The notes beneath the pieces are model-generated. The model did no database searches. It saw only the letters and a program-made list of their open reading frames with translations, and was not told where the DNA came from. A program made the position numbers and the translations under genes. Of a stretch of 64,000 nucleotides of DNA, positions 1-64,000 are shown piece by piece. Positions within the stretch are counted from its first letter, which is position 1; the number at the start of each line of letters is the position of its first letter. This DNA comes from Candidatus Hodarchaeota archaeon (GTDB lineage Archaea > Asgardarchaeota > Heimdallarchaeia > Hodarchaeales > Hodarchaeaceae): contig JAEOTC010000031.1 in the NCBI GenBank assembly GCA_016840035.1, positions 1-64,000 of the forward strand, read 5' to 3'.

Positions 1-2
1 TA

Positions 3-779
3 GCAGGGGAGAAAGGAAAGATCGAATATGTATTGCGAAAGAGAGTAGAAAGATCAATCATTCTTCGGAAGGAGCGACAAGTAGTGGCATTGAACTTATA
101 CCACTCATTACATCAAAGTTTAGAAGCAAAATTAGATTTTGTCAATACAACAGGGGAAAATATTCAAGAAATTCTCATAGAAGATGTAATTCCACCAGAA
201 TTAAAAGTAAATAAAGCAGAATCACCTCAAAATATTCGCTCTATGAGAATTCCTACTCATGATTCAACCCTATATCGGTGGATCTTTAGTAATCTGCCTC
301 CAGGTGGTAATTTTTCTGTTAATTATGTTTTTAAAGAAAAACCGTTGACTCGACATTATATAACTGAGGTGGAAACTGGCTCAGGTAAATTAATATGTAA
401 CAAAATCTCTCAACCTCTCATAGATTCATTTGATTGTGAATACATTTGGATGTACACCATTGAAAACTCTTCAACTAATGAAATCATTTTGACTGACCGT
501 ATACCACTTGACTATAGGGTATCCCTTGTAGATCCTATTCATTTACGCCCTACAATTCTACAAGAAAAAGCATGTATCAGATTGACATGGAATTTGGAAT
601 CAGATAAGAAGATTTTTATTATCCTACGAATGAATGGAATGGAATCATTTACACCTCTCTCACCAATCATTGAAATGAAAAACTTTAGTGAGGTTCAAAT
701 GATGGATACAAGTTCTGAGTCAAAAAAGGCTTTGATCGATATTAGACATCAAAAACTCAAATTCTTGGAGCTAATCTAA
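3..779 (+). CDS. Beta-repeat protein of unknown function, 5' end cut by window edge
   Basis: The reading frame is open to the left edge of the window, so the gene most likely starts outside it; the first in-frame start codon is a TTG at 33. The protein shows at least two tandem units of about 85 residues with the same pattern: a Gly-rich turn and a strand (KIEYVL in the first, FSVNYVF in the second), then a hydrophobic strand, then an acidic strand ending in IEDVIPPEL or LTDRIPLDY. A third unit begins near IFIILRM. Because the first unit already begins before the TTG, that codon is probably internal. Such repeats resemble beta-sandwich repeat domains, but I do not recognise the family. No signal peptide or membrane segment is visible. 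The stop codon directly abuts the start of the next gene, so the two are probably co-transcribed. Confidence 0.75.
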   Translation, partial: AGEKGKIEYVLRKRVERSIILRKERQVVALNLYHSLHQSLEAKLDFVNTTGENIQEILIEDVIPPELKVNKAESPQNIRSMRIPTHDSTLYRWIFSNLPPGGNFSVNYVFKEKPLTRHYITEVETGSGKLICNKISQPLIDSFDCEYIWMYTIENSSTNEIILTDRIPLDYRVSLVDPIHLRPTILQEKACIRLTWNLESDKKIFIILRMNGMESFTPLSPIIEMKNFSEVQMMDTSSESKKALIDIRHQKLKFLELI

Positions 780-2729
780 ATGTCTGACGTTACAAGTGGT
801 TTTGATATCCCTGATTTTGATCATGTAGTATTAGCAGTATTATGGGATGATATTTCAGGTCCTTCGATTATTTCTCTCTATCCTTTAGCTTATGATGACC
901 CTGAATCAGTAGCTTTACAAATATATCTAGCTTCAGTAACAGTTTTCGGGCAGCACGGGCAATCTCAGAGAACAGAATTTAGTGTTCCTTTGTTAAGTTT
1001 GGGAAAAAATATTTTAGCTCGTGTAGCTTTTGATGCTTGGTACGATCCATCAATCCGTGGAGAAGAGAGGCCCTTTTTCTTAGCTATCATTGCTAAGCAT
1101 GATAGTGCAAATTTATTAAATACACATCTTGATACACATATTTTTACTTACCTAGATTATTTAAAACAAGAGAAAGACTTGTTTAATGCAAGAGTTGTTT
1201 GGCAAAGAATTACTGACTCAATAACCGAACCAACTCTCAAAAGTGCGCATTTTGATCAGGCTAGTTTAGATTCGGAATATGCGATTTCTAAAGCCTTGAA
1301 AGATTTGCAAAAGGCAACTACTGCTTGGGAAAAACTGAAAGACCGCACTCAATTATGGGTAGCAATGAAAGTAGCAAACAGATTAGAAAAAATAGATGAT
1401 AGAGCAGCTGGTGAAGCATTTCTGTTATCTGGCACTATTTTTCAGGCCTCCAATAATTTCCACGATGCTCAATCAGCTTTCAAGCAAGCAACTGAAGCAT
1501 TTTCCAGAGTTCATGAATTTCAAAAATCAGGTCAAGCTTTTTGTCTTGCGGGAAAGATGGCTTATCAGTTAGGAAATAACGACCAGGCTATTGAGTTATT
1601 TCAAATTGGTGCAGGCTGGATAAAAGATATCAAATCACAGGCTTCCCTCCAATACGATATGGCTCTCGTATATCAGGACTTAAATCGCTTTGAAGAAGCA
1701 AATGGAAGTTTCGAGAAAGCAGTTAAATTGATTGAAGAGTTCAATAGTCACGATGCAGCAAAATATACTTCCACATATGCAAGTAAATTGATGCTTCAAG
1801 CAGACAAAGAAAGAGAAGAGAATCCAGCATATGCTCTTGGTTTGACACGCAAATCTGCAGAACAGAGAGTAAAAGCTGCAGAATTTTTAAAAGCAAGTGA
1901 TGAAGGACTTGAAGAAGCAGCAACATCACTAATGTTGGCATCTAAGATATACTTTTCCTTAGAGAACGAAAAAATGGGAATAAATCTGGTTAAGGATGCT
2001 TCTTCATTATTTAGACAAGTAGAAAACATTCAATCGGCTATTAAAGCTTTATACGATGGTGCTCAGACAATAAACGATACAGAAATTAAGATATCATTAT
2101 TAAATGATGCTTCCTCATTTATTCCTAAAGAAAATGATGTTGAATCTCTGAATAGACTATTAGGGTTAATTAAATACGAAATTGGTAAGCTGGAATTTGA
2201 AAGAAATCACCTTTTGGTCTCTAAAGAAAATCTTTTCCAATCGAAACAACTGTTGACATCAGCCAAAGTGACATCTACCGAAATTATTCCCGTATTTTTA
2301 CTTAATGCGAATATATCCTTTAACTTTGAGAGCTTTGAGGAAGCTGCAGGTGATTTTTATAGCGCTTATGAGCTCTTGTCAGAATTGGAAGAAACAGATT
2401 CTGTTAAAAATCAAAAAACACGAGTACTAACAAACGCATTGATTAGCTGGAGAAGAAGCAGTACAATATATCACAACGCAGGATTAGTTTCCCTAACAAA
2501 TGAGAGAGAAAGAGAAGCTGTTGAATATTTCACTCGATCGGCAGCTATCTTAATTGGATGGGCAGAGAATAATGAACTTGACTCTCAAGATGAGATTCAA
2601 AAGATATTGCAAGAAAGAATTCAGAAATTAAAGTTAAAGAATGACTTATTCCTCTTAGCAGAGTCAAAGCACAAAATTGATGCCATAATTTCTGATCTTT
2701 CCACCTTAGTCAATGGAAAAACGTCTTAA
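780..2729 (+). CDS. Longin-like N-terminal domain plus TPR/alpha-SNAP-like helical repeats
   Basis: This is a 649-residue soluble protein. Residues 1 to about 150 alternate hydrophobic strands and helices (VVLAVLWDDISGP near the start), which recalls longin-type domains; that assignment is inference. From about residue 160 onward the sequence is almost wholly helical, with TPR-like periodicity (for example GNNDQAIELF and NRFEEANGSFEKA), similar in style to alpha-SNAP and other tetratricopeptide solenoids. It likely acts as a scaffold or adaptor, but no catalytic motif is seen. The ATG begins on the base after the stop of the upstream beta-repeat gene, so translation is probably coupled. A TPR-only protein is the alternative reading for the N-terminus. 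Confidence 0.75.
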   Translation: MSDVTSGFDIPDFDHVVLAVLWDDISGPSIISLYPLAYDDPESVALQIYLASVTVFGQHGQSQRTEFSVPLLSLGKNILARVAFDAWYDPSIRGEERPFFLAIIAKHDSANLLNTHLDTHIFTYLDYLKQEKDLFNARVVWQRITDSITEPTLKSAHFDQASLDSEYAISKALKDLQKATTAWEKLKDRTQLWVAMKVANRLEKIDDRAAGEAFLLSGTIFQASNNFHDAQSAFKQATEAFSRVHEFQKSGQAFCLAGKMAYQLGNNDQAIELFQIGAGWIKDIKSQASLQYDMALVYQDLNRFEEANGSFEKAVKLIEEFNSHDAAKYTSTYASKLMLQADKEREENPAYALGLTRKSAEQRVKAAEFLKASDEGLEEAATSLMLASKIYFSLENEKMGINLVKDASSLFRQVENIQSAIKALYDGAQTINDTEIKISLLNDASSFIPKENDVESLNRLLGLIKYEIGKLEFERNHLLVSKENLFQSKQLLTSAKVTSTEIIPVFLLNANISFNFESFEEAAGDFYSAYELLSELEETDSVKNQKTRVLTNALISWRRSSTIYHNAGLVSLTNEREREAVEYFTRSAAILIGWAENNELDSQDEIQKILQERIQKLKLKNDLFLLAESKHKIDAIISDLSTLVNGKTS

Positions 2730-2742
2730 ACATCTGAATCCT

Positions 2743-4965
2743 TCATTCTTTGAATTTAAGTGTTAACTGATCCACTAGTTCTTCTCGTCTTTGTGTTAAC
2801 CGTTTTTTCTTTTTATTCAGTCGTTTAACTATTTCTTCGTGTTTCTGATCAGACACTTCATCATTTAGAAATTTCTCATCCGCTTTTTCTAACGAATCTT
2901 CAACTTGCGCTAGCTCAGCATCTACTACATTGAGCTCTGGATGGTTGGTTGGGATTCCATTTGGATCATATTCGTACTGATCAGAACTGACATCTGGTTC
3001 TTGTTTTTGTTTATCTTTTGGGCCTAAGGTAAATGTTTTAGTAATTACTTTAGGACCTACAACCTTTTTAGCCTTAGGCGAAGGTTTTTCGCTTTTTTTA
3101 CTCTTTCGTTTGCTTTTAAGCTCCTTATCACTTAGAGATTCAGTCTCACCGAATATAAATCCTTCTCGTTCTCCCTCAGAATCCGTTAGCAGTAGATTGG
3201 GCATGTCTCCTTCAGAGAACAGAGATTCAACTTGATCTGTGAATAGACGATCAAATCGTTCCTGAGCCATCAGAATTTCTTTCCGAGCTTCCTCTAAATC
3301 GATCTTTTCACCCTCTTGAATTTTAATTCCAAATACTTTGACAATTTCACCTGCAGGAGTTTCTAAGACTGAAACAAAAGGTGTTTGCACGAATGAGTAA
3401 TCTGGAGTGTCTAATACAGTAACAAGTCCTCCAAACACTTTAACGTATTCTCCGACACCTTTAATCTCCACAACCTGAACAAATCCTCCGAGTATTTGGA
3501 CTAAGTTTATTCCGAGCCTTTCAAACACAAAAACCCCTGGAAGGCGGACTAGAGAATAGTCTTCAGTTTCCGTAATTGTATATTTTGAAGGAGTTGAGTC
3601 AAACACTGACGAAAAGAGTCCTTCCGGTCCTTTCCAACTCTTCAATTGAGAAATAGCTTGTTTTGCTTTATCAAATAATTCGGCCGTCGATTCAAGTCCC
3701 GCGGTAACCAATTCGTCTTCGGTTAGTTCGTCTATTTGTTTGGGTTTCAGTTGAAGTTTTATTTGGTCCCACTCTTCAGGAGGAACCCAAATAGTTGTAG
3801 TACCGTCGATTTCCTTTTTTGATGTCTCCTGTTCCTCTGATTCTGTTTCAAGTTCTGATTTACCCATTAATACAAGAGTTGTCCCTTTTTCCGAGACAGT
3901 CGGTATAGCAATGGTACCTTTTTTAGCTGAAACAGAAGTTTTTCCTTTGCTAATAATCTTCATATCATCTGTGGGTATAGTGAAAACCCGTTCTGGTCTT
4001 TCATAAGAGGTTTCTTGAATTGTGGTGGCAAAATTATTAATTGTACTGCCAACTTGACTATTAGGATCAACAATTTTGCCAGTTAGAGAATTTAGAACAG
4101 AGCTAAATCCATTGGTTTTTTTCTTTTGGGGGGTTAGGAGGAGGAGGACTCCAATAATGAGTAAGAAGAATGCCATATATTGAATTACATCTTTTTGGTT
4201 ATCAATCCAGCCTAACCATAAAAATAACAATAGTATAAAAGCAGATGAAAGAAATCCATCCCGAACCCTTTCTATTCTGCTTTTCAGCGCGAAATTTTCA
4301 CGAAGTAGAGTATTAATTGAAATATTCTGCCTAGGTGTGGTACCTGGAATAATAATTCCAATAATATTCAAAATTAGAGCAGTTATTAAAATTATTTCGA
4401 GTTCAAGTGTAATACTCTCTGGAATAATGAGAACAGAAAGACCTAGTAAAAGAAAAATTACTAGAGTTGCAATCCAAACCCCACGAAGAATTTCACCCAC
4501 ATAGTGCAGATAACCAAAGTGTAGAGATTGCAGGTCAAATCTGTTCCAAATGATCGCTAGAGGAACAAGAAGACATGCTGTGAGCGATTCAAATTCAGAA
4601 TAAGAAATGTCTGGAAAAGTGGTATCCCATAATTCAAAAGTTACCGTTCCAGTTGAAAAAAAGTTAATGATTAGAAATGCTATGAGTATTTTCATCGCTC
4701 TATTAAGAGGGGAAGGGATATCCCGTTCATCATGAGAAAAGATCTTTGAAACTGGAATTACGAAAAATAAAACAAGAAGAAAGCCAAATAAAGTGGCTCT
4801 TATGGCCGAATCACCGGAAAAGATAACTGCAACAATGCACCAAAAAATAAGTATAAGAGTAAAGATATAATCTAAAGGCGTTTTCGGTCGAAGAAATTCC
4901 TCCGTTTGATCAAGTGCAAAGCTCTCTAAAGAACCATATTTCTGTAATTTTTGAATATTCTCCAT
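2743..4965 (-). CDS. Multipass membrane protein with cytoplasmic beta-repeat region and charged coiled-coil tail
   Basis: A 740-residue protein I do not recognise. Residues 30 to about 290 hold eight or more hydrophobic segments that look like transmembrane helices. After a Ser/Thr/Glu-rich linker, residues around 470-570 form a run of short repeated strands (for example FVQVVEI, YVKVFGG, FVSVLET, IVKVFGI), probably a small beta-solenoid or barrel. The C-terminal 120 residues are Lys/Glu-rich and end in a predicted coiled coil. An AGGAAAG ribosome-binding site precedes the ATG. A minus-strand TATA-like box and an inverted repeat lie about 180-200 bases upstream. A sensor or membrane-scaffold role is possible but unproven. 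Confidence 0.75.
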   Translation of the reverse strand: MENIQKLQKYGSLESFALDQTEEFLRPKTPLDYIFTLILIFWCIVAVIFSGDSAIRATLFGFLLVLFFVIPVSKIFSHDERDIPSPLNRAMKILIAFLIINFFSTGTVTFELWDTTFPDISYSEFESLTACLLVPLAIIWNRFDLQSLHFGYLHYVGEILRGVWIATLVIFLLLGLSVLIIPESITLELEIILITALILNIIGIIIPGTTPRQNISINTLLRENFALKSRIERVRDGFLSSAFILLLFLWLGWIDNQKDVIQYMAFFLLIIGVLLLLTPQKKKTNGFSSVLNSLTGKIVDPNSQVGSTINNFATTIQETSYERPERVFTIPTDDMKIISKGKTSVSAKKGTIAIPTVSEKGTTLVLMGKSELETESEEQETSKKEIDGTTTIWVPPEEWDQIKLQLKPKQIDELTEDELVTAGLESTAELFDKAKQAISQLKSWKGPEGLFSSVFDSTPSKYTITETEDYSLVRLPGVFVFERLGINLVQILGGFVQVVEIKGVGEYVKVFGGLVTVLDTPDYSFVQTPFVSVLETPAGEIVKVFGIKIQEGEKIDLEEARKEILMAQERFDRLFTDQVESLFSEGDMPNLLLTDSEGEREGFIFGETESLSDKELKSKRKSKKSEKPSPKAKKVVGPKVITKTFTLGPKDKQKQEPDVSSDQYEYDPNGIPTNHPELNVVDAELAQVEDSLEKADEKFLNDEVSDQKHEEIVKRLNKKKKRLTQRREELVDQLTLKFKE

Positions 4966-5144
4966 AAAAAAGTCTTTCCTGTATTATTCCGCATACTTCT
5001 TGGATTTTTAGCAAATATTTTCTGAAATGTTGATTTTAACACAATTTTCTTTAACTTCTCAAAACGATTTTCTATTTGTAATCGAGAGAATGAAGTTAAA
5101 CCAACTCTAGAAGTTTATTCACTTTTGTGATAGATTTACACTTT

Positions 5145-5172
5145 CATTTATATCACTTACATTTATGGTAAG
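5145..5172 (-). promoter_or_regulatory. TATA-like box and adjacent operator-like inverted repeat upstream of the membrane protein gene
   Basis: On the minus strand GATATAAATG (5145-5154) fits an archaeal TATA box. Just upstream of it, 5156-5172 reads CTTAC, seven bases, GTAAG, a perfect five-base inverted repeat. Nearly the same element occurs at 58188-58205 before an HTH regulator gene. The operator role is inferred from position and symmetry only. Confidence 0.35.
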
Positions 5173-5188
5173 TATAATGAAATTAAAA

Positions 5189-8100
5189 TTACTCTATCCC
5201 TTTAGGACTTTGACAATAAACGCAACCATCTTCTTCGACTTCTGAAATATTTATGAATGCTCCACACTGACTGCATACGATCTCATCTTCAGAGAGTGAG
5301 TCCTCTTGGGAAAGTAATGGTTGGATTTTTGGCGTGTTGCCATTGGTAAAAATTTCAGCCCTTTCTAACTCTACAATCTCATCAGTAGTAACGATTGATG
5401 AAGAGATCTTTGAAGCAATTTGTTCTTCAGTTTCCACTGCTTCAGAGCCCTTTTGACTGTTCATTAATGGTTTAACAGTTTGAGAATCTAATACTACATT
5501 AACCTCGATTTCTGTCTTTTTCTTACGGACTTTCTTCTTTGGCCTAGGTGATTTCGGGAAGTTGAAGATTGCATCCAAAGATTGCGTTTTCGGTCTGGTC
5601 TTTCTTCTCTTGTTTTTTTGTACTCTTGTCTTTGAAGTTATTGTTACAGGTCTGGGTGGTTTTTTTGTTTCTTTTGTGACAATAGAACTTCCTCCAGAAT
5701 CAGAAACCTCTTCCAAAACGGTTTCGGGTATATTTTGCTTTTCAGCTTCTTTAATATCCTCAAGATTGAGGGTTCTTTGAGATCCAGATTGAATCTGCTG
5801 ATTTTTCATAGGAAATCGGATCATTCGATCATAAATCCGACCAGGATCATAAATATCTTTTAAATACTGTTTAGTATCGACTAATTGCTTGATATCTTCT
5901 ATTGAAGTAAGTTCATTAAGCATAAAACTCAAAGTACAAATACCATGTTTGATGAAGACTGATTTAACTTTATCAAAAGCGAAATCAAATACTTGGGCTG
6001 GGATGACATGATTTCCTTTAATGTTAACCATTTGGATACGAATACCAGGATCAATAGAATAGCCGAGATCCTTTAAAATGTAAGCAGCAGTCACTTGAGG
6101 TAATTTCGATTTATATTCTCTTAGATCTTTATTGATAGCCTTTGGTTTGACAAAATATGAAGGATCAAGGTTCCCTCCTTCAACCTCAGTTCGGATTCTG
6201 TCCGAAGCTTTGAATGCATTTTGATATATTTGTTCTAATGTAATTGGGTTCTCTGGATGGTAATCTTCCAAATATGCTTTTATGATCTCTTCTTGAAAGT
6301 GTTTTTGAAGTTTGGAAAAATCAGCCCTTTTAGATTCTAAACCAGTAATTTCCTCCTCCTCCCACTTATTATCCTGTTTTAAATGATTGTAAACAATATA
6401 TTTCTTCTTCCCCATAACAAATTGGAAGTCATAGGGGCCGTCTTGTTCGAATTGTATTAAACTCTTACTTGTACGTTTAATTGTGCTACCATCATTTAAC
6501 CAGTAGTTATCATTTTTGAATCCGGCCTTAACAACTTTTTCATTCAAAATCTTATCGATGAGACTAACTTTGAAATATATTTTTTCATCCATTTCCGATG
6601 GATTACTTAAAGTAACTTGAAAATCAAGGGGGAAATCTTTGGGAACCCATAACCAGACCCCATCCGTATCCAACTCTGTAACCATTCCAATAGATTCTAA
6701 TTGATTAGCAACCCAGTGAATTAAATCCGCAGATAACTTAGTTGTAATTCCAGCGCATGGTGTACTCGCATTTCGTACCCCTGCACGCATGCCAAGAAGA
6801 CCATAGACAGAATTATGAACTCCAACATATGCATGACCTGCAAAAAATCGTTCCGTCTCATCTACAGAAATATCATACACAAATTCTGGTGTTTCAATTT
6901 CAACAATGGATTTAATGTGATCAAACCAAATACTTGAGTCTACTATTTTTGATGTATGCCCCTTTTCTTTGAATAATCCAATAGACATGTTTTTTGAATA
7001 ATTAACAGGAATCCAAGCACTCGGTACCAGATCTAGACTTGTTTTCCTTAACAAATAATCGAATTCTGCGACACCCTCTATAGACTGTAAGATTTTGATC
7101 CGAAATATCGGATAATTGGTTCCAGTCTCTTCTTTGATAGTGAACTGATAGACCGATAATTGTAGTAATAATAATGGAAGGTCAACGAAGGCCAATCCAT
7201 CGCTTATAGTGGAATATCGAATAAATTTGTTCTCATAATCGATAGTACCATCGCCAGCTATTAAAGTTTGCAAAAACTGAATTTTCGCTTCATTAGGTAG
7301 GTTAAATACTAAGTTTGGAATTCTTTTCGTCTTCGAATCATCACCAATACCAAGAGAATCGAGAATAGAATATGCAACAGCATTATTTGATTGAACATAT
7401 ACAACAGTAGAGTTTTTGTTATCGGATAAGGTAGGATCGCCAAATATCGAAGCACATTGAATCATATCTTGAATTATATCTTTATCGTTATTACACACGT
7501 TAACATCATATGAATTCCTTTGAATTCTTCTATAGCCTTCGCTAACATAATAACCTAGATATCTAGCCAACTTTTCAGTTGGGACTAGAGGCTTTAGAAA
7601 TTGGCCACTATAGTGTCCAACCTCCCATTCTTGAAAGACTTCATTAGGGATAAACTGAATGAATTCAATTACATCTATTAATGGTACATCATATGACTCA
7701 GTGTGATGATTTCGTTTAGCTTTTTTTATTATTATCTCAAGGAAACTCAAGTAATTCTCTGATCGTTCATTCGTTGAGTAATATTTCCCATCATCTTTAA
7801 TAAAATCATATTTGACTAGTCTTTTTGCGTTCTTCGTAGCAGTTCTTGGGTCAGAAAATATTCTTTTTATTTCTTTATGGGCAGTTTTAGTTTTTGATTC
7901 TACCAGTTTAGAGAGAATCTTAATTTCCGTTTTCCATCTCTTAGATATAAAATATCCTCCCCTTACTTTTAAAATGAGATTAATATTGTTTTTTATGAGA
8001 ACAGAGGGATCTATCAGTTTTATTAAATTGATCTCAACGGATCGATATTTGGAGGGCACGGGAGGAAATAGCTTGGGGATCACCAGCTTCTCTCCTCTTT

Positions 8101-11100
8101 TTAATTCAGCTCCTCTTCTTACAACGATATCCTGATTGTCTTCTACAACGAAAACACTATGATCTTCGGTTACCTTCACCTTTCTTCCGTTCTCGGTTGT
8201 AACCAAAAACGATTTATGACTAGTTTTATGTTTAAAGACATGAGTGATATCTTTAATTTTAATTCTCCCAGAATTATCAAAGGTAAAAGTTTTAATTCCC
8301 TTCTTAATTGAGTTTGATAGAATTTCTTGTGAGTGTAAATTTCTATTTACGAAATCACCTATCTTTACCGGTTGAATACCTTTTTCATCAATGATTACTA
8401 TCGGTTCATCATAAAAGATAGAATTTAGCGGAACTTTCATTCCTAGTTGCGTACTGTCGTGGAATTTCTGCTGACGAAGCATATCTGGTGGGACTGGTTG
8501 ATTAGCCATGCTTTTCTGTTGGATGACCTGTTTTAGTCTTTGAGCCTCAAATTTATGTCTCACTCGAGTAATAAAGAAGTCGTCCATAATCCGAGCTACA
8601 AAATTAAATGCTTTCTGACAAACACGTGATTGTACAGATATGAGGACAGTAATCTTTTTTGTCCGAACATCAATGCTTAGATATGTATTCTTAGGAAGAT
8701 GGAAATCATCAGGTTGATCTTCAAAAATATCAAAATGGTTTTTATCTAAATGAATCCCTAGTTGTGTAGCATCAACTGTTTGATTTAGCCATCTTTTAAT
8801 CTTTTTAAAAGGATCGATTGAGGTTGAGTTCTTCCCTAAATATGATTTACCTAGTGGAATCTTTATTAATCCTGATTTCTTCTTCAATCGATAGGCCTGT
8901 GTCTGCTTCCCATTGTAGGTAAGAATTTCTTGAATTCGTCCAAAAGTAGCTTCTTCAGGTTCATATTCTTTACATGTTGATTCATTTTTGGTTGTACAAA
9001 TAGAGGGATCACATTTGGAGGAACCTTTAATTCTATGTTTACAAGGCCTTCGAGCTGTTAGTTTGATCACCCAATCTCCTTCAAAAAAGCAAGAATCATC
9101 TTTTTCACGATGTTTACATTCTTTGCATTTAGATAAGGGGACTATTCCAGATGGTTGTAGCTTATATTGCCGTATTTGTGAGGGGTACATAGATGTGACA
9201 TCTACATGCACACCCCTCATTTGAACAGGACCAGTTGTTTCAATTAATTTTTCAACTTGGCTGAGTGTCTCCTGTACAACATTCTCAACCCCCTCAGTTT
9301 GAATATTTGCAAGATCCTCCAGAATTCCACGTAATAGATCATTTTTTTCTTCAAAAAGTGATTCTGATACCCCATTTTTTTTCAAAGCTACCTTGAAATT
9401 CTTGAGCAATAATTCAAGATCATCTGTATAGGAGAGTGATAAATCACCAAATTTTTCAAGGATTCTTCTCTCAAATTGATTTTTCATTTCCCTTTTGGCA
9501 ATATCTTTACTGTTCTTAGTAATAATATCTTGAATAAGTGGTTTAAGTTCGATTAAAGAATTCTTATCAGGTATGAATTCAGTAAAAATATCACTACGGA
9601 ATATACCTGATCTTCTAGCCTCAACTAAACCTCCTGTGTAGGCAAATGAATCAATCATCAAGTTAGGTGAGAACGATTCAATGTACTTTTGTTCAATACG
9701 TCTCCTACCAACAATGTTAAAATGATGATCCTCGGCATCTATGAGTAAATCATCCAAAGATCCCGCACGACGAGTTAAAAGTTCTGATGATGGGACAGGA
9801 AACATTTGACCTAACGAAATGAAAAAATCTAGAACGATTTCTTTAACATATCTATAGGTTATGTAACCATCACAGGCAGCATAGCCAACTGCATCAACAG
9901 GACTTTCCTCGATCGCAAATAAAGCTTCTCGGCCAATCGGAATAATTTTTAACTTTTTCTCGACGCTTGGTTTCAATCCTAAATCTTTTTTTGGTAAATA
10001 GCTATACTTCTCATTGAACAAATATGCATCAAGATGAATTACTCCTCCACCAGCAACAGAGTCGATACTTGCAGGGGAGTAATTTTGTCGAAGATCAATT
10101 TTACCTTTATCTTGTCCATTGGGTTGACGTTTATATTTGATTTTAAATCCAGTCCTCCTCTCTAGTGAAATATTATAGTTGGAGGAGCGAACTGCTAAGA
10201 ATGGTATATCAAAGCGATCACCAAAAAAATCTGCGATAATATCAGGTTTATAATCCTCTATTATTTCGTAGAATCTGTGTAGAAGCTGTTGTTCAGTTTT
10301 AAAAATCTTTAATTCAACAGGAACACGTTCTATTATAATTTCAGACGGGAGTTCAGTACCAGTCTTACACCAATCAACCCACGGTTTTGAATGATCCGCG
10401 TCCTTTTGTTTCAGGATAATATCAATTCCTGAAACATCTTTTGTTTCTACAACCTCGTCATTAATTATCAAATGATTAGTTTCACCTGTAAACAACGAGA
10501 TCATTGAAATTGCATCACGATTTGGATTTGGTTCACGAGTTTGATCAAAGACAGTCTCAATATCATAGGCAAGAATTCGAAGTTCAGGAGGAGCTTTATT
10601 TCGAAGAATTTCTATTTGGTGGATTTGCCCACCACTAATGTCAGCTTGATACCACGATCCAACCCTAATGTTATGATCAATAGCAACTCTGTGGTTATAG
10701 AGAACATCCGCTTCACGCCACTCGACAACACCTTTGATTTTCTCGCACTGTGACCTTAAACTTGGTACAGAACGAGGATGGTCAACTGTAACCTTTAAAA
10801 AGTCTTTTTTGACAAGGAAGGTAAGATCAGCCGCATCGTGACACACTTCTTTCGAAACTGCAATGACCTTATTTTCTCCCATTTCCTGAATCTGGGCAAT
10901 TATGCGGTTGATCTGATTGGATTGTAAGGCAGGAGCTATCAGGAGGTAAAAGTAAGGAGCATGCCTTAAAAACGCACTTCGTTTATTATGTTGCTCATCC
11001 AAAAAATATATCTGAATTCCATTTATTATTTTTCTATTAGCTCTCGTAGAGTATGTATCATCGCTATCAAAAGTAGATTCATAGGTTTCATCTTTCCTAC

Positions 11101-11218
11101 TAGTAGCTTCGTAGTCCAAGATAAAGATAGGTTGGTTTACCTGTTGATTATAAAGATAAGGCTGAAACCATGAGCGATAACCTTGACTTACCCAACGATC
11201 TTGCCCTGAACTAGCCAT
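5189..11218 (-). CDS. polB: Family-B DNA polymerase, epsilon-like, with intein
   Basis: This is a 2009-residue precursor, about 1472 residues after removal of the intein (933-1469). Proofreading exonuclease motifs are DIE at 219-221, GDRFDIPF at 334-341 and YAACD ending at Asp450. Polymerase motif A is DVTSMYP (Asp673). Motif B (KVPLNS then VYGLLG) is split by the intein. Motif C is ELDTDGVW (Asp1517, Asp1519), followed by a KKKY box near 1604-1607. ELDTDG and KKKY/KKRY are typical of eukaryotic DNA polymerase epsilon. Cys698, Cys701, Cys710 and Cys867 reproduce the C-X2-C-X8-C plus distal Cys pattern that binds an Fe-S cluster in that enzyme. Extra cysteines lie at 726, 736, 741 and 749. A Lys-rich linker leads to a C-terminal zinc ribbon (Cys1982, 1985, 1999, 2002). 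Role: probably replicative DNA synthesis; the neighbours give no further clue. Confidence 0.95.
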   Translation of the reverse strand: MASSGQDRWVSQGYRSWFQPYLYNQQVNQPIFILDYEATSRKDETYESTFDSDDTYSTRANRKIINGIQIYFLDEQHNKRSAFLRHAPYFYLLIAPALQSNQINRIIAQIQEMGENKVIAVSKEVCHDAADLTFLVKKDFLKVTVDHPRSVPSLRSQCEKIKGVVEWREADVLYNHRVAIDHNIRVGSWYQADISGGQIHQIEILRNKAPPELRILAYDIETVFDQTREPNPNRDAISMISLFTGETNHLIINDEVVETKDVSGIDIILKQKDADHSKPWVDWCKTGTELPSEIIIERVPVELKIFKTEQQLLHRFYEIIEDYKPDIIADFFGDRFDIPFLAVRSSNYNISLERRTGFKIKYKRQPNGQDKGKIDLRQNYSPASIDSVAGGGVIHLDAYLFNEKYSYLPKKDLGLKPSVEKKLKIIPIGREALFAIEESPVDAVGYAACDGYITYRYVKEIVLDFFISLGQMFPVPSSELLTRRAGSLDDLLIDAEDHHFNIVGRRRIEQKYIESFSPNLMIDSFAYTGGLVEARRSGIFRSDIFTEFIPDKNSLIELKPLIQDIITKNSKDIAKREMKNQFERRILEKFGDLSLSYTDDLELLLKNFKVALKKNGVSESLFEEKNDLLRGILEDLANIQTEGVENVVQETLSQVEKLIETTGPVQMRGVHVDVTSMYPSQIRQYKLQPSGIVPLSKCKECKHREKDDSCFFEGDWVIKLTARRPCKHRIKGSSKCDPSICTTKNESTCKEYEPEEATFGRIQEILTYNGKQTQAYRLKKKSGLIKIPLGKSYLGKNSTSIDPFKKIKRWLNQTVDATQLGIHLDKNHFDIFEDQPDDFHLPKNTYLSIDVRTKKITVLISVQSRVCQKAFNFVARIMDDFFITRVRHKFEAQRLKQVIQQKSMANQPVPPDMLRQQKFHDSTQLGMKVPLNSIFYDEPIVIIDEKGIQPVKIGDFVNRNLHSQEILSNSIKKGIKTFTFDNSGRIKIKDITHVFKHKTSHKSFLVTTENGRKVKVTEDHSVFVVEDNQDIVVRRGAELKRGEKLVIPKLFPPVPSKYRSVEINLIKLIDPSVLIKNNINLILKVRGGYFISKRWKTEIKILSKLVESKTKTAHKEIKRIFSDPRTATKNAKRLVKYDFIKDDGKYYSTNERSENYLSFLEIIIKKAKRNHHTESYDVPLIDVIEFIQFIPNEVFQEWEVGHYSGQFLKPLVPTEKLARYLGYYVSEGYRRIQRNSYDVNVCNNDKDIIQDMIQCASIFGDPTLSDNKNSTVVYVQSNNAVAYSILDSLGIGDDSKTKRIPNLVFNLPNEAKIQFLQTLIAGDGTIDYENKFIRYSTISDGLAFVDLPLLLLQLSVYQFTIKEETGTNYPIFRIKILQSIEGVAEFDYLLRKTSLDLVPSAWIPVNYSKNMSIGLFKEKGHTSKIVDSSIWFDHIKSIVEIETPEFVYDISVDETERFFAGHAYVGVHNSVYGLLGMRAGVRNASTPCAGITTKLSADLIHWVANQLESIGMVTELDTDGVWLWVPKDFPLDFQVTLSNPSEMDEKIYFKVSLIDKILNEKVVKAGFKNDNYWLNDGSTIKRTSKSLIQFEQDGPYDFQFVMGKKKYIVYNHLKQDNKWEEEEITGLESKRADFSKLQKHFQEEIIKAYLEDYHPENPITLEQIYQNAFKASDRIRTEVEGGNLDPSYFVKPKAINKDLREYKSKLPQVTAAYILKDLGYSIDPGIRIQMVNIKGNHVIPAQVFDFAFDKVKSVFIKHGICTLSFMLNELTSIEDIKQLVDTKQYLKDIYDPGRIYDRMIRFPMKNQQIQSGSQRTLNLEDIKEAEKQNIPETVLEEVSDSGGSSIVTKETKKPPRPVTITSKTRVQKNKRRKTRPKTQSLDAIFNFPKSPRPKKKVRKKKTEIEVNVVLDSQTVKPLMNSQKGSEAVETEEQIASKISSSIVTTDEIVELERAEIFTNGNTPKIQPLLSQEDSLSEDEIVCSQCGAFINISEVEEDGCVYCQSPKGIE
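6812..8422 (-). mobile_element. Intein with LAGLIDADG homing endonuclease inside DNA polymerase motif B
   Basis: The insert spans residues 933-1469 of the polymerase precursor, 537 residues. It begins with Ser933 (SIFYDEPIVI) and ends with His1468-Asn1469, followed by extein Ser1470. The splicing block B TEDH lies at 1017-1020, and the C-terminal blocks are near EFVYDISV and AYVGVHN. Two LAGLIDADG-type motifs, LGYYVSEG at 1221-1228 and LIAGDGTID at 1319-1327, mark a homing endonuclease. The flanks join to a normal KxxxNSxYG motif. All splicing residues expected of a Ser1/Asn/Ser+1 intein are present, so it should be active. The site is one commonly occupied in archaeal B-family polymerases. 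Confidence 0.95.
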
Positions 11219-11474
11219 ATAATCTACTCGTAGTGTTAAAGTGGAAACTAATCACTAAGTGTAAAAACTTGTATAGATTCCAATATTTTGGTTTTTTCTT
11301 AATTAGACCCTTTATTTTTCTTGAATTTAGATGGTAATTTATTTGAAAGATAGATGTATCAGGTATTTTTTAATTAAAGAAAATCCCCTTCATGGAAAAC
11401 CGTAATGACCTTTATGTAGAGCCGATTTAAAAAAGTACTTACATGCTTTAGTATTTAAAAAGGCAATGCCTCAG
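11219..11474. other. Intergenic stretch upstream of the polymerase gene, no gene seen
   Basis: This AT-rich stretch has no plausible reading frame or tRNA. It should contain the polymerase promoter (minus strand) and the upstream part of the plus-strand promoter at 11475. I see no clear repeat. Confidence 0.4.
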
Positions 11475-11484
11475 CTTTATATAG
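11475..11484 (+). promoter_or_regulatory. Strong archaeal TATA-like box ahead of a non-coding stretch
   Basis: CTTTATATAG fits the archaeal TATA consensus well, with transcription expected to begin near 11508. The nearest plus-strand gene starts 230 bases further on and has a closer TATA-like box (TTTATAAATA at 11626-11635). This first promoter may therefore drive a separate RNA or a long leader. Confidence 0.4.
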
Positions 11485-11504
11485 TCCTTTAATGGTGATA
11501 TAGG

Positions 11505-11605
11505 TCTGTTAGGAAAACGAAGTGAGTATCTATCAGAAGATACCTCCTGTCCTTGATTAATGGGGCACATTTTAAGAAGAAGATTAACCCCAGAAACCAG
11601 AATGT
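11505..11605 (+). ncRNA. Possible structured non-coding RNA or leader
   Basis: Downstream of the TATA-like box at 11475 the DNA has no reading frame but can fold. GAG-TATCT (11524-11531) pairs with AGATA-(C)-CTC (11538-11546) around a six-base loop, and GGGG at 11562 could pair with CCCC at 11588. I could not match it to RNase P RNA, SRP RNA, a C/D box RNA or an H/ACA RNA. This is a weak candidate based on promoter position and one good hairpin. Confidence 0.2.
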
Positions 11606-11737
11606 TTTAAAAATCCTAAATCTTGTTTATAAATACAATTAATGAAAAAGGAAAATCGTGCAATTTCTTGGACAGAAATGGTAAAACTTTAGAGATTATT
11701 TGGAATCTATCAAGTGATTGTAGGAGATCCAAAGTTT

Positions 11738-11998
11738 ATGCAGCTCTCAAAACTAATAGAAAGATATCGTACGGAAATTCTTGGGTTATTAGCAGCTTTA
11801 GTTCTGATTATGGCTGGACTGATTTTTCCAAGTTTTATTCCTGATCAAATTGATGCTCCTCCAGGATTTCAGGACATGACTTGGGTAAGGACTTTGATTT
11901 CATATTTACTAATAGGAATGGGACTTGTGAGCTTCTTTTGGCTTGTAATAATCCACCGTTTCATGGTTCACCGAAGTAAAAAAGATTATATGTACTAG
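11738..11998 (+). CDS. Small two-helix membrane protein
   Basis: An 86-residue protein starting at an ATG preceded by GGAG about 11 bases upstream; an in-frame GTG at 11714 would overlap that ribosome-binding site and is less likely. Two hydrophobic segments (around ILGLLAALVLIMAGLIFP and ISYLLIGMGLVSFFWLVII) form a hairpin, with a short basic tail. No family is recognised. A TATA-like box at 11626-11635 lies at a suitable distance for its transcript. The gene is followed 46 bases later by another small gene in the same direction. Confidence 0.6.
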   Translation: MQLSKLIERYRTEILGLLAALVLIMAGLIFPSFIPDQIDAPPGFQDMTWVRTLISYLLIGMGLVSFFWLVIIHRFMVHRSKKDYMY

Positions 11999-12044
11999 AA
12001 GATATTGAGAAATCCATATCTTTAGAAAGGCTTGTGATTCAGTA

Positions 12045-12452
12045 ATGACAAAAGGAAAAAAAACTAGAGACCCTCCCTTGTATGTAAATTCAAATGTTTG
12101 GAAGATCCTGTTGGAAATTGAAGATTTACGTGTTAAAGAACATAAACTAATCAGAAAATTATGGGGTGATCTGAGAGAAGACAGTACTCGTAGGGTTCAC
12201 AAGATGGTCTTTGAGCAAGCACTTCAATCAAATTCAGCCTTTCCCTCAATGAATGAAAAGGAATTGGAAAAGTGGATAACTGAAAATATATCATCAGTAT
12301 TCATTGCACTCATTGAACAAGGGGATATAATCGTTGAAGAAGCTGAACCAAGCAAGTGGAGGGAAGCTGGGATTGCTATCTACGACAAAATCAAAAAAAC
12401 CGTAATTAAAGAAGAAGAAGAAACTACCCCCAATACCGAGAATAATGATTGA
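12045..12452 (+). CDS. Small soluble hypothetical protein upstream of a DNA methyltransferase
   Basis: A 135-residue helical, charged protein with no recognised domain and a Glu/Thr/Asn-rich tail. It lies only 15 bases before the methyltransferase gene on the same strand, so they are probably co-transcribed. A link to restriction or modification is suggested only by this position. No cysteine clusters, membrane segments or catalytic motifs are visible. Confidence 0.65.
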   Translation: MTKGKKTRDPPLYVNSNVWKILLEIEDLRVKEHKLIRKLWGDLREDSTRRVHKMVFEQALQSNSAFPSMNEKELEKWITENISSVFIALIEQGDIIVEEAEPSKWREAGIAIYDKIKKTVIKEEEETTPNTENND

Positions 12453-12467
12453 ACTTGGAGATAGAGA

Positions 12468-15002
12468 TTGTCCTTTGAGTTAAAATCCAATATCGCCCTT
12501 AAACGGCATAGAAATTTTGCTTTAAATCGTATAAAGGATTTAATCAAGATTATCAGGAGGGAGAAATTCGGTAGTTTCAACACCAAATGTTCTTATCCTC
12601 CATTTTGGGAAATTCTAATCCTACAATTTGTCACAGTATTGCTAATCGAAATAAAAAATATCAATAAGGTGTTAAACCATCAATTTGAAAATTGGAAAGA
12701 AGTATTTGAAGAATTTAATGATCCAGTTTCTATTATAATCCAATTGAAAACAGTATTACCAATTTTGAAATCGCAGCATTGTCTAACTGCCGATTACTTA
12801 GGAAATAAGAATGAGTATCAACCAATCTTGAGGAATATTCCATGGGCTATCTATGCCGAGAGGATTACTGGAAATCACAAAATTGTGAGAAATTATATTT
12901 CTCTATACGACTCGAGTGATAATTCTCTAACCTTTGAGATCTTGGATAAATTACCTTCATTATTGAAAAGTTTTGACCACATAGATATCAAGAAATATGG
13001 AAGAATCTACACTCCATACTACTTAGCAGAACAGATTACAGAAAAAGCAATAAACCAATGGTATGATAATAAATTAAATCATAATCCAAGAAATGAGAAG
13101 AATTTGTGTCTTTCCCTGCTTGATCCTACCGTTGGAACAGGAACATTTCTTATTGCGGCAGGAAATATTCTATTCTCTAAGTTAAATAACAGCTTGACTG
13201 AGGAGACACCTTTAACGATTAAGACTGATATTGTAGAGAATTACATTTTTGGTTATGATAGGGATCTGCTAGGTATCGTGATAACCAAAATTAAATTGAA
13301 TTTGTGGATGTTAGATGATATCATCTCAATTTCTGAAGATCAGTTAGACCTAAATGATAACATTTTTCATCAAGATTCATTATTTGAGGATACAAAATCA
13401 GAACAGAATAGAGAAAGCCCGAAAATTTTCATTCTACCTTCCAAATCACGATTTCGTGATAGAATTCTTGACATCAATACGTTAGATTCAGAAATGAACA
13501 ATTGGTCGAATACTCACTATTTTATTATTGAAGGAATATTGCAGGATTGGAATGAGAATAAATCGCTTTTAGAACCCAATTCTAGTAAAAGGGTTTATTT
13601 TTCTGCTTCTGATTATTTTAATCCTACTAATTACACTTATATTGTTTTTCCAGACGGATTTCAACAAGAGAAATCACTTTCACTCAATGAACTCACTTTT
13701 TGGAGTTTTTTAGAAGCAGTTAATGAAAATAAAAAGAAACCCAACATTAAATTTGATATAATCATCGGAAATCCTCCTTATATAGCATTAACAGATTTAG
13801 CTATGATAACACGGTTATATCTCAAACTTTCATTCCGTAAAATTTATGATGGAAATTCTGATTTATCGTATTTCTTTATCAGAAGAGCTCTGCAATTTCT
13901 AAACTACAAGGGAGTTCTAGGGTTCCTGTTACCGAAAGCTCTTATTTCGAGTGTTCATGCACAAAAAATAAGGAATTATTTTTCTGAAAAAACACAAATT
14001 CTTGAGATCCATGATTTTGGAGATTACATGATGTTTCCCCAAATCAATATCAAAACATGTTTTCTCTTACTGCAAAACCAGAGTAGGGAAGAAAACAATT
14101 TTCTATCTGCCTATAAGTACTTTAAATCAGATCGATTGTATGTTAAGGAATTAAAAATTACACAAGACCATCTTAGGTCCGAAAAATGGATCTTAATATC
14201 GAGTTCAAAGATGGAAATCATCAGAAAACTCAATAGAATTTCACCTCATAAATTGAAAGACATCTCAGTGATAAGCAAAGGAATTGAGACGGGTTGTGAT
14301 GAAATTTTTGCACCTAAAACTCCCTACTTTTTCTCTAAGCATTTACGACTTGAATCATATGAATTTAAGCCATGGCTAAAAGGAAAGGAAATAAAACCCT
14401 TTACTATAGCACGTACAGGGAGAGAAGTTTTATATGCTCCAAAATCACAACAGGATCAGGTCAAAAAGTCCACAAGAGCTTATGAGTATCTCAAAGAACA
14501 TCAAAATGAATTAATGAACCGAAGTAGAGTGTATAAGTTCTATTTATGGAGAGAAGGAGACGAACGAAACACTATGGATTGGCAAAAAACCAAGATTGTC
14601 ACTCCATATAAAGGAAGTAGAAATTCATTTGCCATAGACAATCAAGGATGTCTTACCTCAAAGGATGTCGTATGGATCATCCCAAACAAGGCCTATTGTA
14701 GTAATGAAACCTTGCTAGTTCTGATTTCATTATTAAACTCATCGACCCTTACTTTTTACGCCCGTTGTACATTTAAAGATCTAGGTGGAATGTATGATTT
14801 CTATCCAGTTCAAATACAGAATTTTCCGATATTAATTCCTCCTGCAAAATCTCAAGAATATCTAGACCTAGTTTTCTTAGCAAAACAAGTATCTGCTCGT
14901 GAAAGTGTAAATAATCAGGGATTAATTCACGAAATAGATAAAATTGTGTATAAAATCTATGATTTGACTCAAAAAGAAATTTTAGTGATTGAAACTTCCT
15001 AG
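12468..15002 (+). CDS. N6-adenine-type DNA methyltransferase (Eco57I/type IIG-like)
   Basis: An 844-residue protein starting at TTG with GGAG eight bases upstream. Methyltransferase motif X is near IYTPYYLAE (180-188), the AdoMet-binding motif I is DPTVGTG at 219-225, and catalytic motif IV is NPPY at 435-438. The long spacer between motifs I and IV and the roughly 350-residue C-terminal part, probably a target-recognition domain, resemble Eco57I/type IIG or BREX-type enzymes. I see no convincing PD-(D/E)XK nuclease motif in the N-terminal 170 residues, so it may only methylate. It converges with a second methyltransferase 22 bases away. Role: modification of genomic DNA, possibly for defence. 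Confidence 0.9.
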   Translation: MSFELKSNIALKRHRNFALNRIKDLIKIIRREKFGSFNTKCSYPPFWEILILQFVTVLLIEIKNINKVLNHQFENWKEVFEEFNDPVSIIIQLKTVLPILKSQHCLTADYLGNKNEYQPILRNIPWAIYAERITGNHKIVRNYISLYDSSDNSLTFEILDKLPSLLKSFDHIDIKKYGRIYTPYYLAEQITEKAINQWYDNKLNHNPRNEKNLCLSLLDPTVGTGTFLIAAGNILFSKLNNSLTEETPLTIKTDIVENYIFGYDRDLLGIVITKIKLNLWMLDDIISISEDQLDLNDNIFHQDSLFEDTKSEQNRESPKIFILPSKSRFRDRILDINTLDSEMNNWSNTHYFIIEGILQDWNENKSLLEPNSSKRVYFSASDYFNPTNYTYIVFPDGFQQEKSLSLNELTFWSFLEAVNENKKKPNIKFDIIIGNPPYIALTDLAMITRLYLKLSFRKIYDGNSDLSYFFIRRALQFLNYKGVLGFLLPKALISSVHAQKIRNYFSEKTQILEIHDFGDYMMFPQINIKTCFLLLQNQSREENNFLSAYKYFKSDRLYVKELKITQDHLRSEKWILISSSKMEIIRKLNRISPHKLKDISVISKGIETGCDEIFAPKTPYFFSKHLRLESYEFKPWLKGKEIKPFTIARTGREVLYAPKSQQDQVKKSTRAYEYLKEHQNELMNRSRVYKFYLWREGDERNTMDWQKTKIVTPYKGSRNSFAIDNQGCLTSKDVVWIIPNKAYCSNETLLVLISLLNSSTLTFYARCTFKDLGGMYDFYPVQIQNFPILIPPAKSQEYLDLVFLAKQVSARESVNNQGLIHEIDKIVYKIYDLTQKEILVIETS

Positions 15003-15024
15003 AAGATTATTTACTTGAACTGAA

Positions 15025-17511
15025 TTAAGCAAGATAAGAAAAATCAGTTTGAGCTTTTTCAATACGCGTTCTTACAGTTTGTTGTAGTGTTTCATGCATG
15101 TGGGAAATTTCTTTATCTGAAAAATGACATAAAGTCTTGAGAAATCCATCTAATTCTTTTTTGGATTTAGGAGAGACATTTCTAATAAAAGAAATGGGTT
15201 CTAAAGTAATTACTTCTTGGAATGTAATCTCAAGAATTGAACTCAATTTCTTGAGAGGGGGAATTGGTATTTTTATGTCAAGATATTCATAAACTTTTAC
15301 ATCTAGTCCCCCCTCTCCCAAGTTACTCCTCCCAAGTAACTCAAGTTGCTGAGAAACGAAAACAGTATTAAGATATAAAAACAGAAACATCATAAGTTCG
15401 AAAGAATCTGGAATATCGTCATTCTTAGGAGTAATGCCATAAAATCTGGCATCAAAGTAATAATTCATGGGATTGTAAAAGAATGGATAACGATCATTAA
15501 TAGTCATTATGCAAAGTAAAGGACAATTCTTAAAATATTCCTTTGGTAAGGAATACCAGAATTTACGACTTGCGCAGGTTGTTCTATAAGCAAAAGATTC
15601 TCTCCCAACAGGTTTCCATGTTTCTCCCCAAGTTATGTAACTTCTGACTCCTGGGTGAAGTTCTGACTTTTTCTTCTTGGGTATCAACAGTACGATATAA
15701 TTTGTCTGTTCTTCATTAATACTAAACCCAGACACTTCTTTAGGAGATTTAATCAAATGATTTGGTGTCCAGAGATCAAGTTCTTTGTTATCAGGTAAAC
15801 TGAAATTTATCTGATCTTCAGACTTCTTTTCAACTGGATGCATCCAGTATTCCCTCTCTATTACAAAAGAATCAGCTTCAAGCAAAAATCCTTGTCGATT
15901 TAAATCCTCAAGTATATTTTTATCTTTGGGAGTTAACCACAAACTGGCATCATTTGAATTTATTGAGGAATCAAAGTATTTATTCGATTTTCCAGGTTTT
16001 CCAAGATAAAAAAAGTCATTTGCACCACTAGTGAATCCTCTACGAACTGATGTGAAATCTTTAAGATGTTTTAACTTGATTTTAGTGTTTTCCAAGAATT
16101 TCAAATAGAAATCAGGAGCCTTTGCGAATATTCCCCACTTAGGTTCCAATAAAAGCTTGTCTTCCTGAATAGAAAAGAACACACCATCTTTTATCTTAGT
16201 AAGCGTCTTTTCAACTCCCAGAGACGTAATGGTGGATAGATCCTCTTTGGAATTAACCCATAAAAACTTTATTTTGTGAGTAGAGGTATTTAGCGTTAAA
16301 CGTTGTTCTTTACTCTTAAACCTAAGAGAGACTATGGCAGTGTTCACATCAACCGAAGGAATCAGCTTTTTTAAGCGTGTAGATACAATTAGATCTATAT
16401 AAAAATATTCTACAAGAAATGTTTGGAGCATGGAACCATACTTAACATCCATCCATGAATTTGGGACTATAATTCCCATTGAATCTCCTGGATTTAGAAA
16501 TTCTGAGAGATAGAGGATAAAATAGATGTACAAGCTAGATTGACCAGAAATCTGGAGAGACTTAAATCTCTGTTTAAAATCTGAAATAATTTTAGTAGAC
16601 ATAATCTTCTCACGAATGACTTTTTTCTCCTCAGTAGATATTAACTCCTGACGAGTATATGGAGGATTCATCAAAACAGAAATAGGAGTCTTCGCACGTT
16701 GATGTAAATTGTCTAAGATCTCTTGACAAGTAAATAAATCTTTATTGTAAACACGAAAATTATTTGGTGTTTGATTAAATTTACTAAAAACTGTTAGGGC
16801 AGTTTCACAAACAAGTGAAAGCACTGGATCCTTTTCTATAGCAATAATTGTCTTTGTAGAGGACCCGCTAGAAGAGAAGAGTAATTCCAAGGTACGAAGT
16901 AGCATAACACCTGTACCAGCAGCAGGGTCGATAATGATATCAGAATCAGAGACTTTACATTGGTCAAAAATAAAATCCACAATTGGAAGTGGAGTAAAAA
17001 CTTGCCCTTGGATTTGCATTTGGTCTTGTTCAATAATTCTATCAAAATAGTACGGTAATTTCATCTGAGTGTAGTAGTCAACATTCGAGCTGTTCTGTTG
17101 TATATATTTAAGACATAATTTTGAAAGAAATTCATCCCTGCTGAAAAGATCAATGATTGATCTCAGAGGAAAAATTGGGGATTGGAATAATGGCAAATCA
17201 TGGTTTTTTTCTAGAATTCTCTCTAATATTCCAAAGATCTCACTGTCCCCAATTAAGTCTTCCTTTTCAATCGTTTTCAATCCTATGTTTAATAAATCAT
17301 AAATTAGAACTGAAATAAGAGTGGAAAGGGATTCCAAGTATTTTTCTTTGATATTCTTTTTATTAAAATTTGAATAAATTTGCAAAATATCATGTAGGGT
17401 CTGATTGGAGCTTGTAGATTTTATCAATTCGGTTATTATTTTAAGGATAGCAGGTGAAACTTGCTGTATAAAGTCAGAAAAGGGATCCTTTTCTCTAAAA
17501 TTCAATTTCAA
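15025..17511 (-). CDS. Second N6-adenine-type DNA methyltransferase
   Basis: An 828-residue protein. Motif X is near VFTPLPIVD (171-179), motif I is DPAAGTG at 195-201, and catalytic motif IV is NPPY at 282-285, so the motif order is that of N6-adenine enzymes. The N-terminal 150 residues are helical and the C-terminal 400 residues probably recognise the target sequence. It is only distantly similar to the convergent methyltransferase, so it is not a recent duplicate. The glycosylase gene lies just upstream on the same strand with 14 bases between, which suggests co-transcription. No nuclease motif is recognised in it or beside it. Confidence 0.9.
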   Translation of the reverse strand: MKLNFREKDPFSDFIQQVSPAILKIITELIKSTSSNQTLHDILQIYSNFNKKNIKEKYLESLSTLISVLIYDLLNIGLKTIEKEDLIGDSEIFGILERILEKNHDLPLFQSPIFPLRSIIDLFSRDEFLSKLCLKYIQQNSSNVDYYTQMKLPYYFDRIIEQDQMQIQGQVFTPLPIVDFIFDQCKVSDSDIIIDPAAGTGVMLLRTLELLFSSSGSSTKTIIAIEKDPVLSLVCETALTVFSKFNQTPNNFRVYNKDLFTCQEILDNLHQRAKTPISVLMNPPYTRQELISTEEKKVIREKIMSTKIISDFKQRFKSLQISGQSSLYIYFILYLSEFLNPGDSMGIIVPNSWMDVKYGSMLQTFLVEYFYIDLIVSTRLKKLIPSVDVNTAIVSLRFKSKEQRLTLNTSTHKIKFLWVNSKEDLSTITSLGVEKTLTKIKDGVFFSIQEDKLLLEPKWGIFAKAPDFYLKFLENTKIKLKHLKDFTSVRRGFTSGANDFFYLGKPGKSNKYFDSSINSNDASLWLTPKDKNILEDLNRQGFLLEADSFVIEREYWMHPVEKKSEDQINFSLPDNKELDLWTPNHLIKSPKEVSGFSINEEQTNYIVLLIPKKKKSELHPGVRSYITWGETWKPVGRESFAYRTTCASRKFWYSLPKEYFKNCPLLCIMTINDRYPFFYNPMNYYFDARFYGITPKNDDIPDSFELMMFLFLYLNTVFVSQQLELLGRSNLGEGGLDVKVYEYLDIKIPIPPLKKLSSILEITFQEVITLEPISFIRNVSPKSKKELDGFLKTLCHFSDKEISHMHETLQQTVRTRIEKAQTDFSYLA

Positions 17512-17525
17512 ACCTTCACCTATAG

Positions 17526-18236
17526 TTATCTATTAAGAAATGTATCTAAGGGGATAATTTTCGGAACAACAAGACGATAGTATTGACAAATCACATTCAT
17601 AGGACATAAATAGCAGTTTGGTTGTTTAGCAATACAGATTGTTGCTCCTAGATCCATTATTGCTTGATTTTTATTCCAGACATCTCCATTGCTAATAAAT
17701 TCTTCAGCAAACAACCATATTTTCTTTTCGAATCGTGAATTCTTTACTTCTTCCCAAAAACCAAAGATCCGGCTTAGCACCCTCTCAACATTAACGTCTA
17801 CAATAGCAGCGTTCTTATCATTCTTTTCAAAAGCAAAGCTCAAAATCGCTCCTGCGGTATATCGACCTACACCTTTCAACTCTAAGAGCTCATCAAGAGA
17901 GGAGGGAAATCTACCCTTCTTTTCGTCAATAATTTCTTTAGCGATCGCAAAAAGATATTCCCCTCTCCGGGTATATCCAAGTTTATCTGTAATAGATCGA
18001 ACATGTTGAAGCGAAGCTCTTGAAAGAGCTTCTAGAGACGGAAACGTTTTCAAAAATTCCTTATATATAGGAATTACAATCTCTACATTTGTCTGTTGTA
18101 GCATTATCTCACTAACAAGAATGTGATAGGGATCTCGTGTCTCTCTCCAAGGTAAATCCCGTCTGTTTTCTTCAAACCATTCCAGCAGAAGTTCGATAAA
18201 TCTGTGTAACGTATTAAGTTGCGATTCATTAAGCAA
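17526..18236 (-). CDS. MutY/MIG-like HhH-GPD DNA glycosylase with 4Fe-4S cluster
   Basis: A 236-residue base-excision glycosylase. Glu43 in SEIMLQQT and Asp147 in VDVNV match the catalytic residues of the MutY group. The helix-hairpin-helix is GVGRYTAGA (122-130) with Tyr126. Cysteines 201, 208, 211 and 217 give the exact C-X6-C-X2-C-X5-C cluster motif. Unlike bacterial MutY, about 350 residues with a C-terminal NUDIX-like domain that reads 8-oxoguanine, this protein ends after the cluster. It could therefore be a short A/G-specific enzyme or a thymine/guanine mismatch glycosylase of the MIG type. It sits directly upstream of a methyltransferase gene. Confidence 0.85.
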   Translation of the reverse strand: MLNESQLNTLHRFIELLLEWFEENRRDLPWRETRDPYHILVSEIMLQQTNVEIVIPIYKEFLKTFPSLEALSRASLQHVRSITDKLGYTRRGEYLFAIAKEIIDEKKGRFPSSLDELLELKGVGRYTAGAILSFAFEKNDKNAAIVDVNVERVLSRIFGFWEEVKNSRFEKKIWLFAEEFISNGDVWNKNQAIMDLGATICIAKQPNCYLCPMNVICQYYRLVVPKIIPLDTFLNR

Positions 18237-18496
18237 GTAGTTTCACTCTAATCAAATACACTGTAGGTGCGATGTAGATTCTTAAAAGATGAACAGTGAT
18301 ATAATGTTTATATGATTTACCTATTTTTTAATGGGAAAATCAGTATCCCTAGGAAAATTTTTCATTGAGGTACTAGGCGTAAAGTGTAGGAACTTTTTTC
18401 TAAGAATAAGGATTGAAGAGATTAAATACCGATAGACGAATCCTTAATAATCGAATGGCCTGTTTAGTGCTAAAAATAACGGGATGCTTGAAAAAA

Positions 18497-19297
18497 ATGA
18501 GCGAAAAAGATGAGTCAACAACTAAGAAACTTGGTCGTTTTTTTGGAAAGAAAGCTGTTGAAGCTGGTAATATAATTAACCGTGAGATGAGACGTGCGGG
18601 AAAAGTTGCTAGAGAAGAAATTTCTGATATTGATTTTGGAAATGTGGTAGTAAAACCATCTCAAAGACCAAAAAACGAATCCTACGTTAGATTTACACGT
18701 AGAGAGAGACCAACAAAAACTTATACACAAGCACATAGAACCGTTCAATTTTTCTCAAGGAATCCAGATAAAAAGGAAATGAATCCAGGGATAGATGGAC
18801 TTGTCAGTTTTTCAATTTTAATGACACCAATTGCCTTAATTATCGGATCATTAATTTTATTCACGGATTTGAATGAGTTTGTTGCTCTATTTCTTCTTTT
18901 TATGTATACCCTATTCATTGCGATTCCAGGTGCATATCTAGGATTAGATTCCATTCTAGCAGGAGCCCGATCGGTTATTTTGGGAGGTGCATCCGTTTTC
19001 CGCGGTTTTCTTGAGTTTATTAAACTAATTTTCAAAGGAGTCATTGAATTAGGAATTTTAATGTTAAACAGTATGTTTGGATTCCTAAAAGGAGCTTTTG
19101 ACACTGTAGCGGACTATGTAGTATTCATTATTGTCTATGCTATCTTTGCTGGTGGAATTTGGGCTATTCTTTTGAGCTTACAGTTAGAACTTGAAACATT
19201 GGTGGTTCTTGGCCTTATGGTCTTGATTCCAGCCTTACTACCCGCAAGTATTGCTCATCGCTATTGGTTAATTTGGCGCTTAGGAAGAAATTCTTAA
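18497..19297 (+). CDS. Multipass membrane protein, basic N-terminal tail
   Basis: A 266-residue protein from the ATG at 18497; in-frame TTG (18413) and ATG (18455) codons upstream would add 28 or 14 residues but give an unlikely leader. About 95 charged, mostly basic residues precede four to five hydrophobic segments (near FSILMTPIALIIGSL, ALFLLFMYTLFIAIP, VVFIIVYAIFAGGIW and VVLGLMVLIPALLP). No family is recognised. It stands alone, ahead of the Lrp regulator in the same direction. Confidence 0.65.
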   Translation: MSEKDESTTKKLGRFFGKKAVEAGNIINREMRRAGKVAREEISDIDFGNVVVKPSQRPKNESYVRFTRRERPTKTYTQAHRTVQFFSRNPDKKEMNPGIDGLVSFSILMTPIALIIGSLILFTDLNEFVALFLLFMYTLFIAIPGAYLGLDSILAGARSVILGGASVFRGFLEFIKLIFKGVIELGILMLNSMFGFLKGAFDTVADYVVFIIVYAIFAGGIWAILLSLQLELETLVVLGLMVLIPALLPASIAHRYWLIWRLGRNS

Positions 19298-19345
19298 TTT
19301 AAAGGTGATCGGAGATAATCACTACGATATCGGGGGTACACTTCA

Positions 19346-19813
19346 ATGGATAAGTTATTAGACGAAATAGATCGCACAATATTACGTACTCTCTATAAGG
19401 ATGGACGAAAAAAGTATCGTAAAATTGCAGAAAAGTTAAATGTATCCCCACAGACTATTTCTGATCGTGTCAGGAAACTCGAAGAAGAGAAGAAGATAAT
19501 CCGGAAATTTACAATTGATATCGATCCAGAAACCCTTGGGTATGGCATCGAGTTTATTTGTGAACTAGATATTAATGCAAGTTCTATGGAACAGATTCTG
19601 AAAATACTTGAAGGAATACCAGAAATTCATGAAATAAAGATTACAACGGGAATTCATGATATTTTATGCATTGGAAATGCAACCTCTATCGTGAACTTAC
19701 ATGATATCGTTGAAAAACAGATTTCTACCATTGAAGGGGTAAATAAGACATACACATCCATTACACTAAGAAAAGTTAAAGAAAACCAATTCCAAGTTTT
19801 TGACATAGATTGA
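19346..19813 (+). CDS. Lrp/AsnC-family transcriptional regulator
   Basis: A 155-residue protein with an N-terminal winged helix-turn-helix (about residues 5-60, with KIAEKLNVSPQTISDRVRKLEE) followed by a RAM-type ligand-binding/oligomerisation domain to about residue 145. Family members sense amino acids and act as dimers to octamers on promoter DNA. The next gene downstream is an ornithine aminotransferase, so control of amino-acid metabolism is likely by position. A GGGGGT ribosome-binding site precedes the ATG. Confidence 0.92.
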   Translation: MDKLLDEIDRTILRTLYKDGRKKYRKIAEKLNVSPQTISDRVRKLEEEKKIIRKFTIDIDPETLGYGIEFICELDINASSMEQILKILEGIPEIHEIKITTGIHDILCIGNATSIVNLHDIVEKQISTIEGVNKTYTSITLRKVKENQFQVFDID

Positions 19814-19947
19814 TTTAGTTCAGTCATTTCTTACTTTTAATGGACAAACTCAATGGAGTTCGAGCTTCTAATATAGCTCTGATCAAAAGTTTTTTATTGA
19901 ATTATGATTTTGTCCATATAGAGATCTAAATTTTTGGTGAAAATAAA

Positions 19948-21147
19948 ATGCCAAGCTCAAAAGACTTTATTGAACTAGATGAACATTATGGTGCTCATAA
20001 TTATCACCCCATACCTGTTGTAATTACCGAAGCCAAAGGGGTGTGGGTTTTTGATCCTGAAGGAAAAAAATATCTTGATTGTCTTTCAGCCTATTCTGCG
20101 GTTAATCAGGGGCATCTCCATCCGAAAATTGTTAAAGCTATTGAAGAACAGATGACTCGCGTTGCATTAACCTCTAGAGCCTTTCATAACGATCGTATGG
20201 GCCTTTTTCTGAAGCATTTACTTGAAATATGCGGAGAAGGATTTGATATGGCCTTACCCATGAATACAGGAGCAGAAGCAGTTGAAACCGCGTTAAAAAT
20301 GACACGTAAATGGGGTTATGATGTAAAGGGTATTGAAGAAGATAAAGCTGAAATTATCGTTTGTGAAAATAACTTCCATGGCCGAACTACAACTATAGTT
20401 GGCTTTTCTACAGATCCTGATGCAAACACAGGATTTGGTCCATTTACACCTGGATTCAAAATTATACCATATAATGATATAGAAGCACTAGAAAAAGCAA
20501 TCACTCCAAATACTGTTGGATTTATGGTTGAACCGATTCAAGGAGAAGCAGGAGTAATCGTTCCCAAAGAAGGGTACTTACAGAAAGTTCGGGAAATTTG
20601 TACAAAAAATAATATTCTGATGATCTTAGATGAGATACAAACTGGTTTCTGTCGTACTGGAAAGATGTTTTGTCACCAGCATGAAGGTATAATCCCCGAT
20701 GTAATGACTCTAGGTAAAGCATTGGGAGGAGGTTTACTTCCTGTTTCCGCAGTTGTCAGTAGAAAGGAAATTATGAAAGTTTTCACTCCTGGTTCACATG
20801 GTTCTACTTTCGGTGGCTTTCCATTAGCTTGCGCGGCAGGAGATGCAGCCCTTGATGTTCTTGTTGAAGAAAAACTTGATGAAAGGGCTAGAGACTTGGG
20901 AAACCTCTTCCTAAATAAATTAAAAGAGATCGATCATCCACGTATTAAAGAAGTGCGAGGGAAAGGGCTTCTAACAGCAATTGAACTAAATGAAAAAGCA
21001 AGACCTTTTACACAACAATTAATTGACAAAGGAATTTTAGCCAAGGAAACACATGATTATGCCATAAGATTTGCTCCACCTCTAGTAATCAAGGAAAAAG
21101 AAATTTTGTGGGCAGTGAATATTATTAAGGAAATTCTTGAAAGCTGA
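19948..21147 (+). CDS. rocD: Ornithine aminotransferase (PLP-dependent, class III)
   Basis: A 399-residue enzyme converting ornithine and 2-oxoglutarate to glutamate-5-semialdehyde and glutamate. The N-terminal stretch YGAHNYHPIPVV and the block LSAYSAVNQGH are hallmarks shared with eukaryotic and bacterial ornithine aminotransferases rather than with acetylornithine or GABA aminotransferases. The PLP lysine is Lys257 in TLGKALGGG, and the cofactor-binding DEIQTGF is present. Length is normal for the family. It follows the Lrp regulator; an ornithine cyclodeaminase-family gene lies about 4 kb away, so an ornithine to proline/glutamate route is plausible. Confidence 0.93.
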   Translation: MPSSKDFIELDEHYGAHNYHPIPVVITEAKGVWVFDPEGKKYLDCLSAYSAVNQGHLHPKIVKAIEEQMTRVALTSRAFHNDRMGLFLKHLLEICGEGFDMALPMNTGAEAVETALKMTRKWGYDVKGIEEDKAEIIVCENNFHGRTTTIVGFSTDPDANTGFGPFTPGFKIIPYNDIEALEKAITPNTVGFMVEPIQGEAGVIVPKEGYLQKVREICTKNNILMILDEIQTGFCRTGKMFCHQHEGIIPDVMTLGKALGGGLLPVSAVVSRKEIMKVFTPGSHGSTFGGFPLACAAGDAALDVLVEEKLDERARDLGNLFLNKLKEIDHPRIKEVRGKGLLTAIELNEKARPFTQQLIDKGILAKETHDYAIRFAPPLVIKEKEILWAVNIIKEILES

Positions 21148-21238
21148 ATTACTTTGCTGGGGGGTTCTCACCTAAATCTTGAGCTTCGACGCAGTTCATT
21201 CTGCCTTTTTAATGGAATTTAAGGCTAGGAAATGAAAA

Positions 21239-21661
21239 ATGATGAATTTAAAAGTCAAAAAGATTTCGAAAATGGCGAAAATTCCTTCAAAACATAATAC
21301 AAATGATGCGGCATTTGATCTTTACGCAATTGAAGATTGTACGCTTCCTACAAATAGTACTGTTATTGTACACACTGGAATTTGCTTAGAAATTGAACCT
21401 GGGTTTTATGGAAAAATTGAAAGCCGGAGCTCTCTTGCCAAAAAAGGGATTTTCTGCACTGCTGGAATTATTGATTCAGGCTATCGAGGAGAAGTAATGA
21501 TTGTAATGAATAATCATGGAAAAGAGCATCACTTCATCCAAAATGGACATCGTATTGCTCAATTGATCATTCACAAAGTAGAGGAGGTTCGAATCATTGA
21601 ATCTGAAACTCTTGATAATCAATCAGACAGAGGTGGAGGGTTTGGAAGTAGTGGGGAATAA
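21239..21661 (+). CDS. dut: dUTP diphosphatase (trimeric dUTPase)
   Basis: A 140-residue enzyme that hydrolyses dUTP to dUMP and pyrophosphate, keeping uracil out of DNA and supplying dTMP synthesis. All five motifs are seen: AAFDLYA (24-30), ESRSSLA (61-67), AGIIDSGYRGEV (75-86), NGHRIAQLI (102-110) and RGGGFGSSG (131-139). The complete Gly-rich C-terminal arm indicates the trimeric type. Two adjacent ATG codons are possible starts. It is transcribed in the same direction as the aminotransferase, 91 bases downstream, and converges with the HTH/Zn-ribbon gene. Confidence 0.96.
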   Translation: MMNLKVKKISKMAKIPSKHNTNDAAFDLYAIEDCTLPTNSTVIVHTGICLEIEPGFYGKIESRSSLAKKGIFCTAGIIDSGYRGEVMIVMNNHGKEHHFIQNGHRIAQLIIHKVEEVRIIESETLDNQSDRGGGFGSSGE

Positions 21662-21690
21662 CTAAAAAGCTCTGTACTAACTTCCCATTA

Positions 21691-21981
21691 TTAAACGGAA
21701 ACGATACGAAATTTCTGAGGATTTATTCGCTCAGAGTGGCATTCAGGACATTTATGAGGATCGCTAATCCGTCCTCTGCCAGGAAACACATAATTACAAG
21801 CTATGCATGATGCTGGATTCACTTCAATTCTCTTATTGTCGTATTTAATTGTTTTTCGAACAGAATCTAAATCCATAGCCACAGTTTTAACTGAAGCTTT
21901 AGTATGATCAGATAATTCTAGTATAGTCATCTTCTCATTCTTTGATAATAATTCAACTATTAATTCTCTTCGTGTTTTCAT
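21691..21981 (-). CDS. Predicted HTH/Zn-ribbon transcriptional regulator
   Basis: A 96-residue protein. The N-terminal half forms a helix-turn-helix (MTILELSDHTKASVKTVAMD). The C-terminal half carries two zinc-binding pairs, CIAC (Cys59 and Cys62) and CPEC (Cys78 and Cys81), as in the small archaeal predicted regulators with an HTH fused to a Zn-ribbon. I chose the ATG at 21981 because GGAG lies eight bases upstream; a GTG at 21996 would overlap that site. A cluster of palindromes lies in the region shared with the divergent downstream gene. Confidence 0.85.
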   Translation of the reverse strand: MKTRRELIVELLSKNEKMTILELSDHTKASVKTVAMDLDSVRKTIKYDNKRIEVNPASCIACNYVFPGRGRISDPHKCPECHSERINPQKFRIVSV

Positions 21982-22062
21982 TTTCAGTAACTCCACGCAT
22001 TTTAAGTTGGATATTACAGATATTATGAATATCCTATTTCGAAATAAGTCAAGTTCCGCAAG

Positions 22063-22118
22063 AATAATATTAATTTAATAATAATGCATAAGGAATATTA
22101 TTGTGATTTAATTATCAC
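22063..22118. promoter_or_regulatory. Two inverted repeats between divergent genes, probable operator region
   Basis: AATAATATT (22063-22071) is exactly mirrored by AATATTATT (22094-22102). Next to it GTGAT (22103-22107) is mirrored by ATCAC (22114-22118). They lie between the HTH/Zn-ribbon regulator (minus) and a membrane-anchored protein gene (plus), where autoregulation or divergent control would be expected. This is inferred from symmetry and position. Confidence 0.4.
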
Positions 22119-22180
22119 CAACATTAATTAAATAATCCTAGGAAGATGATTTGGAACTATATATCATAAGGTGAATTCTC

Positions 22181-23551
22181 ATGCTAGAATCGATAATTAC
22201 GATAGGAGTCGTCCTCATTATTGTTTATTTCATAGTGTATGCATTATATTCCCAGAATATTAAAGCGGAGAGTGATTTTGCAAAAGATGTCTATTTTTTT
22301 CTAATACGTAGATATCCCACAACGAAAATTATCGATCAAGGAGGATTATCTTCAGATCCTATAATAGAAGCTTCTAATGCCGGTCCATTTAAATCTCTTG
22401 AAATAAAAGTGATCACAAACAAAACAGGGGGAACCACTGATCGCGATCTCATACTAAGAGGGGTTATTGATAAAACTAAATTTAGTCAGTCAAGCAATGA
22501 ACGATTAAACCTGCTAATATCACCTGAGATCACATGGAGTGATTCATCATCAAGGGTAAAACTCGGAGACTCCCGATTCGACCAGCGATTTAAAATTAGT
22601 GCTGATAACTCTATCTTTGTCCACGATTTATTTCGAGAAAAAGAGCTAAGAGAGATGCTAAGAAACAATTACGATTTAGAAGCATTCAGTTTATACTGGT
22701 ATCAGGACGGTACAACAGTTATTCAGGTTAGAATGGAATCAATGACATCGAACAGCTTCTTAAACGCTTATAACATGGTTTTAGCAACAGTGGGTATCCT
22801 AAATCAAAGAGGATACTTAATTAAACCTGGTAAAATTCCTGAAGAACCCGGTACTCAATTGTGGTCAGCTAAAACACCTTCTATTCATGCAACAGATTAT
22901 TCAGAAGAAAAATATGTCCAAAAGTACCAACCTGAGGATACAACTTACCAAGTACAGGAATTACCAAAAATTAAACTTCACCCCCAACGAGACCAACGCA
23001 GATTAGATGAGAAACAAGGGATAAAACATTACGAAGAAGTTGACAAGAAAATTGATAGAATAGCAAATTCTACAGAAGTAAAGACTATTTCTGAGGATTT
23101 AATTTCCTTATTTACCTCAATTCGTTATCAAGTTAAGAATATTACATATTCTGACCACTCAGTTCAGTTAGAAACTTTCTCATCCCAATTAGAGGTTGTA
23201 AATGTTACATTTCCCTCGGTAGATCAGATTCTACTCTCAGGTGTGTCTATTCAAATCCCTCAAAATGACTTTTCGCTCCATATAACCAATACTCATGAGT
23301 CTCGTTCACCATCTTGGGAAAATCCATGGAAGGAAATTGATATAAAAGGAAATGAGTTTATTGTTAAACAGCTTAAACATCGTACCGCAATAGCAAACCG
23401 AATAAAGGAACTAGGAACGATGAAAATTGATATTACAGGATCTAAAAATGGTATTAAATACGATATTCTGGGATTAAAATCAAAAGAAGGAATTACCATT
23501 GGTTATTCTTTACTTCTAGATTTAGTATGGTTTTTTGAGATGATAGAATAA
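22181..23551 (+). CDS. Membrane-anchored hypothetical protein
   Basis: A 456-residue protein with one N-terminal transmembrane segment (IITIGVVLIIVYFIVYALY) followed by a soluble region. Residues 40-215 alternate strands and short helices. A polar linker with many Gln and Pro (about 220-285) leads to a second folded region (about 290-456). No motif is recognised. An AAGGTGAA ribosome-binding site precedes the ATG. It is followed 68 bases later by an MFS transporter in the same direction. Confidence 0.75.
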   Translation: MLESIITIGVVLIIVYFIVYALYSQNIKAESDFAKDVYFFLIRRYPTTKIIDQGGLSSDPIIEASNAGPFKSLEIKVITNKTGGTTDRDLILRGVIDKTKFSQSSNERLNLLISPEITWSDSSSRVKLGDSRFDQRFKISADNSIFVHDLFREKELREMLRNNYDLEAFSLYWYQDGTTVIQVRMESMTSNSFLNAYNMVLATVGILNQRGYLIKPGKIPEEPGTQLWSAKTPSIHATDYSEEKYVQKYQPEDTTYQVQELPKIKLHPQRDQRRLDEKQGIKHYEEVDKKIDRIANSTEVKTISEDLISLFTSIRYQVKNITYSDHSVQLETFSSQLEVVNVTFPSVDQILLSGVSIQIPQNDFSLHITNTHESRSPSWENPWKEIDIKGNEFIVKQLKHRTAIANRIKELGTMKIDITGSKNGIKYDILGLKSKEGITIGYSLLLDLVWFFEMIE

Positions 23552-23619
23552 AATTATACAGAACCCGATTTCCACTTAGATAATATTTTTCAGTCGAAGA
23601 GCTAGCTTTTTGGTTTACT

Positions 23620-24948
23620 ATGTATTCCGATGAAAAAACAGTCTCATCCTCTCTTGACTGGACAAAAACCTTCCTGATTGGCTTAGGGTTCTTTACCACA
23701 GGAATTTCGTGGGCACTTTATAATAGCTATGTACCCTTATGGTTAAACGAGCTTATCCCTGATCGGTTTATCGTAGGTATCATTATGGGATTAGATAATC
23801 TAGCAATGATATTTATGGAACCTGTAGTGGGATCAATTTCAGATAAAACACAAACAAGATGGGGGAGAAGAATTCCATTCTTGATGATTGGAATACCTGT
23901 TTCTGCAGGATTTTTCATACTCCTACCGATGTTTCGCGGAACGCTTCTTATTTTAATGGCAGTGGTTTTTGGTTTCTTATTGATGATGGCTTTTTATCGG
24001 GCACCAGTGGTTGCATTAATGCCTGATATTATCCCATCAAAAAATAGATCGAAAGCCAATGGAGTTATCAATCTGATGGGAGGCTTAGGTGCTGTATATG
24101 CTTTTCTTTTCGGATCTATGTTATATTCCATTGACCCCTTATTTGCTTTCGGGAGTACATCAATTATTATGATAGTTGCACTAGTCTTGCTATTTTTGTT
24201 CGTCAAAGAACCAATAGTCACAGATTCAGAAACTGTTATTCCCGAATCAACTAAAGAAGAAATTTCTGTACTTAGTAGCTTGAGAGAAGTCTTTACAGAT
24301 AGTGACAAATCAGGTTTATTTGTCCTATTCGCAATTTTCTTCTGGTTTGTTGGTTATAATGCTCTTGAAACTTGGTTAACTTCTTGGGCCACATCCACAT
24401 TACCACACGTTATGGATATTGCTGCTCCTGCTACAGAAGAAGCAATAGACGATGCACAGGCAGCAGCAGGGTTTATATTAACAGTGTATGCTCTAGTGTT
24501 TGTTATCTTCGCTATACCTGCTGGGATTATAGGTCAGCGAATCGGAAGAGCGAAAACAATCCGAATTGGTTTACCAATTGCAATCGTGTTCATCTTCATC
24601 GTATACTTGGTCGGTCAATTCAACATTTTATCAATGGGTAGTTCTGCCCAATACTATTCGATGATAATCATTCTGGGTTGTGCTGCTTTTGGATGGGCTT
24701 TAGTTAATATCAACTCAATAGTCATAGTTTGGGAAATAGCAACTGATGTCAAGTTAGGATCCTATACAGGATTATATTACCTATTTAGTAGCTCAGCGGC
24801 CGTACTGGGTCCAGGAGCTGTAGGATTAATTTTTGATGTGTTTTCTGAAGGTTCTTTTGAGTTATTATTCCCAGTTAGTATATTCTGTCTCTTGATAGCG
24901 TTTGTATTGATGTTTGGAGTAAAATCTGGAGAAACAAAAACTTCCTAG
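23620..24948 (+). CDS. MFS transporter, SLC45/sugar-cation symporter-like
   Basis: A 442-residue protein with about twelve hydrophobic helices. The loop between helices 2 and 3 reads SDKTQTRWGRRIPF, the D-x6-WGRR-x-PF signature of SLC45/GPH-like sugar:proton or sugar:sodium symporters within the major facilitator superfamily. A second copy of the loop motif (IGQRIGRAKTI) falls at the start of the C-terminal half. A sugar or organic solute is the likely substrate, but it cannot be read from the sequence. A perfect hairpin follows the stop codon. Confidence 0.88.
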   Translation: MYSDEKTVSSSLDWTKTFLIGLGFFTTGISWALYNSYVPLWLNELIPDRFIVGIIMGLDNLAMIFMEPVVGSISDKTQTRWGRRIPFLMIGIPVSAGFFILLPMFRGTLLILMAVVFGFLLMMAFYRAPVVALMPDIIPSKNRSKANGVINLMGGLGAVYAFLFGSMLYSIDPLFAFGSTSIIMIVALVLLFLFVKEPIVTDSETVIPESTKEEISVLSSLREVFTDSDKSGLFVLFAIFFWFVGYNALETWLTSWATSTLPHVMDIAAPATEEAIDDAQAAAGFILTVYALVFVIFAIPAGIIGQRIGRAKTIRIGLPIAIVFIFIVYLVGQFNILSMGSSAQYYSMIIILGCAAFGWALVNINSIVIVWEIATDVKLGSYTGLYYLFSSSAAVLGPGAVGLIFDVFSEGSFELLFPVSIFCLLIAFVLMFGVKSGETKTS

Positions 24949-24968
24949 AGGGTTGTTAATCAACCCTC
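24948..24968. terminator. Hairpin between convergent genes
   Basis: GAGGGTTG (24948-24955) and CAACCCTC (24961-24968) form a perfect eight-pair stem with a five-base loop, followed by a T-rich stretch. It lies in the 35-base gap between the convergent transporter and OCD-family genes, so it could act for both strands. Termination is inferred; archaea mainly use T-tracts. Confidence 0.5.
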
Positions 24969-24983
24969 ATATTTTCCTTCTAG

Positions 24984-25970
24984 TTAGATTTCTACGAGTG
25001 TACCGATATTATCAGCTTTAGCAGTATCATACACTAATTTCGCTGTAGCAGCATCTTGGATTGCCAATCCTACTGATTTAAATAGAGTAATTTCCTGATC
25101 ACTTTCTCGTCCAGCCTTTTTACCAGTAATAATCTCACTAAGTTCTCCGTATATTTGTTCCTTGGTAAAAACTCCTTCAGTTATAGGGATAATAATATCT
25201 CCCGCCTCTGCAAGACATGCACTAACTTGATCGCATACCACTTTGGAACGTAGAACTGTATCGCTATCTAATTCGCGTGTACCGGGGTTATGAGATCCAA
25301 TCCCAGAAATATGGGTACCTGGTTGGATCCATTTACCATGAAAGATTGGAAGTGGTGACGTTGTTGCAGTTAGTACAATTTCGGAAGTTTTAATGACTTC
25401 TTCTGCTGATTCCGCAACTTCTATTGGAATCTTCAGTTTTTCGGTCATACTCTTAGCAAATTTCTCTGCCACCTCCTTTCGGACATCAAACACCTTTCCA
25501 GATTTTAAAGAAGGACGTGCAACACAGGCTGCCCAAAGTTGAGTCATTCCTTGAACACCTGTACCAAATAGACCGACTGTTTTTGCATCTTCTTTTGCTA
25601 AATATTCAATAGCACAACCTGATACAGCTCCTGTTCGCATAGCTGTTAAATACCCTCCATCCATAATACAGATTACATCTCCTGTTTCAATATCTTGCAG
25701 TAACACCTTTCCCAAGGTAGTAGGGAGACCATAATCTTTAGGATTGTTTTTAAAAACAGTTACAACTTTAACTGCTAGGGATTTTGACTGTGGGAGAAAA
25801 GCAGGCATGTAAAGACTAAGGCCCTTCTTATTCGAGATTACAATCCGTTGTGGAAGAATTGCAGTCCCATCTGAAAGCTGACTGAATGCAGTTTTCATAG
25901 CTTTAATCGTATCTTTCATATCTAAAACAGTTTCAACCTGTTTTCTATTCAGCAACAAGACATTACTCAT
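24984..25970 (-). CDS. Ornithine cyclodeaminase/mu-crystallin family NAD(P)-dependent enzyme
   Basis: A 328-residue enzyme. The Rossmann dinucleotide motif is GLFGTGVQG (about 131-139). Family features are seen, such as MRTGAVSG before it and GSHNPGTREL after it. Members include ornithine cyclodeaminase (ornithine to proline and ammonia), archaeal alanine dehydrogenase and imino-acid reductases, and I cannot separate these by eye. The ornithine aminotransferase about 4 kb away makes an ornithine or proline role attractive. It converges with the MFS transporter and is divergent from a GTPase gene. Confidence 0.9.
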   Translation of the reverse strand: MSNVLLLNRKQVETVLDMKDTIKAMKTAFSQLSDGTAILPQRIVISNKKGLSLYMPAFLPQSKSLAVKVVTVFKNNPKDYGLPTTLGKVLLQDIETGDVICIMDGGYLTAMRTGAVSGCAIEYLAKEDAKTVGLFGTGVQGMTQLWAACVARPSLKSGKVFDVRKEVAEKFAKSMTEKLKIPIEVAESAEEVIKTSEIVLTATTSPLPIFHGKWIQPGTHISGIGSHNPGTRELDSDTVLRSKVVCDQVSACLAEAGDIIIPITEGVFTKEQIYGELSEIITGKKAGRESDQEITLFKSVGLAIQDAATAKLVYDTAKADNIGTLVEI

Positions 25971-26252
25971 TTTCCTATCTCACTTTTTTTTTCCTTAGAT
26001 GAATTTCAATTATCAAATATGTATGCTTAAGCAGCCCCGTTTCTTAAGAAAATCTTTTCAAAGTTCCATTAGTCAAATCTAAAAATTCAAATACTGTCAT
26101 TATATGTGCGTACATACGTCGTCAAATTAGTAAGAAAACGCTTAAACGTTAAATCAACAATTCTGATTCACTGGATATTCGGAGAATATTACTAGAAAGA
26201 CATAATAAGTTTTATTCTTCATTTTAACCATTGATAGTAGGAAGAGTGATCA

Positions 26253-26876
26253 GTGACCGTTTTAAAAATCGTACTTATTGGAGATGGAGGAGTAGGAAAG
26301 ACAGCTATTCGTGAGCGGTACCTAGGGAAGGGATTTAAATCGCAATACCTCCTCACAATTGGTGCAGATTTTGCTATGAGAGACGACATAGTCAATGGAG
26401 TGGATATCCGATACCAAATCTGGGACTTGGCGGGGCAACAAAGATTTGATGCCGTTAGAGAGGTATACTACAAAGGTTGTGTCGGTGCTCTCCTTGTATA
26501 TGATGTTACACGTCCTGATTCATATTTTAATACTCCTAAGTGGATTAATGAACTATGGGCAAACAATGGAAGAGGCCGTGTACCTATTGTCGTTGTTGCA
26601 AACAAAATTGACATGAGAGAATTATCTGATGATACAGTCTCTCCAGAACAGGGTCGTGTATTTACTAATCGATTATCCAATCTCACTAAAGCGGAGGGGT
26701 TCGAATGTCACTACATAGAAACTTCAGCGAAAACAGGCATTAATATCCAGAATGCATTTGGCCTCCTTGGGACTAATGTCATGAGATTCGTGGAAAATCA
26801 GAGAAAAACTAGTCGTACAACAAGTCGACTGAAAGCTACTCCCCAAAGAACAGTTCCTGAACAGAGACAAACCTAA
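26253..26876 (+). CDS. Ras/Rab-like small GTPase
   Basis: A 207-residue protein starting at GTG. All GTPase motifs are present: G1 GDGGVGKT (10-17), G2 Thr35 in TIGADF, G3 WDLAGQ (57-62), G4 NKID (117-120) and G5 ETSAKTG. The basic, Arg/Thr-rich C-terminal tail has no cysteine, so no prenylation site of the eukaryotic kind. It is likely a molecular switch acting with membrane or cytoskeletal partners, which is inferred from the family. It converges with the glycosyltransferase gene. A long AT-rich region lies upstream. Confidence 0.93.
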   Translation: MTVLKIVLIGDGGVGKTAIRERYLGKGFKSQYLLTIGADFAMRDDIVNGVDIRYQIWDLAGQQRFDAVREVYYKGCVGALLVYDVTRPDSYFNTPKWINELWANNGRGRVPIVVVANKIDMRELSDDTVSPEQGRVFTNRLSNLTKAEGFECHYIETSAKTGINIQNAFGLLGTNVMRFVENQRKTSRTTSRLKATPQRTVPEQRQT

Positions 26877-26900
26877 GTCTCAAAATATCTTTTTCTTTTA

Positions 26901-27617
26901 TTAAAAAAGGGAGCGAAAGTAAACCAGTATATGCTTCATACCTATTTTCGATTCTCCGGCCGATCGAGTTTGAAATTCATAATAAAACTCTCCTATCCTA
27001 GTATCTTTAGGTAAGACCTTTAAGACATCAAATAACAGTTTATAACCACGAGGGGAGACAGTTTTTGGGTGATCGCTTATGAGGGAACCCACATATTCAG
27101 TTTCTCCACCAAAAAATCCACTCATTATATCCTTAGGCCTTTTTCTTCTTCGTAAGAACAAACTGATTTTTCCCAGAGTTGTTGCACCCCAAGAAATAAC
27201 TTTTCGTTTAAAACTCCATCCCTCAACACTTGAACGAGTACCGATTACTAATTGATTACCTTCGCCAAAGAGTTTTATCCCTTCACCGATTTTCTCGGGA
27301 GGATGTTGAAAATCTGAGTCAATCACGAGAAAATAACGAGTTTCTGTAATCTCTAATGCATCAATTAAGGAAATAGTCAATCCTTTAACTTCTGCTTCCG
27401 AGCGATCAAGTAATCGAATTCGTTGATTTTCAGCATGAAACTTTGTTACAATCTCTCCTGTTTTATCCTTAGAGCCATCATCAGCTACTACTACTGATAT
27501 ATCGGGATATAAACTTGTTAATCTAGAAATCATGTTTTTAATGTTTTTTTCTTCGTTCAAAGTCGGAATAATAATCGTTGTCTCGCTTTCAGGATTCAGA
27601 TCACTCACCTCGATCAC
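26901..27617 (-). CDS. DPM1-like polyprenol-phosphate glycosyltransferase (GT2)
   Basis: A 238-residue GT-A fold enzyme. The nucleotide-sugar motif DDGS is at 46-49 and the metal-binding DSD at 100-102 is followed by QHPPE, the D-x-D-x-QHP pattern of dolichol-phosphate mannose synthases. There is no C-terminal transmembrane pair, so it corresponds to the short soluble DPM1 form. It would transfer mannose or another sugar from a nucleotide donor to a polyprenyl phosphate for cell-surface glycosylation at the membrane. It lies within a run of GTPase genes on the opposite strand. Confidence 0.88.
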   Translation of the reverse strand: MIEVSDLNPESETTIIIPTLNEEKNIKNMISRLTSLYPDISVVVADDGSKDKTGEIVTKFHAENQRIRLLDRSEAEVKGLTISLIDALEITETRYFLVIDSDFQHPPEKIGEGIKLFGEGNQLVIGTRSSVEGWSFKRKVISWGATTLGKISLFLRRRKRPKDIMSGFFGGETEYVGSLISDHPKTVSPRGYKLLFDVLKVLPKDTRIGEFYYEFQTRSAGESKIGMKHILVYFRSLF

Positions 27618-27715
27618 AAATTGATATCGAGCTTTTTGAGCTTTTTACTCTTCTTGAATATCGATTATTTTAAGAGTCTTCACAGATATGAATCTTACAA
27701 GTAAAATCTATACTT

Positions 27716-28150
27716 GTGATTCAAGTGAGCTTACGTGATCTACTCAACAAATTCGCTGTAGGATTTTCTGTTGCGGGGATATTTATTCAAACTCCGCAAG
27801 AACTATTCCCCATTGTTCAGGAAAACCCAAATTTTTACCTGGCGATCAAAAGAATTCCAATTCTTGAGGAGGGAACAATAGAGGTAAAAATAGGGGATAA
27901 AAAATATGGGCTCCTTGTAAATATATTAAATGAGCAGATGAAGATATTAATCGTCTCAAATATCAAAAATACACAAGAGATTGAATCACATTGGAAACGG
28001 TTTGCTCCAGTAATTCGTGAAAAAGTGCAAATTAACGATTTTATTCTACAAGAGAGTATTGAAACACGATTATTTAATCGTCTTGAAGATATAAGGATAT
28101 CATTTGAAGATTCAATATTCAATTTTAAGGAGAAAACTAAAATTGGCTGA
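27716..28150 (+). CDS. Small hypothetical protein preceding a coiled-coil protein
   Basis: A 144-residue soluble protein starting at GTG. It alternates strands and helices (VAGIFIQTP, FYLAIKRIP, KYGLLVNIL, KILIVSNI), a pattern that could fit a small roadblock/longin-like domain, but no diagnostic motif is seen. Its end overlaps the next gene by eight bases, so the pair is translationally coupled. GTPase genes lie on both sides, suggesting a partner or regulator role by position only. Confidence 0.65.
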   Translation: MIQVSLRDLLNKFAVGFSVAGIFIQTPQELFPIVQENPNFYLAIKRIPILEEGTIEVKIGDKKYGLLVNILNEQMKILIVSNIKNTQEIESHWKRFAPVIREKVQINDFILQESIETRLFNRLEDIRISFEDSIFNFKEKTKIG

Positions 28151-29366
28151 TCCACAACATTCAAATTCGAATCCTGAGTACATTGAATTAGCTCAAAGAC
28201 TTTTAGAGCTTACCACATTTCTGCAAAAGAATTCAGAAGCAATTGAGGACTTAAAGAAAGAAATGGGAGAGATGAAATCAAAAACCCAAGATCTCGATCT
28301 GGAGCTTGGTAATAAATTCAATGAGTTTAGAGATAGTCTTAATTCCGATATGAAACAGATAAATGATAAATTCGATTCACAAATTGCTGAGATTAAAGAA
28401 ACTCTGGAAACACAAAAAGAACTTCTAGCTTCCGAGGTCAAAACGGTAACTGAAGTTATTGAAACCCAAGAAAACCATTTTAATGATAAGTTTTCCTCAC
28501 AGAAACAGGTTGAGGAGAGATTACAGGCCTCCATCGATAATCATGAAGACAAGTTGGTAGAACTATCTGGTGGAATAAAAAACGGTATATCAGATATATC
28601 AGAACAGCTCAATGAACGTGAAACAACTCTTAAGTCTTCTATATCTGCCTTAGGAGAGCTAGTTCGAACTCAGAACGAAACAACAACAAAAACCTCAGAT
28701 AAGCTGGAAACAGATATCTCCTCACTTAATGAACTGACTCAAGCTCATACAGAGGCGTTTAACAATGTTCGGCAAAGTCTCCTTTCTTTCAAAGATAAAC
28801 TTCAAGAGATAATTACTCTATCAAAGAAAGATCAGCAGTCCCATTTTGAAAACTTCTCACGAATGCTGGAAAGCTTTAATGAAAATATAAGAACAGAAAT
28901 AACTCTTACGGCACAAAACCTTAAAGAATCCGATATTCAGATTCTCAATGAAGTAGCGGAACATTATACACGAAAAAAGGTTGGAGATGATCTTCAACAA
29001 GCTTTCACAAGCTTTAGTGACGAACTCCAACAACAAACTTCTCGTACACGGGAGGAGATTACTCAAAACCTTCAAAATTCACTAAATGAATATGAAACTA
29101 TAGTAGAATCTCAATCACAGAGTATTCAAACCTATAAGGAGGAGCTTGAACGAATCCAGAGCGAAATTCAGGCGATAATTGACCGAAAGGTGAATGAAAA
29201 ATACGAGGCAGTCTTCTCACTGCTTTCAACGGTAGCATTACACGCTGAAGAACTTTCTATGCTCATAAAAACTGCAGAAATTCATTTACCAAAAGAAATT
29301 TCATCATCTGTTGAAAATAAGGATACTCAAGGGACCAATACTGAAAATCAAGATGATGAGCATTGA
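28143..29366 (+). CDS. Long coiled-coil protein in GTPase cluster
   Basis: A 407-residue protein starting at TTG with AAGGAGA about ten bases upstream; the in-frame ATG at 28104 lies deep in the preceding gene and is less likely. Almost all of residues 15-370 shows heptad-like repeats rich in Glu, Gln, Lys, Ser and Thr, for example repeated ETQKE, DNHEDKL and SDELQQQ stretches, so it should form an extended coiled coil. No membrane segment is seen. It overlaps the upstream gene and precedes two GTPase genes 166 bases downstream. It could be a tether or effector for these GTPases. Confidence 0.78.
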   Translation: MADPQHSNSNPEYIELAQRLLELTTFLQKNSEAIEDLKKEMGEMKSKTQDLDLELGNKFNEFRDSLNSDMKQINDKFDSQIAEIKETLETQKELLASEVKTVTEVIETQENHFNDKFSSQKQVEERLQASIDNHEDKLVELSGGIKNGISDISEQLNERETTLKSSISALGELVRTQNETTTKTSDKLETDISSLNELTQAHTEAFNNVRQSLLSFKDKLQEIITLSKKDQQSHFENFSRMLESFNENIRTEITLTAQNLKESDIQILNEVAEHYTRKKVGDDLQQAFTSFSDELQQQTSRTREEITQNLQNSLNEYETIVESQSQSIQTYKEELERIQSEIQAIIDRKVNEKYEAVFSLLSTVALHAEELSMLIKTAEIHLPKEISSSVENKDTQGTNTENQDDEH

Positions 29367-29531
29367 ATTAGTCTTTTATTTCAAAAAACTCGAACTTAAA
29401 TTAAATAATAATAGTAGAAGGCTAATTGATAAGCTTTAAATGAAATATTAGTAAACAAAATTATTGTAGAATAATAGTATAAAACTCATAATCAAATCAA
29501 AAAGAGTCTCTCTTCGGAATGGGAATTCTGG

Positions 29532-30056
29532 GTGTCACAGAACAAATCAGTAAAAGTGGTAATAGCAGGAGAAAAACGCGTAGGAAAATCCTCACTTGTA
29601 CATCGTTTTATACATGAGAAATTCCCATTAAAAGATCTTTATTCCACCGTAGGATTTGATTTCACGGTGAAAAGTATTACATTTGAAGATGGAGAGATTA
29701 TTGATGTCCTTCTTTTTGATTTCGGCGGAGAACCACGATTCCAGACGATATTTCCGCAGTATGCTTCTGATTGTGATGGGTTAATTTTAGCTTTTGATCC
29801 CTCCCGAGAACAGACATTTACTGCACTTCATGAATGGATAAAGGTATATGGTAGAGAAAGCGAAAGCATCAATTTCTTAGTCTCGACGAAATCTGACCTT
29901 GGAGTTACAATTTCACCCGTTGAAATAAACGAGTTTAGAAATCAATACAACATTGATGAATATTTTACAACGAGCGCCATCACAGGGAAAAACACCCAAG
30001 AACTCCTTCATAAGCTTGTATCACGAATTCTAGAACAGCAGAATGTAAAAGCATAA
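29532..30056 (+). CDS. Divergent Ras-like small GTPase (TKSD G4 motif)
   Basis: A 174-residue protein starting at GTG. G1 is GEKRVGKS (13-20), G2 TVGFDF, and G3 DFGGEPRF (63-70) has Gly-Glu where Rab/Ras have Ala-Gly-Gln. G4 is TKSD (119-122) instead of NKxD, and G5 is TSAITG. The Thr for Asn change may weaken guanine specificity. There is no C-terminal cysteine. The next GTPase starts 23 bases after its stop on the same strand, so the two are probably one operon. Confidence 0.9.
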   Translation: MSQNKSVKVVIAGEKRVGKSSLVHRFIHEKFPLKDLYSTVGFDFTVKSITFEDGEIIDVLLFDFGGEPRFQTIFPQYASDCDGLILAFDPSREQTFTALHEWIKVYGRESESINFLVSTKSDLGVTISPVEINEFRNQYNIDEYFTTSAITGKNTQELLHKLVSRILEQQNVKA

Positions 30057-30079
30057 TCATAATTCGGAATGATCAATCT

Positions 30080-30646
30080 ATGACTGATACTAAATTTCAG
30101 TTTACTCCCGATGTATTGACAGTAAAAGTCGTTGTTGCTGGTCCTGGAGGTGTGGGAAAAACTACTCTCCTTAAACGTCTTGAAACCAATAATTATATTC
30201 CCGCTATTAGCACTGTGGGAGTGAACTTTCTTGTCTTAGACCACGAAATCGGTGAAACTATTTTAAGAATTGCATACTGGGATTATGCAGGGGAAAATCG
30301 GTTTAAATCACTTTTTCCCGGCTATTGTCAAGGATCATCGGGAGGAATACTAGCATTCGATACATCACGGATTCAAACTCTGTCAGAAATACCAGAATGG
30401 CTCAATATGATGAAGGAACATAATGATCCAAACCTTCCAATCATTTTACTTGGAAATAAGATAGACACAGTCGAGGAAAATAAGAGAAAATTGATTGCAG
30501 AGGCAGCTGCAAAATTTGTCAGAGATTATGGTTTATCTGGTTACTACTTCTGCTCTGCAAAATCTGGTGAGGGATTAAGTTCCCCATTTCAACATTTAGG
30601 GATCTTACTTGTGGAGAGAGAGAAAAGAGGAAGTATGAAGAAATAA
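30080..30646 (+). CDS. Ras/Rab-like small GTPase
   Basis: A 188-residue protein. G1 is GPGGVGKT (21-28), G2 Thr45 in STVGVNF, G3 WDYAGENRF, G4 GNKID (125-129) and G5 CSAKSG. The G3 Glu replaces the Gln that helps catalysis in Ras, as in its upstream neighbour. A GGAATGA ribosome-binding site lies upstream of the ATG. It forms a pair with the preceding GTPase, and different nucleotide-binding strengths (NKID here, TKSD there) suggest they may work as a heterodimer; this is inference. Confidence 0.92.
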   Translation: MTDTKFQFTPDVLTVKVVVAGPGGVGKTTLLKRLETNNYIPAISTVGVNFLVLDHEIGETILRIAYWDYAGENRFKSLFPGYCQGSSGGILAFDTSRIQTLSEIPEWLNMMKEHNDPNLPIILLGNKIDTVEENKRKLIAEAAAKFVRDYGLSGYYFCSAKSGEGLSSPFQHLGILLVEREKRGSMKK

Positions 30647-30962
30647 GGATAGAGGTTTAATTTTTTATCAGACTAATACTAGTTCTGATCTGAAGATCTG
30701 TAAACTTATTTCCATTAGTATGAGTAACTTCTAGGGACACAAACCTATCGTTTTTGTTTTTATGAACATTTTCGAATTTCTTTCATTACAATCATTCTCC
30801 CTCCCACCATAGAACGAGGAATGGATTATTTGAATACCTTTTTAATAGACATTTCATCCAAAATCATTGAATAGAATGAAGTTTTATTAGGAAGGGCTTT
30901 AATTCAAGTAATCAATCTGCTAATATTGCACTTCTTTTAATCTCTTAATAGGGGCCCGACAT
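30647..30962. other. Intergenic stretch upstream of smc
   Basis: No reading frame or RNA gene was recognised. A TATA-like GTTTTATTAG near 30881 lies at a suitable distance for an smc transcript, and AGGGG near 30950 may serve as its ribosome-binding site. Confidence 0.4.
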
Positions 30963-33900
30963 TTGGTACATATCAAAGAAATTAGGATGACCGGTTGGAA
31001 ATCATATGGACCCGGTACTGTCCGAATGCCTCTTGCGAAGGGATTTACGGTTATTGTTGGGCCAAATGGGAGTGGAAAATCCAATTCTATTGATGCTGTT
31101 AACTTTTGTCTAGGTGCTCTCTCTAAAAAGAGTATGCGAGCAGATAAGATGGTAGGCCTCATCTATAACGGAATTGGAGGCAAAAGAAAGTCAGAAAAGG
31201 CATTTGTTGAAATTGTTTTTGATAATGCTGACTTTGCCATCCCTATAAGAGAAAAAGAAGTTATTGTAAGTCGAGAACTAAAAACCAATGGCTCAGGAAC
31301 TTATAGACTGAATGGTAAAAGAACCACTCGGACTGATATTTTAGATAAACTTAGAATTGCAGGTATTGATGTCGTTAATAGTTATAATATTATTGCTCAA
31401 GGGCAAGTCGGCGAAATTGTTGGAATGAATCCAAATGAGCGACGCCAAATGATGGAAAATCTTGCTGGCGTCGGCCAATTTGATACGAAGAAGCAATCTG
31501 CTCTATCAGAATTAGAAGAAGCAAATAAGAGAATGGATGAGCTTCAGCTCCTTGTAAATGAAGTCGCAAAGCGTGTGGAATCTCTTCGAAAGGAAAAACA
31601 AGATGCTGAAAGGTGGAGTCAACTAGACTCTGAAATTTTAAATCTTAAGGCCCTCCTAATTTCATATTCATTTCACACCAATAATCGGGCATTGGTAAAG
31701 TTTGATGAGGATATTGCATCAATCCGCAGTAATCAGGAACAATTTGTAACCGAGCGATCACAGATTGATACAAACGTAGAAGAAGTCACCGAGAAAATTC
31801 GGACCCTTGAAGATTCATTAATTCGTGTTGAAACTTCACTAAAGGAGATCAGGACTTCCGCAGAAGAAAAGAATATTGAAAAAACAAAAGTTCAGGAAAA
31901 GGCTGAATATAATAAAAAGACAATTAAATCGAATGAGAAACGAATAAAGCAGTTAGAATCACGTTCTGAAGAAATTCAGAAGAAAATTGAAGATGATAGT
32001 AATACGAAAGAGGAACTCTTACAGAAAAAAGACGAATTAGTCGAGCGGATAGAACAGATTCAAAATGATAGAACTTCTCTTGAAGAGGATCTTGAACTAA
32101 AAAATCAGGAATATGACGAAATCAAGGGAGAATTTGAAGACGGAGAGAGACGTTTAAAGATTGAAAATGATAGATTAACAAAAACTCAGGTCTCCTTTGA
32201 AGTATCACAAAATATGGTTAATGCTTTTCAAAATAATGTTGATGAATATCAACGACGGCAATCAGAAGCAGAAGAACAGATTAAATCAGCTTCAGAAAGA
32301 GCTGAAGAACTTAAGATTCAAATTGAAGAAGAAAATACTCAACAAACAGAAGCATCTGGGAAATTAGAGGAAATCGAAACTAAAAAATTGAATTTAGAAA
32401 CTCAAATTGAGAATATCGATGATCAGGTAAGAGAATTAAGTGACAAACAACTAGTTTTAAAGGCAAAAATTGAAACGATATCTTCCTTCGTTAAATCAGA
32501 AGCAGGAAAAGAGAATCCAGCGGTATCCTATATTAATGGGAAGAAAAATGATGGCAATATTGCTGGAGTTCTTGGTGAATTCCAAAATTTGTCTGATGAA
32601 GGAATTACTCTTCCTCCAGAAGTTGGCCATCTGTCTGATGCAATAATAACTGATACCATTGAATCTAGTTTAAACTGTATAAATCTTTTAAAAGAACATT
32701 CAATAGGTGCTGCGAATTTTATTCCTCTTGAAAAATTCAAACTTAAAAAAACTGATAATTTCTCAAATATAGTGAAGAAAGTTAGAGAACAGAATCAAGT
32801 CGTTACATCATTATCAGAAGCTGCTAATCTTTGGAAAAAACATAGTTCCACTTTATCAACCGCTGATGGTGACATTTTTTACTCGAACGGAATAATTTAC
32901 GGAGGATTTCATCTACTTTCTGCTCAAGCCTCCGTTGATTCGCTTGATTTAGAGATGGGCCAAATCACTTCTGAACTTGAGGAATATAAATCTAAGTTGA
33001 AAGAAGAAAAGGAAAACCAGAAAAAACTTCTGGGAATAGAAAAAGTGATTATTTCCTCAATAGAGAAACTCGAAAAAAGTATTCAAGGAGCTACTGTTCA
33101 GCTAAATCAACAAGAAAGTGAAATTAAACTATATACCGAGAATCAACAGAGTATTGAGGGTGAACTTGATCCATTAAAGCAAAAGCTTGAAGAACGTTTA
33201 TTGGAAAGGGATAAACAAAAACAGGAAATGGATCACCACGAGCAGAATCTTGAAGTTATCGGGGAAGAAGTAAGAAGTATTGAAGAGAGACTAGAAGCTG
33301 CAGATACAAGACCGTTATTAGAGAAAATGAATCAAATAGAACAAAAGTTAGGAAAAAGTCAAGGTCAGTTAAGTGGTATCGATTCAAGAATCGAAAGTCT
33401 CGAAACACAGAAAGAAGAAAGATCTGGGCGTTTAACTGAGACAAAAACTGAAGTTAACACAATCAAGGTTGAAACAGCTAATTTAGAAGGAGAAATTCAA
33501 GTCCTGCATGAACAAGTTGATCAGTTTAATTCCGATTTAGAAAAGATTCTAGAAAATGAAGAATCTCTCTCGACAGAGATAAAGGATTATAAATCCGATC
33601 TATCAACTCAAAAGAAATACCAAGGACAATTAATCAAGGATAAGGAACGATTAAATGAAAAAATCTCGAAAGATGAGGAGAAAGTAACTGAAATCAAATT
33701 ACAACGGGAACGAATAGCTGTAGAAACAGAAAAATTACAGAGTGAGGCATTGGATTCACAGATAGAAATTATGCCAGAAGATGCAGAAGAAATACAAAAA
33801 GTAAACGAGCAAAAAATTAATTCTGAAATAAATCGAAAATCAGATGAAAAGAAACGGCTAGAACCTGTAAATATGCGTGCTTTGAAGGAATTCCAATCAG

Positions 33901-34550
33901 AAAATTCAAGATACATAGAATTACTTGATCGACGTGACATATTAATTGAAGAACGTCAGGTTATTCTTGATTTTATCGAGGAGATTGAAACAGAGAAGTA
34001 CTCCGTTTTCATGAAAGTTTTTAAATCTGTTAACAAGCATTTCGGTCAAATTTTCAATGAGCTCTCGGGTGGAGATGCAAGACTCATACTTGAAAAAGAT
34101 CCTAAGAAAGGAGAAGATATTTTTGAAGGGGGTCTTTTTATTGAAGCTCATCCCGCAGGAAAAAAGATTGCATCTTTAGAAAGTATGTCAGGTGGAGAAA
34201 AAGCTCTCACTGCATTAGCGTTTATTTTTGCCGTTCAAACAGTTGATGCTCAACCATTCTACATTTTAGACGAAATTGATGCAGCTCTTGACCCGATGAA
34301 TGTACGAAGAGTAGCGAAACTATTATATCGAATGTCTAGGAGTGTTGGTAGAGGAGGAGAGGAAGAAGAGGGGAAAAAATTACGGAAAAGTGCAGCTCCA
34401 GCGGCTCAATTCCTTGTCATCAGCCACAGGGATATTTTAATGGCATGGGCTGACAGATTATATGGGTGTACAAACGTTAAAGGCCTAAGTTCTGTTTTCT
34501 CAATTCAAATGAGTGAAGATCAACAATTAGAAAGAGATCAAGCATTTTAA
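30963..34550 (+). CDS. smc: Chromosome segregation protein SMC
   Basis: A 1195-residue condensin ATPase starting at TTG. Walker A is GPNGSGKS (33-40). Two long coiled-coil arms flank a hinge at about 525-680. The ABC signature SMSGGEKAL lies near residue 1075 and Walker B YILDEIDAALD near 1100. A short acidic insert (GGEEEEGKK) lies in the C-terminal head. The protein loops and compacts chromosomal DNA as a homodimer closed by the kleisin ScpA. It is followed 11 bases later by scpA, clearly one operon. Length is normal for the family. Confidence 0.97.
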   Translation: MVHIKEIRMTGWKSYGPGTVRMPLAKGFTVIVGPNGSGKSNSIDAVNFCLGALSKKSMRADKMVGLIYNGIGGKRKSEKAFVEIVFDNADFAIPIREKEVIVSRELKTNGSGTYRLNGKRTTRTDILDKLRIAGIDVVNSYNIIAQGQVGEIVGMNPNERRQMMENLAGVGQFDTKKQSALSELEEANKRMDELQLLVNEVAKRVESLRKEKQDAERWSQLDSEILNLKALLISYSFHTNNRALVKFDEDIASIRSNQEQFVTERSQIDTNVEEVTEKIRTLEDSLIRVETSLKEIRTSAEEKNIEKTKVQEKAEYNKKTIKSNEKRIKQLESRSEEIQKKIEDDSNTKEELLQKKDELVERIEQIQNDRTSLEEDLELKNQEYDEIKGEFEDGERRLKIENDRLTKTQVSFEVSQNMVNAFQNNVDEYQRRQSEAEEQIKSASERAEELKIQIEEENTQQTEASGKLEEIETKKLNLETQIENIDDQVRELSDKQLVLKAKIETISSFVKSEAGKENPAVSYINGKKNDGNIAGVLGEFQNLSDEGITLPPEVGHLSDAIITDTIESSLNCINLLKEHSIGAANFIPLEKFKLKKTDNFSNIVKKVREQNQVVTSLSEAANLWKKHSSTLSTADGDIFYSNGIIYGGFHLLSAQASVDSLDLEMGQITSELEEYKSKLKEEKENQKKLLGIEKVIISSIEKLEKSIQGATVQLNQQESEIKLYTENQQSIEGELDPLKQKLEERLLERDKQKQEMDHHEQNLEVIGEEVRSIEERLEAADTRPLLEKMNQIEQKLGKSQGQLSGIDSRIESLETQKEERSGRLTETKTEVNTIKVETANLEGEIQVLHEQVDQFNSDLEKILENEESLSTEIKDYKSDLSTQKKYQGQLIKDKERLNEKISKDEEKVTEIKLQRERIAVETEKLQSEALDSQIEIMPEDAEEIQKVNEQKINSEINRKSDEKKRLEPVNMRALKEFQSENSRYIELLDRRDILIEERQVILDFIEEIETEKYSVFMKVFKSVNKHFGQIFNELSGGDARLILEKDPKKGEDIFEGGLFIEAHPAGKKIASLESMSGGEKALTALAFIFAVQTVDAQPFYILDEIDAALDPMNVRRVAKLLYRMSRSVGRGGEEEEGKKLRKSAAPAAQFLVISHRDILMAWADRLYGCTNVKGLSSVFSIQMSEDQQLERDQAF

Positions 34551-34561
34551 GCTGATTAACT

Positions 34562-35422
34562 ATGTCTGAACCTGAAAATATCCAAGAGGAAGATTCATCA
34601 GAAACTGACGATGAATATATCAGGTTATTCAGTCATCGTGAGCAATTTTTTCTGGAAGAACCTTATGTTTATTTAATCAATCCAGATCTTTTCCCGGAAA
34701 GAGTCGCATACGTTAAAGATTTTAAACTAAAAGAGGTATTACCTGATTTCCATAGAAAATTACTTGATCAGGGATTAGATTTCCGCATTTTAGGACAAGC
34801 AATTTACTCTGCAGCCAGAATTCATAAAAAGAAGGTCAGTCTAGCAATTCAGTATGAGAAAAAACAAGAAGAAAAAATTTCTATTAGAACAAAACGAAGA
34901 GCCTTTCAATTCAAGATTCCTTTACCATATTATATTACTCGAGAACTACTTTCGCTTGCGGAAAGTGCAAATCCAGATGAATTTTATGCAGAACTCCTTC
35001 TAGGGCTTCAAGAAGAAGATGAAAAACTTAAAATTGAAAAAATAAAGGAAGAAAAGAGGAAACAAAAGGGAACGGGAGAGGAAAAACGAAAAAGACGAAA
35101 ACTAGAAATTTCTGACTTCGAAAACTTTGATTACGAACTAGACCTAGATCGTGTAGCGATTGAGGATATTGTGAATAGAACCTTCGAAATAATAAAAGCA
35201 CTTGCTAAGCAAGATAAAAACAGTGAAGCTGAATTTACTAAAGTAGTTAGAGGGATGGAAACTAAAGAAGGATCCGATGAACAAAAACGTCTTACCAGAG
35301 CAAGAGTATTGATTTCATTACTTTATCTATTCCGTGATGAGTCAATCACAGCTGAACAAGAATTAAATCCACCCTATGAGATATATATCAAGGTTATCGG
35401 AGAAAGAAAAATGAAAGCGTAA
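34562..35422 (+). CDS. scpA: Segregation and condensation protein A (kleisin)
   Basis: A 286-residue protein directly after smc. The N-terminal 130 residues contain the helical domain that contacts the SMC neck, a charged linker (about 155-180, rich in Lys/Glu/Arg) follows, and the C-terminal part ends in a winged-helix-like segment that would bind the SMC head (LTRARVLISLLYLFRDES). It closes the SMC ring with ScpB. Identity rests on the position and overall ScpA-like pattern. It converges with the TrmB/coiled-coil gene with only four bases between. Confidence 0.88.
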   Translation: MSEPENIQEEDSSETDDEYIRLFSHREQFFLEEPYVYLINPDLFPERVAYVKDFKLKEVLPDFHRKLLDQGLDFRILGQAIYSAARIHKKKVSLAIQYEKKQEEKISIRTKRRAFQFKIPLPYYITRELLSLAESANPDEFYAELLLGLQEEDEKLKIEKIKEEKRKQKGTGEEKRKRRKLEISDFENFDYELDLDRVAIEDIVNRTFEIIKALAKQDKNSEAEFTKVVRGMETKEGSDEQKRLTRARVLISLLYLFRDESITAEQELNPPYEIYIKVIGERKMKA

Positions 35423-35426
35423 GGGT

Positions 35427-37826
35427 TTACACCCCTACTTCTGCACGAGTAATTTCTGTTGACCTAGCAAGGAAATAATCGCCTAAAACGATTTTCCCCA
35501 TCAAAACAATAAATGAATCTGCTAGACTAGCAATACCTATTGTTTCACCAGTATCTTCCTTAATTCCAATTATTACTTCTTCAGCATCGCGATCAGCAGC
35601 TAAATATCCTTCTATTCCCTCAAATTTATGAGAATCGATCTGACGAATCCGAACATTAGGTTTCTGTAGAAGTTTCTTCAGCAAGTCTAGATGCTTTTCT
35701 TTGTCTATCATTGTAACCAAATTTACTCGTTGATGGTTCTTTGTGGCTAGAATTAGGTCAACTGGGATATCTTCAATGAAAGGAATCAATAAGGTTATTC
35801 CACCTTTCAAACGGTCAAACATACCTGCGATATACGTTAAATTAGCTTCCTTCGAGATAATAGGAGCAGTTTGAACTTCTGGATGCTTAGTAGCTGTTAC
35901 CAATGAAGCAAGTTTTTCTAAAGAGAATAAATAGTTTTTCAATGCCTCTTCATTCTTCTTCGAGACTTCCTGGAACTTGGTAGTATAGTCTCCTAATTCT
36001 CTCTCGAGAGTCTCCATTTCGGTATGAATCCCGCTTGAAATTACTTCATTAACCTCTCCCAACTTTTGTACTGTTGAATTTGACATAGAACTTATAGTGG
36101 CAGTGGTTTTTTCTTGTAATCCGCGAGTTTTTGAAATCAATCCTTCTGATGCCTTATTAACTGTGTCTATAAGCGAAGTACCATATTTCTCGTCGTAAGA
36201 CTGCACTAGAGTCTTCATTTCGGAAACTGATTGTTGAATGCTTTGTTTTAACTCATTCATTTCATTTTGAATATGTGATGATAGTTCCTGATTTTTTGCT
36301 GTAACCTCATCCCTAAAGGAATCAATAGTTGCAGTATATTGAGAAAGAGATTGATTCTGACTAGTTGAAAAATCAGTTTTGAATCGATTTAATTCATCTT
36401 TGAGTGCAGATTCATGAGGTTTCATCGTAGTTGTAAACTCTGATACTTGTTTTTGAATTTCTTTTCTCAAAGATTCAATAGTTTCTTTCACATTGTTCAG
36501 AGAGGACTCCTTAAGTGTATTAATTTGAGAATTCGAATCTGTTTCAAACTGAACATAGTGAGATTCAATATCGGTAACAGCTTTCTCATACGTGGTATTT
36601 GCATTCGTAACCAAGTCAGTTAAAGTGCCTGTTGTATCATCAATTACTTTTTGGAAGTCATTTTCCACCTGTTGCTTCAATGAGTCCGAGTAAGAACCCA
36701 TAGAACTTTCCACTTGTGATTTTGCAGAGTTTATCTTTTCGTTGAGAGAATCATGAATGTTCTGAATCATCTCAGATATTTGATTTTGCGCAGTACTCAA
36801 GATTTCATTAACAGATTCCTTAATATTTTGCGCATTATCTGTAGTTTTACTCGTGAACTGGTCACGTGAACTTTGGAAAACATTAATTGCAGCATCTTTC
36901 TTTATCTCAAGATTTTGTTTGAAATTTTCCTGATAAGCGCCCAATGAATCCTTCACAAGCTGCTTACCCTGAGAACTCGTACTACTTACTGCATTTGATA
37001 TTTCAGAAGAAGTGTCTGTCACAAAAGTAGTTAGAGTCTCCTCTTGAGAATTTATTGAAGAAATTACGGTTTCACCAGAAGTTTTCATGGTCGATTGAAC
37101 CACTTCAAAACCCTGACTTAATTTTGTACCCGTTTCTGTGGATAACTGTTCAAAGGACTCCACAAGACCTGTATTTCTCTCAGTTTCTCCAGATTTTAGT
37201 GAATCCAATCCTTCTAAGTACTTAGCTTCTAGATCTTTACTAGATTCACCGTATTTATTCTGAAATTCGTCTGCTTTCTGTTCAAACGTTGTACCCATAC
37301 CAGATAATAGTTCTTCATGCTCTGATTGTTTCTGTTTAATAGCCTCTTCAATTTTTTTCTTGCTTTCCTCATTTGCTTGCTCAGTTTCAAGAACTGCTTT
37401 AGCAGTATGTTCCTCAATATCAGTTTGTGATTGAGTTTCGAACTGATCCACAGCGGTTTGCCCACTAGTGATACTCTCTTTCATACGTTGAGATTCATCA
37501 CCCATTGTAGCAAGAATAGTTTCCAATTTTTTAGCAACTTCTTCCCCTAATTGTGAAGCAAGAGCTTTAAGTTCAGCGATTGTTGCTTCTCCAGCACTTT
37601 TCAAATCTTTAAACGGTAAGATCGCGTGATATCTTGTAGCAATACCAGGGATATCAAAAGCATAATTTTTGTTCTTTAATCCCTCCATTGCATTCTTTAT
37701 TTCCGCTGAAGAGAACTCAGTACTCTTAATCAGTTCACCTAAACTAAGTGGACCATTTGCTAATAAGATTATATAGAGTTTACTTTCCTGATCGTTTAAA
37801 TCTAATGATTTGAGTCCCAGACTCAT
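35427..37826 (-). CDS. TrmB-type HTH protein with a roughly 500-residue coiled-coil insert
   Basis: A 799-residue protein. Residues 1-75 form a TrmB-family winged helix-turn-helix (SLGELIKSTEFSSAEIKNAMEGL). Residues of about 90-610 are an extended Ser/Thr/Gln/Glu-rich coiled coil, comparable in composition to receptor signalling helices but without a chemoreceptor tip motif. The final 150 residues resemble the TrmB effector or phospholipase D-like C-terminal domain (GGITLLIPFIEDIPVDLILA). TrmB proteins are normally 250-350 residues, so this insert is exceptional. It sits on the opposite strand inside the smc-scpA/scpB locus. A nucleoid-structuring or long-range DNA-bridging role is a speculation. 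Confidence 0.82.
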   Translation of the reverse strand: MSLGLKSLDLNDQESKLYIILLANGPLSLGELIKSTEFSSAEIKNAMEGLKNKNYAFDIPGIATRYHAILPFKDLKSAGEATIAELKALASQLGEEVAKKLETILATMGDESQRMKESITSGQTAVDQFETQSQTDIEEHTAKAVLETEQANEESKKKIEEAIKQKQSEHEELLSGMGTTFEQKADEFQNKYGESSKDLEAKYLEGLDSLKSGETERNTGLVESFEQLSTETGTKLSQGFEVVQSTMKTSGETVISSINSQEETLTTFVTDTSSEISNAVSSTSSQGKQLVKDSLGAYQENFKQNLEIKKDAAINVFQSSRDQFTSKTTDNAQNIKESVNEILSTAQNQISEMIQNIHDSLNEKINSAKSQVESSMGSYSDSLKQQVENDFQKVIDDTTGTLTDLVTNANTTYEKAVTDIESHYVQFETDSNSQINTLKESSLNNVKETIESLRKEIQKQVSEFTTTMKPHESALKDELNRFKTDFSTSQNQSLSQYTATIDSFRDEVTAKNQELSSHIQNEMNELKQSIQQSVSEMKTLVQSYDEKYGTSLIDTVNKASEGLISKTRGLQEKTTATISSMSNSTVQKLGEVNEVISSGIHTEMETLERELGDYTTKFQEVSKKNEEALKNYLFSLEKLASLVTATKHPEVQTAPIISKEANLTYIAGMFDRLKGGITLLIPFIEDIPVDLILATKNHQRVNLVTMIDKEKHLDLLKKLLQKPNVRIRQIDSHKFEGIEGYLAADRDAEEVIIGIKEDTGETIGIASLADSFIVLMGKIVLGDYFLARSTEITRAEVGV

Positions 37827-38265
37827 ATAATCACCTGTTTAACATTTTTATTTCTCATTTGTGGATTGATAATTACTCCTAGAATCTGATAAACATCAAA
37901 TTTTGTCACAGATGAATAATTCTTCCCTGTTTCAAAAAGTGAAATCCTCAAATGAGGTAGTCGCTTAAAATTAACACTAAACAGATGTTATAAAGATACG
38001 CTTTCTAAGATAGAAGCAAAAAAAGACCATTATTTTGTATTAAAATATGTTCATAAACGTGAGAAGGCATTAACAGTCTAGAAATCTGCGTAAAATTTGC
38101 TGTTTCGACGTTAGGTTGTAATTTAACTGAATCTTAAATAATAATAATCAGCATTTCAAGAATTCAAGTTATTGCGTTAGTGTACCAAATAAATTTGATA
38201 CTGTATCTATTGAAAAATTATTATAAGTCTTGAAAACCACTTACAGTTTAGGGTAATCTGGTGGT
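37827..38265. other. Intergenic stretch between the divergent TrmB/coiled-coil and scpB genes
   Basis: No reading frame or RNA gene was recognised. It holds a plus-strand TATA-like TTATTATAAG (38218-38227) about 40 bases before scpB, another TATA-like GTTATAAAG near 37990, and a 12-base near-palindrome CCTCAAATGAGG (37947-37958). It probably carries promoters for both genes. Confidence 0.4.
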
Positions 38266-38835
38266 ATGTACGTGGATTTAAAATCATTGAATGAAATGGA
38301 TATCCTTGAAGCAGCATTGTTTATTATTGATCGACCAGTTACCTATCAAGAACTGTCAGAAATTATTCAAAAAGATGAGAATGAAATAGAACGCTATATC
38401 GAAGAAATTAGAGACATACATTTGGACAAAAATACTGCTTATCACATTGTGAATGTGGAGGATAAAGTTGTACAGCTAAAAATCAGAGATGAAGTTGCAG
38501 CTCACCTACATTGGCCATTCATTAAGCGTAGTGATGTCCCAAGGCATCTTTTGAAGATTTTAAGTCTAATAGCGTTTAAGGAATATGTTCTCAATGAAAT
38601 AGTAAGTCCAAGTAAACTCATTCGGATTTTTGGAAAAGCAGTTTCACAGGATCTTGACGAATTACAAACCATGTCACTAATTAATGTAACGCCTAAAGGG
38701 AATAAGCGGGAAATAACTGTTACTGAAGACTTCTTAAACCTTTTTAAGTTACCTCATGAACCTGACAAAGTCAAAATCGCAATCCAGAGAGGTCTTAAGG
38801 ATTACGCTATGAGTCAACTTCAAATGACCGACTAA
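38266..38835 (+). CDS. scpB: Segregation and condensation protein B
   Basis: A 189-residue protein with two winged-helix domains typical of ScpB: DILEAALFIIDRPVTYQELSEII at the N-terminus and LLKILSLIAFKEYVLNEIVSPSKL in the second half. ScpB dimers bind the ScpA linker in the SMC complex and modulate its ATPase and DNA loading. A GGTGGT ribosome-binding site precedes the ATG. A second ScpB-like gene follows 23 bases downstream, so they are co-transcribed. Confidence 0.9.
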   Translation: MYVDLKSLNEMDILEAALFIIDRPVTYQELSEIIQKDENEIERYIEEIRDIHLDKNTAYHIVNVEDKVVQLKIRDEVAAHLHWPFIKRSDVPRHLLKILSLIAFKEYVLNEIVSPSKLIRIFGKAVSQDLDELQTMSLINVTPKGNKREITVTEDFLNLFKLPHEPDKVKIAIQRGLKDYAMSQLQMTD

Positions 38836-38858
38836 GTACCCCAAATTGAGGAGAAAAT

Positions 38859-40019
38859 ATGTTTCGCTTATTTCGCAGAAGGAAGAAAGAGGATACGAAA
38901 GAACCTGTAGAAGAGAAGGTTCCAACGGAGACTGTAGTCGAGGAAAAATCAGTAATTCCTGAAGTCCCAAGCATTGAAGAGAAAGTAGAAGAAGAGCAAG
39001 TTTTTGAAACAAAAGAAACCCCTTTTGAAGATAAGTTCGCCCAATTAACGCATATTCTTCCCGAAACCCTCTTAGAAGAAGAACCAACCACACCTGAACA
39101 AAAAATTCTACCTTTTATTCAAAATGTAATCGAACAAGGCTCTTCCTTTGCCGATTTCATGTCTCCTCAGATTATAAGCAAAGAATCAGAAGGAGAACTA
39201 AAATTAAGGGAGGAAGAATACGTTATCACAAGGAAAGAACTCCCCCCAGCTTCTCTTGAAGAACGAATTGATGGAGCTCTGTTTTCGGTCGGAAGACCGA
39301 TTCATGCAGATGAGTTAATCGAAAGTTTTGAAGAAGACTCACCAACAGTCAAACGCGCAATAAGAAAGTTGAGTAGGAAAAGACAACGTACCAGTGCAAT
39401 AGTAGTTGAAGAAATCTCCAAGGATAGGTGGGTAATGCAACTCAACCCAATATTCCATGAATTTTTCCAACCTTTGCTACCCGATCAATTTCTGTTGCCT
39501 GATGAAAGGAGAGTATTAACAGAGATCGCCTATCGTCAACCAATTTCCTTAGCGTTGGTTAAGAAAATGGTCGTTGGAATGGGCCCTCTTAAGATTAATG
39601 AAATCTGTAAGAAGTTGGAAGAACAAAGTTTCATTGTATCGGAGCAAAGAGCAAGATCCTTGATTTTCACCACGACACCTAAATTTGCTAGTTCATTTGG
39701 GTTTGACAATGAAAGCCGTAGATTAAAATTACAGATGCTTTGGAGATTGAAACGGTTGATGGGTGACTTTGAAGCAGAAGAGGAGGAAGAGGGTGAGGAA
39801 GAATTACTCGAGACTCAAGCAACTACAGAAACTCAACCTGAATCCGACACAATCAAACCTCCCACGGATGGGGAACCTCATGAGCCAGAATTAGAGGAAG
39901 AACAACCTCAGGTCGTAGAAGAAGAACCCCTTACTGATAGTGTGGATGCAAATAGTACAGATCGGATGATAAAAGAAGTCTCAGAAATAAAGGCAGATAT
40001 TCTTTCAGAAGAAGAGTGA
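38859..40019 (+). CDS. Second ScpB-like protein with acidic N- and C-terminal extensions
   Basis: A 386-residue protein. The central part, about 125-310, repeats the ScpB layout: SLEERIDGALFSVGRPIHADELIESF starts a first winged helix and DERRVLTEIAYRQPISLALVKKMV a second. Residues 1-60 and 310-386 are strongly acidic (long Glu-rich runs) and probably disordered. It lies directly after scpB in the same operon. It may replace one ScpB subunit in an asymmetric complex, or have taken on another role; both are inference. Confidence 0.82.
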   Translation: MFRLFRRRKKEDTKEPVEEKVPTETVVEEKSVIPEVPSIEEKVEEEQVFETKETPFEDKFAQLTHILPETLLEEEPTTPEQKILPFIQNVIEQGSSFADFMSPQIISKESEGELKLREEEYVITRKELPPASLEERIDGALFSVGRPIHADELIESFEEDSPTVKRAIRKLSRKRQRTSAIVVEEISKDRWVMQLNPIFHEFFQPLLPDQFLLPDERRVLTEIAYRQPISLALVKKMVVGMGPLKINEICKKLEEQSFIVSEQRARSLIFTTTPKFASSFGFDNESRRLKLQMLWRLKRLMGDFEAEEEEEGEEELLETQATTETQPESDTIKPPTDGEPHEPELEEEQPQVVEEEPLTDSVDANSTDRMIKEVSEIKADILSEEE

Positions 40020-40024
40020 CACAC

Positions 40025-40549
40025 TCACATATCGATTTTGTCAATATTATCTTTTACTAGCTTAGTGTATATCTCAGTAATGATATCCCCTCCTATTTTT
40101 GCAGAACATTCATAAAAGGGGATACTAAATGATTTGGCTAAGGCAGTACCTTCTTCAGTAGTAACTTGTCTTTCATCTTCCAGATCAATTTTATTTCCAA
40201 TAATCGCAATCGATTTTTCCTCTCCCTGAACACTACGATAATCATTTATCCAGTATTCCAACGAATCAAAGGTTTCCTTTCGAGTAATATCATAAACAAT
40301 CAGACAACCGACTGACCCTTCATAATAAAATTTGCGGAGTTTACCAAAATACTCCTGACCTGCGGTATCATGTAAAATGAGCTTAACTTCTTGTGTGTTG
40401 ATTGTTATTACTTTAGTAGTAATATCAACTCCAATCGTTGGCATATAATTCGTAGAGAAAGCCCCTTCAGCATACCGTCTAATAAGTGATGTTTTACCTA
40501 CTTGGTAAGACCCCGAAGAACAAATTTTCAGAACATATCTATCCTTCAT
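40025..40549 (-). CDS. Rab-like small GTPase
   Basis: A 174-residue protein, the most Rab-like in the window. G1 is GSYQVGKT (13-20), G2 Thr38 in PTIGVDI, G3 DTAGQE (61-66) with the catalytic Gln, G4 NKID (119-122) and G5 ECSAK (147-151). The block LRKFYYEGSVGCLIVYDITR is highly typical of Rab proteins. It has no C-terminal cysteine for prenylation. It converges with the second ScpB-like gene, with five bases between them, and is divergent from the por operon. Confidence 0.95.
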   Translation of the reverse strand: MKDRYVLKICSSGSYQVGKTSLIRRYAEGAFSTNYMPTIGVDITTKVITINTQEVKLILHDTAGQEYFGKLRKFYYEGSVGCLIVYDITRKETFDSLEYWINDYRSVQGEEKSIAIIGNKIDLEDERQVTTEEGTALAKSFSIPFYECSAKIGGDIITEIYTKLVKDNIDKIDM

Positions 40550-40796
40550 TGAATTAATTCCCCTAATTTCTCGGTTGAATACTAGTTTCTCAATTGAATT
40601 GACTAAGAAGTTACATCTATTTACTTACATTATTGATTGAAAAACTTCAGAATTTAACTCTATGGATATTAAGATTTGATTCTTTATATACACTCGTTTT
40701 GACCTAAATGATAGATCAATTAGTGAGAGGGATGTTTACCATTGTTAAGCAATATATCTAATAAGATTCCTTGGGAACTTTTATTTGCCTAGTAAG

Positions 40797-40829
40797 GTTA
40801 TTAGAGCGGTTTTATGGGCTCTTAATAAC
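40797..40829 (+). promoter_or_regulatory. Near-perfect inverted repeat before the por operon
   Basis: GTTATTAGAGC (40797-40807) and GCTCTTAATAAC (40818-40829) pair over eleven bases with one bulged base, around a ten-base spacer. It lies directly upstream of the AGGAGATG ribosome-binding site of the first por gene. If transcription starts from the TATA-like CTTTTATTTG (40778-40787), the repeat straddles the start site as an operator. If it starts from AATATATCTA (40751-40760), it forms a leader hairpin. Confidence 0.45.
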
Positions 40830-40846
40830 TAGGAGATGTACTTGTT

Positions 40847-41425
40847 TTGACAGATAATATAATAGATATCCGATTACACGGTAGAGGTGGACAAGGTGTC
40901 ATGACTAGTAGTTACTTGATAGCAGAGGCTGCACTACTAGAAGATAAGCATGTTCACGCCTTTCCAACTTTTGGTCCGGAGCGCAGTGGCGCACCTATTG
41001 CTGCATTTGCACGAATTTCGGACGAAAAGTTTTACATGAAGACAGAAGTCTATGAACCAGACGTAGTCGTCGTTCAAGACCCCTCACTCCTCAGTCAAAT
41101 TGATGTGACGGCAGGATTACAAGAAGGGGGGTTAGTTTTAATTAACACAAATAATCCCAATAAAGAGGATGTACAGGCTGTAAAACAAAAACGACCCGAT
41201 GCAAAGTTCGCTACTGTTGATGCATCAAAAATTGCAGCAGAAGAAATTGGTTTATCTGTTACCAATACCGCAATCCTTGGTGCTCTATGTAAAGTAACTG
41301 ATAATAAAATCATAAAGCTGAATGTTCTTGAAAAAGCAATAAAAAATCGTTTTAAAGGGAAAGGAGCAATTGCTGAAAAGAATATCAAAGCTATAAACCG
41401 TTCTTATGCGGAGGTTATGATGTAA
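40847..41425 (+). CDS. porC: 2-oxoacid (pyruvate):ferredoxin oxidoreductase, gamma subunit
   Basis: A 192-residue protein starting at TTG behind AGGAGATG. The N-terminal HGRGGQGVMTSS and the block FPTFGPERSGAP are characteristic of the gamma subunit of pyruvate and related oxoacid oxidoreductases. The complete complex oxidises pyruvate (or a branched 2-oxoacid) with CoA to acetyl-CoA, CO2 and reduced ferredoxin. Its stop overlaps the ATG of the delta subunit by one base. Gene order gamma, delta, alpha, beta is the classic archaeal one. Confidence 0.94.
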   Translation: MTDNIIDIRLHGRGGQGVMTSSYLIAEAALLEDKHVHAFPTFGPERSGAPIAAFARISDEKFYMKTEVYEPDVVVVQDPSLLSQIDVTAGLQEGGLVLINTNNPNKEDVQAVKQKRPDAKFATVDASKIAAEEIGLSVTNTAILGALCKVTDNKIIKLNVLEKAIKNRFKGKGAIAEKNIKAINRSYAEVMM

Positions 41426-41778
41426 TGCCAGACGTATTACCTACTGATGTAAATGATGATGAATTTAAGAAATGGGTAGCAGAAAAATGGGGATACAAGA
41501 AGCTGCCAATGGCTGGCTCTACTCCGGCTGGTACAGCAAAATTCTTTCGAACAGGAGATTGGGCCGCAAAACAACCAAGATTAATCGTAGAAAATTGCAC
41601 AAGCTGTTTTAAATGCTACTTCTACTGTCCTGATAGCGCAATCACAATGGTTGAAGGTGAAGATGGAAAAGCTCATCCTGAATTCGATATGTATTACTGT
41701 AAAGGATGTGGTGTTTGTGCACATGAATGTCCAGGAAGGAAAGGAGAAAAAGCAATCGTTATGGAGGATTTAAAATGA
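41425..41778 (+). CDS. porD: 2-oxoacid (pyruvate):ferredoxin oxidoreductase, delta (ferredoxin) subunit
   Basis: A 117-residue protein with two 4Fe-4S motifs: CTSCFKCYFYCP (about 56-67) and CKGCGVCAHECP (about 92-103). It passes electrons from the thiamine centre to external ferredoxin. Its start overlaps the gamma gene's stop, and its stop overlaps the alpha gene's start, so translation of the operon is tightly coupled. Confidence 0.94.
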   Translation: MPDVLPTDVNDDEFKKWVAEKWGYKKLPMAGSTPAGTAKFFRTGDWAAKQPRLIVENCTSCFKCYFYCPDSAITMVEGEDGKAHPEFDMYYCKGCGVCAHECPGRKGEKAIVMEDLK

Positions 41779-42950
41779 GTAAAATTGCAGTAACAGGCGA
41801 TGATGCAATCGCTCAAGCAGCTAAATTGGTCAATCCTGATGTGGTAGCCGCCTACCCGATTACTCCCCAAACAATTATTGTCGAACGATTTTCTGACTTC
41901 GTCGCTGATGGAGAAGTAGACACAGAATTTGTGTGTGTTGAATCTGAGCATTCAGCCATGTCTGCTTGTATCGGCGCGAGTACAGCAGGTGGTAGAGTAT
42001 TCACTTCTTCCGCAAGCGCAGGTCTAATGTTGATGTATGAGATCATACAGATCGCTTCTTCATCTCGTACTCCAATTGTCTGTGCAGTTGCAAACAGAGC
42101 AATTTCTGGTCCCATTAACATTCACGGAGAACAGACCGATCAACTTCTGTTTAGAGACAGTGGATGGATTAGCCAATTTGCTGAAACAAACCAAGAAGCT
42201 TACGATCAAACAATTATGGCCTTCAAAATCGGTGAACACCCAGAAGTTCTCCTTCCCGTTGCTGTAGGAATTGATGGATTCATTCTTTCCCACGCAATTG
42301 AAGGGATTGAACCCGTAACGAAAGATTCAGTTTATAATTTCCTTGGAGGAGAAAGAAAATCCACTCTTCGCTTGGATCCCGACAATCCAGTGAGTATAGG
42401 ATTATTACATCTTCAGGATTATTATATGGAAGCACGAGCTCAAGTCCGAGATGCCCAGCAGCGCTCAAAGCAAGTCATTATTGATACATTTAACGAATGG
42501 AAAAACCTCACTGGCCGTCAATACAACCCAGTTGAAAGTTACAAAATGGATGATGCAGAATATGCATTCGTTACAATGGGAAGTGGAGCTGGAAATGCTC
42601 GAACTGCCATTGACGAGTTACGTGCCAAAGGTGAAAAGGTTGGACTCATCAAAGTAAGAGTATACCGACCTTGGTTTGGAGAAGAATTTTCAAATTTGAC
42701 CAAAAACGTGAAAGGTGTAATTACAGTTGAACGGGCACATTCATTCGGTAGCCCTGGAGGTATTTTAGGACAAGATGTCAAATCTACCTTATTTGATGCG
42801 AAACAAACCCCCTATGTCGCAGAATATTGTTATGGTCTAGGTGGTCGTGACTGTTTAGTCAAAGAATGGGTAGAAATTTACAATCGGTCAAAACAGAGTT
42901 TCAGCGAAGGTAAGAGCCTTCCATATTTCTGGTGGGGTGTTCGAGAATAG
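41775..42950 (+). CDS. porA: 2-oxoacid (pyruvate):ferredoxin oxidoreductase, alpha subunit
   Basis: A 391-residue protein. I chose the ATG at 41775, which overlaps the delta gene's stop by four bases, because MSKIAVTGDDAIAQAA then AYPITPQT is the usual start of the alpha subunit; the ATG at 41727 would lie well inside porD. Features include YPITPQT (about 28-34), the ESEHSAMSA block and the C-terminal domain II (KVRVYRPW, GQDVKSTL). It builds the substrate and thiamine-diphosphate site with the beta subunit. Confidence 0.94.
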   Translation: MSKIAVTGDDAIAQAAKLVNPDVVAAYPITPQTIIVERFSDFVADGEVDTEFVCVESEHSAMSACIGASTAGGRVFTSSASAGLMLMYEIIQIASSSRTPIVCAVANRAISGPINIHGEQTDQLLFRDSGWISQFAETNQEAYDQTIMAFKIGEHPEVLLPVAVGIDGFILSHAIEGIEPVTKDSVYNFLGGERKSTLRLDPDNPVSIGLLHLQDYYMEARAQVRDAQQRSKQVIIDTFNEWKNLTGRQYNPVESYKMDDAEYAFVTMGSGAGNARTAIDELRAKGEKVGLIKVRVYRPWFGEEFSNLTKNVKGVITVERAHSFGSPGGILGQDVKSTLFDAKQTPYVAEYCYGLGGRDCLVKEWVEIYNRSKQSFSEGKSLPYFWWGVRE

Positions 42951-42961
42951 GAGGAATAATC

Positions 42962-43909
42962 ATGCCTACACTAAAAGATTATGCAAAAAAAGAAGTTACG
43001 TTTTCTGGTGGACATCGATTATGTGCTGGTTGTGCAGCTGGATCCATGGCACGACAGGTTACCATGGCATTTGACAAACCAACAGTAATTTGTAATGCCA
43101 CTGGTTGCTTGGAAGTAGCAAGCACAATTTATCCGTTTACCGCATGGGAAGTCCCCTGGTTACATGTTGCATTTGAAAACACATCTGCTGTCGCTAGTGG
43201 TGTTGAAGCAGCATATAAAGCAATGCGTCGCAAACATATGATTAAAGATGAGCATATTGATATCATCGCCTTTGGTGGTGATGGTGGGACTTTTGATATA
43301 GGACTACAATCACTTTCTGGTGCATTGGAAAGAGGACATGACTTTCTCTACATCTGTTATGACAATGGAGCCTATATGAATACTGGTATTCAACGATCAG
43401 GTGGTACTCCCTTCACTGCAAGCACAACCACTTCCCCTGCAGGTACCGTTGTACCAGGTAAAGGTCAATTCAAAAAACCTCTTATGGACATTGTGGTTGC
43501 TCATAGAATTCCCTTTGTAGCAACAGCTGTTCCTGCAGAACCGAAAGATTTGATTGAAAAGGTCAGACAGGGATTAGATGTCGAAGGCCCGGCATTTATT
43601 CATGTAGATGCCTCGTGCACACGTGGACAACGATTTGATCCATCTCTTTCCATCGAAATCACTCGATTAGCGGTCCAGACATGTATTCATCCTCTGTATC
43701 GTGTAGTAAATGGAGAATACACAATGGATCGGCCTAGTCTTCGTATTGCAAATGATCCAAGTAAGAAAAAATCTATTGAGGAATATCTTAAGTCTCAAGG
43801 AAGATTTAGACATCTGTATAAACCTGAAAGACAAGATGATCTTATTAGGATGTTTCAAGAGGACATTGACAAGCGATGGGAAGAAATTAGAACCAAATGT
43901 GGGGTATAA
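42962..43909 (+). CDS. porB: 2-oxoacid (pyruvate):ferredoxin oxidoreductase, beta subunit
   Basis: A 315-residue protein starting at the ATG at 42962 behind AGGAGG; an upstream ATG at 42932 lies inside porA. It carries the thiamine-diphosphate motif GDGGTFDIGLQSLSGALERG with the YDNGAYMNTG block, and an early CAGC (about 20-23) with a further CNATGC cysteine pair that binds the 4Fe-4S cluster in this subunit. A T-rich stretch after the stop (43923-43934) probably ends the operon. Confidence 0.94.
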   Translation: MPTLKDYAKKEVTFSGGHRLCAGCAAGSMARQVTMAFDKPTVICNATGCLEVASTIYPFTAWEVPWLHVAFENTSAVASGVEAAYKAMRRKHMIKDEHIDIIAFGGDGGTFDIGLQSLSGALERGHDFLYICYDNGAYMNTGIQRSGGTPFTASTTTSPAGTVVPGKGQFKKPLMDIVVAHRIPFVATAVPAEPKDLIEKVRQGLDVEGPAFIHVDASCTRGQRFDPSLSIEITRLAVQTCIHPLYRVVNGEYTMDRPSLRIANDPSKKKSIEEYLKSQGRFRHLYKPERQDDLIRMFQEDIDKRWEEIRTKCGV

Positions 43910-43920
43910 AATCTCCCATC

Positions 43921-43936
43921 AATTTTTCTTTTTTCT
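43921..43936 (+). terminator. T-tract terminator after the por operon
   Basis: AATTTTTCTTTTTTCT lies just after the porB stop codon. Archaeal intrinsic termination needs only such T-rich runs in the coding strand. The call is inferred from position. Confidence 0.45.
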
Positions 43937-44023
43937 ACTATCTCCATCTGAGTATAAGTTTTTAACCCCAAAGTGATTATTATATTCGAATTATCCAGAA
44001 TTCGCTAAAATTGAGGGTTTCAA

Positions 44024-44194
44024 ATGGAAACTGATGGTATTTCAGTTCAACAAACTACTACAGGACTTAAACTAGTTTTAGAAGGAGATCTCTATAAATC
44101 AATTGCTGCAAAATGGGAAGAAGGGCAACTTCGTCCTTTTTACACACTTTTAAAAGATTTTATTAAAGCACTTGAAGAATCATATGATGAATAA
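44024..44194 (+). CDS. Very small hypothetical protein, 56 residues
   Basis: A short reading frame with GAGGGT nine bases before its ATG. It encodes a compact, balanced sequence: a strand hairpin (TTTGLKLVLEGDLYKSI) then an amphipathic helix (LLKDFIKALEESYDE), with no low-complexity run. It stands alone between the por operon and a convergent small gene, and its stop lies three bases from the convergent stop. Function unknown; the ribosome-binding site and protein-like composition support it being real. Confidence 0.55.
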   Translation: METDGISVQQTTTGLKLVLEGDLYKSIAAKWEEGQLRPFYTLLKDFIKALEESYDE

Positions 44195-44197
44195 ATC

Positions 44198-44524
44198 TTA
44201 CCACTCATATGGTGAAGTTCCATCAATGAGTTTTCCTTCAAAGAGAACTAGTATTTCATAGATTTCATTGCAGGCTTCTTGGATCTCCGATGTCAACTCC
44301 TGAGAGGTCTGCAGATTTACAAATAAATTATCATTTTGCCAATCGATACGTAATTTTATCCCTTGACTTTGATAGACGATGTGAAATGTCGGTACTTTTT
44401 CAGAATACTGATATTTTATTTCATTTTCCCGTAGTATACTCTTTAAATCTTCTTTAAAATTGTTCCATTCATTCCTATCATCAAATTTTAAAGTAAAAAA
44501 ATGTGGCTTTACTTGCTCATTCAA
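44198..44524 (-). CDS. Small hypothetical protein overlapping an alpha/beta hydrolase gene
   Basis: About 108 residues if translated from the TTG at 44524, which has GAGGAG some eleven bases upstream and overlaps the previous gene by eight bases. The longest frame begins at an ATG at 44593, but that would overlap by 77 bases. It reads as alternating strands and helices (HFFTLKFDD, FHIVYQSQGIKLRID) with no recognised motif. It is co-directional with the hydrolase and probably coupled to it. Confidence 0.55.
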   Translation of the reverse strand: MNEQVKPHFFTLKFDDRNEWNNFKEDLKSILRENEIKYQYSEKVPTFHIVYQSQGIKLRIDWQNDNLFVNLQTSQELTSEIQEACNEIYEILVLFEGKLIDGTSPYEW

Positions 44525-45881
44525 TGTGTATTCGACTCCTCTTTGTATAGATGAACTTAGCAATTTCCTGTCCCACCTGAGTAGGAGATTCAATGGGAAA
44601 CATGTGCCCTCCAGGTAAAGTTTTATGGTGAAGAAATTCTTTGGGTAGGAGTTTTACCATTTCCTCTCTCAATTCAATGGGGATGAGCTGATCATCTTTT
44701 CCCCATAGACATAGGATAGGCTTCTGAATAGTCTCTAAAGTTGATATATAATCGTATTTTGGTAAAAAATCCCGAAATATATTCGCGTACACCTTGTCAG
44801 GAATGAGAAATGCCTCCTTTATGAACGCTTGGTGGATATCAGAGGAACATGCCTTTGAAAACAAAACTCCGGGTGCCATCTTCTTTACTTGTCCTTTAAA
44901 TGGACCCCAGAGCTTAGTAGGAGGGAGTGCTTTTACCCCATTTCTGAAAGTATTTGGTGCACGATGAAGTCCTGATAGAATCACATACTTTTCGATATTG
45001 GTATATTCTTCTTTCATAAATTCTTCAAAAACAATTGCTGACAAAAGCGAGTGAGCTCCTAAAACTACTTTTTTGTTCTGCGTGAGGAACTCAAGAAGGT
45101 GTTTCAAGTCAACAATATAATCTTTCTTTTTAAATTCAGTATCTTGACTAATTGGAGAAGAAAATCCTCTTATGCCGTAGATAATTACATTAAAATTATT
45201 CTTTGTGAGGGATTTGTTTAGAGGAAGAAAATCTTCCAATTTCCCTCCCAATGGTGACAGTATGATTAAAGAAGTATCGAACCTGTTGGTTGATTGAAAA
45301 TATCGAATCGTCCTACCGTATAGTGATACTTCCTGAACCTCATAACTTTCAGGAGGATCAAGAGATGAGAGAATTTTTGTTCCAAATGATTTGGGTTTGC
45401 TTGTAAAAAGACGAAGCTGAGATGTTACATCATCAAATAGATGTTGTAATTGTTCAACTGGCTTCATTAACAGAGTTGAGAGGGCTGTAAGTATATCAGG
45501 ATCCTGCGATTCTTTCTTTTCTTTTAGTTTTTGTTTATTTTCCTCTTGGAACTTTAGAACATCACTTGAAATGTTTTCGATTTCTGCCAAATTAAAAGAA
45601 AAAAGAGGTTTCATTACATTGGGACTAGTACCGAACGTAAATTCAAGATATTCGTGTTTTTTCAACTTTTTCCTTTTTTCAACATTTCTAATACTCTGTA
45701 AATATTGAATTGGGTAATGTACAAGAACGAAGGGGGCATCTTCAGCTTCTTTTGTCTGTACAGCAAACTCGAGTCTATTTTCCTCTTTGTTTATTCTTAA
45801 AATACCGTGTCGTTTATTCTGAAGACGAGAGTCTCCCTCATGATATGTGGCAAACCACTCATTCTTGTAAGATTTATTCAT
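44517..45881 (-). CDS. Alpha/beta hydrolase with N-terminal PH/GRAM-like extension
   Basis: A 454-residue protein. Residues of about 195-454 form an alpha/beta hydrolase: nucleophile elbow GAHSLL with Ser278, acidic residue in WGKDDQLIP and catalytic His in GGHMFP near the end. The elbow lacks the usual final Gly (G-x-S-x-L). The first 110 residues look like a separate mainly-beta domain (HGILRINKEENRLEFAV) resembling PH/GRAM folds, then a Lys/Glu-rich linker. Such a front domain could place the enzyme on a membrane or a partner; this is inference. The substrate is not evident. Confidence 0.8.
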   Translation of the reverse strand: MNKSYKNEWFATYHEGDSRLQNKRHGILRINKEENRLEFAVQTKEAEDAPFVLVHYPIQYLQSIRNVEKRKKLKKHEYLEFTFGTSPNVMKPLFSFNLAEIENISSDVLKFQEENKQKLKEKKESQDPDILTALSTLLMKPVEQLQHLFDDVTSQLRLFTSKPKSFGTKILSSLDPPESYEVQEVSLYGRTIRYFQSTNRFDTSLIILSPLGGKLEDFLPLNKSLTKNNFNVIIYGIRGFSSPISQDTEFKKKDYIVDLKHLLEFLTQNKKVVLGAHSLLSAIVFEEFMKEEYTNIEKYVILSGLHRAPNTFRNGVKALPPTKLWGPFKGQVKKMAPGVLFSKACSSDIHQAFIKEAFLIPDKVYANIFRDFLPKYDYISTLETIQKPILCLWGKDDQLIPIELREEMVKLLPKEFLHHKTLPGGHMFPIESPTQVGQEIAKFIYTKRSRIHIE

Positions 45882-45900
45882 ATGTCTAATTCCTTGTTGA

Positions 45901-46242
45901 TCAAAGTAGAGGTATAATACAGAGAAAAATTAGATCACTATTTCCTGTGTTTTCGTAGCCATGAGCTTCATTTGGAGGAACATAAAGTGTATCATTCGCT
46001 TTAATATCCTGCTTAAAACCTGAATCATCAATAACGGATCCTTTTCCTGAAAGAACAAAAATCTCGTGCTCCTCTTTGTGATTATGAATCCCAATTTTAC
46101 CTCCTGGTTGGACAATAAATCGTCGTAATGCAAAATTGGGCACACCATCATCCTTACCCCACAGCCATTGAATAGATGTTCCAATTGAATTATAGATTGT
46201 TATATTTTGTGATTCAATATCGGTACTATCTTTAATCTTCAT
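45901..46242 (-). CDS. Cupin-domain protein
   Basis: A 113-residue single cupin barrel. Motif 1 has the metal-binding pattern G-x5-HNHKEEHEIFVLSGKG (about 55-72) and motif 2 the pattern DTLYVPPNEAHGYENTG (about 83-99). Small cupins of this type are isomerases, epimerases, dioxygenases or sugar-binding proteins, and the substrate cannot be read here. It lies 19 bases upstream of the hydrolase gene on the same strand, so they form an operon. Confidence 0.9.
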   Translation of the reverse strand: MKIKDSTDIESQNITIYNSIGTSIQWLWGKDDGVPNFALRRFIVQPGGKIGIHNHKEEHEIFVLSGKGSVIDDSGFKQDIKANDTLYVPPNEAHGYENTGNSDLIFLCIIPLL

Positions 46243-46582
46243 ATCAGCGCCTATCCATAATTCTCCTTGCTTGTAGTATTTGTAAAATTTTACACTCCAT
46301 TCAACAAAGGTTTGATGAGGATTTCAAAATTATTAGCTCATTCTTTTTCTACTTTAATAGATTCTTATGTAATTCTAGTCATTGTTTCGGATACTGTTCT
46401 TTCTTGATATATTTAAAGCTTCTTTGCTTGTGTTTTTTGATATCTCTTGTACCTGTTTATGATTCATCTCCCGAAAGAACTTTATTCGGCATAAAAAAAA
46501 GGATTCGTATTCAGGCACAGTAGGTCTTTAAATTCAATCCTACTGTATAGTCTTTAAGATCGTTTAAATTATAATATTCGGA
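46243..46582. other. Intergenic stretch between the cupin and DUF499-like genes
   Basis: No reading frame or RNA gene was recognised. Plus-strand TATA-like sequences lie at 46406-46417 (GATATATTTAAA) and at 46526-46535 (TCTTTAAATT), either of which could drive the DUF499-like gene. Confidence 0.4.
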
Positions 46583-49171
46583 ATGAAAATTATGCAACCC
46601 TGGTTTAAAGTTGTTAAACCAAATTCTTTCATTGAATCTCTTGGTAGACAAGAGGATCTACTAGTTGCTGATTTGGGTGATGTTATAGCTGGAACAGCTC
46701 ATCCAATCTATCTTGAGCCTGAGCTCTTCGCAAATTCTACTTACTTTACAAGTGGATTGATTACCTTTCTTGACTCTATTCTTGCTAAAATATCAACAGG
46801 TGAAGGCAATAGCATAATTCGATTACAAACGCGATTCGGTGGAGGAAAAACTCATAGCTTAATTGCGGCTCATCATCTATTGAATGACCAATCCATTTTT
46901 AGGAAACACATATCTCCTATCACTTTAGAGCATGAACCGCGTATTGCTAGAATTATAGGAACCCATCTCAATCCCATAGAAGGTCGTAGAGTAAAGGATA
47001 TTCAGATCTACACTCCCTGGGGAGAACTTGCATACCAATTAGGAGGATCTGAATCTTACGCGAAAGTCCTAGAAAATGACCAAAGCCGTATCTCACCGGG
47101 AAAGACCGTACTATTAACACTTTTTTCAGCAAACAACCCTACTGTGATATTATTGGACGAAATCACGGAGTTTATCGCAAAAGCGAGGGGAGTAAAAGTC
47201 AATGATTCAAATTTGGGTCTTCAAACACTCATATTCTTACAAGAATTAACTGAATGCATTCGATCGTTAAATAAATCAATTTTAGTAATAACTCTACCTG
47301 AAAGAGAGTATGAAATTACTGAGGGGAATGATAAACCCGTTCTCATTGAAATTGATCATATATTAGGGCGAATTGATTCACTAATCGTTCCTTCGGAGCG
47401 ATCTGATTTATATCAAATAATCAGGAAGAAATTAATCAAAGAAATCATCGATAGTGAGGCATTAATACAAATTGTTGATAGTTATACTGAATTCTATTAT
47501 CAGAACAGGAAGGAATTTCCAACTTTCTCTGTAGAAAAATCATATCGATCTCAGTTAAGAGACGCATACCCCTTCCATCCTGCAACAATTGATTTATTAT
47601 TTGATAAATGGAATAAACTACCTACATTTCAGGGTACACGGACAATCTTACATGTGTTAGCAAGAACCTTGTTCGAGCTGGATCATGCAAATAATAATTT
47701 GTTATTGATTAAGCCTACAGATTTTCTTCTTCTAGAAAATTCATGGAAAGTCCTTTTTTATCGTCATCTTCCAATTAAATTAACAGAAGTTCTAAAACAT
47801 GAGATAAACATATTTGAAACCTTCATTCGTTTGGAACACAAGCCTAAAAACTGGTTAGATCTAGGTAAAATGATTATATTTTCAATTTTCTTGAATTCAG
47901 TCCCCTCATTGGATGATCGCGGGATTTCTTTGCAAGAAATATGCCTAGCCACCTGGGGGCCTGATAAAGAATTGGTACTTATCTTGGAAATATTTAGTTC
48001 ATTATTACAAAACCAGGAATACCTTCACCAAAGGGATAATAAAAATTACATATCAGAAGATACGAATTTTAATCATAAAGTTACAAATCTGAAAAATAAA
48101 GTTGAATCTGATGCCTTAATAGAAATCAAAAACACCTTGAATTCACAGAAGAGAAATCAATCTATCGAGGTTTATGTGTGGCCAAAATCGTCAGATGAAA
48201 TCCGTGACAGTCCGAATTTGAAGCTCATTCTATTATCACCAGCTCTCCAAGATATGGATTTAAAGACCTGGGTCAAGTTGAAAGGAGACAAATTTCGTAA
48301 ATATCAAAATACGATGCTATTCAGCAGACTTCATTCCCATAATTTCCATCAACTAAAGGAACTTACTCAGAAGAAAATTGCTATTAAGCGAATAAAAGAC
48401 GAATCCAAAATTGAGGATTTAGACAAGAAAAGTAAACTGAAACTAAACTCAAGAAAGGTTGAATTAGAAAATGGAATAGAGTATTTTCAAAATCGAATTT
48501 ACTTGGAATTCTCTGATGGTAATCATAATTATTTTCTTCATCCTCCGAAACATTCTAACACGTCGATTACAAGATGGATGATTCAACAACTAATTGAAAA
48601 CGAAGTAATTGTCAATAAAATTCATCCACTTTATATCAAAGACAACTTTCTTAAGAAAGATGGAAAAATTAATACACACAGTATTCTAAATCAATTCTTG
48701 AAAAATATAGATTTTCCTAAACTATTGAATAGGAATATCTTACAAGATTCTCTATCCAAAGGAATAAAGGAGAACATATTCAAGTTTGAAGTTATATCAG
48801 ATACAAAATCTGATTCAAGTTCACCTCAAGAAACTCCAATGGACTATGTTATCTCATTCACAAGAAATGAAATAATAAGAGCGCCAAATCAACATCTTCA
48901 ATCGTCTGTTGAGACAGACATAAAAAAAGACGAAAAAAGTCAACAGATAGACAAGAACCGTATAACTTTAAGTTTTCAATCTCTAGACTCAAAAAAAATC
49001 CAACAAATTAAGAAAGGAATAGTCGAACCTTTAGAAACAGAGGAAGGGGATTTTAAGATTGATATAACTTTTAGAATATCCAATCCAGAGAATCTGAAGA
49101 ATAAATTGACCCTACACCTGATTAAAGAAACAGTCAATCAACTCGAAGGAGAAATTACGGAGGAAGAATAA
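46583..49171 (+). CDS. DUF499-like AAA-type ATPase
   Basis: An 862-residue protein. The P-loop is FGGGKTHS (85-92), followed by a long N-terminal ATPase region with Walker B VILLDE (188-193); a TRFGGGKTHSL-type P-loop and the LGDVIAGTAHPIYL region resemble the DUF499 family of predicted ATPases. Homologues occur with adenine methyltransferases in predicted bacterial and archaeal defence modules. The C-terminal half is long, charged and of no recognised domain. The start could instead be the ATG at 46592, which has GGAATGA just upstream. It is alone here, about 29 kb from the two methyltransferases. Confidence 0.75.
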   Translation: MKIMQPWFKVVKPNSFIESLGRQEDLLVADLGDVIAGTAHPIYLEPELFANSTYFTSGLITFLDSILAKISTGEGNSIIRLQTRFGGGKTHSLIAAHHLLNDQSIFRKHISPITLEHEPRIARIIGTHLNPIEGRRVKDIQIYTPWGELAYQLGGSESYAKVLENDQSRISPGKTVLLTLFSANNPTVILLDEITEFIAKARGVKVNDSNLGLQTLIFLQELTECIRSLNKSILVITLPEREYEITEGNDKPVLIEIDHILGRIDSLIVPSERSDLYQIIRKKLIKEIIDSEALIQIVDSYTEFYYQNRKEFPTFSVEKSYRSQLRDAYPFHPATIDLLFDKWNKLPTFQGTRTILHVLARTLFELDHANNNLLLIKPTDFLLLENSWKVLFYRHLPIKLTEVLKHEINIFETFIRLEHKPKNWLDLGKMIIFSIFLNSVPSLDDRGISLQEICLATWGPDKELVLILEIFSSLLQNQEYLHQRDNKNYISEDTNFNHKVTNLKNKVESDALIEIKNTLNSQKRNQSIEVYVWPKSSDEIRDSPNLKLILLSPALQDMDLKTWVKLKGDKFRKYQNTMLFSRLHSHNFHQLKELTQKKIAIKRIKDESKIEDLDKKSKLKLNSRKVELENGIEYFQNRIYLEFSDGNHNYFLHPPKHSNTSITRWMIQQLIENEVIVNKIHPLYIKDNFLKKDGKINTHSILNQFLKNIDFPKLLNRNILQDSLSKGIKENIFKFEVISDTKSDSSSPQETPMDYVISFTRNEIIRAPNQHLQSSVETDIKKDEKSQQIDKNRITLSFQSLDSKKIQQIKKGIVEPLETEEGDFKIDITFRISNPENLKNKLTLHLIKETVNQLEGEITEEE

Positions 49172-49194
49172 GTTAAAATTAATTCATCGGGCTC

Positions 49195-51027
49195 TTACTT
49201 TTCTTTTTTAGAATTAGAATTAAAATGAAGAAAAATCTTCTCCCCAGTCGAACGGTTGATAGTTTCAACTTGACAGAGCTCTTCAACGCTCGCACTTTTA
49301 ATTCTCTCAATACTCCCAAAATGAGATAACAAATTCTTTCTTCTTTTTGCACCTACTCCAGGAATATTATCCAGTTCAGATTTCTGTTGTAAAACACGCC
49401 GTTTTTTATGATAAGAAACCGCAAAACGGTGTGCTTCATCTCGGGTTTGCTTCAATAATCTCAACGCAAGACTATCGATTGGAAACAAAACAGGTTTTCT
49501 TTTTTGAGGTAGGAATACTTCTTCCTCCCTTTTTGCTAATCCGATAACTGGAATTGTTAACTTAAAGGACTTTAATATTTGTCCGATCGCGTTTACCTGT
49601 GGTTTTCCCCCATCTACAACAATTAAATCAGGTAAATCTTTTGCAAACGTTTTATCCTTGTGTTTCAATCTACGATTTAATACCTCTCGCATCATTGCAA
49701 CATCATTTGGTTCAGGAGGCAAAGTTTTTATTTTAAACTTTCGATACTGAGATTTATGCGGCACTCCCTCATAGAAAACGACCATTGATCCCACAGGTAA
49801 CTGACCTTGTAGATTAGAAATATCGTATGTCTCAATTCTTGTGGGTAGATCCTTTAAGTCGAGTCGAGTTTTTAGCTCTTTTAAGGCATTTTTCTTGATT
49901 TCTAACTTGGTTTTCGCTTTTCGTACCTGTTCACCAAGCTGAAACCGTTTTTTCAATACTATTGGTTTAAACATTTTACGTTCTTGAATTTCAGGAATGT
50001 TGTGAAGTTGTATGGTTATACCTTGTCTTTTAGACAACCATATTTCAAGAGTTTCTTGTTCATCACTGATATCTACAGATGATTCGATAATTGGTGGAAT
50101 AAAATCGGAGTCAAGATAGAAATTCTTGATGTAGCTTTTTACTATCTCAGCTTCTGAAAGAGAACTCAACTGACCCCAATTACGTTCATCTATATTAATT
50201 ATTTCGTTGTCTTGAATCCAAAAGTTGAGTAAAAGATAGTGATCATCCTCAGAGATGAGGATTACTACATCTTTAGCCCTCGGAATTGCCAAGGTCTTCT
50301 GGGAAGCAATTGTCCTTTCAATTTGAGAAATTCTGTCGCGAATTTTGGCTGCACCTTCAAAATTCAGCTTTTCGGATAGAGAATTCATCTCATTATATAA
50401 TATCTCTAATAGATCCTCTCTTTTGCCTTGAAGAAATAGAACTAGTTCGTTAACTATCTGCTGATAATCATCAAGAGAGATATTTCCAACACATGGAGCA
50501 CTACACCTCTTAATTGAATAATCTAGACAGGCTTTTTTCGTTCTAAAACAGTAAGTTTTATTAGCAACAGGGAAAATACGACGAAGGACTCTTACAGAAG
50601 ATCTCAATGCTGTAACATCTTTTTTCCTTCCAAAAAACCAATCATATGAATTTAAAGGACTACGTACAATAAAAAGGCGACTAAATTTCTCATTTTCTGA
50701 AGGAATCGTGATTTGTACCAGAGGATAATCTTTATCATCTTTCCAGTCAATATTATAACGCGGGTGATAAATTCGAATTAGATCCCGCTCACGAATAAAT
50801 GCTGCTTCGCTTGATTCATGGATCTCATAGTCAAATGATTTGATATTGGCAACAAGCTCACGAGTTTTTCTATCTGGAATATCACGTCTAAAATAGGAGC
50901 TAACTCGCTTTTTCAAATCCTTAGCTGCTCCTACATAAATTACTTTACCTGAATCATCTAGCATGAGATAAACCCCGGGAAGATGGGGCAACTTTGCTAA
51001 ATCAGATTGTAAAGTTGAACTTTCCAC
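49195..51027 (-). CDS. uvrC: UvrABC nucleotide-excision repair subunit UvrC
   Basis: A 610-residue endonuclease. The N-terminal GIY-YIG nuclease (GVYLML then YVGAAKDLKKRV) makes the 3' incision. A CxxxxC pair (CSAPC region) follows, then a UVR helical hairpin for UvrB (ILYNEMNSLSEKLNFEGAAKIRDRI). The RNase H-like half starts near LPDLIVVDGGKPQ and makes the 5' incision, and a C-terminal helix-hairpin-helix (IPGVGAKRRKNLL) binds DNA. Length is typical. The Uvr system is bacterial in origin and was probably acquired by transfer. uvrB lies about 2 kb away; uvrA is not in the window. Confidence 0.97.
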   Translation of the reverse strand: MESSTLQSDLAKLPHLPGVYLMLDDSGKVIYVGAAKDLKKRVSSYFRRDIPDRKTRELVANIKSFDYEIHESSEAAFIRERDLIRIYHPRYNIDWKDDKDYPLVQITIPSENEKFSRLFIVRSPLNSYDWFFGRKKDVTALRSSVRVLRRIFPVANKTYCFRTKKACLDYSIKRCSAPCVGNISLDDYQQIVNELVLFLQGKREDLLEILYNEMNSLSEKLNFEGAAKIRDRISQIERTIASQKTLAIPRAKDVVILISEDDHYLLLNFWIQDNEIINIDERNWGQLSSLSEAEIVKSYIKNFYLDSDFIPPIIESSVDISDEQETLEIWLSKRQGITIQLHNIPEIQERKMFKPIVLKKRFQLGEQVRKAKTKLEIKKNALKELKTRLDLKDLPTRIETYDISNLQGQLPVGSMVVFYEGVPHKSQYRKFKIKTLPPEPNDVAMMREVLNRRLKHKDKTFAKDLPDLIVVDGGKPQVNAIGQILKSFKLTIPVIGLAKREEEVFLPQKRKPVLFPIDSLALRLLKQTRDEAHRFAVSYHKKRRVLQQKSELDNIPGVGAKRRKNLLSHFGSIERIKSASVEELCQVETINRSTGEKIFLHFNSNSKKEK

Positions 51028-51191
51028 TCATATCAAATCCAATTAGATGTTTTTAGGGTGCATCCTTAGAATTTATTGGTTTTTGCTTAAGTGTGTGAAA
51101 TGATATAAAATATAAGAGGCAAACCCTCATTTCAATAAATGTCTCCTCCCCCTCAAGTTAAGCTTAAAACACTCTCTAACAACAAGAAATA

Positions 51192-52031
51192 ATGGGGATT
51201 ACACCTGTGGTTAAGGAAAAAAGATATTTTTTTATGTGTCCTCCTTTTGAGATCGTAGGACGGAAAAAGCAATTAGTTGTGGGTCGACGTGGCCAATTTG
51301 AGATTTCACAGAATTTAGTCCAATACAAACTTGGGAACTCTGTGACGAACTTCCTAATCTTACATCCTTCAGAAGGACTTGGCGAATTTACCGAACTCCC
51401 ACCTGATTCTAATTTTGATAGTTATCACCTTTTCAGACAAATCTGTCAAGGAAGATCAGAAATTAACCTTCTACCTAGTAGTTCAAATCAGGAACAAACC
51501 AAAACCGCCCTTGATTTCATTTATGGAAATACACTTCCATTTACAGATAACGAAATGGGACCAGGATTTTACAATCTACATTCAATTCCTCCAAATGTAT
51601 ATGAAGAATTTTATAGGTTAGCAGAGCAACAAGAAGACTCAATTACCACGACAGTGGCAACCTTCAATAAAAATGTGTTCATTCCATTTAAACAAAAAGT
51701 TATTGGGACTTATCACACAGATGGAGAGGCGGATGAAGAGAAATCAAAGTCTGCACTTGATGTAATTAATAGAGATTTCCCAGGATTTCTGAATCTACAT
51801 CAAGACCTTCAAACTATTTTATTCAATCAAGCCGATCTTATATCTGAATATCGAAATATATCTTTCAGCATAATTAGTCCACTACTTAGAAAATTTCGTA
51901 TGTTAAGCTTATTGCAAGCCGCTTTAATAACCGAAAAGAAGAAAAAGGGATTAGAAATGAGGTTTAAACCTAGAACCTACACTGTAAAAGAAGTTGTGGA
52001 TTCTATATCCCCTTCGATTGTACCTAGATAG
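51192..52031 (+). CDS. Hypothetical soluble protein next to a GTPase
   Basis: A 279-residue protein I do not recognise. It has a mainly beta N-terminal half and a helical C-terminal end (LLRKFRMLSLLQAALITEKKKKG). A TATA-like GATATAAAATA (51102-51112) lies about 80 bases upstream; the ribosome-binding site is weak. It converges with the divergent GTPase gene with 14 bases between them and lies between the two uvr genes, but nothing shows a repair role. Confidence 0.65.
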   Translation: MGITPVVKEKRYFFMCPPFEIVGRKKQLVVGRRGQFEISQNLVQYKLGNSVTNFLILHPSEGLGEFTELPPDSNFDSYHLFRQICQGRSEINLLPSSSNQEQTKTALDFIYGNTLPFTDNEMGPGFYNLHSIPPNVYEEFYRLAEQQEDSITTTVATFNKNVFIPFKQKVIGTYHTDGEADEEKSKSALDVINRDFPGFLNLHQDLQTILFNQADLISEYRNISFSIISPLLRKFRMLSLLQAALITEKKKKGLEMRFKPRTYTVKEVVDSISPSIVPR

Positions 52032-52045
52032 AAGTTTGGTAACCT

Positions 52046-52720
52046 TTAAGACTCAAAAAGATAGACCTTTAGAATCTCGAAAAGTTTGTTGATTTCGCTA
52101 TAAGGGCTATAGAGTGCAGAAATGTAAGAAATACCAAATTTTGATCTAGGAAATGTTTCTTTAAAGATATCCATTATTGAAGCAAATTGGGAAAGAAACT
52201 CTACGGCTTGATCTTTGATTTCTGGTGAAATGTGAAAATCTTTTGCGCTATAAGACGTTGAAACACAGGTGTCACATTTATTGACTACAAAATGAAAAAT
52301 GTACTTCTTCGTCTTAGCCTTCTCATCAGCTCGTTCAGGATTCAGATCTAGTGAGTCTAAAAAATAGTTATAGGCATCTTCCATTGCTATGCGTGTGATT
52401 TCAATTGACTGTTGGGGATCAAGAAGGAAAAGCATTCCATCGGTATTAAATGCTCTTAAAACCTCTCTCCATTGTCTTCTGTATTTTATTTCCCCTGGAT
52501 TATCAATAGCAAGAATTTGATATTTTCGATAGGCTTCAGGATGATACCAAGGATATGAATCTGAACTTTGAAGTCTAATTTTCTTTTGTTCGATATTTAT
52601 TTGATAGCTTTTCTTGCTTTTTATTGTTCTGACATCAGTTCCCTTCATCCGGTCAATTAACGTTGTTTTACCGACACCAGTATTTCCAAGAATTGAAATT
52701 CGGATTTTTCTATCAAACAC
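52046..52720 (-). CDS. Divergent small GTPase
   Basis: A 224-residue protein. G1 is GNTGVGKT (12-19). G3 is DNPGE (73-77), without Gln and with Pro in place of Ala. G4 is VNKCD (146-150) and a probable G5 is SALYS near 200. A long insertion with charged residues lies before G4 (NPERADEKAKTKKY). The G2 region is not obvious. It resembles neither Rab, Arf nor Gtr closely. The start codon is read as GTG. It converges with the hypothetical gene and is divergent from uvrB. Confidence 0.82.
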   Translation of the reverse strand: MFDRKIRISILGNTGVGKTTLIDRMKGTDVRTIKSKKSYQINIEQKKIRLQSSDSYPWYHPEAYRKYQILAIDNPGEIKYRRQWREVLRAFNTDGMLFLLDPQQSIEITRIAMEDAYNYFLDSLDLNPERADEKAKTKKYIFHFVVNKCDTCVSTSYSAKDFHISPEIKDQAVEFLSQFASIMDIFKETFPRSKFGISYISALYSPYSEINKLFEILKVYLFES

Positions 52721-52819
52721 AATGGATCCTCTGAGTTTTTAACATATTAATTTGATTAGTCTCTATTTCTTGAGCTTGACTCCCTCTATAAAAAGCTGAT
52801 TTTATTACCAGCATCAAAA

Positions 52820-52828
52820 TTTATAAGA
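52820..52828 (+). promoter_or_regulatory. TATA-like box for uvrB
   Basis: TTTATAAGA sits about 40 bases before the proposed uvrB start codon, so transcription should begin near 52845-52850. The GGAG ribosome-binding site at 52851-52854 would then lie almost at the 5' end of the message, which supports the start codon at 52864. Confidence 0.45.
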
Positions 52829-52863
52829 CACTAACCAGAATTTACAGCTTGGAGTGAATCCTA

Positions 52864-54873
52864 CTGTCAAAATTTAACTTAGTTTCGGAGTTCAAGCCAC
52901 GAGGCGATCAAACTCAAGCAATCCAGTTACTAGTTGATGGAATTAAAACGGGGAAAAATTTTCAAACGTTATTAGGTGTAACAGGATCAGGAAAAACTTT
53001 CACAGTAGCTAACGTAATTGAGAAGATAAATCGTCCAACTCTTGTGATTTCTCATAACAAGACCCTTGCGGCCCAACTTTATCAGGAATTCAAGGAATAC
53101 TTTCCAGAAAACGCTGTTGAATATTTTGTTTCCTTTTATGATTATTATCAACCCGAAGCATATCTACCCACTCCTGATCGCTACATAGAAAAAGATTTTG
53201 ACATAAATGAAGAAATAGACAAAATGCGAGCTTCAACAACCAGAAGTTTATTAGAACGGGATGATGTAGTTGTTGTAGCCTCTGTCTCCTGTATCTATGG
53301 CCTTGGCAAACCAGAGCATTACAAAAATATGAGCTTCTTTGTACAGAAAGGCATGGAGATTACAAAAGAAAAGATTTTATCCCATCTGATTGACATTTTA
53401 TATGAACGAAATGAGGTAGCTCTCACTAGAGGGAAAATTAGGTCAAGGGGGGATATAATTGATGTTTGGCCAGTATACGATGACACTGCGGTTCGAATCG
53501 AATTGTTTGGGGATGAGGTTGAACGTATTTCCATAATTCACCCAGTTTCAGGTAAACGCATCTCAGAATTAGACCGTACATATATTTTTCCTGCTAAACA
53601 CTATGTAAGACCAAGGGAAGAGCTACAGGCAGTCCTTGGTGATATTCGAAAGGAATTAAAAGAGCGGTTATCGGAGTTAACTAATCAAAAGAAGTTAGTT
53701 GAAGCTCAACGACTACAACAACGAACTCAGTATGATTTAGAACTAATCGATCAAATCGGGTATGCCCCGGGAATGGAAAATTACTCTAGATATTTTGATG
53801 GCCGAAAACCGGGAGAACCTCCTTCTACATTGTTTAATTTCTTCCCCTCTGATTACCTTCTAATTATTGATGAATCACATATGACAATTCCTCAGGTCGG
53901 AGGAATGCGAGAGGGTGACTACTCAAGAAAGAAGAATCTTATCGATTATGGATTTCGCTTACCTTCAGCATTTGATCATAGACCCCTCGCGTTCTCTGAG
54001 TTTGAAGAAGAAATGGGAAAAACAATATTTCTGAGCGCAACTCCTGGTCCCTATGAAATGCATTTAACTGGAAAAACTAATGTCGTTGAACAAATAATCC
54101 GACCTACTGGCCTCGTAGATCCTGAAATCATTGTTCGTTTGAATTTACCAAATCATATTGATGACCTCGTTAATGAAATTCAAAAAACAACAGAAAAAGG
54201 GGAAAGGACTCTTGTGACGACCTTAACCAAGCGAATGGCAGAGAATCTGGCTGATTATTTTGATGAAATAGGTATTCGGTCACGATATTTGCACTCTGAA
54301 ATTAAAACGTTAGAACGAACCGATATTCTGCGATCACTCAGGCTAGGTGACTTTGATGTCCTTGTAGGTATCAATTTGTTGCGAGAAGGACTTGACCTCC
54401 CTGAGGTATCATTAGTTGCAATTCTCGATGCTGATAAACAAGGTTTTTTGCGAAACGAACGAGCTTTGATTCAAACAATAGGCCGAGCCTCCAGAAACGT
54501 GAATGGAAGAGTAATATTCTATGCAGATGCAATTTCTGATTCTATGGAAGCTGCAATTAGAGAAACAAAGCGCAGACGACGGATCCAACTTCGATTCAAT
54601 GAAAAAGCGGGATTAACACCTAAAACTATCATCAAAGAGGTTCGTTCTCCATTGATTGAATTAGAAACGAGTTTTTCTAATATCAAGAAGGAAAAGATTG
54701 CTAAAGAAGACCTACCTGAATATCTTGATGCATTAAAAGAGGAGATGCAGCTTGCAGCAAAAAATCTCGAATTTGAAAAAGCAGCAGAGATTCGTGATAT
54801 GATACTCGTTATGCAAGATCCTAAAGCAAAAACAATCCCCAAGCTAATAGAAAGGAAGAAAAAGAAAAAATAG
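52864..54873 (+). CDS. uvrB: UvrABC nucleotide-excision repair subunit UvrB, apparent CTG start
   Basis: A 669-residue helicase-like damage-verification subunit. The first in-frame ATG/GTG/TTG is at 53044, but that start would delete the Walker A motif. Reading back, the frame encodes LVSEFKPRGDQTQAI, then Walker A GVTGSGKT (about 40-47), exactly the UvrB N-terminus, and stops at 52855. The only reasonable start is CTG at 52864 with GGAG about 9 bases before it. The protein also has the PEAYLPTPDRYIEKD beta-hairpin region, DESH Walker B, the C-terminal helicase motifs (IGRASRN) and a UVR domain (LEFEKAAEIRDMI) for UvrC. Confidence 0.93.
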   Translation: MSKFNLVSEFKPRGDQTQAIQLLVDGIKTGKNFQTLLGVTGSGKTFTVANVIEKINRPTLVISHNKTLAAQLYQEFKEYFPENAVEYFVSFYDYYQPEAYLPTPDRYIEKDFDINEEIDKMRASTTRSLLERDDVVVVASVSCIYGLGKPEHYKNMSFFVQKGMEITKEKILSHLIDILYERNEVALTRGKIRSRGDIIDVWPVYDDTAVRIELFGDEVERISIIHPVSGKRISELDRTYIFPAKHYVRPREELQAVLGDIRKELKERLSELTNQKKLVEAQRLQQRTQYDLELIDQIGYAPGMENYSRYFDGRKPGEPPSTLFNFFPSDYLLIIDESHMTIPQVGGMREGDYSRKKNLIDYGFRLPSAFDHRPLAFSEFEEEMGKTIFLSATPGPYEMHLTGKTNVVEQIIRPTGLVDPEIIVRLNLPNHIDDLVNEIQKTTEKGERTLVTTLTKRMAENLADYFDEIGIRSRYLHSEIKTLERTDILRSLRLGDFDVLVGINLLREGLDLPEVSLVAILDADKQGFLRNERALIQTIGRASRNVNGRVIFYADAISDSMEAAIRETKRRRRIQLRFNEKAGLTPKTIIKEVRSPLIELETSFSNIKKEKIAKEDLPEYLDALKEEMQLAAKNLEFEKAAEIRDMILVMQDPKAKTIPKLIERKKKKK

Positions 54874-55060
54874 TTATCTTACATTTCTGAACCAGTGATA
54901 TAAAGTATTATCTCTGTTTGTATTGATATTAAGAAAAAATGTTTCCATTATATTCAGGTAACTGCTCCTAGACTAACTTGATACAATGCAACTTAAGAAT
55001 TAATTTAAATGAAAACCATATGCTATTTCTTAACATTATTAGATGTAGAGATGTTAGGAA

Positions 55061-56470
55061 ATGGAAGAATCAATCGCTACTGATATTACAATAATTGGTG
55101 GTGGCCCTGCTGGCTACGTTGCAGCCATTAGAGCCGCTCAACTTGGTGCAAAAGTTGTCTTAATAGAAAAAGGACATATTGGGGGCACCTGTCTCAATCG
55201 GGGGTGTATCCCTACTAAAGTCTTCGTGGAATCAGCAAAACATTGTAAATCCCTACGAGAAATGGCACGATTTGGGCTAAAATCAGAATATATAGGTGTC
55301 GACTTCCCTAGTATAATAAAACGTAAAACCATGATTGTTAAGAGACTTGTTCGAGGAGTAAGTTATCTACTAAGAAAAAACAATATTCAGGTTTTACATG
55401 GAGAAGGTAGTTTTATCGACGTACATACAATTTCAGTTTCCTCATTAGAGAAAAAATATGTAGTTACAACCAAAAAAACACTCATTGCAACAGGAAGTAA
55501 ACCATTCTTTGTACCTATACCTGGAATTGATGGAGCAAAGGTTTTAACTAGTAAAGAAATGCTTGAAATTGGTAATCTACCACAAAGTTTGATTGTAATT
55601 GGTGGAGGTGTAGTGGGTGGAGAATTCGCATGTGTGTTCAGATGCTTTGAAGAAACAGATGTGACTGTAGTTGAAATGCTCCCACGTTTACTCCCAATGG
55701 AAGATGCGGATTTAGGAGAGGAATTAGAAGCATCTTTTAAGAGAATAGGCATTGGAGTTCATACAAATTCGCGTGTGACTCGGATTTCTGATACTCCCGC
55801 TGGGAATAAACGAGTAACATTTACCGATTCAGAGGGGAAAGAGGTCAACATTGAAGCTGAGTTTGTCCTCGTATCTATAGGGAGAACTCCCTGTTTAGAT
55901 GGACTAAATCTCAGAGCTGCAGGGGTAAAATATGAACGAGGAGTATTTGTCAATAAAAAAATGGAGACCAATATTCCCGATATCTATGCTGCTGGCGATG
56001 TCGTGCAAGGTGTTCCCTCTCCAATGCTTGCATATACTGCATCTCATGAAGGGGAAGTAGCTGTTGAAAATGCACTCGGTCACGAAGTGGAAATGAGTTA
56101 CCACGCTATTCCAAGTACAATTTTTACAAATCCTGAAGTGTCTTCTGTTGGATTATCCGAGGAAAAAGCACGTGAACTTTATGGTGAAATTCTTGTAGGA
56201 AAATTCCCATTCCAAGGTAATGGCCGGGCTATTATTGCAGGCCATAATAGGGGATTTGTGAAAGTAATACTAGATGCAAAGACCACTGAAATAGTGGGAG
56301 TACATATAATCGGACCTTTTGCGACTGAAATAATATCTGAAGGAGCTTTAGCAGTTGCAAATCGAATGAAAGCTGAAGATATTATAAAAGTAGAACACGC
56401 TCATCCTGTGGTTTATGAAGCAATAAAAGAAGCAGTTTTAGTTGCGCTTGGTCGTCCTATTCACGCGTGA
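55061..56470 (+). CDS. lpdA: Dihydrolipoamide dehydrogenase (E3)
   Basis: A 469-residue flavoprotein that reoxidises dihydrolipoamide with NAD+. The FAD-binding motif is GGGPAG (13-18), the redox-active disulfide is CLNRGC (Cys44 and Cys49), a central NAD motif is GGGVVGGEF, and the C-terminal catalytic HAHPVVYE provides His and Glu. Length is normal. No E1 or E2 gene lies nearby, so it may serve glycine cleavage or another lipoyl enzyme elsewhere. A permease gene follows in the same direction. Confidence 0.93.
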   Translation: MEESIATDITIIGGGPAGYVAAIRAAQLGAKVVLIEKGHIGGTCLNRGCIPTKVFVESAKHCKSLREMARFGLKSEYIGVDFPSIIKRKTMIVKRLVRGVSYLLRKNNIQVLHGEGSFIDVHTISVSSLEKKYVVTTKKTLIATGSKPFFVPIPGIDGAKVLTSKEMLEIGNLPQSLIVIGGGVVGGEFACVFRCFEETDVTVVEMLPRLLPMEDADLGEELEASFKRIGIGVHTNSRVTRISDTPAGNKRVTFTDSEGKEVNIEAEFVLVSIGRTPCLDGLNLRAAGVKYERGVFVNKKMETNIPDIYAAGDVVQGVPSPMLAYTASHEGEVAVENALGHEVEMSYHAIPSTIFTNPEVSSVGLSEEKARELYGEILVGKFPFQGNGRAIIAGHNRGFVKVILDAKTTEIVGVHIIGPFATEIISEGALAVANRMKAEDIIKVEHAHPVVYEAIKEAVLVALGRPIHA

Positions 56471-56680
56471 ATTCAGAAAGGACAATATCCTAATCCGGAT
56501 CTTTGAAACTAGTACATATATACAAAAAATGAACCTCCGATTTGGTGTATTGGTCAAATTTCCCGTCCCAGTTTCCTATACAACCCTAATTTCGATTACT
56601 TCAAACATTAGATATAAAAATTGAATTTATTTCCATTCCCATGTCGTCCTACTAAATTCCTTTTTAGCTAGGAAATATCC

Positions 56681-58045
56681 TTGATTTTTAAATTAGAAAT
56701 ATATGAGTACAAGCTGGGCCTCACAATGGAAGATCAAACAGTGCAACTTATCGGACTTTTAATCTTCATAGTCACTTATATTCTAATTTCAACCGAAAAA
56801 CTTCATCGACCTATTTCCGCACTACTAGGTGCTAGTGCGCTGTCCATTTTACTTATTGTTTCAGAGTGGAAACCTGAAGGTTATGAGCATTCTGTTGAGT
56901 TTCACGATATCGTATCCAAGGTTGAATGGAATACGATAATATTTATCACAGCAATGATGATTATCACAATTATCTCAAGTAAATCTGGTTTATTTCAATA
57001 TGTCTCGATATTAATTGTTAGGTTTACAAAAGGGAATCCTAGAACCCTCCTCCTCTCTTTGTCACTTTTGACGTTTGTTATAAGCTTTGTTTTTGATGTA
57101 ATCACAACTATGTTGATAATTGCACCCCTAACAGTCGAGATCTATAAAATCTTGGAATTTGATTTCAGGCCTACACTTATCATCGAAGCAATCACAGCAA
57201 ATTTTGCCTCGATTTCATCTCTCGTTGGTAGTATACCAAACATCGTACTTGCTGAAAAAAGCGGTGCTAGCTTCCTCGATTTTGTTTTGATAATGGGTCC
57301 ATTAAGTATTATTCTATTTATTACCGCCATTCCTGTTTACTATCTGTTTGCCCGTAGTTCCTTTGTAGATCCTCCTAAAATCCTAGTGGAGGATATATTT
57401 CTTCTCGATCCAAGCATTTTGGTTGAGGATCGAAGAACATTCTATGTAGTAATAATCGGTCTAATTATCCTTGTATTCGGTTTTATATTCGGAAGCGTGA
57501 TTAACTTAAAAGCTGCAGAAATCGCACTTCTTATTGCCGCTAGTTTATTACTCTTTTCAGGGATGCACCCAAAGGAAGTATTTGAGGATGTTGAATGGAT
57601 CTCAATTTATTTCATCATGGGCCTATTTATTCTTGTAGGATCGATAGATATACTTGGTCTCTTGGATACTTTAGGAGAAATCCTAACTCCATTTCTAGAA
57701 CTTCCCTTGATTGTATCATTACCCTTCATCTCATTCGGTATCGGAATAATCTCTGCAGTTGTAGATAATATCCCGATTTCGGCTGCCCTTGCTCCTGTAT
57801 TTTCCCGACTTGAGGCTGAGGGAATAGTTGGTCCAATCCAATGGTGGGCTTTGGTGATTGCAGTCAATCTTGGTGGGTATATCTTACCAATTGGAAGTCC
57901 TGCTAATATTTTAGCTATCAATCTATCAAATCGAGAGGGATCTCCAATTTCATTCATGTTATTTCTTAAGATTGGTGGTCTTCTAGGCCTAATACACCTG
58001 CTTATCGGAACAATTTGGTTACTTTTATTATCTCCGGTTTTGTAA
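56681..58045 (+). CDS. ArsB/NhaD-like ion permease
   Basis: A 454-residue protein with ten to twelve hydrophobic helices and repeated halves, typical of the ion-transporter superfamily that includes arsenite permeases, NhaD sodium/proton antiporters and citrate carriers. The block VDNIPISAALAPVF is close to the conserved DN(I/V)P region in helix 10. Start codon: TTG at 56681 with TAGGAA before it, or ATG at 56726 (439 residues). The substrate cannot be deduced. A TATA-like box (AGATATAAAA near 56610) lies upstream. Confidence 0.85.
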   Translation: MIFKLEIYEYKLGLTMEDQTVQLIGLLIFIVTYILISTEKLHRPISALLGASALSILLIVSEWKPEGYEHSVEFHDIVSKVEWNTIIFITAMMIITIISSKSGLFQYVSILIVRFTKGNPRTLLLSLSLLTFVISFVFDVITTMLIIAPLTVEIYKILEFDFRPTLIIEAITANFASISSLVGSIPNIVLAEKSGASFLDFVLIMGPLSIILFITAIPVYYLFARSSFVDPPKILVEDIFLLDPSILVEDRRTFYVVIIGLIILVFGFIFGSVINLKAAEIALLIAASLLLFSGMHPKEVFEDVEWISIYFIMGLFILVGSIDILGLLDTLGEILTPFLELPLIVSLPFISFGIGIISAVVDNIPISAALAPVFSRLEAEGIVGPIQWWALVIAVNLGGYILPIGSPANILAINLSNREGSPISFMLFLKIGGLLGLIHLLIGTIWLLLLSPVL

Positions 58046-58162
58046 GTTTACTTACGGGCATCACTTCTACTTTACTTTTACAAACAGATAATGTAGTCTC
58101 TTCTTCGAATTTTTTAGAACATTAGAGGGCACTCAAAATCTCGATTCTTGCCCGAAGAGGAG

Positions 58163-58213
58163 AATATATAAAGTCAATAGTAAGTTTCTTACATATTAGT
58201 GTAAGTATGTAAC
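58163..58213 (+). promoter_or_regulatory. TATA-like box followed by an array of GTAAG/CTTAC repeats, probable operator
   Basis: AATATATAAAG (58163-58173) is a good TATA-like box. Directly after it come GTAAG (58180-58184) and CTTAC (58188-58192), a perfect inverted repeat, then GTAAG (58201-58205) and GTAAC (58209-58213). CTTAC-N8-GTAAG (58188-58205) nearly equals the element at 5156-5172. The array covers the expected transcription start near 58195, so binding would repress. The HTH gene it precedes is the obvious candidate regulator. Confidence 0.5.
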
Positions 58214-58250
58214 TATCATACACAAACAACCTCATCTGGAGGATTCAAAA

Positions 58251-58997
58251 ATGGAAGATGAATTTAAGAAAGAAGAAAATGATGACAGTCCTTCCAAAGG
58301 TGAATTTGGAGAATTTAGTGAAATAAAAAATCTTTTTCGAGATTTAAAAGACGAAATTCGTGAAGAATTCCAAGATATCCGTGATGAACTTGAACAAGTA
58401 AAGGATTCAGAACCAAGATCAAGTAGGAAGGCCCGTCGAAGAGGACGATCGCGAAGTAGATCACGTTCTGACGAAGATTGGAAAGATTGGGGCGAAAATA
58501 TTGGCACTTCCTTGGAACGCTATATTGGAAGTATCTTAGAATCGGTTTGGGACTCTGTGGATCAGTCAGTTGGTTCTTTATTCCATTCTTCATCAGGTTC
58601 TAAAAGACGAGGACGAAAGCAAGAGAGAACAGAGCACTACCCCTCGATTCCAGAAAAGGAGTTAGAAGAATTTTATCAACGAGGGGCCGAATTATTAAGC
58701 GCATTATCTGATCAAAAACGATTACAAATGTTAAAAGAGCTGGAACAGGAACCTTTACGTCAATCTGACTTATCTGAAAAAACAAATATTCGAGGAGGAA
58801 ATTTTAAGCACCATATTACTATCCTAAAAGATGAGGGTTTGGTTCATCAAGAAGGTGTAAGAGAAAGGTACATGCTAACCTTTGCAGGTCGTGAGGCGTT
58901 AAAGTTAGCAGAATTTCTTTATCATAGAGCAAAAAAACCAGTTGGTGTACCAATTCAAATAGATGAAGATGAATCTGACAAATACGAGGAGGAGTAG
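58251..58997 (+). CDS. ArsR-like winged-helix protein with charged N-terminal extension
   Basis: A 248-residue protein. Residues of about 140-225 form a winged helix-turn-helix resembling ArsR regulators (AELLSALSDQKRLQMLKEL, then SEKTNIRGGNFKHHITILKDEGLV). The N-terminal 120 residues are highly charged: an acidic coiled-coil start, then Arg/Ser-rich stretches (RKARRRGRSRSRSRSDE). GGAGGA precedes the ATG. The operator-like repeats upstream suggest it controls itself. The next gene starts four bases after its stop, so the two form an operon. Confidence 0.85.
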   Translation: MEDEFKKEENDDSPSKGEFGEFSEIKNLFRDLKDEIREEFQDIRDELEQVKDSEPRSSRKARRRGRSRSRSRSDEDWKDWGENIGTSLERYIGSILESVWDSVDQSVGSLFHSSSGSKRRGRKQERTEHYPSIPEKELEEFYQRGAELLSALSDQKRLQMLKELEQEPLRQSDLSEKTNIRGGNFKHHITILKDEGLVHQEGVRERYMLTFAGREALKLAEFLYHRAKKPVGVPIQIDEDESDKYEEE

Positions 58998-59001
58998 TAT
59001 A

Positions 59002-59670
59002 TTGATAGAACTTGGATTAGGTGATCAAGTTTATTCATGGCAAGGAGATCATTCATTCCTCAATGAGAAATACTTCCAAATTAATGTAAATGGAAAATTA
59101 AATCTACTGGAACTAAGAGGAACGAGTAAAATACATGGAGTTGTTCTTGTTGGCAAAATAAGCATTATAGTGGATTCAGTAATATATACACAGTCTCATG
59201 GTGCAATTGGTGAAACTACTGAATTTGTAGGCTCTAGTTTGGCCATCCTTGGGATGAATATCAATTCAATTCAACAATCACTTAAGGAAGAAATCGATCC
59301 AAATCACTCTGAGTCTATAAAAACAGAAGCAGACCAATTAATTACCAAATTACGAGATAGTTTAACCAACAAAGTAACCAATGTACAATTTGAGGAAGAT
59401 TCTGATGGAAGCTATGTTATTTTTGGTAAAAGCGACCTATTCTTAGTTGGATCATCCAATGAGCTTGTGGTGGTACATAAAAAGAAGATTTCAGTACGGA
59501 ATGGAGAAACTTCTCTTGTTCAGGTTGATCCTAAAGAAGGAATTATAATTGCAAATGATGATGAATGTATACAAATCGGTTCAAAGGGTAAGGGTTCCGA
59601 TCTTTCGATCCTAGGAAGTTTAGGAATAAATTTTGCTTCAAAAATATTAGATTCAATCATATGGGATTAA
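59002..59670 (+). CDS. Beta-rich hypothetical protein, partner of the HTH protein
   Basis: A 222-residue protein starting at TTG with GAGGAGG upstream; the in-frame ATG at 58963 lies inside the HTH gene. It alternates short strands with Gly and Asn turns (GVVLVGKISIIVDSVIY and ISVRNGETSLVQVDPKEG), suggesting a beta-solenoid or adhesin-like fold with a helical middle part. No membrane segment is seen and no family is recognised. Since it is coupled to the winged-helix gene, it may be the regulated product or a ligand-sensing partner. Confidence 0.7.
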   Translation: MIELGLGDQVYSWQGDHSFLNEKYFQINVNGKLNLLELRGTSKIHGVVLVGKISIIVDSVIYTQSHGAIGETTEFVGSSLAILGMNINSIQQSLKEEIDPNHSESIKTEADQLITKLRDSLTNKVTNVQFEEDSDGSYVIFGKSDLFLVGSSNELVVVHKKKISVRNGETSLVQVDPKEGIIIANDDECIQIGSKGKGSDLSILGSLGINFASKILDSIIWD

Positions 59671-59827
59671 TTATCTAATCCAGCTTCATATATTTTCATT
59701 TTCACTCCCCTCTCTCTGTGAAATCTATTTAACCATTCACTAATTCTATTGCTTTGGTAGAAACATTCGTTTTTCTCCTATTTTTTTTGTGAATGAAACC
59801 AAGAACAAAGTTTAATTTACCTATAAA

Positions 59828-61042
59828 ATGCTGACAAATACCTTGTCATACAACCAATTCATGAATCCAGTAGTGTTAGCAACTCCCATATCAGGTATTC
59901 GACTTGTAAATTCATGGGAATCAAAGATATCTTTGAAAAACCAAATATTCCTTAATATAGGTCAACCTGATCTACCTACACCCGATTATATTAAAGAAGC
60001 AGTAGTACAAGCACTTGAAAAAGACAAAACCAGATATACGAATATTTTGGGGGAAAAATATCTACGTGAGGCTATTGTTGAATTCCAGAAAGAATCTCAT
60101 AACCTTAGTTATTCATCAAATGAAGTTTTAGTCACGGCTGGAGGGCAGAGTGCGATTTTTGCAGTCTTGAACTCCATTTTGTCCCCAAAAGACAATATTG
60201 TTATTCCATTCCCTAGTTATCCACCTTACCTCAACGTAGTTAAGTATTGTAGATCGAAAATTATTCCATTAGAGACAAAAGGAGAAGAGGATTTCGATAT
60301 AAATATTGAAAAACTGGAGGTAATCCTCAAATCCAATCCAGTAAAGGTTTTTTTGTTAATCAGTCCAAGTAATCCGACTGGTACCGTCATCCCCTTAAGG
60401 ACTTTAGAAAAGATTGTTGATTTATCCATTAAATACAACTTCTTAATTATCTCTGACGAAATATACAGCGATATAATATTTGATAAACTTCCTTATACTT
60501 CTATAGCTTCCTTTCCAGAAGCTCGGGAAAGAACCATCATAATACAAAGTTTCAGCAAGATGCTATCCATGTGTGGGTTTCGGATTGGTTATATTTTAGC
60601 TCCTACACCAATAATTGACCAAGTTAAGGTAATTCATCATACCATGACTATTTGTGCAAATAATCTTGCTCAATACGCAGCGTATAAAGCGTTAGAAGAT
60701 AAAAAACAGCTAAAAAACTCAATATTACATTTAGTTCACACTTATCAAGATCGTCGCAATTTGTGTATGGGAATTCTCAAAGAATCCGCCTCTTTTTCTG
60801 TTTCCAAACCTCGTGGGGCATTTTACCTCTTTCCCAAGGCCGATAGTATCAATATGATTGAATTTTGCCAATGGTTGAAATATAACTATGGAGTTACTAC
60901 AGTTCCAGGTTCTTATTTTTCATTGGAACAGATTAAAGAACATCACCAGTACTTAAGGATTTGTTACACAGCCGAAAAAGAAAAATTAATGCTAGGTATG
61001 AATAAAATAGTTTCAGCGATTGAAGCATTTAAGAAAAAGTAG
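59828..61042 (+). CDS. Class I/II PLP-dependent aminotransferase (aspartate/aromatic type)
   Basis: A 404-residue enzyme of fold type I. The PLP-binding NPSNPTG motif and ISDEIYSDI are present, the Schiff-base lysine is in SFSKMLSM, and the Arg that binds the substrate carboxylate is likely in GFRIGY. Length and motifs fit aspartate aminotransferase-like enzymes of subgroup I-gamma, but aromatic or alanine aminotransferase activity cannot be excluded. It stands as a single gene followed by a tiny zinc-finger-like gene. Confidence 0.9.
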   Translation: MLTNTLSYNQFMNPVVLATPISGIRLVNSWESKISLKNQIFLNIGQPDLPTPDYIKEAVVQALEKDKTRYTNILGEKYLREAIVEFQKESHNLSYSSNEVLVTAGGQSAIFAVLNSILSPKDNIVIPFPSYPPYLNVVKYCRSKIIPLETKGEEDFDINIEKLEVILKSNPVKVFLLISPSNPTGTVIPLRTLEKIVDLSIKYNFLIISDEIYSDIIFDKLPYTSIASFPEARERTIIIQSFSKMLSMCGFRIGYILAPTPIIDQVKVIHHTMTICANNLAQYAAYKALEDKKQLKNSILHLVHTYQDRRNLCMGILKESASFSVSKPRGAFYLFPKADSINMIEFCQWLKYNYGVTTVPGSYFSLEQIKEHHQYLRICYTAEKEKLMLGMNKIVSAIEAFKKK

Positions 61043-61059
61043 TTAATTGGGAATAAGAA

Positions 61060-61206
61060 TTGAGTGACAGAAAAACATGTTCTAAATGTCAAGAGCCATT
61101 ATATGCAAGCTATAAGAACAAGTATTATTGCATCAAACATCTAAAAGAATTCCTTTTGGAGGAGAAAACCTCTTCACACCTCCCCAAGAAACAGGAGTCA
61201 ATTTAA
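61060..61206 (+). CDS. Tiny zinc-finger-like protein, 48 residues
   Basis: A short frame starting at TTG, 17 bases after the aminotransferase stop. It contains CSKCQEPLYASYKNKYYCIKH, where two pairs (C-x2-C and C-x3-H) could bind one zinc ion, then a basic/helical tail. Compact metal-binding proteins of this type are common in archaea. The ribosome-binding site is weak, so it is listed with modest confidence. Confidence 0.5.
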   Translation: MSDRKTCSKCQEPLYASYKNKYYCIKHLKEFLLEEKTSSHLPKKQESI

Positions 61207-61368
61207 TCTCTTTAATATTGATCAGAGATTATATTCTCAGCCTCTGAGGGAAAGTTACCCTCACTTAAATTTCGATAATAAGAAAAGTTTCTTAAAAACC
61301 CAAAGATGAGATGTTAAATGAACTCTAAATCAAAGAGTAAGTTCTCCTTCTCAAAGTAAAAGGTATGA

Positions 61369-61935
61369 GTGGTTCTTATCTTGTCCGCACCAAACGATAT
61401 TCTATTTGAAATCCCTCATTATAGTCAATACAAAATTGTTGTCGCTGGCGACGCATTAGTCGGAAAAACACAACTTGTTTCCGTCTTTACTAAACGTGAT
61501 TTTGAACATAAACCCACTGCTGGAGCTGATATCTCTTTTATTAAGCTTACAAGTCCAAGTGAAGGAAAAAGTACTACTACAGCTATTTTTTGGGATCTCT
61601 CTGGACAACCTGCCTTCCACAAAGTTCGCCCGATTTTCTATGAAGGAGCTCATGCTGTAATCTACGTTTTTGACATTACCAGGGAAAGCACGGTACTTTC
61701 TCTTCCCAGTTGGTTTAAAGAAGTAAAAAAAGTACTTCCAGATAGTCCAGCTGTGTTGATTGGTAATAAAGTAGATTTAGAAGGCGATCGACAAGTTAGT
61801 GACGATATTGGACAAAGATTCGCTGATAAGATGCATGCTCAGTACTTCCCTACATCTGCAATCCAGAATAAAGGTGTGGTTGTAGCTTTTGCATCCGCTA
61901 TTAGACGTGCTGTTTCATATCGAGATCTAAGTTAA
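61369..61935 (+). CDS. Rab/Ras-like small GTPase
   Basis: A 188-residue protein. G1 is GDALVGKT (27-34), G2 Thr50 in PTAGADI, G3 WDLSGQPAF (75-83) with Gln80, G4 NKVD (133-136) and G5 TSAIQ. A 20-residue N-terminal extension precedes the core. GTG is used as start behind AAGGT; a TTG at 61381 would shorten it slightly. There is no C-terminal cysteine. It is separated from neighbours by 160 bases on the left and converges with the kinase-like gene. Confidence 0.92.
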   Translation: MVLILSAPNDILFEIPHYSQYKIVVAGDALVGKTQLVSVFTKRDFEHKPTAGADISFIKLTSPSEGKSTTTAIFWDLSGQPAFHKVRPIFYEGAHAVIYVFDITRESTVLSLPSWFKEVKKVLPDSPAVLIGNKVDLEGDRQVSDDIGQRFADKMHAQYFPTSAIQNKGVVVAFASAIRRAVSYRDLS

Positions 61936-61946
61936 TGGTGATAATC

Positions 61947-62615
61947 TTAATTTAATTGCTTTATCAATTCAGCAATCCGAGAATTAATATTCTTTAGCCT
62001 ATTTGAACTTAATAGATCAATATAGGAGATATGGTTTTTATCCTCATTCGTGTAATACTTCCAATTGGCTGCATACGGGTCACAAATGAATCCTTTTTTC
62101 GCCAATTTTTTTGTTAATTGGCTAATAGTCCTTATCAGTTGAAGATCATCCTGTATTGTATCACCCTGAACTTCTTCAACGATTAGAGTAGGAAATTCTC
62201 TCTCGAAAGCTTCAATTTTGGCAATTCCAATTACTTTTGGGGTGATAAACCGATACTTCGGTATTTCAGGCTCTAAATTGATTTTTTTGAGAGTAGATAA
62301 AAAATCATTGATACAAAAATAATGAATAAGTAATTGTGTGAGATGGCGAGAATAGTAAGGTTTGTACATCAATCTACCAACTTGTTCAGACGGAAAACTC
62401 CACCCAAAAAGAACGCTGGAACCTCCTGGATAAAATCGTGTCCCAATTAGTTTTTTCCCGAGTTTTTCTTTAATTATTTCGATTTTCTCGGGATTAAGAA
62501 ATTGACCACGTGAGAACTGAACAACACTCTCAACTAATTCAAGGTTTTTTTGGAGTGCATAGTAGGAATAGTTATTCTTAAATTCAGGAAGGATGCTAAA
62601 TGTTGGGGGACACAT
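61947..62615 (-). CDS. Kinase-fold-like protein of unknown function
   Basis: A 222-residue protein. Near the end GFICDPYAANW places Asp179 and Asn184 with the five-residue spacing of a kinase catalytic loop, and YIDLL places Asp200 like the metal-binding Asp of RIO, aminoglycoside or Bud32-type kinases. A Gly-rich start (GTRFYPGGSSVLFGW) and a Lys in RLMYKPYYS could form the nucleotide pocket, but no clear Glu or Lys pair is certain. The gene lies 12 bases downstream of topoisomerase VI A on the same strand. A distant kinase or pseudokinase is my inference. Confidence 0.55.
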   Translation of the reverse strand: MCPPTFSILPEFKNNYSYYALQKNLELVESVVQFSRGQFLNPEKIEIIKEKLGKKLIGTRFYPGGSSVLFGWSFPSEQVGRLMYKPYYSRHLTQLLIHYFCINDFLSTLKKINLEPEIPKYRFITPKVIGIAKIEAFEREFPTLIVEEVQGDTIQDDLQLIRTISQLTKKLAKKGFICDPYAANWKYYTNEDKNHISYIDLLSSNRLKNINSRIAELIKQLN

Positions 62616-62627
62616 ATACTCTTTGAC

Positions 62628-63965
62628 CTATACCCAATCTGCCGAGTCTATTTTTGTTGGAAGATATGTACCAGTCATATATCGCCAGTTCTTACTTGCT
62701 AGCGCTTGAATTTCTGCTTTTTGTTTTGTATTCTTCATGATGAGAATTTGCTTTTCCCATTCAGGTCTGGATTTAACAAAATCCTCTTTCAATAAATCAT
62801 CAGCACGCTTAATGTCATTATCTGTCATTTTAATAAGTACGGATTTTGGAATTTGATATTCTTCAATATCAGAAGGTAATAAGCCTAACCACCGAATATC
62901 AGGAACCGCTAGCTCCACACTCTCAAAGCTTAATGCTTTACTTCCAATGGAATATACCCTTAAGATATCTAGTCCGTATGGATCAGCATCTAAGAATCCT
63001 AAAATTGGAATTTTCAACTCTTGGTACATTTTCTTAATAAATAGTCTAGTGGCCATATCAGGTTGTCCAGAGGCGGTAATTAGAATACAAGGTACGTAAT
63101 TAAAGAATTTATCTTCTGCTAAATCTTGGAAAACTGCATCCTTCTCAATTACGAGAATAAATTCCGCATCGCTTTCAAAATTATCTACTTGATCTAGCAT
63201 TGGTGTAATCGCGTGGCCACCTAATCCCTTTGTACAATCGATTTGATCCCCACCTTCTCTGAATGTCAATCTACCAATGACTTTTCCTTTAGCTGTTGCA
63301 ATGACATTTAATGAATTTCTGGACACACGTAATAATGCTCCAAGATCCTCAATTAATCCGTCTGAAACTCTTTGATTTCCAAATAGGTTCACATCACGAT
63401 AAAATAGATGCCTTTTTGTGGCGTGTTTATCTGTTGCAAGAATCTCAGTTACATATCTCATTAATCCAGTTAGTTGAACCACACTTTGAACACTACTCAG
63501 ATGACGAAATTGTCTATCAACAACATTACTTCCCAGTAGCACCATTCGTGAATTATTATCATATCCAACATTCTCAGAACTTCGAGATGGAATCCTAAAT
63601 GCGGCGTTCTTAGGATCTTCAGCTATTTCATCCAAAAATTCCAATGCTACTCTATTTAGACGGGATCTTGCTTCTTCTGCTGGAACATTATCTACTTTTA
63701 GGATGGAAACAGGTAAGTCCACTTCGGAATCGGTAACATCTTCCCTAATTTTTCTAAGTCCCGTTAAGTTAATTTTTCGACGAATCTGTAAAACTACGTC
63801 TCCTTCTTCCGTCATATCCCACAATTTAGAAATGTTCTGTTTCGTTAGGACTTCAAAGGTTTTTGACTTCTTCAAACCGTAAAAAATCTGTAATTTTTCA
63901 GATTTAAGGCCAAGAGTACTCTTAATAAGCCCAATAATTCCTTGAATTGTATCTTTTTGTTCCAT
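62628..63965 (-). CDS. top6A: DNA topoisomerase VI subunit A (Spo11-like)
   Basis: A 445-residue catalytic subunit that cuts both DNA strands. The active-site tyrosine is Tyr189 in KRHLFYRD, in the winged-helix CAP domain. The Toprim domain provides Glu274 (VIEKDAV) and the Asp pair Asp326 and Asp328 (LDADPYG), binding Mg2+. Typical archaeal subunits have about 370-390 residues; here an extra N-terminal region of about 60 residues precedes the core. It would pair with the ATP-binding subunit B, not seen in this window, to relax supercoils and decatenate chromosomes. The kinase-like gene follows. Confidence 0.95.
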   Translation of the reverse strand: MEQKDTIQGIIGLIKSTLGLKSEKLQIFYGLKKSKTFEVLTKQNISKLWDMTEEGDVVLQIRRKINLTGLRKIREDVTDSEVDLPVSILKVDNVPAEEARSRLNRVALEFLDEIAEDPKNAAFRIPSRSSENVGYDNNSRMVLLGSNVVDRQFRHLSSVQSVVQLTGLMRYVTEILATDKHATKRHLFYRDVNLFGNQRVSDGLIEDLGALLRVSRNSLNVIATAKGKVIGRLTFREGGDQIDCTKGLGGHAITPMLDQVDNFESDAEFILVIEKDAVFQDLAEDKFFNYVPCILITASGQPDMATRLFIKKMYQELKIPILGFLDADPYGLDILRVYSIGSKALSFESVELAVPDIRWLGLLPSDIEEYQIPKSVLIKMTDNDIKRADDLLKEDFVKSRPEWEKQILIMKNTKQKAEIQALASKNWRYMTGTYLPTKIDSADWV

Positions 63966-64000
63966 CTCAACTTTTATTACTTTATTTGTAAAAGAATAGT

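What the first reader, a model, noticed from the sequence alone, without database searches (positions are those of the whole stretch)
5189..11218. DNA polymerase with epsilon-type hallmarks in an archaeal genome
The polymerase combines ELDTDGVW at motif C, KKKY, GDRFDIPF in ExoII and a Cys698-X2-Cys701-X8-Cys710 plus Cys867 pattern. In eukaryotic polymerase epsilon the same C-X2-C-X8-C plus distal Cys binds a 4Fe-4S cluster next to the active site. The palm is also preceded by an exonuclease domain of the same style. This would place the epsilon catalytic half in an Asgard-like lineage. Seen directly: the motifs and spacing. Known: their role in Pol epsilon. Inferred: orthology.
Basis: partly seen in the sequence, partly recalled or inferred. 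Interest (0 to 1): 0.8.

Follow-up and report, generated by a model that had tools for sequence, protein, structure and literature searches.

The report
Asgard archaeal polymerase resembling Pol epsilon
This gene encodes an Asgard archaeal DNA polymerase that is the closest sampled prokaryotic relative of the active half of our leading-strand polymerase epsilon; it keeps that enzyme's four metal-binding cysteines, and it sits in a lineage whose usual archaeal polymerase (PolD) has lost a catalytic residue.

Summary
Its best solved-structure matches are all Pol epsilon (E about 1e-50; next, archaeal PolB, 3e-11), and a tree joins it to human and yeast Pol epsilon with 100/100 support. It belongs to the already described archaeal group B10 (Kazlauskas 2020; the Hodarchaeales epsilon polymerase of Eme 2023), so the headline is not new. 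What I could not find reported: the complete CysX motif is present in all 13 genomes of this order that carry B10, at the same spacing as in Pol epsilon, in none of 214 other Asgard genomes and no viral contig; papers I could read call CysX unique to Pol epsilon. B10 also has a larger palm insertion than Pol epsilon, with a second invariant four-cysteine set. The PolD large subunit is retained in the order but has lost catalytic Asp956 in all 11 genomes where it could be read. Most likely B10 is a proofreading, probably Fe-S-containing replicative polymerase that took over from PolD. Two AlphaFold runs failed, so cysteine geometry is untested.

The parts
5189..11218 (-). B10-type (Pol epsilon-N-like) DNA polymerase precursor, 2009 aa including intein; predicted spliced product 1472 aa
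10556..10564 (-). ExoI catalytic D219-x-E221 (DIE)
   Evidence: (D219 and E221 nearly invariant)
10199..10231 (-). ExoII region DFFGDRFDIPF (residues 330-340)
9182..9202 (-). motif A DVTSMYP (673-679), polymerase metal-binding Asp673
9089..9127 (-). CysX, first three putative ligands C698-x2-C701-x8-C710
8621..9088 (-). 156-aa palm insertion between the third and fourth CysX cysteines, at the place of the Pol epsilon P-domain (83 aa between the same cysteines in human Pol epsilon)
   Evidence: no PDB match by profile
8972..9043 (-). second four-cysteine set C726, C736, C741, C749 inside the insertion, invariant in B10, absent from Pol epsilon
8618..8620 (-). CysX fourth putative ligand Cys867 (SRVCQK), 65 aa before the motif B Asn (66 in human Pol epsilon)
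8423..8437 (-). motif B, N-extein half KVPLN (928-932)
6812..8422 (-). intein, 537 aa (residues 933-1469), Ser at both splice junctions, ends HN, LAGLIDADG-type domain
6800..6811 (-). motif B, C-extein half SVYG
6653..6676 (-). motif C ELDTDGVW
6398..6409 (-). KKKY motif
5558..5590 (-). KTQSLDAIFNF, clamp-binding-like (PIP-like) motif in the low-complexity tail; similar motif in the own genus
   Evidence: function inferred
5213..5275 (-). C-terminal Cys4 (CSQCGA...GCVYC), the single C-terminal metal motif reported for B10
   Evidence: PMC7544198
2743..4965 (-). 740-aa protein without Pfam match, next to the polymerase in all own-genus loci examined (conserved neighbour, functional link not shown)

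Best explanation
The gene encodes the Hodarchaeal B10 DNA polymerase, sister of the catalytic half of eukaryotic Pol epsilon among the groups sampled. After an intein splices itself out of motif B, the 1,472-aa enzyme is a proofreading B-family polymerase with all exonuclease and polymerase motifs. [quoted passage not shown] The insertion is larger than in Pol epsilon and probably binds a second metal or cluster through four further cysteines. Because the PolD large subunit in this order is retained but has lost a catalytic aspartate, B10 is probably a main replicase and the dead PolD a scaffold. Shown: sequence, motifs, relationship, conservation, loss of the PolD catalytic residue. Inferred: Fe-S binding, P-domain fold, splicing, replicative role, scaffold role.
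For: PDB matches: Pol epsilon E 6e-50 from the single sequence and 2e-91 from the B10 profile, against 3e-11 and 4e-28 for archaeal PolB; Pol delta 6e-11 with the profile. Tree B10+epsilon 100/100, alternatives rejected. CysX offsets from the motif A Asp are +25/+28/+37 in all seven B10s measured and in human and yeast epsilon; the fourth Cys is 64-65 aa (66 in human) before the motif B Asn; the profile aligns all four with the epsilon cysteines. Invariant in 11 aligned B10s; DNA pattern in 13 of 228 Asgard genomes, exactly the B10 carriers, 0 in viral contigs. In human Pol epsilon the cluster is needed for DNA binding (PMC9581978). PolD large subunit DP2 is retained, but P. abyssi Asp956 is replaced in 11 of 11 order genomes read, while NCDGDED is intact in every DP2 of other class members where the uninterrupted motif was read; D956/D958 are the catalytic residues (PMC4996933). 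Conserved gene neighbourhood across the genus.
Against: No structure: both AlphaFold runs gave mean pLDDT of 31-32, so whether the four cysteines meet, and whether the insertion folds like the P-domain, is untested; the insertion profile has no significant PDB match. Metal identity unknown; C4 sites can bind zinc. G3 bacterial PolBs were not in the tree. The genome holds three other PolB-family genes, two with intact motif C, which could be the replicase. The fusion to an inactive second half and the CysA/CysB domain of Pol epsilon are absent.
Confidence: 0.8

Rival explanations
1. B10 is a horizontally acquired polymerase (from proto-eukaryotes or a mobile element), not a vertically inherited ancestor of Pol epsilon; its Fe-S site came with it. 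(This rivals the evolutionary reading, not the biochemical one.)
For: Restricted to one order: 13 of 14 order genomes, none of the 214 others except weak generic PolB hits. Forterre 2025 (PMC12395588) argues for transfer, and Kazlauskas 2020 (PMC7544198) allows mobile elements as source.
Against: No B10 relative in viral contigs or phage records; stable gene neighbourhood across the own genus; B10 is monophyletic and deep beside the two eukaryotic sequences.
Confidence: 0.4
2. B10 is an accessory repair polymerase; replication is done by another PolB of the genome.
For: Three other PF00136 proteins in the genome, two with intact YGDTDS.
Against: Near-universal in the order and coincident with loss of the PolD catalytic residue; full proofreading domain. 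The other PolBs were not surveyed across the order, so this is weak.
Confidence: 0.25
3. The four CysX-like cysteines bind zinc as a structural site, not an Fe-S cluster.
For: C4 sites are often zinc sites, and the protein has other Cys4 sets, including the C-terminal one.
Against: Identical position and spacing to the four Fe-S ligands of Pol epsilon, where iron is established (PMC9581978).
Confidence: 0.15
4. It is an ordinary archaeal PolB1/PolB3 with convergent motifs.
For: All are family B and share motifs A, B and C.
Against: AU test rejects it (p 8e-7); similarity to Pol epsilon is tens of orders of magnitude stronger.
Confidence: 0.01

Closest known systems
Archaeal PolB group B10 (Kazlauskas et al. 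2020, PMC7544198); the epsilon DNA polymerase of Hodarchaeales (Eme et al. 2023, PMC10307638)
   Same: Same gene family: the B3_Heim ortholog is about 76% identical in its best segment; motif C Glu; one C-terminal Cys4; co-occurrence with inactivated PolD.
   Different: This copy carries an intein in motif B. The B10-wide CysX motif and the extra Cys4 in the palm insertion are not mentioned in the texts I could read (supplements not read; Feng et al. 2025, Nat Ecol Evol, on Asgard replisomes was not available to me).
Eukaryotic Pol epsilon catalytic subunit, N-terminal half (POLE/Pol2)
   Same: Exo and Pol motifs, ELDTDG[VI]W, CysX at identical spacing, insertion at the P-domain position, sister branch in the tree.
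   Different: No fused inactive second half, no CysA/CysB domain; insertion of 153-165 aa against 83 aa, with four extra cysteines; archaeal host.
PI-PkoII and other PolB inteins (2cw7)
   Same: Full-length match to the intein of this gene.
   Different: Host is a Pol epsilon-like enzyme; a sister genome (L008) has an intein at another site, motif C, instead.
PolD (DP2/DP1) of other archaea
   Same: Hodarchaeal DP2 keeps all three DP2 Pfam domains and near-normal length.
   Different: Catalytic Asp956 (P. abyssi numbering) replaced by Asn, Ser or other residues in all 11 order genomes read.

Membership tests
PolB group B10 | branches as sister of Pol epsilon N, apart from PolB1/B3 | tested here: met
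   (G3 not sampled)
PolB group B10 | conserved Glu before LDTDG in motif C | tested here: met
   (E978 invariant)
PolB group B10 | one C-terminal Cys4 motif | tested here: met
PolB group B10 | found in Heimdallarchaea of the B3/LC3 lineage | tested here: met
   B3_Heim ortholog
Eukaryotic Pol epsilon catalytic subunit | CysX four cysteines at conserved spacing | tested here: met
Eukaryotic Pol epsilon catalytic subunit | CysX binds [4Fe-4S] | not testable with these tools
   needs purified protein
Eukaryotic Pol epsilon catalytic subunit | P-domain fold in the palm | tested here: inconclusive
   insertion is at the right place; AlphaFold failed; profile has no PDB match
Eukaryotic Pol epsilon catalytic subunit | fused inactive second polymerase half | tested here: not met
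   extein ends about 200 aa after the thumb
Eukaryotic Pol epsilon catalytic subunit | C-terminal CysA and CysB | tested here: not met
   single C-terminal Cys4 only
Archaeal PolB1/PolB3 | groups with archaeal PolB in a tree | tested here: not met
   AU p 8e-7
Intein with LAGLIDADG domain | splicing domain, nucleophiles at both junctions, C-terminal HN | tested here: met
   (splicing itself not tested)
Catalytically active PolD in the same order | DP2 catalytic D956 and D958 | tested here: not met

The most novel reading that the evidence does not exclude
The Fe-S-stabilised, P-domain-bearing core of Pol epsilon exists in archaea, in a replisome where an active epsilon-like enzyme works beside a catalytically dead but retained second polymerase (PolD). 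That is a two-chain counterpart of eukaryotic Pol epsilon, which fuses an active and a dead polymerase. The archaeal form carries a second metal site in its clasp domain.
Probability: 0.3. Interest if true: 0.85.

Novelty: new member of a known kind. Interest (0 to 1): 0.58.

Why it matters
Where Pol epsilon came from is an open point in the origin of the eukaryotic replication fork. A shared, spacing-perfect cofactor site is a stronger shared character than the motif C glutamate named as the most obvious one so far (PMC7544198), and it can be tested at the bench: purify B10 without oxygen and measure iron. The order-wide loss of a PolD catalytic residue makes the takeover of replication by an epsilon-like enzyme in archaea a concrete hypothesis.

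Tried and rejected
AlphaFold of an intein-free ortholog (L006 residues 8-1207) and of its palm region (655-1110) both failed, most likely because only about seven close rows were permitted (mean pLDDT 31 and 32); no fold search was made on these models. Viral relatives: none by protein pattern, by CysX pattern or by phage tblastn; the one hit of a motif C pattern (L103) encodes EFDTDGMW in an unrelated small protein. P-domain profile against PDB: nothing significant. The Lokiarchaeal homologue mentioned in PMC12395588 was not seen in the 228-genome search, where the only match outside the order was a weak generic PolB in G002. Feng 2025 and the 2019 yeast Fe-S structure paper are not held. Ordinary PolB1/B3 was rejected by the tree.

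Full report
Observation. The ORF at 5189-11218 on the minus strand encodes 2009 aa. A DNA pattern for motif A followed after 18 residues by C-x2-C-x8-C matches once in the window and never in 100 shuffles.

Intein. Pfam gives Intein_splicing 2.6e-23 and a LAGLIDADG domain; the best PDB match over the full length is PI-PkoII. The extein is 1,472 aa. The sister genome in L008 has an intein at a different place, motif C (ELD/TDGVW), and L005-L007 have none, so the gene seems to have been invaded at least twice.

Identity. The best solved structures are all Pol epsilon (E from 6e-50; archaeal PolB follows at 3e-11). With a profile of 11 orthologs the figures are 2e-91, 4e-28 and, for Pol delta, 6e-11. 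A tree of 19 sequences puts B10 and human plus yeast Pol epsilon on one branch at 100/100, also after long branches are removed; Pol epsilon with delta, zeta and alpha is rejected (AU p 9e-24), and B10 with the other archaeal PolBs is rejected (p 8e-7). Bacterial group G3 was not sampled. Eukaryotic letters came from PDB alignments; the yeast epsilon row lacks its P-domain and the alpha row holds the palm only.

Distribution. B10 is in 13 of 14 genomes of the order (three genera, two families; the missing one is a 1.4-Mb assembly) and in none of the other 214 Asgard genomes beyond weak generic PolB matches in G002. The motif A-CysX pattern gives exactly the same 13 of 228 and none in IMG/VR. 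Named relatives are Heimdallarchaeota B3_Heim, MAG_8 and Hodarchaeota YT2_004/YT2_065. That the order is Hodarchaeales is inferred from these names and from Eme 2023.

CysX. In B10 and Pol epsilon the first three cysteines lie 25, 28 and 37 residues after the motif A aspartate without exception among the rows measured; the fourth lies 64-65 residues (human 66) before the motif B asparagine. All four are invariant in the alignment of 11 B10s. [quoted passage not shown] I found no report of CysX in B10, but supplements were not read and Feng 2025 was not available, so priority is not certain.

Insertion. Between the third and fourth cysteine B10 has 153-165 residues (human epsilon 83), with four more invariant cysteines at about +53, +62/63, +66 to +70 and +74 to +80 from the motif A aspartate. 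It has no recognisable PDB relative by sequence. A second metal site is inferred.

PolD. DP2 is found in 12 of 14 order genomes by its N-terminal domain, mostly as ORFs of about 1,106-1,170 aa where complete. Its catalytic-domain match stops at about position 204-251 of 299 in this order, while intact DP2s of other class members match to 291-299 (several of those are split, apparently by inteins). The motif NCDGDED of the others reads CNG, CSG or worse in the order; the residue at P. abyssi Asp956 is lost in all 11 genomes read, Asp958 in some. D956 and D958 are the known catalytic residues (PMC4996933). DP2 proteins remain 46-72% identical along their length within the genus, which argues for a kept, non-catalytic role. 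DP1 is found in 10 of 14 genomes, with phosphoesterase motifs partly preserved (GNHD changed to GEHD or GERD), and not in the window's own incomplete genome. Kazlauskas 2020 already noted inactive PolD for the B3/LC3 lineage; the order-wide pattern extends that.

Mechanism. Best reading: a proofreading polymerase whose Fe-S-anchored palm insertion clasps the DNA, as proposed for Pol epsilon, and which took over synthesis from PolD. Fe-S binding, insertion fold, clamp binding through the SLDxIF-like tail motif and the replicative role are inferences. AlphaFold could not test the geometry.

Novelty. The enzyme class is known. The cofactor-site conservation, the second cysteine set, the inteins and the order-wide PolD loss add to it. 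Vertical descent against transfer is not settled by these data; the tree shows sister groups only.

Noticed in passing
L008:12941-14269: Sister genome carries a 443-aa intein at motif C (ELD/TDGVW), a different site from the window's intein.
   Followed up: partly
window 12468-15002 (+) and 15025-17511 (-): Two convergent Eco57I/N6-methyltransferase-type genes near the polymerase, kept in related genomes but more diverged (about 50% identity in close relatives, 30-40% further out) than their neighbours.
   Followed up: partly
window 2743-4965 (-): 740-aa protein without Pfam match, always next to the polymerase in the own-genus loci examined.
   Followed up: partly
L093-L095, L098 (other genomes of the class): DP2 catalytic-domain matches break at about profile positions 175-190 in unusually long ORFs (1,350-1,750 aa), which suggests inteins in or near the PolD active site; not confirmed.
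   Followed up: no
L003 (own genome C253): A further PolB with a degenerate motif C (GIVDSIW); looks like an inactivated PolB2-type protein.
   Followed up: no
window 30963-34550 (+): 1,195-aa SMC-family ATPase.
   Followed up: no
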